Below, piece by piece: positions 1 to 37,526 of a stretch of DNA of 37,526 bases (within the stretch, counting starts at the first letter, position 1; each line of letters begins with the position of its first letter). Origin of the DNA: a bacterium. Lineage in GTDB: Bacteria > UBP15 > UBA6099. The position numbers and the translations under genes are program-made. The notes under the pieces were generated by a model, which was not told where the DNA came from, made no database searches, and saw only the letters and a program-made list of their open reading frames with translations. The stretch is taken from positions 1-37,526 of the forward strand of contig JAKQPS010000075.1 in the NCBI GenBank assembly GCA_029564595.1, written 5' to 3'.

Positions 1-88
1 CTTGCGACAAATACCCCTAAAAAGAAACCGTTTATTAAAGCCGATATTTTTTTCGCCGCTCTTTCGGTATTCCAGATTAAAGGCCAAA

Positions 89-130
89 CTGTGACTTTTT
101 TGTCCACTCGCCTGTGACTTTTTTGTCACA
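89..130. promoter_or_regulatory. Tandem operator-like repeats
   Basis: CTGTGACTTTTTTGTC occurs at 89-104 and again at 112-127, so equivalent bases are 23 bp apart, about two helical turns. The second copy extends into the palindrome TGTGACTTTTTTGTCACA (113-130). Half-sites TGTGA/TCACA resemble those of CRP/FNR-family regulators, but the spacer is 8 rather than 6 nt. No gene is visible beside it in the window; the gene it might control would lie to the left of position 1. The regulatory role is inference. Confidence 0.35.
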
Positions 131-189
131 AAAACGGAGCAAAAAGCGGCGGAAAAGACAAAAAAGCCAATGAGATGCCTCCGGCGGCC

Positions 190-536
190 AAAGAGAAACT
201 TTTGAAAAAGTTTCTCTTTGGAATCTCTTCAAAACGTTTCACTGGTCGTCGGGAGAGAATCGCTTCCGCGCTTCCCTCCCGACGCCCCATGTAAAATCGT
301 AATCGTAGGGGCGGGGCTTGCCCCCGCCCTTTTAACATTTCGGGCGGCCCGACGGGTCGCCCCTACGGGCACGACGCCGCCAACCGCCATGAACAAGATA
401 TCTCTGAAAAAATCTTTCCCAATATCTTTTACCATGATACGCGCCGAAGGCGGAAGCGAAGCTCCGCATTCGGCGCTAGCGTGAAACGTTTTGAAAGGGA
501 TTTTAAGGGAAAACTTTTGAAAAAGTTTTCCCTTAA
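190..536. repeat. MITE-like element with palindromic inverted ends
   Basis: The ends are related to each other in inverted orientation. The left end is a 14-bp perfect stem (190-203 with 206-219) followed by TTCAAAACGTTTCAC (228-242). The right end is GTGAAACGTTTTGAA (481-495), its exact reverse complement, followed by a 16-bp perfect stem (503-518 with 521-536; arm TTAAGGGAAAACTTTT). The whole ~50-nt ends align as inverted repeats with substitutions. No credible gene lies inside, so it would be non-autonomous. It occupies most of the gene-free 1-578 stretch, just beyond the end of the C39-like gene. Confidence 0.55.
306..365. repeat. Inverted pair of GC-rich hairpins inside the element
   Basis: Positions 306-329 and 341-365 are two versions of one motif in opposite orientation. 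Both have TAGGGGCG at the outer end, a self-complementary centre (GGGCTTGCCC and GCCCGACGGGT) and CGCCC or CGGGCGG at the inner end. A related hairpin recurs at 24106-24124. This suggests a dispersed intergenic repeat family. Confidence 0.45.
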
Positions 537-578
537 CACTACCCCTTCGGATATCCGTTCGGCCCCCTGCCGCGACGG

Positions 579-1631
579 TTATGGGCTTATCAACAGGGCG
601 ACGCCGCCGTGTCCGAAGAAAGCCCGTGCGAATTCGAGTCTAGGATACACAACGGCTTCGCCTGACTCCGGGGATGCGGCGTCGGGGTCGTTCACAATCA
701 TGTCGCCGTTAGAGTCGACGCCGCGCAATACCATCAGATGGCCGGAGGATTCGGCTTGCGGCTTCGCCGTCAGGTCCCCTTTCCGGTATGACACGCTGAC
801 GATTGCCGGAGAGCCGTTTCTGACAACGCGTTCTAGGACGGCGAGGCTGTTGAATCTGCGGACGCAGCCGGACAAGCCGAACTCGGAGGCGGCGGCCACA
901 AGAAACGCCCAGTTTCCGAATATGCGCGCGGAGGGGTCGAACGCGCGGCGGCCCACCTCGGCCACTTCAACCGGGACGCCCCAATAGCGCAGAACCATCG
1001 TTGTCGAAGCAGGCGCGCAGGCTCCGGCTTTGCGCATCTGCTCGTCCGCGACCGTCGCCTTATCATGTTGGCTCAACCACGGGACGGAAATATCAAACGC
1101 TCCGCCGTCTGAGGCGTCGATTTCCGTTTGCCCTTCGACGGCAGAGTCCGTCGCGCACAGCGTCAACCGCCTGAGCGACGGCGTTCTGTCTCCGTAGTAA
1201 GATCTGAAATGAACGCGGCAGACCGCCTCGTCGAAATGCCTAGTCGCCTTGAGGATATCCACGTTCAGAGGCCCATACTCCGGATCGTCGCGGAACATTT
1301 TGAGCCGCTTTTCCGGCTTCCACATGCCCAGCGTGTACCATACCGACCACGGCCCGCCGGACGCGCGGACTTTGAATTCGAACAGGAAAGATGAGCGTTC
1401 GGCGGCGTTCCCGTTCCATGTCATGACAAGCTCGTTTGCGGGCCGCGACAGAGCGAAAGCCCCGGTTTCGAGGCATCCGCTTTCTGCAAACCTGCTCGCG
1501 CTCGATGCCAGAACCAGCCCGGACTCTGTTGCGGACAGGTTTTCCGCCATGCAACCGTCAGGAACGCCGCGCGTCAGGTCAAGCTCGACCAGTTCGTGTT
1601 CGCCTGTAAATCTGACATTGCTTTCCGGCAT
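579..1631 (-). CDS. C39-like (papain-fold) cysteine peptidase
   Basis: Predicted 350-residue protein. The C-terminal half matches the peptidase C39-like family (PF13529 type). It has VPWLSQHD (about 183-190), the nucleophile region GACAPAS (Cys about 205), the histidine region SSGHLMVL (His about 298) and VNDPDA (Asp about 315), giving a complete Cys-His-Asp set. The first ~170 residues look like a beta-rich accessory domain (many W/F/Y and short strands). No signal peptide is obvious. I chose the ATG at 1631 because a TATAAT -10 element lies at 1671-1666 and an AAAGGCGG-like site precedes it; a longer reading frame opens at 1715 but would run through that promoter. It is divergent from the exported protein at 1902. 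Substrate unknown; cleavage of a peptide or acting as a transglutaminase-like hydrolase are both possible. Confidence 0.75.
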   Translation of the reverse strand: MPESNVRFTGEHELVELDLTRGVPDGCMAENLSATESGLVLASSASRFAESGCLETGAFALSRPANELVMTWNGNAAERSSFLFEFKVRASGGPWSVWYTLGMWKPEKRLKMFRDDPEYGPLNVDILKATRHFDEAVCRVHFRSYYGDRTPSLRRLTLCATDSAVEGQTEIDASDGGAFDISVPWLSQHDKATVADEQMRKAGACAPASTTMVLRYWGVPVEVAEVGRRAFDPSARIFGNWAFLVAAASEFGLSGCVRRFNSLAVLERVVRNGSPAIVSVSYRKGDLTAKPQAESSGHLMVLRGVDSNGDMIVNDPDAASPESGEAVVYPRLEFARAFFGHGGVALLISP

Positions 1632-1665
1632 TCTCCCGCGCCGCCTTTCGGTTTCCGCTGAAGCA

Positions 1666-1671
1666 ATTATA
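1666..1671 (-). promoter_or_regulatory. -10 element for the C39-like gene
   Basis: TATAAT on the minus strand, about 35 nt upstream of the ATG at 1631. No good -35 hexamer lies 16-18 nt further upstream, so the assignment rests on the -10 alone. It supports the shorter protein start. Confidence 0.35.
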
Positions 1672-1901
1672 CTCTCGCTTAAATGTTTTTTTCCATGAGT
1701 TTGCTTGGAAACCATTTACTCAATAAAAGGGTTTCCGCGACGCCAGCTTCGCGGCGTTTGGACACATCGGCAAAAAAAATGTAATATCTTTATAGGGCGG
1801 CGCGGCGAAGTGTAAGAGCTGAGCCGTCCGGGGCATAATTGATAAAGACCGAGCGGCGCGGCCCGCTTTTTCTTCCGCCGCCCGCCGGGAGGCGCTTAGA
1901 G

Positions 1902-2645
1902 ATGAAAACGATAAAACTTCTTTTTGCGGTCTGTGCCATAACCTTTGCGGCATTGGCCGCCGGGAACTCCGCATCGGCGGCGGATGAGAAACGCGTCATA
2001 TCCGTGTTCGACTTCTTTCTGCTCGACAGGATACCGAGGGAGTCTCTAGCCAACACTGTAATCCCCGTCGGAGACAACTATTTCACAGCCGAGCGGTTCG
2101 GGCTTCAGAACACAATGTCGCGGATTTTCAACTCGGCGCTCGAAGACGTCCCCGGATACGAAGTCCTTCCCATCTGGGAGCGCTCGTATCCCGACCCACA
2201 ACTGGAAGCCGGGTTCAACTATTTCAGCGCGGGCGACGACCCGAGGGTTTTCTTCAACCTCGACGCTATGGACTCCGCGACCGCCACATCTTCGGCGCAT
2301 GTCTTGGCGGCGGGCGTCGTGCGCGAGCTTAAAATCAACAAGAACGCGAAACCGCCCCACGATGAAACGGTGAAGATGAAGATTTCAATCGTGCTGTACG
2401 ACGCCGAAGAAGGGGAATTCCTGTTCTTCAACACATACGAGGGAGACACCGCCGGGACAAAGGAACAGGTGGACGAGGAGTCGCTGCCCGAACGAGACGG
2501 CAGGGTCCCAAGGGATATCCGCAGGTTTGCCGACAGCGAGGCGGGCCGCATTTTTATGTCCCTCGTCCCCGGCATGATAAAGGACGTTTCCGCCGCGCTG
2601 GAAGCGAAAACCGCCGAGCCTGCCGCCCCTGAAGAATCGAAGTAA
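1902..2645 (+). CDS. Exported protein, possibly CsgG-like fold
   Basis: 247 residues. The start is the ATG at 1902, preceded by GGGAGG; an in-frame start at 1839 lacks such a site and would put 21 charged residues before the signal peptide. The N-terminus is a signal peptide: MKT, a hydrophobic run, then a predicted cut after SASA (about residue 26). The mature part opens with a beta strand (VISVFDFFLLD), has an amphipathic helix and YEVLPIWE, then a stretch resembling the 'ad.vl.G.v' strand (SAHVLAAGVVRELKI) and a final strand set (KISIVLYDAEEGEFLFFNTYEGD). That order is reminiscent of CsgG/FlgT-type periplasmic domains, but this is a weak inference. It ends in a Pro/Ala/Glu-rich tail. Function not known; likely periplasmic. 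Confidence 0.65.
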   Translation: MKTIKLLFAVCAITFAALAAGNSASAADEKRVISVFDFFLLDRIPRESLANTVIPVGDNYFTAERFGLQNTMSRIFNSALEDVPGYEVLPIWERSYPDPQLEAGFNYFSAGDDPRVFFNLDAMDSATATSSAHVLAAGVVRELKINKNAKPPHDETVKMKISIVLYDAEEGEFLFFNTYEGDTAGTKEQVDEESLPERDGRVPRDIRRFADSEAGRIFMSLVPGMIKDVSAALEAKTAEPAAPEESK

Positions 2646-2712
2646 GCCGCGCCGGCCCCCGCCCGCTTTCCGGCGCTATTTGTCATCGCGCAACGCGTTT
2701 TTATCTTTTTTG

Positions 2713-2743
2713 TTTACAACCCCGCCCAATTTAGAGTTAGAAT
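2713..2743 (+). promoter_or_regulatory. Candidate promoter for the enolase-superfamily gene
   Basis: TTTACA (2713-2718) and TAGAAT (2738-2743), separated by 19 nt, which is slightly long. It lies about 60 nt upstream of the start at 2806. Confidence 0.35.
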
Positions 2744-2805
2744 AGCTCAGACAACTTGATATGGGCTTGCCCGGCAGGCCCATATTTCAACCCCGGAGGA
2801 CGCCG

Positions 2806-4047
2806 ATGAAAATCGCCAAGGTCGAGTTGTATCACGTGCAGATCCCGCTTGAAAAAACATTCTATCCCACATGGATACCCGGATATCCGCAGACTCACAA
2901 CTCGTTCACGCTGGTCAGGCTGGAGACAAAGTGCGGCATTGAGGGATGGAGCGCGGGCGCGGCGATGGGCAGGGAACGGGAAGGCCTAGGCGACCTCATA
3001 GGCGGATACCTGATCGGACTCGACCCGGAGGACATCCCGACGGCGAACCAGAGGCTCAAAGAGGCAAGCTACCTCGGCTGGCGCAACTACTGGATCGAGC
3101 CGGCGTTCTGGGACATCGTGGGAAAAAGCAAAGGCAAACCCGTGTACGAATTGCTGGGCGGATCGGCAAGACCCGTCGAAACATACATCTCCACCGGAGA
3201 GATGCGAGACCCCGCTCAACGCGCTGAACAACTTCTCGAAATGGCCGAGCGCGGCTTCAAAACAGCAAAACTGCGAGTCAAAAACATAGAGCTGAAAGAC
3301 GATATCCGCCATGTCGAAACAGTCGCCTCGCGGGTGAGCGGCAAGCTTATCATGGGCGTGGACGCCAATCAGGGCTGGCTTGTCACCATCATGGCGAGGA
3401 TGCCCGCATGGACGCATGAGCGCGCCTATGAGTTCGCCGTCGCCTGCGCCCGCAACAACTTCCGCTGGCTCGAAGAGCCTCTGGATTCCCGCGACTATGA
3501 CGGCCTAGCCGCTCTGCGCGCGAAAAAAACCGGCGTCCGCCTAGCCGGCGCCGAGCTTAACTACGGCTGGGACGAAACTAAGGTGATGATTGAGAAAGGC
3601 TGCCTCGACGCCTATCAGCCCGATTCGACATTCTGCGGAATCTCTCAGGCCAAACGCACGCTGGACGCCTGCCGCGAAAAAGGCCTCGACTTCTCCCCGC
3701 ACACATGGACGAACGGCATCGGCCTCATCATAAATATGCATCTGTGGCTGGCGGACGCCGAACGCAACCTGCCTCTTGAATATCCGCTTGAAGAGCCTTC
3801 ATGGATCCCCCGCTGGCGAGACGGCATTCAGGAGGCCCCAATACTTCCCGATTCCGAAGGCAGGCTCGCGCCTCCCACCGAACCCGGTCTCGGACTCCGC
3901 ATCGACCCGGCCAAATTGCGCCGTTACGGACGCCGCTTCTTCAAAATGACGGAACTCAGCCTGAAATTCAAAGTCGTCCGCGAAAAAGGCGTCGGCGAAG
4001 CCGTCAAACTTGCCAAACAGAAAAAGCAACTCGAACTCGAAAGTTAA
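2806..4047 (+). CDS. Enolase superfamily (MR/MLE-type) enzyme
   Basis: 413 residues, start ATG at 2806 with GGAGG six nt upstream. It has the two-domain layout of mandelate racemase/muconate lactonizing enzymes: an N-terminal capping domain (1-~125), then a barrel. Visible barrel residues: TAKLRVK (Lys155 and Arg157, the K-x-K/R site), metal ligands GVDANQ (Asp186), RWLEEP (Glu223 or 224) and AGAELN (Glu250), then DAYQPD (Asp273) and SPHTW (His299), which fits a Lys plus His-Asp acid/base pair. Known members abstract the proton alpha to a carboxylate, often dehydrating sugar acids. The family is certain; the substrate is not. The C-terminal ~60 residues form an extra charged extension. No sugar transporter is adjacent; a PHP/DUF3604 gene follows after 410 nt. 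Confidence 0.88.
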   Translation: MKIAKVELYHVQIPLEKTFYPTWIPGYPQTHNSFTLVRLETKCGIEGWSAGAAMGREREGLGDLIGGYLIGLDPEDIPTANQRLKEASYLGWRNYWIEPAFWDIVGKSKGKPVYELLGGSARPVETYISTGEMRDPAQRAEQLLEMAERGFKTAKLRVKNIELKDDIRHVETVASRVSGKLIMGVDANQGWLVTIMARMPAWTHERAYEFAVACARNNFRWLEEPLDSRDYDGLAALRAKKTGVRLAGAELNYGWDETKVMIEKGCLDAYQPDSTFCGISQAKRTLDACREKGLDFSPHTWTNGIGLIINMHLWLADAERNLPLEYPLEEPSWIPRWRDGIQEAPILPDSEGRLAPPTEPGLGLRIDPAKLRRYGRRFFKMTELSLKFKVVREKGVGEAVKLAKQKKQLELES

Positions 4048-4457
4048 TTCCCGCAGCCAGTCGCAACACTCCGCTTATTCCGCATTTTTCGCCAACGCGG
4101 GTTGAAATCGAAGAAAGGAATGAGATACGAGGCGAATAGAGCGAGAATAAGGGAGCATGCTTTTTCGCGTGCGACGGCAGTTCGAGTCGATGATTCAACG
4201 ACGTAGACCGCCCTTCATTCGGTTTCTCGGTTTTTTTCGGCAAAAAGCCGGGCTAAAGCATCTGCTTCGCCGCTCGCAAGGTTTTTTTTGAAAGGTATAA
4301 GAAAGACTTTTTGAATATTTCCGTTATCAGCTTTCGTCGCACAATTCCCGTTTAACAAACATATCGCCTTGCGTCTTGCGCAATGTTTTGCTGTTGAGAT
4401 ATACTGAGCCGAAGACGCAAATTAAATGACATAAGGCTAAAACAGCGGAGGCGCGCA
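4048..4457. other. Intergenic region with dispersed-repeat fragments
   Basis: No gene seen. The region holds a degenerate repetitive stretch around 4085-4200 (GAGGCG, GCATGC and TTTTTCGCG words) that resembles in word content the palindrome at 23944-24064. AAAAAGCCGGGCTAA at 4242-4256 is the exact reverse complement of 23901-23915. The promoter of the next gene is at its right end. Confidence 0.4.
4376..4405 (+). promoter_or_regulatory. Candidate promoter for the DUF3604 gene
   Basis: TTGCGC (4376-4381) and TATACT (4400-4405) with an 18-nt spacer, about 50 nt before the ATG at 4458. Confidence 0.45.
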
Positions 4458-5777
4458 ATGCGTGAAAAGAAGAAAAAAAAGTGGCCGAGAATAGTTTTGA
4501 TATCCGTCGCGGCGACAGCGGCCTCTCTCGTGGCCCTGTTCTATCTGATATGCTACGCGGCCCCGCTGATATACGCGCCGTTCCATCCCCTGAAGGTCGT
4601 CCAGAACAGGCATGACATCGAGTTGGACGGAAAGAAGTACGGCCTTTACTGGGGCGAGCTTCACGGGCACAGCGGGCTTTCGCCTGACGCGTTCGTCAGC
4701 ACGCCGGAGCAGTATTACAGGTACGGCAAGGAAGTGGCGAAGCTGGACTTTGCGGCGCTGACCGACCATGACGCGCCGTGGGGGCTGGCGGCGGTGCCGA
4801 GCCGCTGGAAACAGTCTGTCGACGCCACCCGCAGGTGGCACGAGGACGGCGTCTACGTCGCGTTCATCGCATACGAATGGACGAGCGGCAGCGGGCTGGA
4901 CTGCATGTTCCACACGCTCAAGCGGCGCGACCGCTGGGAGTATCAGAAAGACCCTATGCATTTCGGTCACCGCAATGTGTACTATCCCGGAGACGAGGCC
5001 CCGGCGGAAGTGTGCTCGGTGGATTCGCCGGACTGCGACACGCCGGAAAAACTCTGGGAGCATCTTGAAGAATATGGGGCGATTTCCATCCCCCACCATC
5101 CTCTCGGCGGCCCGATTTATCCTTTCAACTGGGATCGTTTCAATCCTAAATACGAGCCGGTTGTGGAGATATATTCGTGGCATGGAAACAGCGAGTGCGA
5201 CGGTTGTCCGTATGAGATATATAACGCGTATAAAAACGGGAAGCATTCAGCGCGGACGCCGCTGGATGCGGGACATCATTTCGGGTTTATCGCATCATCA
5301 GACAGCCATGACGGGTATGCGGGCAACCTGACGCGCCCGCCAAGGCTGATCAAGTTCCTGCAGATGTTTTATAAGGGCAAAGCGACGCCGGGACCGGGCA
5401 TCGCGGCGGTGTACGCGGAGGAGTTGAGCCGGGAGGGAATCTTCGAGGCGCTGAGGGCGAAAAGAACATACGCCGCGACAGGCGCAAGGATTGTGATGGA
5501 TGTGAGGGCGAACGAGACGACATTCATGGGCGGGCGGCTGGACTCCCGGGGAGCGCCGGTCAGCGTCTCGATTTACGCTCGCGGCGTCGCCCCGCTGGAA
5601 AAAATCGAAGTGATAAAAAACGGCGAGACCGCCGCCGTATTCGAAGGCGACGGCGGCCCGGAGTTCAAACAGACGCACATCGACGCGCTCCGGGAGCGCG
5701 ACGAGGACTACATATACATCAGAGTCACACAGACTGACGGACAGATGGCGTGGTCGAGTCCGATATGGATTAAGTAA
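4458..5777 (+). CDS. Membrane-anchored PHP/DUF3604-family protein
   Basis: 439 residues with GGAGG eight nt before the ATG. The N-terminus is a lysine cluster (REKKKKK) followed by one transmembrane helix (about 11-35), so the rest should lie outside the cytoplasmic membrane. PHP-type metal-site motifs are visible: GELHGHSG (His69, His71), LTDHD (101-105), AYEW (138-141), ISIPHHPLGG (His213, His214) and ASSDSHDG (Asp282, His284). Together they match DUF3604, a PHP-superfamily group of predicted metal-dependent phosphoesterases. The C-terminal ~110 residues are beta-rich. comEC starts 50 nt downstream in the same direction and may be co-transcribed. Its substrate is unknown. Confidence 0.85.
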   Translation: MREKKKKKWPRIVLISVAATAASLVALFYLICYAAPLIYAPFHPLKVVQNRHDIELDGKKYGLYWGELHGHSGLSPDAFVSTPEQYYRYGKEVAKLDFAALTDHDAPWGLAAVPSRWKQSVDATRRWHEDGVYVAFIAYEWTSGSGLDCMFHTLKRRDRWEYQKDPMHFGHRNVYYPGDEAPAEVCSVDSPDCDTPEKLWEHLEEYGAISIPHHPLGGPIYPFNWDRFNPKYEPVVEIYSWHGNSECDGCPYEIYNAYKNGKHSARTPLDAGHHFGFIASSDSHDGYAGNLTRPPRLIKFLQMFYKGKATPGPGIAAVYAEELSREGIFEALRAKRTYAATGARIVMDVRANETTFMGGRLDSRGAPVSVSIYARGVAPLEKIEVIKNGETAAVFEGDGGPEFKQTHIDALRERDEDYIYIRVTQTDGQMAWSSPIWIK

Positions 5778-5827
5778 ATAGCGGCGGGTCGCGGGCGGGA
5801 CGGCGGGAAAGGCGGGCGAGTCAGGGC

Positions 5828-8326
5828 ATGCCGATCATTTACGCGTTGGCCGCAGCGTACGCGCTCGGCGCTCTCGCGGGCCGGTTCGTTTCGGCGCCTA
5901 TGTGGCTGACATGCGCCGCGGCGCTCGCCGCCGGAGCGGCCGCAGCCGCTTTCCGCTCCCGCCAATCTCTTTTCCTCTCCCTAATCTGCGCGTCCGCGCT
6001 GTTCGCTTCTTGGTTCTCCTATCAGGCTGACGAAGCGGTTTATCACAACGCGCCCCTCGCGCGATACCTCGAAAACCGGGACAACAAAAAACGGCTCGAA
6101 ATCGCGCGCGGCACGATATTGAAGTTCGAGCGGCGGGAGGACGGGAGCGCGGCGGCGACAATGAAGGTCGATGGAGTGCGGCTCAGCAAAGACGCATGGC
6201 TGAGGGTCGAGGGAGTTGCGGTGGCGCGCTTCAGAGCGGAGGCGGCTCCCGCGCAAGACCCGGCGTTCGGCGAACTGTGGGAGATGGAAGGATGGATGAA
6301 ACCCGCGTCTCAGATGAGCCGCGCGAGCGCCGACTACCACAGAGCGCGGGACGCGTCCGCAATGATGACAGTGGCGGAACAGGGGCGTTCAAGGCCGCTC
6401 GGAAAAGGAAACGCCGGCCTTGTATTGTCGTCGGCCGCCTCGCTGCGCGAGAAGTTCCGCAGCGCCATCGACTCAAACGTCTCCGAACCTTACAACCTGA
6501 TACTCGGCTATATGGCGCTGGGCAGAACCGGCCCGGTCGACCAAGTCATCTACGACAAGTTCCGCCGCGCCGGCGTCGTCCACGTCCTTGTCGTGTCGGG
6601 CATGCACGTCGGAGTCATGCTCGGCGCCTTGTTCATATTCGGCTTCCTGTGGAATCGCAGGCCCGTTCCGAGCTTCCTGATAATGGGAGCCGCGCTGCTC
6701 GTCTATTATTTCGTCGCCGGAGGCGGACCGTCGATAACGCGCGCCGTCGTCATGGGCTTCGTCATGCTCGTCTCCCTTATGTTCGGGGCCGGGCGAGACT
6801 CCGGGGTATCCCTCTGCCTTGCCGCGCTTTTCGTTATGGTCGTCAACCCGTCCGCCCCGTTTCAAATCGGAACGCAGTTGACGTTTCTGGCAAGCGCGGG
6901 CGTCATCTTCATCTATCCGGCGATGGCGGCGTTCGTCCGGGGCGGCGGACTGCCTCGAAAAATCGCCCGCTTCGCTCTCGCCTCTATAGCGGCGCAGATG
7001 CCGCTGTTCCCCGTCCTCGCGTATCACTTCAACCAGTTCTGCGCGGCGGGGCTGGTCTCGAACGCGCTGGTCGTGCCGCTGGCCGGCGTTCTGCTTCCGG
7101 CGGACTTCCTGCTGTGCGCGGCAGGGTTGCTGCCCGGCAACATTGCGGCTGTCCCGGCGGTTCCCGCCGAGGCTCTCGCCAGACTCATGACCGGCATAGT
7201 CGAACTCTTCGCCGCGATCCCTTTCGGCGTTGTAGACTCCGCTTCGCCCCCGATTCCGTGGATGGCGCTGTACGGCGCGGGAGTAGTCCTGTTGACATGG
7301 ACGCTTAGGCGGATGGCGGACGGGTCGGACTTTCAGATATACGCGGGTTGGGCGGGCATTGCGGCGGTCGGGCTGACTCTCGCGGCGTGGGGCGCGCATA
7401 AACCGCCCGTCAACGGCGTCCACGCCGTCTTCTTCGATGTCGGTCAAGGCGACGCCTCGCTAATCGAGATGCCCGCGAGGGAAGACGGACGCGGCATCTT
7501 CAGACTGCTCGCGGACGGAGGGGGCGGGTGGGAAAACCCCGGCGACTCCACAGAACCCGGAGAACGTCTCATAGGCAGGCATCTGCGGCGCGCGGGCGTC
7601 CGCAGGCTCGACGCCATCCTCCTCACCCATCCCGACGCAGACCACATGAACGGCCTTCAGTGGGTCGTCAACAATATCCGCGCTGACAGGTTCATCGACG
7701 GAGCGACACCGGCGGACATCGCATGCGAGGAGACGGGAGACCCCGGAGCGTGCCGGATGGCCGCCGCAGGGCCGCTCTACCACGCCCTCAGCGACACTCA
7801 GGCCGAGCGCTACCGCGCCCTGCTCCGCTCCGTCAAAAAACGCGGCGTCGAATACGTCCATGTCTCCGGCGGAGCGACTTTCGAGTTGCCGTCAGGCGCT
7901 CGGCTGAAAATCTTCGGCCCCAACCGCTCTCTGCCTTATATGCGCAATATCTCCCGCAACAACCTTCCCCTCACTGCGCGGGCCTCGTTTCGCGACGCGT
8001 CGGTACTTATCGCCGGAGACATCGAACGCGAAGGAGAAGAAAGGCTGGTCAGGCGGTACGGAGCCGCTCTGAAATCCGATCTCCTCAAAGCGCCGCATCA
8101 CGGCAGCGCCTCCTCATCCTCCGAGCAATTTCTCCGCTGGGTCGCTCCGCGCGCCGTCGTGGTCAGTTCCGGCGGCCCGCGCGTCTACGGCCATCCCCAT
8201 AAAGGCACCCTCGAAAGATACCGCGCCGCCGCCGCCGATGTTTTTCGCACCGACCTGCTCGGCACGGTTACATGTCTCGTTCCGGCCTCAGGGGCTGAAC
8301 CCCGCTGCTCCGGCAGCGTCCGCTGA
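5828..8326 (+). CDS. comEC: ComEC/Rec2 competence protein
   Basis: 832 residues, the usual length for a three-domain ComEC. Order: N-terminal membrane helices and OB-fold-like DUF4131 region (1-~190), the Competence transmembrane domain (about 215-510, containing VHVLVVSGMHVGVMLG), then a metallo-beta-lactamase-like domain. The last shows FFDVGQGDASL (about 536), LLTHPDADH (about 600-606, the HxDxDH-like site), SVLIAGDIE and LLKAPHHGS (about 755). ComEC forms the inner-membrane channel for single-stranded DNA in natural transformation, and the lactamase-like domain is thought to degrade the non-transported strand. No other competence gene is in the window. The ATG at 5828 has only a weak upstream purine stretch. 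Confidence 0.93.
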   Translation: MPIIYALAAAYALGALAGRFVSAPMWLTCAAALAAGAAAAAFRSRQSLFLSLICASALFASWFSYQADEAVYHNAPLARYLENRDNKKRLEIARGTILKFERREDGSAAATMKVDGVRLSKDAWLRVEGVAVARFRAEAAPAQDPAFGELWEMEGWMKPASQMSRASADYHRARDASAMMTVAEQGRSRPLGKGNAGLVLSSAASLREKFRSAIDSNVSEPYNLILGYMALGRTGPVDQVIYDKFRRAGVVHVLVVSGMHVGVMLGALFIFGFLWNRRPVPSFLIMGAALLVYYFVAGGGPSITRAVVMGFVMLVSLMFGAGRDSGVSLCLAALFVMVVNPSAPFQIGTQLTFLASAGVIFIYPAMAAFVRGGGLPRKIARFALASIAAQMPLFPVLAYHFNQFCAAGLVSNALVVPLAGVLLPADFLLCAAGLLPGNIAAVPAVPAEALARLMTGIVELFAAIPFGVVDSASPPIPWMALYGAGVVLLTWTLRRMADGSDFQIYAGWAGIAAVGLTLAAWGAHKPPVNGVHAVFFDVGQGDASLIEMPAREDGRGIFRLLADGGGGWENPGDSTEPGERLIGRHLRRAGVRRLDAILLTHPDADHMNGLQWVVNNIRADRFIDGATPADIACEETGDPGACRMAAAGPLYHALSDTQAERYRALLRSVKKRGVEYVHVSGGATFELPSGARLKIFGPNRSLPYMRNISRNNLPLTARASFRDASVLIAGDIEREGEERLVRRYGAALKSDLLKAPHHGSASSSSEQFLRWVAPRAVVVSSGGPRVYGHPHKGTLERYRAAAADVFRTDLLGTVTCLVPASGAEPRCSGSVR

Positions 8327-8372
8327 AACAGCATGGAATAAAAACCGAAACTCCCAATACAAAATCATTTTA

Positions 8373-8441
8373 ACCCGAATCCGTCATTAGGATTCAGGGT
8401 GAAAGGATTTTTAGGGAAAACTCTATAAGTAAGTTTTCCTT
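8373..8441. repeat. Hairpins between converging genes; partial copy of the 190-536 repeat
   Basis: Two imperfect hairpins: 8373-8382 (ACCCGAATCC) with 8390-8400, one bulged base; and 8413-8422 (AGGGAAAACT) with 8432-8441, one mismatch. The second, with the preceding GAAAGGATTTTT, is a degenerate copy of the right end of the 190-536 element (485-536). The first shares the AACCCGAATCC/GGATTCGGGTT word with 23925-23940. Lying between comEC and uppP, it could act as a bidirectional terminator, but there is no good T-tract. Confidence 0.4.
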
Positions 8442-8474
8442 AACTTATAGTTTCGACACGAGCAGGCGCGCGGG

Positions 8475-9314
8475 TCAGCGCGCTGGGAGAACTTGGGAGA
8501 GGACGATTGCGGCGGCTCCGATGGCGAAACAGTAGATGGAGAACCACAGGAGGCGTCCGCGGGTGAGGACGGCGATAAGCCATTTAAGGGCGATGAGGCC
8601 GGAAATAAAAGCGACGGCGGCTCCAGCAAGCACGGGGAGCATAGGCGGGAGCCCGGTTCCGGCGGCGTCTTTCAGGTGAAGGACGGCGGCCCCGGCAATG
8701 GCGGGAATAGCCATCAGAAAAGAGAATCTTGCGGCGTCCCGCCGTGCTACGCCGATGAAGATGGCGGCGCAGATGGTGGCGCCTGAGCGGGATACGCCGG
8801 GCAGGAGGGCAAAGGCTTGAGCTGAGCCGATGATGAGAGCGCCCGCTAGGCCCATCATAGCGGCGGGCGCTCCGTCGGTGGGATTGCGCCTCGTCTTAGC
8901 GTCCGCCGCCAGCAGGAACGCTCCTGTTACGAGCAGCAGTCCGCCCACAGCCGCGACCGACCCGAACGCGGATTCCACAGCGTCGCCGAGAGCCAAGCCG
9001 ACCGCGCCCGCCGGGACTGACGCTATCAATATCCAGAGAATAATTTTCCTGCCGTCGGCCACTGTCGCCGGCCATGCGCCGGGCGCGCCGGGCGCGCGGC
9101 CCGCCGCCGCTAGCGCCACCCCTGTTATCTCGCTCCTGAAATACACGAACACGGCCAGCAGCGTGCCGACATGCAGCATGACATCGAAAAACAACATGGG
9201 TTCGCTCAGTCCGAGGAAGTTCTGGAACAAGGCCAAGTGGCCTGAGCTGCTGACAGGAAGAAATTCTGTGAGGCCTTGAACGAGTCCGAGGACGGCGGCG
9301 TATGCGACGTTCAT
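8475..9314 (-). CDS. uppP: Undecaprenyl-diphosphatase
   Basis: 279 residues, typical for UppP/BacA. Signature motifs are present: GLTEFLPVSSSGH (14-26), FFDVMLHVGTLLAVF (42-56) and LLPGVSRSGAT (170-180), along with about eight hydrophobic helices. The enzyme dephosphorylates undecaprenyl diphosphate at the membrane to recycle the lipid carrier for peptidoglycan and surface polysaccharides. Its ATG overlaps the stop of the upstream HEAT-repeat gene by 4 nt (ATGA), so the two are translationally coupled. Transcription is from the promoter at 9902-9929. Confidence 0.95.
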   Translation of the reverse strand: MNVAYAAVLGLVQGLTEFLPVSSSGHLALFQNFLGLSEPMLFFDVMLHVGTLLAVFVYFRSEITGVALAAAGRAPGAPGAWPATVADGRKIILWILIASVPAGAVGLALGDAVESAFGSVAAVGGLLLVTGAFLLAADAKTRRNPTDGAPAAMMGLAGALIIGSAQAFALLPGVSRSGATICAAIFIGVARRDAARFSFLMAIPAIAGAAVLHLKDAAGTGLPPMLPVLAGAAVAFISGLIALKWLIAVLTRGRLLWFSIYCFAIGAAAIVLSQVLPAR

Positions 9315-9820
9315 GTTTTAGGTTTATTGAGGGAGGACACCGCTTCTATGGCGGCGTTTCTGACGTCTTCATCTTCATCGAGCATAAGGCGGCTGATGGG
9401 TTCTGCGGCGCGCGGGTCTTTGATGGCTTCGAGGCTCTTGATGGCTTTAATCTTCACCCACCAGCTCGGATGGTTGAGGAAGCTGACCAGTTCGGCCACT
9501 TCGTCGTCGCTGAAAGGTTTGTCGATGCCGAGTTTCTTCAGTTCGCGGGCGGCTTCCTGACGCACCTTGGGGTTGAAATCCAGAATCAGTCCTTTGAGTT
9601 TCTCGATAGCCGCGTCGTCGCCGATCTTGCCGAAGATTTTGCAGACGGCGATTTTCGCTTCCCATTCGTGCGGTTGCAGGGTTCGCATAAAACGCGCGGT
9701 CTCGCCGGAAGTGATATTCTTGGCGAGCGCGCGCGCCGCATACTGCCGCCGCTTGTCGTCCGAGCTGCGCAGGTCGTGCAGCAGGTCTTCCTTTTCGTCA
9801 ACCGTAAGTCCGACGCTCAT
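9311..9820 (-). CDS. HEAT-repeat protein
   Basis: 169 residues made of about five helical HEAT-like repeats, e.g. DDKRRQYAARALAKN, PKVRQEAARELKKLG, WWVKIKAIKSLEAIKDPRAAEPISRL and EDVRNAAIEAVSSL. The repeats form a curved solenoid used for protein binding. No signal peptide or membrane segment, so cytoplasmic. A GGGGTG purine run precedes the ATG at 9820. It is the first gene of a two-gene unit with uppP. Its partner is unknown; a link with lipid-carrier recycling is only suggested by the overlap. Confidence 0.8.
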   Translation of the reverse strand: MSVGLTVDEKEDLLHDLRSSDDKRRQYAARALAKNITSGETARFMRTLQPHEWEAKIAVCKIFGKIGDDAAIEKLKGLILDFNPKVRQEAARELKKLGIDKPFSDDEVAELVSFLNHPSWWVKIKAIKSLEAIKDPRAAEPISRLMLDEDEDVRNAAIEAVSSLNKPKT

Positions 9821-9901
9821 ACGTCACACCCCGTTCAGTTAAACGATACCCGGTTCTTATCCGGTTCAAACCAAAACAGCGGGATGCCTCATTCCGATTT
9901 C

Positions 9902-9929
9902 ATTATAACAGCAAAAAAAATCAATACAA
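9902..9929 (-). promoter_or_regulatory. Promoter of the HEAT-uppP operon
   Basis: On the minus strand, TTGTAT (9929-9924), a 16-nt spacer and TATAAT (9907-9902). The leader to the ATG at 9820 is about 75 nt. It is back to back with the candidate -10 at 9966-9971. Confidence 0.6.
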
Positions 9930-9965
9930 CGGCGGGATTCGTTTATTTTTAAAGTCGAAGGGGAT

Positions 9966-9971
9966 TATAAT
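9966..9971 (+). promoter_or_regulatory. -10 element for the ferredoxin-like gene
   Basis: TATAAT, 55 nt upstream of the ATG at 10027; the -35 region (TTTATT near 9942) is poor. It overlaps the first in-frame ATG (9970), which argues for the later start at 10027. Confidence 0.4.
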
Positions 9972-10026
9972 GTGTCAGCGGGGCGCGGCGCGCGCGGCTC
10001 CGCATTTCAAGCGCAGGGAGAACGAA

Positions 10027-11124
10027 ATGGACTGGCATGAGGAATTGAGACGCAAGCTGGACCTCTTTCCGATCGGGCTGCCGAGGATGGAAGAGACGAT
10101 GAAGATATTGCGGCTGCTGTTCAGCGAGGAGGACGCGCGGATAGCGGCGCACGTGCCGAACCCGCCGCTGCTGTTCACGGCGAAGGCGATAGCGGGCAAG
10201 GCGGGCGTGTATGCGGATGACGCGGCGAGAGCGCTGCGCGGCATGGCCGAGCGCGGGCTTATCGTCGAGCAGAAATTTCTCGTGGAGTTCAGGTACACGC
10301 TGATGCCCGCCGTGCCGGGGTTTATGGAAATGCAGTTCATGAAGGGACAGGTTATCGACGAAAAGAGACGCGAGGCGGGCGAGTTGTGGCACAAGGCGCT
10401 CGCGGGCGAGTTTGGCGAGGAGAACTACGGATACCCGACAAGCGGCGTGCGGACGCTGCCTGTGAGGAAAACCATCGGAGCCGGACAAAGGGTGTTTAGT
10501 TTCGAGGAGGCGGACAGAGTGGCGCGGGCGTCCGGGAGCATAGCGGTGGCAGAGTGCGCGTGCAGGAAATCCGCGCGCAAGTGCGACGCCCCGCTGGAAG
10601 TCTGCATGTTCTTCGGAATGACGGCGGACTATCTGGTCGGGCGGGACCTCGCGAGGAAACTCACGCCCCGGCAGGCCGCCAAGAACCTTGAAATGACATC
10701 AGACGCGGGGCTGGTTCACGTGGCGACGAACACGAAGCCGCCCGTGTCGATTATATGCAGTTGTTGCTCGTGCTGCTGCGCGTCGTTGCGCGGGGTGGTG
10801 TCTCTGAACAAACCGGCGTCGTCCGTGGCGTCGAACTTCAGGGCGGAGAGCGCGCCCGGCTCGAAATGCGTCCTGTGCGGCGTCTGCGCGAAGGCATGCC
10901 CTGCGGACGCGATAACTATGGGAGCGGAACGGGCTGAGGTGTCTCAGGACAGATGCATCGGGTGCGGAGTGTGCGCGCATAAATGTCCCGCCGGGGCGCT
11001 CACCCTTGTCCGAAAAACCAAAGAGACTCCGTTTCCCACCTCTCTGCATCTGACCGCGAAGATGATGACTGAAAGGAACAAGCTCGGCGGGCTTCTGGAG
11101 TCTATCGCCAAAGACCTTCTTTGA
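10027..11124 (+). CDS. Multi-cysteine 4Fe-4S ferredoxin-like protein
   Basis: 365 residues; start ATG at 10027 after GGGAG. Residues 1-~110 look like a winged-helix-type module (LFTAKAIAGKAGVYADDAARALRGMAERGLI). The middle has AECACRKSARKC (about 175-186) followed by PLEVC, then ICSCCSCCC (243-251). The C-terminus is a bacterial-type 2[4Fe-4S] ferredoxin domain: CVLCGVCAKACP (281-292) and CIGCGVCAHKCP (310-321). Proteins with this order are known as uncharacterised iron-sulfur proteins of anaerobes. The two clusters are well supported; the upstream cysteines may bind another metal centre. An FMN reductase-like gene follows 92 nt downstream and could be a redox partner (inference). Confidence 0.85.
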   Translation: MDWHEELRRKLDLFPIGLPRMEETMKILRLLFSEEDARIAAHVPNPPLLFTAKAIAGKAGVYADDAARALRGMAERGLIVEQKFLVEFRYTLMPAVPGFMEMQFMKGQVIDEKRREAGELWHKALAGEFGEENYGYPTSGVRTLPVRKTIGAGQRVFSFEEADRVARASGSIAVAECACRKSARKCDAPLEVCMFFGMTADYLVGRDLARKLTPRQAAKNLEMTSDAGLVHVATNTKPPVSIICSCCSCCCASLRGVVSLNKPASSVASNFRAESAPGSKCVLCGVCAKACPADAITMGAERAEVSQDRCIGCGVCAHKCPAGALTLVRKTKETPFPTSLHLTAKMMTERNKLGGLLESIAKDLL

Positions 11125-11216
11125 CGGGCGCGGAACAACGTTGGCGCGGCGCTTGTTTTAGATTATTAGTTTTCACTATCGACGCCGCGCTTGCGGCGAG
11201 CGCCGGGAGATAATAG

Positions 11217-11807
11217 ATGAGCGGATTGAAGATACTCGGAGTGTCGGGAAGCCCCCGAAAGGGCGGCAACTCCGAAACTCTGCTCGACTGGACGCTGGAA
11301 GCGGCGGAAGCGGCGGGCGGCGATGTGGAAAAAATCCGAGTCTGTTCCCTCGACATAAACCCCTGCCGTCACTGCGGCTGGTGCGACACGCGCGGCGAGT
11401 GCGTTCAGAAAGACGGCATGAGCGACATCTATAAAAAATATCTCGCCGCCGACCGCGTGGTAATCGCGACGCCGCTGTTTTTCATGAACGCGCCCGCGCA
11501 ACTTAAGGCGTTCATCGACAGGTTTCAGTGTATGTGGGCGAAGAGATATCTGCTTAACAAGGAATTGCGGGAGACAGGAGCGGAGGCGCGCGGCTGGCTT
11601 CTGGCCGTCGGCGGAACAAAAGGCCCTTCCCTTTTCGACGGCATAGATCAGATGATTAAGTGTTTCTATTCGATAACGGATGTCAGATTCGATTCCGGGC
11701 GGAGCCTGCGTTACCGGAGCGTGGATCATGCCGGGGATATGCTGGAACACGCCACGGCCCGCGCGGACGCCGAAGCTCTAGGCAAGTTCATCGCCGCCGA
11801 GGATTGA
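11217..11807 (+). CDS. Flavodoxin-fold NAD(P)H-dependent FMN oxidoreductase
   Basis: 196 residues with GGGAG seven nt before the ATG. The N-terminal GVSGSPRKGGNS (8-19) is the FMN-phosphate loop of NADPH-dependent FMN reductases and iron-sulfur flavoproteins. NPCRHCGWCDTRGEC (Cys50, 53, 56, 62) matches the compact cysteine motif of the iron-sulfur flavoprotein group. ATPLFFMNAPAQLKAFIDR is the second flavin-binding segment. Likely a cytoplasmic electron-transfer flavoprotein; the substrate is unknown. It may form a unit with the preceding ferredoxin-like protein. Confidence 0.87.
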   Translation: MSGLKILGVSGSPRKGGNSETLLDWTLEAAEAAGGDVEKIRVCSLDINPCRHCGWCDTRGECVQKDGMSDIYKKYLAADRVVIATPLFFMNAPAQLKAFIDRFQCMWAKRYLLNKELRETGAEARGWLLAVGGTKGPSLFDGIDQMIKCFYSITDVRFDSGRSLRYRSVDHAGDMLEHATARADAEALGKFIAAED

Positions 11808-11984
11808 TTCTCTTCTCCAAACTCCGCGGCCGCGCGCTTCTTCAGTCATTGCGATGTTTCTCAATTTAACGAAATCCAGTTTATTCTCTGTTTTCGCTTT
11901 TTAACACTTTATTTTTAACTTTCGGGTTCGAGAAGCGTCATTCATGGTAAAATAGTATAACGCTTGCGAAAGAGGTGGTCGGGC

Positions 11985-14153
11985 ATGAAAAAGCGCCGGA
12001 CGGGAAGATGCGCGATGGTCGCTCTGTCGGCCTTAGTCGCGATAGCATTCGGAACTTGTGCGCTAGCGGATATCGAGCCTCCCGCCATGACGGCCGGATG
12101 GAGCCTTGTTTCCGCTCCATGCAACGTTTCGGTTCAGGATATTCTGGACAAAACCGGGTTTGACCATCTCAGCATCTTCTCATGGAACGGCGAAAGTTAC
12201 GCGGCGTCCGACGCGCTAAATAGGGGAATCGGATACGCCGCGGACAGCAACCGGGCGATAGGAACCGCCGGGCTTTGCGCGAACTCCAACGACGAAGACC
12301 CTCTCGCCGTGAGGTTCTCGGCAGGCTGGAACCTCATGGGCAACCCGTACAAACGCGCCATGCGCGTCCACTTCATCATGAACGGATTCGATAACGTCTT
12401 CGCCGATCAGGTCTTCAAGCTGTCCGGCAACGGCTATGAAAGCATTTCCAAGATGGACGTCATCCAGCCGTGGAACGCCGTGTGGGTGTACGCCTATTCC
12501 CCGGTGGTCATCCCGCACAACGCCGATTGCGAAACCAGCAATATCTGTGAAATCCCGCCGGAACTCGCGTCGATTCAGCTTGCGGCGGCCAAGACCTTGC
12601 TGAATGTCGGTGAAACGACCGCGCTGACAGTCGCGGCGGTTTATTCAAATTCCGAGACTGTGGATGTTACGTCTGAGGCTGAGATTCAGGCTTCGTCCGG
12701 CTCGGTTTCAGGCGGCGTTTTCACAGCCGAAAGCGAAGGAACAGCAGTCCTGACTGCAACCTTCGGCGGCATCACAAGCGCCCCGGTGTCCATTTCTGTA
12801 ATTGACCCGCTTAAACCTGTCGAGCTGATTGTCTCCCTGAAACCCGCATTGATACAAATACACCAGACCGCCACCCTTCTGCTCCAAGCCCGGCTCGCGT
12901 CCGGCGCTCTCGTGAACGCCACCGCCGCCGCCACTTGGAGCTTCGACCCCGCCGCCGGAAGGCTCGAACCGAGCGGCGTCTTCTCTCCCGCGCGAATCGG
13001 AGACGTGGTTTTCACCGCCTCTTACGGGGGGCTTGTCAGTTCTCCCGTCGCTCTCTCGGTGTACGAAAAGCAATTGATATGGCTCGGCCTCTATCCGGAA
13101 AGTTCCTCGAACCTCAAACCGCTTCCGTGCCCGACGGGCTACGCATACATGCATTGCTACAACAACAACTACATAGAAGTCGGCAAGCAAGGCGCTTACA
13201 GAGCCATCGCCGAATACAACAACGGGACATACCGCTACGACGCCGTCAAAGACATCGAAAACTGGGAAGTCGAAGACGAAAGCGTGTTGCTTGTCGGCAA
13301 AACCGGCGCGGTTAGCGCGTTGAAGGCGGGCCGCACGGGCGTCCGCGCTTACCTAGACGGCGTATGGAGCGAGTGGTCTCAGGTTCAGGTCGTCGATAAC
13401 TCCATCGAGGATTTTCTCATTCTTGAACTGTCGAACCAAGCCGTTATCGCGCGCGCCGGAGAAACAATAACCGTCAACGCCACATACTACACGCGCATCC
13501 CCGGCCAAGGCGTCCACCCGCCGTACAACGTATATCTCAACTATGTTAAAGACGGAGTATTCGAAGCGAGAAAAGTGACCGCGACCGCGGACTGGACGGT
13601 CGGCTCAAGAAGCGTCGGCTCGTTCGACCGGGACGCCGCGCTGTTTACGGGCAACTCCGTCGGCTCGACCGCCATCTTCGCAAAATACAACGGAAAAATC
13701 AGCAACATCACAAAACTCGAAATCTGGGACTCCACCCCCCTCAACCACTGCGCCGACACCGCGAACGCCGCCACATGGACGGACAACCTCACCATCGCCC
13801 GCCTCGCCACGGACTGCGACAACTATTCCACATCGGACACAATCAACGTCAACTTCGCCGCCCTGCTGCGCGAGGGACAGTACAGGGGAACCCTCGACGT
13901 CTGCGCCGACATGTTCATCTACAACTCCGAACAGGAACTCGTCAAAACCTTCAGGAACACGAACTGCACACCATCAGCCCTGTTCTCGTCCGGCTCTCCC
14001 ACATACAAAACCGTCTTTGAATACAACGCGGAATGGGATCAGCGCGACGAATCCGGCGCGCCCGTCCCCCCCGGCGAGTACACCGCCATCGCCCGCTTCT
14101 ACATACTCTACTGCCCTGTAATAAAAGTGAACTTCACAATCAACGCGGACTAA
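11985..14153 (+). CDS. Exported multi-domain Ig-like (BIG2) protein
   Basis: 722 residues. The start is the ATG at 11985 after AGAGGTGG; a TTG at 11964 is in frame but less likely. Signal peptide 1-~29 (KKRRTGR, hydrophobic core, CALA). Residues ~35-170 contain two copies of a 'GW.L.....P' motif (GWSLVSAPCNV and GWNLMGNPYKR), seen in secreted proteins of unknown role. A BIG2-type Ig-like domain spans about 193-275 (LNVGETTALTVAAVYSN to GTAVLTATFGG), followed by at least two more Ig-like units. The C-terminal ~100 residues resemble a FlgD-type Ig fold (W..RDESGAPVPPGEYTA). No sortase, dockerin or type IX sorting signal is obvious. Probably a cell-surface or secreted adhesive or structural protein. 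Confidence 0.75.
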   Translation: MKKRRTGRCAMVALSALVAIAFGTCALADIEPPAMTAGWSLVSAPCNVSVQDILDKTGFDHLSIFSWNGESYAASDALNRGIGYAADSNRAIGTAGLCANSNDEDPLAVRFSAGWNLMGNPYKRAMRVHFIMNGFDNVFADQVFKLSGNGYESISKMDVIQPWNAVWVYAYSPVVIPHNADCETSNICEIPPELASIQLAAAKTLLNVGETTALTVAAVYSNSETVDVTSEAEIQASSGSVSGGVFTAESEGTAVLTATFGGITSAPVSISVIDPLKPVELIVSLKPALIQIHQTATLLLQARLASGALVNATAAATWSFDPAAGRLEPSGVFSPARIGDVVFTASYGGLVSSPVALSVYEKQLIWLGLYPESSSNLKPLPCPTGYAYMHCYNNNYIEVGKQGAYRAIAEYNNGTYRYDAVKDIENWEVEDESVLLVGKTGAVSALKAGRTGVRAYLDGVWSEWSQVQVVDNSIEDFLILELSNQAVIARAGETITVNATYYTRIPGQGVHPPYNVYLNYVKDGVFEARKVTATADWTVGSRSVGSFDRDAALFTGNSVGSTAIFAKYNGKISNITKLEIWDSTPLNHCADTANAATWTDNLTIARLATDCDNYSTSDTINVNFAALLREGQYRGTLDVCADMFIYNSEQELVKTFRNTNCTPSALFSSGSPTYKTVFEYNAEWDQRDESGAPVPPGEYTAIARFYILYCPVIKVNFTINAD

Positions 14154-14280
14154 CCCCCCGCCGCGCGAACTTTTATTTATGACAATCTCATTAACCCGCA
14201 GTATCTGATTTCGCATGCGACAACATCAACGCTCATGACGGCTCCGGCAATGCTCAAGCCGCGATGCGGGCGCGAAGCTT

Positions 14281-14311
14281 TTGACACAAACCGGGTTCCT
14301 CTAACTATAAT
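14281..14311 (+). promoter_or_regulatory. Promoter of the reductase-lyase-dehydrogenase operon
   Basis: TTGACA (14281-14286) and TATAAT (14306-14311), both consensus, with a 19-nt spacer (17 if ACTATA is used as the -10). The start at 14359 is about 48 nt downstream. Confidence 0.6.
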
Positions 14312-14358
14312 ATATCGTCGGCGCGACGGAAGCTGAACCGGCGTCGAACGGCGTAACT

Positions 14359-15567
14359 ATGGATGAATACATTTCATATCTGGCGCGCCCCGCCGATATA
14401 GGCGGAAGACAGGCGAAGAACCGCTTGTCCACCCTGCCTATGGAGGCGAACGATTCCGAACCTGACGGCGCTCCTTCTGAAAAAACCATCGAGAGATACC
14501 GCAGGCTGTCCGCAGGAGGATGGGGCGTGGTTTACGTTGAAGCTCTGGCGTCCTGCGAACGTGGTAGATGCAGACCCAGACAACTCATGCTCTCCAAGCG
14601 CAACCTCGATTCGTTCAAAAGGCTGTCGGACGCGATTCGCGCCGCATCAGACACGCCGCCGTTCATCATCTATCAGATAAATCACGGGGGCCGCTACGCT
14701 CTGAGTCCGCTGGTATCATACCGCTCGGAGATTCTGGACCCGACATGGAACATGCCCGAAGGGGGCGCGACCGCATCCACCGCCGAACTGGACGAAGCGG
14801 CGGAAGCCACCGCTGAAACTGTTAAGCTTTGCGCCTCCGCCGGAGCGGACGCGGCGGACTTGAAATGTTGCCACGGCTATCTTGCCGCAGAGCTTTTCAG
14901 GCCTTCCAACAACAGAGACGACAAATACGGCGGTTCGCTGGAAAACAGGTTGAGATTCATGGAAGCGCTGATAAGCGCCGGGGCGGAAGCGGCGCGAGCC
15001 GACGGCCTTATATTCGGCTCGCGAATTTCCATTCATGAGAAATTTTTCGGCGGCATCGGCTCGTCCGGGCCGGACGGGACGGCATTCGACTTCAGCGGCG
15101 TCGCGCCTCTTCTGGAGCGGCTGAAAGCGGCGGGGGCGGCGTTCGTTTGCGAGACGATGGGAGTTCCTTATTACAATCCTGAAACAACCCGCCCGCAGGC
15201 GGGGCGGCCGGGGTTGGAAACGGCGCTGGCGGAGCATCACGGTCTGGCCGGATGGGTCAAGTCGTTCAATCCGGCTTTCGCCGTCATCGGCGCGGGATAC
15301 ACGCCGCTGAAAGCCGGCTGCGTCGAGCGGGCCGCCAAAAACATCATCGCCGGAGACGTCGATATAATTGGGTTCGGGCGGCAAAGCTTCGCCGATCCTG
15401 ACACCGCCGCTAAGTTGCTGAGCGGCGACGCCGCGCGCGTCAAATGGTGCGCCGCTTGCGGGAAAAACAACTGTTCGACGCTGTTGAGGGCGAAGGCCCC
15501 GGCGGGCTGCGTCGTTCACGACCGGGCGTATCGCGCCGAACTGAAGAAAATCCAGAGGGGGAAATGA
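14359..15567 (+). CDS. Old-yellow-enzyme family NADH:flavin oxidoreductase
   Basis: 402 residues, a single FMN barrel without the C-terminal NAD(P)H domain of 2,4-dienoyl-CoA reductases. Motifs: KNRLSTLPME near the N-terminus, QINHGGRYA (FMN contact), CCHGYLAAELFRPSNNRDDKYGGSLENR (the family's 'HGYL..FLSP..N.R.D.YGGS.ENR' signature) and IIGFGRQSFADPD. The C-terminal WCAACGKNNCSTLL...CVVHD resembles the 4Fe-4S cysteine cluster of the iron-sulfur members. It reduces an activated C=C bond or a related substrate. It overlaps the downstream lyase gene by 4 nt, so the products probably act in one pathway. Confidence 0.88.
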   Translation: MDEYISYLARPADIGGRQAKNRLSTLPMEANDSEPDGAPSEKTIERYRRLSAGGWGVVYVEALASCERGRCRPRQLMLSKRNLDSFKRLSDAIRAASDTPPFIIYQINHGGRYALSPLVSYRSEILDPTWNMPEGGATASTAELDEAAEATAETVKLCASAGADAADLKCCHGYLAAELFRPSNNRDDKYGGSLENRLRFMEALISAGAEAARADGLIFGSRISIHEKFFGGIGSSGPDGTAFDFSGVAPLLERLKAAGAAFVCETMGVPYYNPETTRPQAGRPGLETALAEHHGLAGWVKSFNPAFAVIGAGYTPLKAGCVERAAKNIIAGDVDIIGFGRQSFADPDTAAKLLSGDAARVKWCAACGKNNCSTLLRAKAPAGCVVHDRAYRAELKKIQRGK

Positions 15568-16487
15568 CGATGATCGACTTCAAAGGAATAATCCCGGCGG
15601 CGGCTCTGCCGATGACGCCGGACTTCGAGATAGACGAAAAGCAACTCGCCGGATACATCGACTGGCTGGCGGGTTTTGAAGGGCTGAAGGGCGTGGCGGT
15701 CAACATGGACACCGGGGAAGGGCCGCATCTGGACGACGCCGAGCGGGCGCTTGTCATAAGGGCGTGGAAGAAACGGGCCGGAGACAGGCTGCCGATACTC
15801 GCCGGGATCTGCGGCAGGTCCACGAGAGAGGCGGAGACGCAGGCGCGAGCCGCCGCGGAGTCCGGCGCGGACGCGCTGGTGGTGTTCCCGCCCCCGGTGT
15901 TTGCCGGGGCCGCGCTTGGGCCGAAGATCCCCGTCGCTTATCACGAGGCCGTCGCGCGCGCGTCGGGGCTTCCTCTGGTGCTGTTCCAGTTGCAGCCCGC
16001 GCTGGCAGGCGCGATTTTTACAGAGGAAACGCTGGTCGCCCTCGCGTCCCTCGACTGCGCGGCGGCGATTAAGGAAGCCTCATTCGACGCCGTCACATTC
16101 GTGCGCACGGCGGAGATACTGCGCAAATCAGGCGCGCGCGCCACGTTGCTGACCGGCAACGACAACTTCATATACGAGTCATTCCTTCTGGGCGCGGCAG
16201 GCGCTCTCATCGGATTCGGAACCATCGCAGTGAGCGAACAGATAGAGATGCACCGCGCGGCGATGTCGGGCCGAGTCCGGGAAGGAATGGAGATTTGGGA
16301 GCGGATACGGCCGCTCGAAGAGGCGATTTTCGCCGTTCCGGTGCGGGACTACCGGGCGAGGATGAAGGCGGCGCTGGCGGAGGTCGGAGCGATATCATGC
16401 TGCGCGATGCGACCGCCGTTGTTCGAAGTATCAGAGACGGAGAAAGAAATCATCAGAGCTGAACTGCGGAAGCTTAAGATGATTTGA
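15564..16487 (+). CDS. DapA/NanA-family aldolase or lyase
   Basis: 307 residues from the ATG at 15564, which overlaps the upstream stop (ATGA); an ATG two codons later is also possible. The fold is that of dihydrodipicolinate synthase/N-acetylneuraminate lyase: GVAVNMDTGEGPHLDDAER (the 'GTTGE' loop), the Schiff-base lysine in AAIKEASFD (Lys170), and LTGNDNFIYESFLLGAAGALIGF. The tyrosine usual in 'PLvlYn.P' is Phe141 here (LPLVLFQLQP), so the chemistry may differ from true DapA. Members form or cleave C-C bonds to pyruvate or dehydrate sugar acids. Its neighbours point to catabolism rather than lysine synthesis (inference). Confidence 0.85.
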   Translation: MTMIDFKGIIPAAALPMTPDFEIDEKQLAGYIDWLAGFEGLKGVAVNMDTGEGPHLDDAERALVIRAWKKRAGDRLPILAGICGRSTREAETQARAAAESGADALVVFPPPVFAGAALGPKIPVAYHEAVARASGLPLVLFQLQPALAGAIFTEETLVALASLDCAAAIKEASFDAVTFVRTAEILRKSGARATLLTGNDNFIYESFLLGAAGALIGFGTIAVSEQIEMHRAAMSGRVREGMEIWERIRPLEEAIFAVPVRDYRARMKAALAEVGAISCCAMRPPLFEVSETEKEIIRAELRKLKMI

Positions 16488-16510
16488 CGGCGCAAAAACG
16501 GGAGGCGCGA

Positions 16511-17602
16511 ATGAGCGACAGGAAACTGAAAGTCGGACTCATCGGCTGCGGAAGGTTCGCTGAGCCGGGGCATGCGGTCTATTACAAAGTGAATCCGAGG
16601 TGCGAGTTCGCGGCGGTGTGCGACTCGAACATAGACGCGGCCAAGGCGCTCGCGCGCAAGTACGGCGTCCCCCGCGCGTTCGACGACGCCGAGAGGATGC
16701 TCGACGAGTCCGCGCTGGACGCCGTCAGCGTTTGCACTCCAACATTCACTCACGCCGCGCTCGTCGAAGCGGCAGCCTCCAGAGGCGTCCACGTGCTTTG
16801 CGAAAAACCGTTCTCCGCGTCCGTCGACGACGCCCGCCGCATGATATCCGCCTGCGAAAACAACAACGTCCGCCTCCACGTCGGCTTCCACATGCGGTAC
16901 GACCGCGGGCTGATCCGGACAAGAGACCTCATCGCCGACAAGACGTACGGCGACTGCTTTCACGCCGAGTTCAGATGGCGCGGCCTGACCACCATGGGCA
17001 ATGTGCCGATTGTCAATAAAGGCCTGAGTCTCGCGAAACTACTCGGCTTCTCGACGGAGAAATTCAGTCCCGACTGGCGGCTGCGGGATCCGAGGATTCC
17101 CGGCGGCGTCCTTGAAGTCTTCTGCCACCTGATAGATTTGGCGTTATGGATTTTCGGCGAGCCGGACAAGGTGGAGGGCCACGCCCGCGCGGTGTCCCCC
17201 GACGCCGAAAAACCGGAGCTTGCGGTCGCCCTCTTCAAATACGACTCCGGCCCTTCAGTTTACCTGACGATGAGCAGCAGGACCCTCTCCCTGTGGGAAT
17301 CTCACGAGGGCCGTTTCAGCATGACCGGAGGAAATTTGTCCTACGACACCAACTCGCAGAAACAAGCGGGGATGCCGGCCAGAGTGACTGTGGAGACAGA
17401 TTCCGGGCTGATGGGGACGCGGCGCTCGCTGCCGCCGTCTCTCGACTCGCGCCCGGCCCACAACCTGCCTCACTACCACAAGATAGACAACTTCATACTC
17501 GACGCCCTCGGCGAACTGCCTGACGAAGAGGACAGGCTGGTCGCCAGAGGAAAAGACGGGCTGGCCGTGGACGCTATTATAAGGGAAATAATGGAAGGCT
17601 GA
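16511..17602 (+). CDS. Gfo/Idh/MocA-family oxidoreductase
   Basis: 363 residues; ATG at 16511 directly after GGAGGCGCGA. The N-terminal Rossmann domain has GLIGCGRFAEPGH (9-21); CEKPFSAS (97-104) is the conserved E-K-P motif, with the catalytic-type lysine; LHVGFHMRYD follows; HLIDLALWIFGEPDKV is the family's C-terminal-domain segment. These enzymes oxidise or reduce sugars, inositols or related polyols with NAD(P). As the third gene of the 14359-17602 operon it probably handles a sugar-acid or cyclitol intermediate; the exact substrate cannot be read from sequence. Confidence 0.88.
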   Translation: MSDRKLKVGLIGCGRFAEPGHAVYYKVNPRCEFAAVCDSNIDAAKALARKYGVPRAFDDAERMLDESALDAVSVCTPTFTHAALVEAAASRGVHVLCEKPFSASVDDARRMISACENNNVRLHVGFHMRYDRGLIRTRDLIADKTYGDCFHAEFRWRGLTTMGNVPIVNKGLSLAKLLGFSTEKFSPDWRLRDPRIPGGVLEVFCHLIDLALWIFGEPDKVEGHARAVSPDAEKPELAVALFKYDSGPSVYLTMSSRTLSLWESHEGRFSMTGGNLSYDTNSQKQAGMPARVTVETDSGLMGTRRSLPPSLDSRPAHNLPHYHKIDNFILDALGELPDEEDRLVARGKDGLAVDAIIREIMEG

Positions 17603-17615
17603 GAAAGGCCGGGCG

Positions 17616-18866
17616 CTAATCCGCCGCCGCGCTTTCTCCCGCCAGATATCCAGTCGAAAACGCCGCCTGAAGATTGAACCCGCCCGTCGGGCCGTCTATG
17701 TCGAGAAGTTCCCCGCACACAAACAGGCCGCGGACAATCCGCGACTCCATAGTCCTCGGGTTTATCTCGGCAAGCGCAACGCCTCCGGCGGTGACGATGG
17801 CCTCTTCTATCGGGCGCGCGCCTTTCACCTCGAACCTCATCCCGGTCAGTTGCGCCTGAATGGCGTCGCGTTGCTCTTTAGTCACCTGAGACGCCTTGCG
17901 CTCCAGAGCGACGCCCGACAGCCGCAGCGCCACCGGGACGGCCCTTTTCGGCAGCATCGTTTCAAGAGCCTTGCGGACGCTGCCCGCGCCCGCCGCCTCG
18001 AACTCCCTCAGCAGCCTCGCCCGCACCTGCTCCGGAGACATCGCGGGCTTGAAATTTACCACAAGCTCCATCCGCTCCCTCGGCTTCTTTCCGGCCGCTA
18101 TCTTTCCCATGTCCAGAATTATCGGCCCGGTGGCCCCGAACGGAGTGAACATCATATCGCCGAATAGCTCTTTGACAACCACCCCGCCGGACGTCAGCGC
18201 GGCAGAGGCGTTTTTCAGGGACAGCGGAGACAGCGCGGGATGCGCGTCCCCGGCCAACTCGATAGGCGCGAGCGCGGGAACCGGAGGGACGACCGTATGG
18301 CCCAGTTCGCGCGCGAGACGGTATCCGTCCCCCGTCGAGCCGGTGCCCGGATATGACATCCCGCCCGTCGCAGCTATCGCCGCGTCCGCCTCGAAAACCA
18401 CCCTCGAACCGTCCGGGCCGACCGCCTCCGCGCTCGCGACGCGCCCCCCCTCGACCCCGATCCTCTCCACCCTGAACCCCGTCATCAGCTTGGCCCCGTT
18501 GTCCGCCGCCAGCCCCGCCAGCGCGTCCACCACATCCAGCGCCCTGTCCGATTCCGGAAAATATCTCTTGCCTCGCTCCTCCTTCACCCTCACTCCCCGC
18601 GATTCGAGAATTGCGATGATATCCTCCGAATAGAACCTTCCGAAAGCGCTGTGGAGGAAACGGCCGTTCGCCCCGAACGCCTCTATCGCGTGCGCCACAT
18701 CGTGGCCCGTGGTGAAATTGCAACGGCCTTTGCCGGTGATGGCGAGCTTGCGGGCCGGGCGCTCCATTCGCTCGATGACAAGCGTGTCCGCGCCAAGTTC
18801 CGCCGCCCGCGCCGCCGCAATCAGCCCGGAGGCTCCGCCGCCTATCACCATTATTCTTCTTCCCAA
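17616..18866 (-). CDS. HI0933-family FAD-dependent oxidoreductase (BaiN/YhiN-like)
   Basis: 416 residues. TTG start at 18866 with GGAG eight nt upstream, giving MGRRIMVIGGGASG, which places the dinucleotide-binding loop (GGGASG, 9-14) as in relatives. Other family motifs: ITGKGRCNFT (43-52), AATGGMSYPGTGSTGDGY and, near the end, GLFVCGELLDIDGPTGGFNLQAAFSTGYLAGE. HI0933-like flavoproteins are soluble FAD enzymes; one gut member (BaiN) reduces bile-acid intermediates, most have no known substrate. It is transcribed towards the Gfo/Idh/MocA gene, with only 13 nt between their stops. Confidence 0.92.
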   Translation of the reverse strand: MGRRIMVIGGGASGLIAAARAAELGADTLVIERMERPARKLAITGKGRCNFTTGHDVAHAIEAFGANGRFLHSAFGRFYSEDIIAILESRGVRVKEERGKRYFPESDRALDVVDALAGLAADNGAKLMTGFRVERIGVEGGRVASAEAVGPDGSRVVFEADAAIAATGGMSYPGTGSTGDGYRLARELGHTVVPPVPALAPIELAGDAHPALSPLSLKNASAALTSGGVVVKELFGDMMFTPFGATGPIILDMGKIAAGKKPRERMELVVNFKPAMSPEQVRARLLREFEAAGAGSVRKALETMLPKRAVPVALRLSGVALERKASQVTKEQRDAIQAQLTGMRFEVKGARPIEEAIVTAGGVALAEINPRTMESRIVRGLFVCGELLDIDGPTGGFNLQAAFSTGYLAGESAAAD

Positions 18867-18968
18867 AACATCCGCTCCGCGCCGCGTTCCGCGCGCGCAT
18901 CCTTTCGATAATCTAACGCCGCGCGCCGAAATATGGAATAGCCGCGCGATATCGCGCTCCTCTCAGGC

Positions 18969-18974
18969 TATAAT
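18969..18974 (+). promoter_or_regulatory. -10 element for tlyA
   Basis: TATAAT about 45 nt before the TTG start at 19020. No convincing -35 is present at the usual spacing. Confidence 0.35.
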
Positions 18975-19019
18975 TATCAAGCTTCCGCCCTCCGGCGGAG
19001 ACAGAGGAACGGGGCCGCG

Positions 19020-19835
19020 TTGGAAAAGAAACGGTTGGACATATTGCTGGTCGAGCGAGGGCTTGCCCCGACGCGGGAGAAAGCCCGCGCTATCATCATG
19101 GCCGGCGAGGCCCTCGTGAACGACTCCCCGGCGACCAAACCCGGAACCTCCTACCCGGTGGAAGCCGAGATAAGGCTGCGCGGGACAATCCGCAAATACG
19201 TCAGCCGGGGCGGACACAAGCTCGAAGGAGCGCTCGACGCCATGCGCTTCGACCCTTCAGGGTTGGACGTCATAGACATCGGAGCTTCCACCGGCGGGTT
19301 CACCGACTGCCTGCTTCAACGAGGCGCTCGCTCCGTCCACGCGGTGGACGTCGGATACGGTCAACTCGCTCTCAGCCTCAGGAACGACCCCAGAGTGACC
19401 GTCATCGAGCGCGTCAACGCCCGCAACCTCGACCCGGCGGATTTTCCTTTTAAATTCGACCTTGCCGTCATCGACGCGTCGTTCATATCGCTGTTAAAAA
19501 TCCTTCCGGCGGCGCAAGGATTGCTAAAAAGCAACGGAGCCGCCCTTGCCCTTGTCAAGCCCCAGTTCGAGGCGGGCCGAGAGCGCGCCGGCAAAGGCGT
19601 CGTCCGCCGCCCCGAAACCCACATCGAGATTCTCAAAGAAACCATAGCCGGCGCCGATGCCCTCGGATTCCATGCCGCCGCCCTCTGCCACTCCCCCCTG
19701 CCCGGCCCGAAAGGAAACATCGAGTTCTTCGCCCTTCTTAAGACAGACGGCCCAGCCGGTTTCTCTCCCGACATCGTCTCCGTCGTCTCCGCCGCACATT
19801 CCGCTCTGGCAGCCCCGGTTTCAGTTGACACTTAA
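19020..19835 (+). CDS. tlyA: TlyA-family rRNA methyltransferase
   Basis: 271 residues. TTG start at 19020, after AGAGGAAC. S4 RNA-binding domain at 4-~65 (RLDILLVERGLAPTREKARAIIMAGEALVN), KYVSRGGHKLEGAL linker, then a FtsJ-like SAM methyltransferase domain with VIDIGASTGGFTDCLLQRGA (motif I), VDVGYGQL and VKPQFEAGRE. Length and order match TlyA (2'-O-methylation of 16S and 23S rRNA in mycobacteria; also labelled hemolysin A). The stop is 261 nt before the transposase-like gene. Confidence 0.92.
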   Translation: MEKKRLDILLVERGLAPTREKARAIIMAGEALVNDSPATKPGTSYPVEAEIRLRGTIRKYVSRGGHKLEGALDAMRFDPSGLDVIDIGASTGGFTDCLLQRGARSVHAVDVGYGQLALSLRNDPRVTVIERVNARNLDPADFPFKFDLAVIDASFISLLKILPAAQGLLKSNGAALALVKPQFEAGRERAGKGVVRRPETHIEILKETIAGADALGFHAAALCHSPLPGPKGNIEFFALLKTDGPAGFSPDIVSVVSAAHSALAAPVSVDT

Positions 19836-19860
19836 ATCATAATTATTATAATTGACTGTC

Positions 19861-19945
19861 CGCTCCTTCAGGAAACCCCGAAGGAGCGAAGCCAATCAGA
19901 TCGACCATTCCGCCGGGGCAAGCCGCGCCCGGAACTTCCGGCGGA
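19861..19945. repeat. Two hairpins upstream of the RAYT-like gene
   Basis: CGCTCCTTC (19861-19869) pairs perfectly with GAAGGAGCG (19880-19888) around a 10-nt loop. TCCGCCGG (19909-19916) pairs perfectly with CCGGCGGA (19938-19945). Paired hairpins beside a REP-associated transposase gene recall REP/BIME elements, the known substrates of that family. The first may also serve as the tlyA terminator, though no T-tract follows. Confidence 0.4.
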
Positions 19946-20096
19946 TTTGTCTTTAAAAAACATGCCGACAGCCGCGCGGACGGGCCGACTGCCCGTTTCC
20001 GAATCCTCGGGGCGCATAATCAGGACACAACTGCGGCGCTCGGCTATCTTCGCTTCGCCGCCTTTAATCGGGCCGCATCTTTGGGAGGTCAGCCTT

Positions 20097-21032
20097 ATGC
20101 CCAGACCGTCGAGAATTGAATTCCCCGGCGCTCTTTACTTCGTTTCTGCCCGCTCCATGCCGGACCAGCCTCTTTTTCAGGACAACATCGACCGCCGCCG
20201 ATTCCTTGAAATCATCGACGCCGCGCTAAAAAGATACACACTATCCCTGCATGCTTACGTTCTTCTGGACGACGGATACCGGCTGCTGCTCGAAACCCCT
20301 CTCGGAAATCTCACCAAAGCCATGCAGTACGTCAACAGCCACTACACCGCTTATGCCAACACCCGCCGCAAGAGGACTGCTCAGGTTTTCAAAGGCCGCT
20401 ACACCAGTTCTCTGATCGATAAAGATCGATACCTTCTTAAACTCGTCCGCTACATACACTACCTTCCGACGCACCTGAAACTCTCCCGGACGCCGGAATC
20501 ATACCAATGGAGCAGCCACCAAGCATACACGCGCGGCGCGGCCCAGCCCCCGTCAGTATCCGCCAATGACGCGCTCTCATGCTTCGGGGGAGACCGCGAC
20601 AGGAAAATTCGAAGGTTTCAGGAATACGTGGCGGCGGCGGCGGGAATCAACATGCAGGCGATGACAGTTTTATTGAAAAAGTCGCGAACTCTGGGAAACG
20701 TGGATTTCGAAGAAAAAGCCGTCCAAGCCGCCCAGACGCCGCCCGTAAAAATCCTCCCTGATACGATTATTGATATGACCGCCGAGTTTTTTAAAGTGGA
20801 AAAGCAGTCGATTCTGGACAATAAAACCAAGCCTAACTACCCCCGGAACGCGGCGATTTTCCTTTGCAGAAACATGACAGACACCCCTCTGGATTGTCTG
20901 GGCGACATGTTCGGCGTCGGGCCATCCTCAGTGTGCAACACCGCAAAACGAGTAGACGCTCATCGGCGCGGGGAGGAATCCCTCGCCCGCACACTTGGCG
21001 AACTGGAAAAATCGATAAGAGCGCGCGCATAA
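20097..21032 (+). CDS. REP-associated-transposase-like protein with DnaA-like C-terminus
   Basis: 311 residues from the ATG at 20097, after GGGAGG; the frame extends upstream but without a good start. Residues 1-~145 align with Y1 transposases of the RAYT type (MPRPSRIEFPGALYFVSAR, LHAYVLLDDGYRLLLETP, AMQYVNSHYTAY, FKGRY, YIHYLP...PESYQWSSHQAY). The canonical 'MPNHxHLL' HUH site reads LDDGYRLL (57-64), so both metal-binding histidines are gone, while the candidate nucleophile Tyr83 is kept. Residues ~221-290 resemble DnaA domain IV (TAEFFKVEKQSIL, PRNAAIFLCRNMTDTPLDCLGDMFGVGPSSVCNTAKRV). It probably binds DNA without cutting it. It lies next to rpmH, where dnaA often sits. Confidence 0.8.
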   Translation: MPRPSRIEFPGALYFVSARSMPDQPLFQDNIDRRRFLEIIDAALKRYTLSLHAYVLLDDGYRLLLETPLGNLTKAMQYVNSHYTAYANTRRKRTAQVFKGRYTSSLIDKDRYLLKLVRYIHYLPTHLKLSRTPESYQWSSHQAYTRGAAQPPSVSANDALSCFGGDRDRKIRRFQEYVAAAAGINMQAMTVLLKKSRTLGNVDFEEKAVQAAQTPPVKILPDTIIDMTAEFFKVEKQSILDNKTKPNYPRNAAIFLCRNMTDTPLDCLGDMFGVGPSSVCNTAKRVDAHRRGEESLARTLGELEKSIRARA

Positions 21033-21083
21033 CATTTAGTCGGCGGCCCCGTCAAAACGCCCTTGAAAAACAACTAAACTCCC

Positions 21084-21114
21084 GCCGGGGCCGGTTCGAG
21101 CCGGATTCCCCGGC
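21084..21114. other. Nested GC-rich hairpin after the RAYT-like gene
   Basis: GCCGGGG (21084-21090) pairs with CCCCGGC (21108-21114), enclosing CCGG (21091-21094) and CCGG (21101-21104). No T-tract follows, so it is a weak terminator candidate. A further hairpin, AATCCGC-gagc-GCGGATT, is at 21174-21191. A TATAAA at 21204-21209 may be the -10 of the rpmH operon but lacks a matching -35. Confidence 0.3.
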
Positions 21115-21310
21115 TTCTCTGCCAAGATTCCCTATGGGTTGAATAATAAAAAAGCTTGTGTTAATATATTCGGAATCCGCGAGCGCGGATTGGCTGTATG
21201 CTGTATAAATAATAGCTATGAAACACCGCGCGGATTCGCCGGCGGCTCCGGCGGGTCCGTGTTAACGTTCATGGCAGGGCCGGACGAAGGCGGAGAAGAG
21301 GAGCATAGCA

Positions 21311-21445
21311 ATGAAAAGGACGTATCAGCCGCACAACAGACGCAGAAAACGCGTGCATGGCTTCAGAGCCAAAATGAAAACCAAAGCGGGACGAAGGGTT
21401 ATCAATGCCCGGCGCAAAAAAGGGCGCAAACGGCTCACAGTCTGA
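21311..21445 (+). CDS. rpmH: 50S ribosomal protein L34
   Basis: 44 residues, starting [18 protein letters not shown] and ending [11 protein letters not shown], the almost invariant L34 sequence (normal length 44-46). A GGAG site lies 11 nt before the ATG. It is the first gene of the rpmH-rnpA-yidD-yidC-khpB cluster. Its last 41 nt overlap the start of rnpA in another frame. Confidence 0.97.
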
Positions 21446-21782
21446 CCGGCGCGCGCCCCGGAAATCTGTCAGCGGTCGCGGTGATATTTCCGCCCTTTTC
21501 CGTTCGGGCGCGAGAGCTTCCGGCGAAACCCTGACGCTCATTTACCGTCCGGGGCCTTCTTCAGGCAGATGTTCCGTTTTCGTTCCGGTGAGACTCGGCG
21601 GCCCAGTCGCGCGCAACCGCGCCAGACGGGTTCTGTCCGAACACATCCGAGTCAACCCGCACCCGGCAATGAACGGCATAGACTTAATTGTTCTGTTGAA
21701 AAAATCCGCCGATCGCGCCGCGCTGGAAAAAGCCAAAGCCGAAATCAGGCCGCTGCTCGACCGGATTCACAAGGATAATTAG
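21405..21782 (+). CDS. rnpA: Ribonuclease P protein component
   Basis: 125 residues. It shows the family core: [27 protein letters not shown] (the N-terminal 'F..vfr.G.r' region), then [15 protein letters not shown] (about 67-81, the RNR signature that contacts RNase P RNA) and DLIVLLKK. The only ATG, GTG or TTG in this frame upstream of the conserved core is the ATG at 21405, which lies inside rpmH, so the genes overlap by 41 nt. The protein assists the catalytic RNA in tRNA 5' maturation. The stop overlaps the GTG of yidD by one base. Confidence 0.93.
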
Positions 21783-22045
21783 TGTTAGCCCGAATCGCAA
21801 TCTTCGTTCTGAAGATATATAAAAAGCGCATTTCGCCACTGCTTCCTCCGGCATGCAGATACACTCCCACATGCTCGGAATACGCGATGGACGCGCTACG
21901 CGAATACGGATTCATCCGAGGCGGCGCGATGGCCGCTTGGAGGCTCATCCGTTGCAACCCCTTCGCCCGCGGCGGCTATGACCCGGTTCCGCCCCGCGCG
22001 GCCTGCGACAAAGAACTAACAAATCCCGACAAGGCGGCTATATAA
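21782..22045 (+). CDS. yidD: Membrane protein insertion efficiency factor YidD
   Basis: 87 residues from a GTG at 21782 that shares one base with the rnpA stop; AAGGA lies seven nt upstream. The diagnostic sequence is complete: YKKRISPLLPPACRYTPTCSEYAMDALREYG...RLIRCNPFARGGYDPVP. YidD is a small amphipathic inner-membrane-associated protein that supports YidC-dependent insertion. Its position between rnpA and yidC is the classical one. Confidence 0.96.
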   Translation: MLARIAIFVLKIYKKRISPLLPPACRYTPTCSEYAMDALREYGFIRGGAMAAWRLIRCNPFARGGYDPVPPRAACDKELTNPDKAAI

Positions 22046-22046
22046 A

Positions 22047-23015
22047 GTGGACCTCCTATCAGACATCTTTCTTCGTTTTCTTGATTTCTCCCACCAATTC
22101 ACACGCAATTACGGCTGGGATATCATCCTGCTCACATTCATTATCAGGTTAATTCTTCTCCCCCTCACGTTCAGCGGGTTGCGCGGCATGAAAGCCATGC
22201 AACAGGCTCAGCCGCGCGTCAAAGAACTCCAGACCAAATACAAAGACGACAAAGAAAAGCTCAACAAAGAGCTTATGGCCCTATACAAAGAGGTCGGCTT
22301 CAACCCGATAAGCGGCTGTCTGCCGATGGTTCTTCAAATTCCCATCTTTATCATGCTCTATCAGGTTCTGCGACTGCCCGAAAAAAACGGCTTCATCCTC
22401 GTCAATGAATCCTTCTACGGCCTCGACCTCACCACTGCCGCCATAACCAAACTCTCCAACGATTTCCTAGCCAACCTTCACACCGTTATGCCCGGCATGA
22501 TCGACCTCAGCTTCCTCGGCATCGGATTCCTCAGGGACACCTACCTCTACGCTCCCGCCCTCATCCTCGTGGCGGTCATGGCCGTGACGACTATCATGCA
22601 GCAGAAGATGATGACCATAGACCCGTCGCAGAAGACGACCATGATCATGATGAATTTGATGATCATATATTTCGCCTTCCTCATGCCAACGGGCGTTCTC
22701 CTTTACTGGGGCGTCTCCAACCTCCTTCAGTTCGCCCAACAGGCCGTCACCCGCACTCCAGCCAAGAACGTGACGGACACCAAGAAAGCTTCCGAAAAAG
22801 CCAAGACCTCCCGATCCGACAAAAAAACCGACTCTCCACCGGATAGTATTAAGAAGGAAAAATCCGGAGACGGCGACTCAAAGAAATCCAGTCCGGCAAA
22901 AACCGCCTCCGCCTCGAAAACGGCGGAACCAAAGTCCGGCGGCTCACAGAAAAAGAACTATCCGGCGCAGAAAAGCGGCGGCTCGAAGAAAAGCAAGAAA
23001 AGAAAAAAGCGATAG
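22047..23015 (+). CDS. yidC: Membrane protein insertase YidC (short, Oxa1-like form)
   Basis: 322 residues from a GTG at 22047, one base after the yidD stop, with AAGGCGG upstream. The whole protein is the YidC/Oxa1 core: LLTFIIRLILLPLTF (first core helix with the groove arginine, Arg34), the cytoplasmic hairpin KAMQQAQPRVKELQTKYKDDKEKLNKELMALYKE (49-82), GCLPMVLQIPIFIMLYQVL, and the last helix LMPTGVLLYWGVSNLLQFAQQ. It lacks both the extra N-terminal helix and the large periplasmic P1 domain of proteobacterial YidC. The C-terminal ~75 residues are a lysine-rich tail, likely a ribosome-binding extension. Inserts and folds inner-membrane proteins. Confidence 0.95.
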   Translation: MDLLSDIFLRFLDFSHQFTRNYGWDIILLTFIIRLILLPLTFSGLRGMKAMQQAQPRVKELQTKYKDDKEKLNKELMALYKEVGFNPISGCLPMVLQIPIFIMLYQVLRLPEKNGFILVNESFYGLDLTTAAITKLSNDFLANLHTVMPGMIDLSFLGIGFLRDTYLYAPALILVAVMAVTTIMQQKMMTIDPSQKTTMIMMNLMIIYFAFLMPTGVLLYWGVSNLLQFAQQAVTRTPAKNVTDTKKASEKAKTSRSDKKTDSPPDSIKKEKSGDGDSKKSSPAKTASASKTAEPKSGGSQKKNYPAQKSGGSKKSKKRKKR

Positions 23016-23097
23016 TCTTAAACCGACCGATTGAAACAGTCCGGCGAAGGCGGACTTGTCCGCCTCGCGCCGAAACCATATTCGACAGGTGATCCTC

Positions 23098-23817
23098 ATG
23101 AAAGAAGTCATTCAGGAAGGCCGCACGCGGGAAGAAGCCCTAAAAGCAGCGCTGGAAAAACTCGGCGCGGACGAAAACGACGTGTTCGTCGAGGTTCTCG
23201 AAACTCCCCGCGAGGGCCTGTTCGGGCTCATCGGCTCCCGCAACATCAAACTCCGCGTCGCCCTCGTCAACACGGCCCCGGAACCTGAAATCGAACCAGA
23301 CCCCAACCGTATCGCCTCCACCCTACCCGGCAGCCCCCGCGTCTTCTCCGACGACACCCCTGAAGACCAAGTCCGCGACTTCCTCGAAAAAGTCTTCAAA
23401 TGCCTCGAAGTCGAATGTGACATCGACGTGTGCGAAGGACAGAACGACATCTCGGTCGACATCACCGGCAAAGACGCCGGCGTCGTAATCGGCAAATTCG
23501 GCCAGACCCTCGACTCCCTTCAATTCATCACAAACGTCGTTATGACGAAAAAATTCGGCAACAAAAAGAAAGTCGTCATCAACGTCGGCGACTACAGGAA
23601 ACGCCGCGAGGAATCCGTCCATAAGATGGCGCGCTCCGTAGCCAGAAAAGTAATGAAAACCCACAAACCAGAAGCCCTCGCGCCCATGCCCCCTCAAGAC
23701 CGCCGCATCATCCATCTCGCTCTGGCCAACTACAAAAATATCGTCACCACCAGCGAAGGCACAGGCAAAAACCGCAAAGTCGTCATCTCCTTCAAAAGCG
23801 GCAGCCCGACTAGGTGA
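23098..23817 (+). CDS. khpB: KhpB/Jag RNA-binding protein
   Basis: 239 residues; ATG at 23098 with AGGTGAT seven nt upstream (an in-frame start at 23056 is less likely). Order: Jag-N domain (1-~50, TREEALKAALEKLGADENDVFVEVLETPREGLFGLIG), KH domain (about 95-165, GKDAGVVIGKFGQTLDSLQFITNVV, the G-x-x-G loop being IGKFG) and R3H domain (ESVHKMARSVARKV...PPQDRRIIHLALANYKNIVTTSEG). Jag/SpoIIIJ-associated proteins bind RNA, usually with KhpA, and affect cell-wall growth in Firmicutes. It follows yidC as in many bacteria; the expected mnmE is absent, with a 760-nt gap instead. Confidence 0.94.
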   Translation: MKEVIQEGRTREEALKAALEKLGADENDVFVEVLETPREGLFGLIGSRNIKLRVALVNTAPEPEIEPDPNRIASTLPGSPRVFSDDTPEDQVRDFLEKVFKCLEVECDIDVCEGQNDISVDITGKDAGVVIGKFGQTLDSLQFITNVVMTKKFGNKKKVVINVGDYRKRREESVHKMARSVARKVMKTHKPEALAPMPPQDRRIIHLALANYKNIVTTSEGTGKNRKVVISFKSGSPTR

Positions 23818-23943
23818 TTTTTCGCTCCGAAGGCATAATCTGACATCCGCTAAACAAGCAATGTCTGTTTGAGCATTCCACGCTCAGCCCAAATACTTCA
23901 TTAGCCCGGCTTTTTCTCGTGAAATTCGGGTTAGGATTCGGAA

Positions 23944-24064
23944 GCGATTTTTCAGAGCGGATGAAACGCGAGGCGCAAGACGCGTTTTTGCAGTGAATAG
24001 AACATACGATTCATGAACAAAAAAATGCGGCGGCAACGAAGCAGTTCGCCGCTATGAAAATCGC
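23944..24064. repeat. 120-nt imperfect palindrome
   Basis: Outer arms GCGATTTTTCAGAGCGG (23944-23960) and CCGCTATGAAAATCGC (24049-24064) pair with one bulge and one mismatch. Inside, GCGTTTTTGCAGTGAAT and the ATTCATGAACAAAAAAATGCG region form a second imperfect hairpin around 24004. It lies in the gene-free stretch 23818-24455 after khpB. Word content is shared with 4085-4256. No protein is encoded. Likely a dispersed repeat, or a structured RNA if transcribed. Confidence 0.5.
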
Positions 24065-24065
24065 C

Positions 24066-24124
24066 CCGGTTCGTCGCTTCTATCGACGAATCCGGGTTGA
24101 ATCAGGGGCGGGGTTGCCCCGCCC
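24066..24124. repeat. Two further hairpins next to the palindrome
   Basis: CCGGTTCGTCG (24066-24076) pairs with CGACGAATCCGG (24084-24095) with one bulge. GGGCGGGG (24106-24113) pairs perfectly with CCCCGCCC (24117-24124) around TTG. The second is related to 306-329. From 24125 to 24455 I see only A-rich sequence with no supported gene. Confidence 0.4.
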
Positions 24125-24455
24125 AAAATTGTCGCTGCTATTGCGCGCGGAAAGCACCCCCTACCGAACAAAAAAAGAAATGCGCCGCCCCCAAATATTT
24201 TACTAATGAGCAATGTTCAACAAAACCGGCTGTCAAACGTTTTTTTAGGAGCGCGGAAGCTTGTTTTCACATAGCAAAAAAAACTTTCCCGCAACCCCGT
24301 GAAACTATTCAAGCAGGGCCACGAGACATTGTGTTTCCATCAAAAAGCGAGGTCGGCAAAACAGCCGGGAGCCGCTCCGCAATCTGGCGTTTTCCCCTCC
24401 GCGAACCGCGCCCGGATTCCGCCTCAAAACAAGAAAAAAACAAAGCAGAAAAGAT

Positions 24456-24484
24456 TTGACACCCCCAACCCCCCGTGCTAACAT
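24456..24484 (+). promoter_or_regulatory. purA promoter
   Basis: TTGACA (24456-24461), a 17-nt spacer and TAACAT (24479-24484). Predicted transcription start near 24490-24492, giving a leader of about 87 nt to the purA ATG. Confidence 0.65.
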
Positions 24485-24489
24485 TTGTT

Positions 24490-24530
24490 GCAATCTGCTC
24501 AAACGGAGATTGCGCCGTTTGAGTTTTTTT
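24490..24530 (+). terminator. Intrinsic terminator/antiterminator in the purA leader
   Basis: CTCAAACGG (24498-24506) and CCGTTTGAG (24515-24523) form a perfect 9-bp stem with an 8-nt loop, followed by seven T (24524-24530). That is a good intrinsic terminator lying after the purA promoter and before its ATG. A competing perfect 7-bp stem, GCAATCT (24490-24496) with AGATTGC (24507-24513), uses the terminator loop and encloses its 5' arm. Both cannot form together because the one-base link at 24514 cannot span a 7-bp stem. The arrangement suggests attenuation of purA; the inverted repeats could instead be a repressor operator. Confidence 0.6.
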
Positions 24531-24577
24531 GTTGTTACGGTCCGGCGCAACGCGGCGGCAGTCATCTGGAGGCAATC

Positions 24578-25861
24578 ATGCCCGCAATAGTTCTGGTCGG
24601 AGCCCAGTGGGGCGACGAAGGCAAAGGTAAAGTCACAGACATGCTCGCAGAGGGCGTGGACCTCGTCGTCCGCTACCAAGGCGGCAGCAACGCCGGCCAC
24701 ACCGTCGTCGTCGACAACGAGGAATACAAACTCCACCTCATCCCCTCCGGCATCTTATACGAAGACAAAATCTGCATCATCGGCGACGACGTCGTAATTG
24801 ACCCTGCCACCCTCATCAAAGAAATTGAAAACCTCAAAGCGCGCGGCGTCAGCCTCTCCAACCTCAGGATCAGCGGCAACGCCCACCTCGTCATGCCATA
24901 CCACAAAACGCTCGACCAGTACGAGGAAGGACTCAAAGGCAAACACAAGCTCGGCACCACCGGGCGCGGCATCGGCCCAGCCTACGTCGATAAAATGGCC
25001 CGCACCGGACTGCGCGTCAGCGACCTCTTCGACCGCGAGGAGTTCGAAGGCCGCCTCGGCCACTCCCTCAAATACAAAAACCTCATCCTCCGCGAAATCT
25101 TCAAGGACAAAGGATTCGAGGCCGACGCCATCTGCGACGAATACTTCGCGTACGGCCAAGCCATCAAACAATACGTCGGCGACACCTCCCTGATAATCCA
25201 CAACGCGCTCAGAGAAGAGAAAATCGTGCTGTTCGAAGGCGCGCAGGGAACCCTGCTCGACGTCACCCACGGCACATACCCGTACGTCACCTCGTCCCAC
25301 CCCGTGGCCGGCGGAGCCTGCGTCGGAGCCGGCATCGGCCCCACTAAAATCGACCGCGTGCTCGGCATCACCAAAGCCTACACCACCCGCGTCGGCGAAG
25401 GCCCCTTCCCCACCGAACTTCAGGACGAGATCGGCGCGCACATACAGAAAAAAGGCGGCGAATTCGGCACGACCACCGGACGCCCCCGCCGCTGCGGCTG
25501 GCTAGACGCCCTCCTGCTCCGCTACAGCGTCCGCATCAACGGCATGAGCGCCCTCGCCATGACCAAACTCGACGTCCTCGACGAACTCGACACCATCAAA
25601 ATCTGCGTCGGATACAAAGTCGGCAAAGAAACCATCACCGAATTCACCACCGACTTCAGAAAACTCCGCGAATGTACGCCCGTTTACGAGGAAATGCCCG
25701 GCTGGAAAGAAGACACCAGCGGAGTCAAAGACTACCGCGACCTGCCAAAAGGAGCAAAAGAATACATTAAAAACATCGAGCGGATCATCAAAGCCCCCAT
25801 CTCGATCATATCAGTCGGCCCGCGCCGCGCGCAGACCGTCATACTGCGGAAATTCGTGTGA
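24578..25861 (+). CDS. purA: Adenylosuccinate synthetase
   Basis: 427 residues, the normal length. ATG at 24578 with TGGAGG five nt upstream; an in-frame start at 24485 would lie in the promoter. Signature sequences: VLVGAQWGDEGKGKVTD (6-21; Asp13 and the P-loop), YQGGSNAGHTVV (His41), LGTTGRGIGPAYVDKMAR, LFEGAQGTLLDVTHGTYPYVTSSHP and TTGRPRRCGWLD. It catalyses GTP-dependent joining of IMP and aspartate, the first committed step to AMP. It stands alone between the khpB cluster and the tRNA operon. Confidence 0.97.
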   Translation: MPAIVLVGAQWGDEGKGKVTDMLAEGVDLVVRYQGGSNAGHTVVVDNEEYKLHLIPSGILYEDKICIIGDDVVIDPATLIKEIENLKARGVSLSNLRISGNAHLVMPYHKTLDQYEEGLKGKHKLGTTGRGIGPAYVDKMARTGLRVSDLFDREEFEGRLGHSLKYKNLILREIFKDKGFEADAICDEYFAYGQAIKQYVGDTSLIIHNALREEKIVLFEGAQGTLLDVTHGTYPYVTSSHPVAGGACVGAGIGPTKIDRVLGITKAYTTRVGEGPFPTELQDEIGAHIQKKGGEFGTTTGRPRRCGWLDALLLRYSVRINGMSALAMTKLDVLDELDTIKICVGYKVGKETITEFTTDFRKLRECTPVYEEMPGWKEDTSGVKDYRDLPKGAKEYIKNIERIIKAPISIISVGPRRAQTVILRKFV

Positions 25862-25921
25862 GGCGCGCCGGAAAACAACCGGAAACGACAAAAAAAACCG
25901 CCATATTTGCCGCCCCGCATA

Positions 25922-25950
25922 TTGACAGCGGCAAAGCGGGACGCTAAAAT
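25922..25950 (+). promoter_or_regulatory. Promoter of the tRNA-rpsU operon
   Basis: TTGACA (25922-25927), a 17-nt spacer and TAAAAT (25945-25950), close to the sigma70 consensus. It is about 80 nt upstream of tRNA-Lys; the leader contains small CCGGA/TCCGG and GGCC/GGCC inverted repeats. Confidence 0.7.
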
Positions 25951-26035
25951 TTAGAGTTTGTGAACTTTGAAAAGGGCTTACCCAACCCGGAGAAACAATC
26001 CGGAAGGCCGGATAAGGCCTGTAAGGGACGCGTAC

Positions 26036-26108
26036 GGGCCGTTAACTCAGGTGGTAGAGTACCGGACTTTTAATCCGGGTGTCCCGGGTTCGAACCCCGG
26101 ACGGCTCA
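26036..26108 (+). tRNA. tRNA-Lys (UUU)
   Basis: 73 nt including the discriminator A. Acceptor GGGCCGT pairs with ACGGCTC (one G-U). Anticodon loop CTTTTAA in a CCGGA/TCCGG stem gives anticodon TTT. T-arm has GGGTTCGAACCCC. CCA is not encoded. Confidence 0.96.
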
Positions 26109-26116
26109 TCAAAGCC

Positions 26117-26188
26117 GCCCTCATCGTCTAGTGGTTAGGACACCGCTCTTTCAAGGCGGCGGCAGGGGTTCGAGTCCCCTTGGGGGCA
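26117..26188 (+). tRNA. tRNA-Glu (UUC)
   Basis: 72 nt including the discriminator A. Acceptor GCCCTCA pairs with TGGGGGC (one U-G). Anticodon loop CTTTCAA gives TTC. T-arm AGGGGTTCGAGTCCCCT. CCA not encoded. Confidence 0.95.
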
Positions 26189-26197
26189 ACAAAACAA

Positions 26198-26269
26198 GGG
26201 CGGGTAGCTCAGCGGGAGAGCGCTTGCTTCACACGCAAGAGGCCGTGGGTTCGAAACCCACTCCGCCCA
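26198..26269 (+). tRNA. tRNA-Val (CAC)
   Basis: 72 nt including the discriminator A. Acceptor GGGCGGG pairs with TCCGCCC. Anticodon stem CTTGC/GCAAG holds the loop TTCACAC, anticodon CAC. T-arm GTGGGTTCGAAACCCAC. Confidence 0.95.
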
Positions 26270-26285
26270 AGCAAGCCCGATGCAA

Positions 26286-26358
26286 GGAGCCGTGGTGTAG
26301 CGGTTAACATGCCGGCCTGTCAAGCCGGAGATCGCGAGTTCAATCCTCGTCGGCTCCG
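26286..26358 (+). tRNA. tRNA-Asp (GUC)
   Basis: 73 nt including the discriminator G, as usual for Asp. Acceptor GGAGCCG pairs perfectly with CGGCTCC. Anticodon loop CTGTCAA in a CCGGC/GCCGG stem gives GTC. Confidence 0.95.
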
Positions 26359-26396
26359 TAGTTGAAAAACTGAAATCTAGAGAGGGTGTGTAAAAG

Positions 26397-26582
26397 TTGC
26401 CGGGAGTAAAAGTTCATGAAGGCGAATCGATAGAAAGCGCTCTCAGACGCTTCAGAAGCGTTTGCCGCGACGCCAGAATTCAGGAAGACTACAAACGCTC
26501 GCAGGTTTACGAAAAACCAAGCGACAAGCGCCGCCGCAAAATCAAAGAACGCGTGCGCAAAAGCAGAAAAAAGAAATTCTGA
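26397..26582 (+). CDS. rpsU: 30S ribosomal protein S21
   Basis: 61 residues: MPGVKVHEGESIESALRRFRSVCRDARI at the N-terminus, the S21 hallmark, then a strongly basic helix ending RRRKIKERVRKSRKKKF. The start is a TTG at 26397, fixed by the conserved MPGVKV; the AGAGGGTG purine run upstream is a little distant. It lies between tRNA-Asp and tRNA-Phe and is presumably part of the same transcript, so tRNA processing would release its mRNA. Confidence 0.94.
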   Translation: MPGVKVHEGESIESALRRFRSVCRDARIQEDYKRSQVYEKPSDKRRRKIKERVRKSRKKKF

Positions 26583-26703
26583 CGCCCCGCCCCCGCAGGC
26601 ACTTGCCCGCTCCCCTGCCACACTCGGAGACCCTCAACGGCCTCCCCGCAGGAGAACACGCAGCCGCAGCCAGCGTCAGGCGCAACGTCAACACAAAGCA
26701 GGA

Positions 26704-26776
26704 GCCGAGATAGCTCAGTCGGTAGAGCGAGGGACTGAAAATCCCTGCGTCGGCGGTTCAAATCCGTCTCTCGGCA
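26704..26776 (+). tRNA. tRNA-Phe (GAA)
   Basis: 73 nt including the discriminator A. Acceptor GCCGAGA pairs perfectly with TCTCGGC. Anticodon loop CTGAAAA in an AGGGA/TCCCT stem gives GAA. It follows rpsU after 121 nt of C-rich spacer. Confidence 0.96.
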
Positions 26777-26950
26777 AAACCCCGGTCCGCGCGACACGCA
26801 AACCGGGCACAACCGAACACACAATGCGACGGCCGGCCGCTTCCCCCGCCCCAACCACCTACCCCCCACCGGCCCGAACACACCGAAGCGCCACCGGACA
26901 CCACGCCGCGCAACACACCCACAAGCGCGCATCCGGGAACAAAACAAAAC

Positions 26951-27023
26951 GGGGCTATAGCGCAGTTGGGAGCGCGTCTGACTGGCAGTCAGAAGGTCAT
27001 GGGTTCGAATCCCATTAGCTCCA
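26951..27023 (+). tRNA. tRNA-Ala (GGC)
   Basis: 73 nt including the discriminator A. Acceptor GGGGCTA pairs with TAGCTCC, with the G3-U70 pair that identifies alanine tRNA. Anticodon loop CTGGCAG in TCTGA/TCAGA gives GGC. The 174-nt spacer before it is rich in C and A and holds no gene. Confidence 0.96.
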
Positions 27024-27032
27024 TCGACAAAT

Positions 27033-27061
27033 AACCGTCTAACAAGGCGGTTTTTTGTTTT
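27033..27061 (+). terminator. Terminator of the tRNA operon
   Basis: AACCGTC (27033-27039) pairs with GGCGGTT (27046-27052), one T-G pair, followed by TTTTTTGTTTT. It marks the end of the G+C-rich core sequence. Confidence 0.8.
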
Positions 27062-27100
27062 ATAGGTTTTATGTCATACCGCAAATATAGCCATTAACAC

Positions 27101-27122
27101 CGTAACACAGACGTAACACAGA
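27101..27122. repeat. Perfect 11-nt tandem duplication at the island edge
   Basis: CGTAACACAGA occurs twice without a gap (27101-27111, 27112-27122), just where the sequence turns A+T-rich after the tRNA-Ala terminator. It could be a recombination scar or a binding site. Confidence 0.5.
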
Positions 27123-27176
27123 AAACATAACAGGCTTTTTGCCAGCTTATATATGAAGTCGTAAGGAGAGAAAATC

Positions 27177-27269
27177 ATGGAAACTTTGGATGATGTAAGA
27201 GATTATGAAGATGCGCAAGCTATCCTCCTGTTGTTTTGTCTCCTAACCTTACAATCAGGAAGACCTTGA
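27177..27269 (+). CDS. Possible 30-residue small protein
   Basis: ATG at 27177 with a near-perfect AAGGAGAG ribosome site; a TAA overlaps that site in frame, so it cannot start earlier. The peptide METLDDVRDYEDAQ, then AILLLFCLLTLQSGRP, has an acidic start and a hydrophobic end. The acidic part recalls C-terminal stretches of small antitoxins, but this is only an impression. It could be a truncated gene at the island edge or a real micropeptide. Confidence 0.3.
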   Translation: METLDDVRDYEDAQAILLLFCLLTLQSGRP

Positions 27270-27347
27270 CCTTATTTTCTATTTACGCACTTTTCGGAAT
27301 TTTATCCGTTTTAATTTAGTAAGAAACTCATAATTCCGTGATAGCTA

Positions 27348-30191
27348 TCATTGGTATTGGGTTGTTTTGTTGCGGTCCCGCATTTCTATATTCATCCCGT
27401 ATGGCAAATTACTAACATAGTCTCCACCCCCGGCTTCGTATGATGGACGGCGGAAATAGCTGGCTGGGATATCAGCAAGCTTATCAAAGGGACAAATTGC
27501 TACCTTCAAATTTATATAATGAATTGATTCCGGGCACAGATTTCGAATAAATTCGAAATCTGCGTCTTGATCATTTTTGTACAAAACAAGAATACATTCT
27601 TGTCCTTTGGAGCATATCCGCAAAGCATCGGATGGAGAGTGAGCAAGCCTTGCCGGCGCGCGTAAATCTAAGTCAATGGCGTCAAATACTAAAAATGTGT
27701 TTGTAATAAAAAGAGCGCTTTTAGGATATAAGCCTGCTACCGACACCGTGGCTCTAAGCAAGTTGTCGACATATCCTTTGTCCCTAATCTCAGACATATG
27801 AGAGAATGGGACAAGGGCAATAAATATAAACATAGAGACTCTGAATGTATTCTTTGCAATATTACCGAAAAAACACTTTTCTATGAAATATATGCCGAGC
27901 GCGGTCAAAACTATAAGTGGCGCGGCAAAGTCCATCGTGTGCCGCACCGATTCGGACGATCTCAGATATTGGCCCGACCCAGCCTGAAGATGACAAATAA
28001 AATAGATAACTATCCATAATACGAAAAACACAACTGTCTTTCTGGAAATGACCGAGTGTCTTTTTAACAGCAACAAAATAATCGACACGCTGCAAATGAC
28101 GCTGAAAGCAATTGGAAGATATTTATTTGACACAAAAAAACGAAGATTATCGACAAAATGATTTCCGATGGCAATTGTCTCGATATTCCTGTTGTAATCG
28201 CCGATTGTAGCGCTGATATAAATAAGGATTAGACAGGATACAAAACTGAACATGAAGATAAAGGCCGGAACAATATCGGATCGGGTTCTTACAACAGAGG
28301 CGACTATTTTTGAAAATATATTATGCGTACTATTGTCGTGTTCAGCAACGATGTGTCTGCTGTTATAACTCATATAACAATACAGAATAAATATCGCGAA
28401 CGCTATGTTGTGAATGCGGATAAAAACAAAGAAAGAAAGTGAAATAAAAAACAAAAACGATGAAATAAAACTGCGATTTGTTCTGCACTGCGCAAGCGCA
28501 TAAACGCAAACAAGCATAAATATAAGATTAGGATTTTCTGCGGCGTGACTTCCTGAAAAACGAAGGCAAACAGGGTAGTTAGCTAAAAGAAAAGCGGCAA
28601 CCAAAGCGGCGCCATTATTTTTAATAAAGGATTTAACGACAAGAAACATAATAGCGCATGATACAGTGGACAAGAAGACCGAGAAATAAAATCCGACTTG
28701 AGAATGAAGCCCGAAGAGCAGATATGCGGGGTAATATGCCATCATGGCCCCGGGAAATATATTGTATATGTGTGCGCCGTGTATTCCGGCAATCCACAAT
28801 TCGATAATCCTCAACCTGTCATATTCGTCGCCTAAAACCAGATGCGCATGAGGCGAGACATAAATCCTTAACAAGCTGGCATATATGATAATTAATAATA
28901 GCAATAAAAAGGTTTTCATCCCGCTTGCTGATATTTCTCTCATGATTAGAGGAAGATGCAGAATAAAAGCAATAACACAAGATAATAAAAGAAACGAAAG
29001 AAGAAAGAATATTGATGCGCAGAAAGGGTATTCCTCCGTTCGAGCGTATTTATCGTCTGAAATATCAGATTGCCTGATTCTCTTATCCGACAAGCCTGAA
29101 TCCCAATGCGAAGGCTTGGAATGAAAGCCTAAAAAAGGAACCATTGCGGCGGCGGCTCTCCTATGAGCTTCCTCATTAAACCGCCAATTAATGGAGTTAA
29201 CTCTGAACTCTCGAGGATTGCGATTAAATAAAACGGGGGCAATATCTAGGCTTGGGATTCCATTGGCGGCGAGAAACGCCGACATCTTTTCATGAATATC
29301 ATCATATTCATAATGGTCGCGCTGCCCTTCCAATAATGGAATATATACAAAGGAAAAGTCCACGCCCGCAACCGATGCCTCGTCTCGCATTGTTTTGATT
29401 GCGGAAAATAAATACTCCATTCCATCTTTGTTTGCTTTGGAATTTATTTTCTTAATCCACCGCTTTGAATCGTTGCGATCTTGAAATAATGTCCACGCGC
29501 CTTTTAACAGTTGAGCTTCTGGATACCCGTTTTTTATCATGAAACGATTCGGCTGATCCCAATGCACACTGTTTTCAAAGGCAAGCGGCGGTTCGAGTGA
29601 AAAGAACGGGGTGTCTGCAGGAGACCAGACATACACAATCGATCTTGGGTTCATTCTCACAAGTTCTAAATATTTTTCAAAAATAAGTGAAAAAGTGTTT
29701 GTTTCAAGAGTAAAATCTATTGTCTTAACTGGTTCACCGTTGCTCTCAACTGCTATCTTTTTAATGACTTCTTGAAATTGAAAACTCTTGGGAACGCCTT
29801 TTCCAGAAGCGACGGAACCGCCCAAAAATATCACGCTGTCATTGATTTGTTCGCTGGTATATGTGACGCTGCTTCTTTCCGACCAGCATTGCACGAAATT
29901 CATGGTATCCATGCCAGCGCCGTTGAGCGGGACAATATCTGTAAACGTGTTTAATGCTTCTAAATATGAGAAATCGGCGAAAGGGGTGTTCCAATTTTCG
30001 TAACATACAACATGGAAGTCATTCTGCGCTTTATCTTTTGCCGCCATTTCGAGAGTTTGGCCAGTTGATTGCAAACCAGAGAGGATGCCTTTAACAGAAA
30101 AATGAAGAAGGGCGATTGAAACAGCCAAGGCAAGGACTAGTTCGATAACACACAAAATACGCCGCGGTTGATTTGAAGAGGCATTTGTCAC
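27348..30191 (-). CDS. SGNH-like domain fused to a GT-C (ArnT/PMT-like) membrane protein
   Basis: 947 residues; GTG start at 30191 with AAGGAT upstream, inside the end of the preceding gene. One transmembrane helix (about 12-31) is followed by a ~360-residue soluble domain expected outside the membrane: HVVCYENW (60-67), DSVIFLGGSVASGKG (118-131; Ser126 as the block-I-type serine), SIVYVWSPADTP and NEEAHRRAAAAM. The canonical D-x-x-H dyad of SGNH hydrolases is not seen (NSINWRFNEEAH). From about 390 on there are 10 or more hydrophobic helices. The first outer loop has LVLGDEYDRLRIIELW, like the acidic DE site of GT-C glycosyltransferases that use polyprenyl-phosphate sugars, then YYPAYLLFG. 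The first half is paralogous to the upstream gene. Likely modifies a surface glycan or lipid; inference. Confidence 0.75.
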   Translation of the reverse strand: MTNASSNQPRRILCVIELVLALAVSIALLHFSVKGILSGLQSTGQTLEMAAKDKAQNDFHVVCYENWNTPFADFSYLEALNTFTDIVPLNGAGMDTMNFVQCWSERSSVTYTSEQINDSVIFLGGSVASGKGVPKSFQFQEVIKKIAVESNGEPVKTIDFTLETNTFSLIFEKYLELVRMNPRSIVYVWSPADTPFFSLEPPLAFENSVHWDQPNRFMIKNGYPEAQLLKGAWTLFQDRNDSKRWIKKINSKANKDGMEYLFSAIKTMRDEASVAGVDFSFVYIPLLEGQRDHYEYDDIHEKMSAFLAANGIPSLDIAPVLFNRNPREFRVNSINWRFNEEAHRRAAAAMVPFLGFHSKPSHWDSGLSDKRIRQSDISDDKYARTEEYPFCASIFFLLSFLLLSCVIAFILHLPLIMREISASGMKTFLLLLLIIIYASLLRIYVSPHAHLVLGDEYDRLRIIELWIAGIHGAHIYNIFPGAMMAYYPAYLLFGLHSQVGFYFSVFLSTVSCAIMFLVVKSFIKNNGAALVAAFLLANYPVCLRFSGSHAAENPNLIFMLVCVYALAQCRTNRSFISSFLFFISLSFFVFIRIHNIAFAIFILYCYMSYNSRHIVAEHDNSTHNIFSKIVASVVRTRSDIVPAFIFMFSFVSCLILIYISATIGDYNRNIETIAIGNHFVDNLRFFVSNKYLPIAFSVICSVSIILLLLKRHSVISRKTVVFFVLWIVIYFICHLQAGSGQYLRSSESVRHTMDFAAPLIVLTALGIYFIEKCFFGNIAKNTFRVSMFIFIALVPFSHMSEIRDKGYVDNLLRATVSVAGLYPKSALFITNTFLVFDAIDLDLRAPARLAHSPSDALRICSKGQECILVLYKNDQDADFEFIRNLCPESIHYINLKVAICPFDKLADIPASYFRRPSYEAGGGDYVSNLPYGMNIEMRDRNKTTQYQ

Positions 30192-30197
30192 AATTAT

Positions 30198-33100
30198 TTA
30201 TCCTTTGTCGTATTCATTTGATTGAAAATCCGTAGGCGATGAGATTTCCATCGTATTGCTGCCTGACGAATCGCAAAACTTGATAGGCCGTTTAATCCGA
30301 GTTTTTAATGAATAGAAATAAAGCAGAGCGACAATCAGATATACAACCAAGCATATTATGCTTATTGCGACTCCGATTGCCAGTCCGTCAGGTCTAAACA
30401 CGAACAAGATTTCGTGAGTTCCCGCCTCGACCTGAACCGCCTTGAAAGAGTGATTAACTCTAAGAACAGGCAATATCCGTCCATTCTGATAAGCTTTCCA
30501 TCCACGGATGAAATTGTCGGTGTAGATTAGCAGCGCAGGACCATCCGCGCTTACCTTTGCCCATGCTTTGTTGTATCCAACCGAATAATCAAGAACTCTC
30601 GCTTCGCTGTAATCAATACGCTTTTTATCGGATATCATGCCGTGTGCGGGAGACAGAATGGCTGTTGACAATGGATCGAAATCCCGTCGCGCCATGATTT
30701 TCAGCGTGTCATCATCTGAATTCAGAACCAAAGCCTGTTTTGCAAAGAACATACGTGGAAGCGCAGCGGGGTTTTTATAGACGAATACCCCTCCGCTTTG
30801 TTCTTGAAGCTCGTAAGGCGCAGGCAACTGCCTGCTTGATAAAACATGCGTCGCTCCGAGCATGTTGAGAATCGGAGAAGCAAGGGATTTGTGTTTCCGA
30901 AGTTCCCGAATTCGTTCCCCGCCAAGTCCGACGTTGGCGACGCCCGGTTCAATCAGATTCACAACATCGTTATAATTTTTCGGCATCAAGCTGTCATATC
31001 CTTGAATATCCGGCACAGGCGCGAGAAGCGCCAAATTGGGCGGCAATATGCTGGAATATGTTTCAACATTGGCTTCAGGGTCGAACCTTACTATCCTTGA
31101 TTCCTCAGACTTCAGATTTTCAAGATAAGAAATCAAGGCTGGCTTGCTCTCAGTATCGACGCGTATTTGGGTGGTATACCGCCCTGCGATAATCAACAAG
31201 TCCACAGAAAGCGCGGCTATCAGCAATAACGCGAAAATGTTAACACCTCGGATGGAATCTTTTCGGCTAAGTTTGAACATTCCGACAATCGCGAAAAAAA
31301 CGCCTGAGAAACACAACAAGCGCGACACTGGAATCAGTAAATAGCTGAGCGGAGCCGCCGCGTATAAAAAAGAGCCGGACATGAAACCTATCCCGCCCGC
31401 CGCCGCCATTAGACCAAAACGTCTTCGTTTTTTGCCATTCTCCGTTTCATCGTTAGCGTTTGGAAAAAATATGGCGTCGAACATAAAAGCGGCTGAAAAG
31501 CAACAGCAGATCACAAAAACACACAACAATTCCGTAAGCTGAAAGCTCTTTGCTCCGGGAACAAGAAGATAAATCGGATAATAAAAGATTTTTTGGCTTA
31601 AAAGAGCCGACACAATTGCGGTCCAGACAAAGAATCTTGGGTGTTGACGCTTTTTTATAAATAAGGCGCCCATCGCAAACAATAACGTGGCGATTCCGAA
31701 ATAAAGCGCGATATTGTATTTAGTGAAGAACGGAAAACTACTCATACTAAAATTGTTCTTTAACGCTATGTTGGGAAGCAACAATATTTTAAACACCCAT
31801 AAAGGCGTTGGGGGAATCTGATCATAAGGCACGGCCGCCCTTGTGCTCTGAGATAAATATTCGATGACGGACAGTATCTGAACGGAGCTTATCGCCATTC
31901 CCGCGACGGCCATGATAATAAAATGACCGACGCAAGCAGCAATTCCCCTGATCCGTTGTTCTGATTCAGATAAGTTAATAGCTCGATTAACTGAGAAGGC
32001 AAACGCCAGTATCAGGCAATATTGACCGATTTGAAGATTGCCGGCCATCAACATCAAGGCTATTGGCAACGAACACAACAAAGAAACAGACGCTCTTTTT
32101 TTCTCGACGACAATATCTGAACACCAGAGAACGAGCGGCCACCACGCCAGAGTCGCGAGACAGTTGATTTCATTGGTCGCTCTAATCATTCTTCCGCTGA
32201 ACATGAACGCCAAGGCTCCGAAAACAGCGCTTTCATTTTTTAGCCCGAACCGCTTTAAGAACAGAAAACCGCCGAACGCGGCAATAATTAGATGAATGAT
32301 TGTGTAATACCCGAACGCGTTTTCAACTGGCAGTGCTCGAAACAACAAGCTAAACGGATAAAAAAGCGCGGATTGATTGTTGCCTACTAAGTAAGAGCCG
32401 GAAAGCGTGTAAGGATCCCAGAAAGGCGCAGCGCCATTTCGTTCCGCTGCCGCGATATATTTGCGCCACGCATACATCTGGTCGATACTGTCGTTGTCGT
32501 ATGGATTTTGGATAGTGTCAAACTGCGGGCCTGCCTCCGGCGCCCAAGGGTGATATATATTCAATATGTCCAGTGGAAGCATGTGGTGTCCGAAAAACAG
32601 CGATTTCCATCCGAAAACAACCGCTAATAAAACAAAAAATAGCGCTACGACCGCGGCTGCTCTGATTTGCGGTTTTTTCTGCTCATCCGGGTTGTGCTCT
32701 TTTCCTCCGAACCGTAGCGCCGCGAAAAGAAAAACAGCCAAGCAAAGCGCCAGCGCAAAAACCACCGTATAACGAACCCATTGCGAAAAACCGTCGCTCA
32801 AAACCATGCTGGCGTCTTTTTTTTCGCTTTCCTTTTTTTTAACTTGCGGGGGCTGCTCAAGGTCGTAAGCGACAATCCTGAGATTCTCCATCATGGCTGC
32901 GGCGATTCTGCGGTGGGTTTCGCTGTTGGGACGTCTGTTGTAATCGTGAAGCCGCATTTCTTCTGCGGGCCGCGACAAAATTCGCTCGGAGAGGTCTTCC
33001 GTTTCTATCCCCTCTGCCTTCAATAACCGCTTCACATCGTCGTGGATGCCTTGAAACACATAGTCGCCTCGGCCTCCGACAAGTAGCGGAAACAAAAAGG

Positions 33101-34004
33101 TTTTGAAACTGCCGCCCTGAGTCTCCGTTTCCTTCTTCATCGTCGCCACATGTGAAACGAGGGATTCCCTCCAGCCGCAGTTGTCGTCGCTGTGTGCCTT
33201 TAGAATCCAATTGATTGCCGCTTCTGTGTCTTTTCGGCTTTGATAATATCCTTTGATATAACTTGCGAAAGGGTAAATCGTCACATTTTTGAACCTGTTC
33301 CTACGGTCGAAAATATTGGCCACCGCATTTTTCGATTCAAATTGAAAGAGATCGCTTGTAGGAGTATTTGCCGGTGTCCACACATAGACAACCTGCGCAG
33401 GTTTGTGTTTGATAACGCTGCTGAGCACTTGATGCTGTTCGATGAGACTTTCATTCATTGATCCGAGATTTATCACATTTCGAAAACCGGCTTTGGCGAA
33501 GCCTTCTGATTGTTCCCGGATGATTTCAGAAAAAGAGGATCTTTTAGATATCCCTTCGCCCAAAACTACGGAACCTCCGACAAATAAAAGCGAATCCTTG
33601 ATTTGTTCTGGATTTGGAGCCTCGTCGAGCCGTTTGGTTACGCACCGGATCGGATTGATTGTGTCAATGCTGTTTATGAGTTTAATGCTTTTGAAATGGC
33701 TGCCGATATCGCCCCATTCAAATTCAGCGTTTGGATTTGCCCAATTCTCATGACAGGTGACAATGTGTGTTCTCTCGCTGTCATCCAAGGCGAGCGCCCG
33801 TATAGTCGCGCCTTTAGAAGCGTGTTTATTGTTGAGATTTCCTATGTATCCCAAAGCAATCGCGACGATTCCGAAAAGTGCGGAAATGAACAAAAACAGA
33901 TGCAACTTCGTTGAGCCTCTGTCTTTATTTTTGTCCGCGCCAAAGGAGTTCTCGATTAGAGAAATCTTTCCGTCCATGCAAGCTCGTTGGTTTCGATTTG
34001 TCAA
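30198..34004 (-). CDS. SGNH-like domain fused to a YfhO-like membrane protein
   Basis: 1268 residues from a TTG at 34004, chosen because GGAG lies eight nt upstream and it gives MTNRNQR, parallel to MTNASSN of its paralogue; GTG at 34049 and ATG at 33977 are alternatives. One N-terminal helix (about 33-55), then a soluble domain with HIVTCHENW, DSLLFVGGSVVLGEG (Ser145), VVYVWTPANTP and NSETHRRIAAAM, homologous to the downstream protein. The D-x-x-H dyad reads D-Y-N-R-R. From about 400 the sequence is YfhO-like: FFGHHMLPLDILNIYHPW, NDSIDQMYAWRKY, APFWDPYTLSGSY, many helices, then the C-terminal GWKAYQNGRILPVLRVNHSFKAVQVEAGTH beta domain. YfhO proteins take part in teichoic-acid glycosylation. 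Only 6 nt separate it from the next gene. Confidence 0.75.
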   Translation of the reverse strand: MTNRNQRACMDGKISLIENSFGADKNKDRGSTKLHLFLFISALFGIVAIALGYIGNLNNKHASKGATIRALALDDSERTHIVTCHENWANPNAEFEWGDIGSHFKSIKLINSIDTINPIRCVTKRLDEAPNPEQIKDSLLFVGGSVVLGEGISKRSSFSEIIREQSEGFAKAGFRNVINLGSMNESLIEQHQVLSSVIKHKPAQVVYVWTPANTPTSDLFQFESKNAVANIFDRRNRFKNVTIYPFASYIKGYYQSRKDTEAAINWILKAHSDDNCGWRESLVSHVATMKKETETQGGSFKTFLFPLLVGGRGDYVFQGIHDDVKRLLKAEGIETEDLSERILSRPAEEMRLHDYNRRPNSETHRRIAAAMMENLRIVAYDLEQPPQVKKKESEKKDASMVLSDGFSQWVRYTVVFALALCLAVFLFAALRFGGKEHNPDEQKKPQIRAAAVVALFFVLLAVVFGWKSLFFGHHMLPLDILNIYHPWAPEAGPQFDTIQNPYDNDSIDQMYAWRKYIAAAERNGAAPFWDPYTLSGSYLVGNNQSALFYPFSLLFRALPVENAFGYYTIIHLIIAAFGGFLFLKRFGLKNESAVFGALAFMFSGRMIRATNEINCLATLAWWPLVLWCSDIVVEKKRASVSLLCSLPIALMLMAGNLQIGQYCLILAFAFSVNRAINLSESEQRIRGIAACVGHFIIMAVAGMAISSVQILSVIEYLSQSTRAAVPYDQIPPTPLWVFKILLLPNIALKNNFSMSSFPFFTKYNIALYFGIATLLFAMGALFIKKRQHPRFFVWTAIVSALLSQKIFYYPIYLLVPGAKSFQLTELLCVFVICCCFSAAFMFDAIFFPNANDETENGKKRRRFGLMAAAGGIGFMSGSFLYAAAPLSYLLIPVSRLLCFSGVFFAIVGMFKLSRKDSIRGVNIFALLLIAALSVDLLIIAGRYTTQIRVDTESKPALISYLENLKSEESRIVRFDPEANVETYSSILPPNLALLAPVPDIQGYDSLMPKNYNDVVNLIEPGVANVGLGGERIRELRKHKSLASPILNMLGATHVLSSRQLPAPYELQEQSGGVFVYKNPAALPRMFFAKQALVLNSDDDTLKIMARRDFDPLSTAILSPAHGMISDKKRIDYSEARVLDYSVGYNKAWAKVSADGPALLIYTDNFIRGWKAYQNGRILPVLRVNHSFKAVQVEAGTHEILFVFRPDGLAIGVAISIICLVVYLIVALLYFYSLKTRIKRPIKFCDSSGSNTMEISSPTDFQSNEYDKG

Positions 34005-34067
34005 TATCTCCACTCCATCGGAGTTGAAATTAGAAATAAACAAAGGCACAGTGTATTCTATGCAATT

Positions 34068-35281
34068 TTACAATCTCTGGTCGGCGCTGTCTAACAGGCG
34101 GCTAATGGCGGCTATGTATTTTCGGAATCCGGATTCGGAGAATCCTGTCCTGTTGGGAACATGAAACAAACGCTTCGAAACCGGCTTGCATCGCTCCGCG
34201 CCTAGCCCCGGCGTTAATTCGGGGCAGTCCCTCATGTAGTTGATTTTTATATCAATGCCGTTTTTGAAGAATATGCGCGACAATTCTCCGGCGTCTTTAC
34301 AGATGCCGGCGGTCATGAAGCCGTTCGGGCAGCCTTCCTCCGCCTGATACATGCCCATGCCGGAGCAGTCTATGGCCTTCTGGATTTCGAGGAATTGTCG
34401 TTTTAAAACAGCCAGCGTGTTACTAAGGCGATCCATGTGCGCTAGGCCAACCCGCGACTGCAAACCGGCGAGCTGGAAAGGCGATTTCGGAGCTGCTCCT
34501 TCTTTGCGTTCTTCAACAAAGTCTCGCATCCCTAAAGCGCGGGACACGGCCAATGCTGGATATAGGAAAGCAGAGCCACCCCAACGACTTGTCGCCAAAG
34601 CCGATAAATAGCTTTTCAAAGCTCTTTTCGAGACATCAATTTTAGACAGAGAAGCGAGGCTCTCTCTAGACTCGGAAAGCCGTTGTCGAAGTTCATCGTC
34701 ATTGGTGACTGCCATGCCACCGCCGAAAGTGTTCACGATTTTGGATGTTTCATAGCTAAATATGGCAGCGCGACCAAAGCCTCCGACATGAATGCCCCTG
34801 TAACGGGTTCCAAGAGAATGCGCCGAGTCCTCAATTAGGTCAAGACCATGGTCGCGACAAAACGATAGAAGTTCGTCCACAGGTCCGGGAAATCCGAAAT
34901 AATGCGCCATACCAACGCTCTTGCGTTGCAAGGCAAGGACGCCTTCGTTTTTTCGAGATCTGGAGCCAAAGATTTTTCTAGCAGGGGAATCCACGACACA
35001 TTCAAACCTCGCTTTAATACTGTCATTGGCATGGCTGGGTAATTTAGAGAGGGCATCAAAACACAAGCATCAGGCGGATAATTAAGCGAATCCAACAACG
35101 CGCAAAAAGCGGCTCTGCCTGAAGAAAAAGCTATTGCATGTTTGACGCCGCAAAACGACGCAATGCGCTTTTCAAAATCATCCACCATGCCATCGTATTC
35201 TTCTCCAAGCGCGCATTTCAATAGAATGCGCGTTTGTCCTTTGCAGTGTCTCGTCTGGCTTCGCGGAACAATTGGAATCAT
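34068..35281 (-). pseudogene. Frameshifted DegT/DnrJ/EryC1-family aminotransferase
   Basis: Two frames together make one DegT-type PLP enzyme of about 400 residues. The first, from the ATG at 35281, gives GEEYDGMVDDFEKRIASFCGVKHAIAFSSGRAAFCALLDSL up to NARALV. The second continues at MAHYFGFPG, then LDLIEDSAHSLG, FSYETSKIVNTFGGGMAVTND (with the PLP lysine) to the stop at 34068. The frames join between about 34905 and 34925; a single missing base in GTTGGTATGG restores ALV-MAHYFGFP. All other key segments look sound, so it is either a recent mutation or a sequencing error. Such enzymes make amino sugars for surface glycans. It leads the minus-strand operon with the two SGNH/GT-C fusions. Confidence 0.75.
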
Positions 35282-35300
35282 CGGATCTCTTCGGTTATTT

Positions 35301-35329
35301 TTGATTCTTTACATAACCTACTTTAAAAT
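35301..35329 (+). promoter_or_regulatory. Promoter of the radical SAM gene
   Basis: TTGATT (35301-35306), a 17-nt spacer and TAAAAT (35324-35329), 38 nt before the ATG at 35367, in the 85-nt divergent gap to the aminotransferase gene. Confidence 0.5.
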
Positions 35330-35366
35330 ATACAATTTCAAAACACAAGGGAAGATCGTTCATTTC

Positions 35367-36896
35367 ATGAAAATCGGATTGGTTTTCAACCCGTTCAGCT
35401 ACAAGCTCCACGAAGAGAACATTAGGATAGTTCAGAAGTATTTCGGACTATTTCCGCCTTTGAGCCTTGCATGGGTAGCCGCTATAGCAGAGAGCGCTGG
35501 GCATGAGGTTGTTATAATCGACGCGAGAACCCTCGAATTGACAATAGATGAAACCACAAATATTTTGAAAAAGTTCAAGCCAGACCTGATCGGGTTTATG
35601 ATGACTACGTACATGTTCCGCGAGACCATGGAATGGGCGGCCGCTCTCAAGGCCGCCGTAAAAGCGCCGGTTGTAATCGGTGGATACAATCTCCGTGTTT
35701 ATCCTCGCGAATCGCTCATGAACGATGTCGTGGATTACGGTTGCCTCAACCACGCCCTTGTAATGTTTCCAGCTTTCCTCCGAGAGTTGGAGAGAGAGCG
35801 CAACTTTGAATCCGTGCCGGGACTGATATACAAACACAATGGCGATATCATCGTAAACGAAGCCAGTCCTGAAGAAGAGGACTTTAACGCTTATCCAAAC
35901 CCGGCCAGACACCTTCTGCCTAACGAGCTCTATGCGGAGTTTCCCACTGAACGCAAAAATTTCACAGTTATGATCACAAGTCTGGGATGTCCTATGCGCT
36001 GTGTTTTCTGCGAAGCAGGCGGGACAAAATATTCTCCCCGCAGCCCAGTCATCGTTGTTGACGAGATCGAGCAATGCGTCCGCGATTTCGGCATAAGGGA
36101 AATTGACATCTTTGATTACGATTTTACATTTCAAAGAGGACGAGTTGAGTCTATTTGCGATGGGATTATCGGACGCGGACTCGATGTCACATGGGCCTGC
36201 CGATCCCGAATAGACCACGTCGACGCCATGTTGCTTGAGAAGATGCGCAAAGCAGGTTGCCGCCGCATTTATTATGGCATTGAGAGCAGCAATCAAGATA
36301 TTCTTGCCGCCATGCATAAACAAATAAGTGTAGCCCAAGTAATGGACACTATTGATTTGACACGAAGAACCGGCATTAAAACCCTCGGCTTTTTCCTCGC
36401 AGGCGTGCCGGGAGAAACCAGAAAAAGCCTTGAACAAACTGTCAAGTTCGCAAAGCGACTGAAATTGGATTACGCCCAGTTTTCCAAGCTAACAGCCAAG
36501 CCTTGGACAACACTTTGGAAGGATATGGTTCAGAACACAGGGAAGGATTACTGGAAAGACTACGTTCTTGGGGTTGAACAAGAAAAGCAACTGCCACGCG
36601 CATGGACATCTCTATCCAACGAAGAGATTGACCGCTTAACTAAGCGGGCTTATCTGAAATTCTATGGTTCGCCTCGTTTTCTGTGGCGCGCCACAAAAAG
36701 CGTTGCGTCGTTTACTGAGTTCAAAAGGAAATTTCTTGCGCTGATTGACATGATATTCAAACAGGAGAACAAATCTGAAACATGGACGCTCAAACATGCG
36801 ACATTCAAAACATACAATGAGAATCGAACGCGAAGAATAAAGTATTTTCTTAATCATTTATCATCGTTGAGCGCCGCTAAAAAAGATGGAGAATAA
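35367..36896 (+). CDS. B12-binding-domain radical SAM protein
   Basis: 509 residues from the ATG at 35367 (MKIGLVFNPFSYKLHEEN); the ribosome site is weak (AAGGGA, rather distant). N-terminal Rossmann-like B12-binding-type domain (1-~145: FPPLSLAWVAAIAESAGHEVVIIDA, PDLIGFMMTTYM, APVVIGGYNLRVYPRE), without a clear D-x-H-x-x-G motif, so any cobalamin would bind base-off without a histidine ligand. Radical SAM core with GCPMRCVFCEAGG (Cys208, 212, 215), DIFDYDFTFQRGRVESIC, RRIYYGIESSNQDILAAM and FFLAGVPGET. Relatives include methylases and ring-forming enzymes such as BchE and HpnP. The substrate is probably a lipid or glycan precursor of this island (inference). Confidence 0.88.
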   Translation: MKIGLVFNPFSYKLHEENIRIVQKYFGLFPPLSLAWVAAIAESAGHEVVIIDARTLELTIDETTNILKKFKPDLIGFMMTTYMFRETMEWAAALKAAVKAPVVIGGYNLRVYPRESLMNDVVDYGCLNHALVMFPAFLRELERERNFESVPGLIYKHNGDIIVNEASPEEEDFNAYPNPARHLLPNELYAEFPTERKNFTVMITSLGCPMRCVFCEAGGTKYSPRSPVIVVDEIEQCVRDFGIREIDIFDYDFTFQRGRVESICDGIIGRGLDVTWACRSRIDHVDAMLLEKMRKAGCRRIYYGIESSNQDILAAMHKQISVAQVMDTIDLTRRTGIKTLGFFLAGVPGETRKSLEQTVKFAKRLKLDYAQFSKLTAKPWTTLWKDMVQNTGKDYWKDYVLGVEQEKQLPRAWTSLSNEEIDRLTKRAYLKFYGSPRFLWRATKSVASFTEFKRKFLALIDMIFKQENKSETWTLKHATFKTYNENRTRRIKYFLNHLSSLSAAKKDGE

Positions 36897-37019
36897 TAGT
36901 TTGAAAGAAAGCTTTCTACGACTCGCAAAAAACATGGCGCTTGAGATTTACTATCTTTAAAAGCGTAGCTTCATGTCAGATCGGTATAAAGCGTTATGAA
37001 AGACTTTGAAAGCTAATAA

Positions 37020-37389
37020 ATAAAAATACTTTTTACTCATCTCGGTCGCGAGAATCTCGGCATCGAATACCTTTCATCCATGCTGAAACTTGCCGGGCAC
37101 GAAACTTATTCCCCCATTGATATAGGTCTATTTTGGACAAAACTATAATATTTACCATTCTCCGCGGCTTGAGCGACTGTTTTCGCTGAAAGACTCTGTG
37201 GTCAGTCGGTTCAAAAGCGTGGCTCCCGACCTTGTCTGCATGTCGGCATACTCCGGCTCTCTGAAATGAAGTTTCATGCTGGCGGATGAGTTCAAATGTA
37301 TCAGAGACGTCCCGATAGTCGTCGGAGGCATCCATATTACCCTGTCGCCGGAATCGGCCATGTTTTGTCAATCTATAGACTATTGGTAA
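37020..37389 (+). pseudogene. Wreck of a second B12-binding radical SAM gene
   Basis: Starting at an ATA where ATG is expected (37020), translation gives KILFTHLGRENLGIEYLSSM then LKLAGHETYSPIDIGLF and a stop at 37146. The frame one base on continues as NIYHSPRLERLFSLKDSVV, SRFKSVAPDLVCMSAYSGSLK, a TGA (37267) where Trp is usual, SFMLADEFKCIRDVPIVVGGIHITLSPESAM and TAA (37387). This is the B12-binding half of a radical SAM protein with a lost start, one frameshift and in-frame stops; the iron-sulfur core is missing. Confidence 0.75.
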
Positions 37390-37460
37390 GCATTTAGCTC
37401 TCTGAAAAAAAACATAAAAAGGCTTTTTAAAATTGCCTGCGCGTGATATGTTTTATTTTA

Positions 37461-37526
37461 ATGGATAGCGATGAAGCGAGAAAACCAACATACGAAGAGC
37501 TTGAGCAGAGAGTAATATACCTTGAA
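37461..37526 (+). CDS. N-terminus of a probable PAS sensor kinase (partial)
   Basis: ATG at 37461, open to the window edge: MDSDEARKPTYEELEQRVIYLE. The KPTYEELEQRV.-LE stretch is a characteristic coiled-coil start of many PAS-domain histidine kinases. No strong ribosome site is visible. The identity rests on 22 codons, so it is tentative. Confidence 0.5.
   Translation, partial: MDSDEARKPTYEELEQRVIYLE

Follow-up and report, generated by a model that had tools for sequence, protein, structure and literature searches.

The window analysed here is the whole of contig C93 (37,526 bp), taken from a genome of 4.4 Mb in 203 contigs that is 97% complete. It carries two adjacent genes, P0001 and P0002, whose products join a similar N-terminal domain to two different membrane parts (Table 1). 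The genes are co-directional, with a gap of 6 bp between the ORFs, and P0002 starts either at a GTG at 34049 or at an alternative ATG at 33977. An earlier note on this DNA had placed the pair at 27348-34004; both ORFs were confirmed and only the end at 34004 was slightly off.

Table 1. Positions of the twin genes, their shared domain and the neighbouring features in the window.
Feature	Position	Strand	Description
tRNA-Ala(GGC)	26951-27023	plus	
P0001	27348-30191	minus	947 aa, ORF uninterrupted; TM helix, SGNH-like domain (about aa 60-360), return TM helix, likely GT-C (PMT/ArnT-like) core, soluble C-terminus
SGNH-like domain of P0001	29118-30014	minus	Profile match E 2.6e-133; AlphaFold2 model and Foldseek
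P0002	30198-34049	minus	1283 aa, ORF uninterrupted; TM helix, SGNH-like domain (about aa 95-395), return TM helix, YfhO membrane glycosyltransferase
SGNH-like domain of P0002	32871-33764	minus	Profile match E 9.6e-133
DegT/DnrJ/EryC1/StrS aminotransferase gene, split	34068-35281	minus	ORFs 34835-35281 and 34068-35066 match consecutive parts of PF01041
B12-binding radical SAM gene, intact	35367-36896	plus	Divergent; PF04055 and PF02310
Second radical SAM gene, truncated pseudogene	37020-37383	plus	tblastn with the G004 and G005 genes

The N-terminal domains of the twins align over about 300 aa with 104 identities in 315 positions (33%, E 1e-45), which at the level of sequence is far beyond chance. 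The four motifs by which the earlier note had recognised a homologous extracytoplasmic domain are all present in both proteins: CYENW/CHENW, GGSVASGKG/GGSVVLGEG, VYVWSPADTP/VYVWTPANTP and NEEAHRRAAAAM/NSETHRRIAAAM. Neither twin domain had a meaningful match in Pfam. A third copy, encoded in the same genome on contig C147 as a stand-alone protein of 531 aa, matched the GDSL lipase models PF13472 and PF00657 with E-values of 1e-6 and 1.5e-4, slightly below cut-off. An AlphaFold2 model of the domain, built from four sequences (pLDDT 68.7), gave 23 Foldseek matches in the PDB at E <= 1e-3, and nearly all of these were SGNH/GDSL proteins, with carbohydrate esterases on top. The TM-scores, normalised to query length, were modest (0.31-0.41), as is expected because the model has large low-confidence stretches. 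The predicted structure and the GDSL-matching paralog in the same genome both indicate that the shared domain is of the SGNH fold (three-layer alpha/beta/alpha), in agreement with the earlier note, which had proposed an SGNH-like domain and suggested structure prediction as the check.

The catalytic residues were compared in five members of this group, the stand-alone proteins of C147, G001 and G005 and the two twins. Block I reads GDS in C147, GDA in G001, GDS in G005 and GGS in both P0001 and P0002, and Block V reads, in the same order, ADRHPN, VNRHPN, ANHHPN, INWRFN and YNRRPN. The Ser nucleophile of Block I is thereby kept in both twins, and the His of Block V, retained in the stand-alone proteins, is Arg in both. 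The Asp of the DxxH motif is missing in all five members, its position being occupied by Asn in the twins; C147 has an Asp one position closer to the His, and a Ser-His dyad is possible from the sequences of C147 and G005. The Gly of Block II and the Asn of Block III expected for an oxyanion hole were not both found in the twins: Block II reads IDFTLETNT, which has no Gly, and INLGSMNES, and Block III reads VWSPADTP and VWTPANTP, with Asn missing at the expected place and another Asn nearby in P0002. Since GGS in place of GDS also occurs in several other long SGNH-like proteins, this change alone says little. Three of the five members have each lost an essential residue, the twins in one way and G001 in another, with the remainder of the domain preserved, and the degenerate catalytic apparatus (GGS, His replaced by Arg, and one stand-alone protein without the Ser) therefore points to a pseudo-hydrolase module. 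The earlier observation that the block-I Ser is kept and the D-x-x-H dyad is gone holds for both twins. The GDA of the G001 ortholog (L022:10033-11637) is a natural loss of the nucleophile by replacement of Ser with Ala.

The membrane parts of the twins differ. That of P0002 matches PF09586 (YfhO) in Pfam with 67 bits against a cut-off of 28.5 (E 1.6e-18), as the earlier note had supposed. P0001 has no match to a curated Pfam family, including PF02366 and PF13231, but its core shares 26% identity (E 3.6e-48) with an unfused multi-TM GT-C-like protein of the congener G002, which itself reaches PMT_2 at E 0.0032, below the cut-off. The first outer loop predicted for P0001 contains a DEYDR motif, which is conserved in the G002 homolog, and hhalign of a profile of three GT-C proteins from the phylum against the P0001 core gave E 3.3e-5 and a probability of 72%. 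The structure model of the GT-C half had a pLDDT of 40 and was not used for a fold search, and a PDB profile search with this half returned nothing useful. Taken together, the sequence comparisons make it likely that the P0001 core is a PMT/ArnT-like GT-C enzyme. Support for the earlier ArnT/PMT label comes from the G002 homology, the hhalign match and the DEYDR motif, and no curated family confirms it; the broader claim of two different membrane glycosyltransferase types is supported, with weaker evidence for the label of P0001 than for that of P0002. Neither twin matched an AT3 or MBOAT membrane domain in Pfam, nor any of the defence-system models. In both twins a simple hydropathy scan places one TM helix on each side of the SGNH domain, and the first TM helix of the GT-C core comes shortly after the second of these. 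If the N-terminus is inside, the SGNH domain is predicted to lie outside, together with the first, acidic loop of the core.

No second fused pair was found in two genome-contig scans, seven genomes of the phylum, 386 genomes, viral contigs and plasmids, and stand-alone relatives were the only form that recurred in these searches. The earlier note had made its proposal depend on an SGNH fold and on recurrence of the pair; the first was borne out by prediction, while none of the other genomes searched contained both fused genes together. Within one order, the stand-alone SGNH gene of three genomes (G000, G001 and G005) adjoins genes for a PMT-type GT-C enzyme and an A24-prepilin-peptidase-like protein (L004:9729-14078, L022:10033-14386 and L023:6599-10966); two of the three come from the public MAG contigs JAKQBV010000197.1 and JAJRTR010000038.1. 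Several radical SAM genes flank this triple, which could be a locus for the modification of pilin or surface proteins. Outside the order only distant SGNH-like matches were obtained from the 386 genomes, one of them, in G193, adjoining a likely PMT_2-type gene. Unfused relatives of the membrane halves are present in congeners. The idea that the stand-alone SGNH protein is a remnant of a fusion, based on C-terminal homology to P0001 (hhalign E 1.8e-4), was rejected since shuffled sequences scored equally high.

Among six YfhO matches with long open frames none was fused to an SGNH domain: one carried PA14 and three ILEI, and two gave a longest ORF apparently in the wrong frame. The PA14 domain is N-terminal (L052) and the ILEI domains are internal (L053, L054 and L057), all in unrelated genomes. 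Other long SGNH-like proteins were TPR fusions, a multi-TM protein with PA14 between TM helices and a terminal SGNH-like domain (L083:2384-4501), and a second multi-TM protein, which matches no Pfam membrane family and has an SGNH-like match at its C-terminus (L085:2413-4923).

GT-C enzymes of such types take their sugars from polyprenyl-phosphate carriers and transfer them on the outer side of the membrane (PMC8035078), and both twins are probably membrane enzymes that attach sugars to the cell surface. In the following scheme the topology, the GT-C chemistry (from the protein families), the docking role and the shared acceptor are inferences. The N-terminal TM-SGNH-TM cassette would hold the pseudo-SGNH domain outside the inner membrane, near the active site of the transferase, and the GT-C core would most likely pass a sugar from a polyprenyl-phosphate carrier to an envelope polymer or glycan. 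Lacking the Ser-His pair, the pseudo-SGNH domain would most likely bind or position the acceptor glycan, a role also proposed for other extracytoplasmic modules that are fused to GT-C enzymes. As the same module is found on both enzymes, one may speculate that P0001 and P0002 each add a different sugar to one acceptor or to related ones. That the domain is an esterase-derived docking module, placed on two transferases whose acceptor may be shared, is a reading to which we give an even chance. The fuller version, in which a dead SGNH esterase became a glycan-recognition module and a single TM-SGNH-TM cassette was prefixed to two classes of GT-C enzyme acting on the same acceptor, is put forward tentatively and is the less likely of the two. 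A precedent exists in large GT-C enzymes with carbohydrate-binding domains, and extra outer domains or partner proteins have been suggested in review to be responsible for acceptor choice in GT-C enzymes (PMC8035078). The stand-alone homologs immediately next to GT-C genes in three genomes and the PA14 or ILEI domains on other YfhO proteins also speak for the docking module. Against the docking module it must be noted that the fused pair comes from one MAG only and that its neighbours are decaying, so that the twins could themselves be on the way out, although both twin frames are fully open.

The GC content of the twins is 41% and 46%, whereas five other genes on the contig have 51-65%; the locus of the stand-alone SGNH gene also has a lower GC content (48%), so low GC by itself is no proof of transfer. 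Up to window position 27056, 33 bp past the tRNA-Ala gene, the congener G003 matches with 96% identity, and it has different genes thereafter. This tRNA gene is the last of six clustered at 26036-27023. A search for direct repeats at the edges of the island gave no convincing attachment site. The simplest reading is that the twins sit in an insertion next to a tRNA gene that is specific to this lineage. The DegT gene, co-directional with P0002 and 18 bp upstream of it, has a frameshift near 34912-34920, either genuine or produced by the assembly. Of the second radical SAM gene only about 120 of 502 aa are left, with a frameshift near 37133 and an internal stop. The island is partly decaying, and it carries a new domain combination.

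The twins might also belong to a recently acquired island en route to loss, in which case the changed SGNH residues would be early, functionless decay. Two broken genes of this island, the frameshifted DegT gene and the truncated radical SAM pseudogene, speak for this, as do the absence of the island from the corresponding site in G003 and of the pair from a second genome. However, the reading frames of the twins are open over 2,230 codons, and the fold motifs are retained at 33% mutual identity, which indicates long divergence. The same His-to-Arg change is moreover common to both twins and points to one older event. We regard decay as unlikely.

Less probable again is that the SGNH domain is still catalytic through a non-canonical site, as an acyl esterase or acyltransferase acting on a glycan built by the GT-C core, in a manner comparable to the AT3-SGNH fusions and MBOAT-SGNH pairs by which surface polymers are acylated (PMC12148441). 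The retained block-I Ser is compatible with such activity, and according to parts of a review some SGNH families work with changed oxyanion residues, with a DxH motif or with a Ser-His dyad that lacks Asp; yet the altered sites described in those parts retain both Ser and His (PMC9487903), whereas both twins have Arg for His and Asn at the Asp position, and one stand-alone homolog lacks the Ser. With the His that should pair with the nucleophile gone, and no AT3 or MBOAT gene observed next to the twins, a role in acyl transfer is unlikely.

The earlier note had joined the DegT gene, the radical SAM gene and the twins into one candidate system that could make an unusual modified sugar or acyl group and attach it, and had suggested testing co-occurrence. 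The start of the intact radical SAM gene lies near 35367 by homology, where a 77% identical ortholog from G004 begins to align, while the program-made ORF starts at 35142. Orthologs are found at four other places (G004, G005, G006 and contig C199 of the same genome), none of them beside an SGNH-GT-C gene; the second radical SAM gene adjoins the first in G004 and G005 and is close by on C199. All seven genomes of the phylum have 22 to 39 matches each to one B12 radical SAM query, a large expansion that makes chance adjacency to the twins likely. In G004 the surroundings of the ortholog include a DegT fragment, a GT2 gene and two GT-C-like genes, which suggests a possible loose link with glycan genes, but the SGNH domain is absent there and the GT-C genes have no detectable similarity to the twins. 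Beside the twins, up to the contig end at 37526, no cytoplasmic-side GT-A lipid-sugar synthase or flippase was noticed. Despite the close, co-directional placement of DegT and the G004 arrangement, the proposal that DegT makes an amino sugar which the B12 radical SAM enzyme (acting on sugar or lipid) modifies and the twins transfer to the envelope is not supported and is the least probable of all, given the split DegT gene and the radical SAM orthologs away from SGNH-GT-C genes.

The fuller version of the docking module, if real, would be a way of aiming membrane glycosyltransferases that is not described in the literature searched. In that literature there was also no description of an SGNH domain combined with a GT-C enzyme, in keeping with the earlier remark that the pair had no known description. 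With a pseudo-hydrolase common to both kinds of GT-C enzyme, acceptor choice could be tested cleanly, and such a domain would add a case of the SGNH fold being used for binding. The general weight of the proposal is limited by the fused pair being known from one genome only.

Several known systems resemble the twins in part. The YfhO proteins of the CsbB-GtcA-YfhO transmembrane glycosylation systems (PMC8035078, PMC5836110) correspond to the PF09586 part of P0002, which is above cut-off, but P0002 has the added N-terminal TM-SGNH-TM cassette. With the PMT/ArnT-like GT-C enzymes (PF02366, PF13231) P0001 shares a multi-TM core, the DEYDR first outer loop and distant homology to such proteins of the phylum, while it falls below all curated cut-offs and again carries the N-terminal cassette. 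Large YfhO proteins with an added non-membrane domain are represented by the PA14 and ILEI fusions, in which the added domains are of unrelated fold and ILEI is internal rather than N-terminal. The likeness to SGNH/GDSL hydrolases (PF13472, PF00657) lies in the predicted fold, the alignable blocks and the family match of the stand-alone paralog; in the twins, His has become Arg, GDS has become GGS, and the Asp of DxxH is missing. In OatA, OafB and PatA-PatB, as examples of AT3-SGNH fusions and MBOAT-SGNH pairs, an extracytoplasmic SGNH domain likewise serves a multi-TM transferase, but the membrane part is a glycosyltransferase (probably so in P0001) rather than an acyltransferase and the SGNH catalytic residues of the twins are lost. 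For binding by this fold there is CtCE2 of CtCel5C-CE2, an SGNH esterase domain that provides cellulose binding to the cellulase it is fused with and so acts as a carbohydrate-binding module (PMC2661963). CtCE2 retains Ser-His and esterase activity and its partner is a cellulase, and with its catalytic residues kept it is an imperfect precedent for the twin domain. By these comparisons the twins are GT-C enzymes with an accessory outer domain, which is a known kind of protein (likely so for the GT-C part of P0001), and it is the combination of domains that is new.
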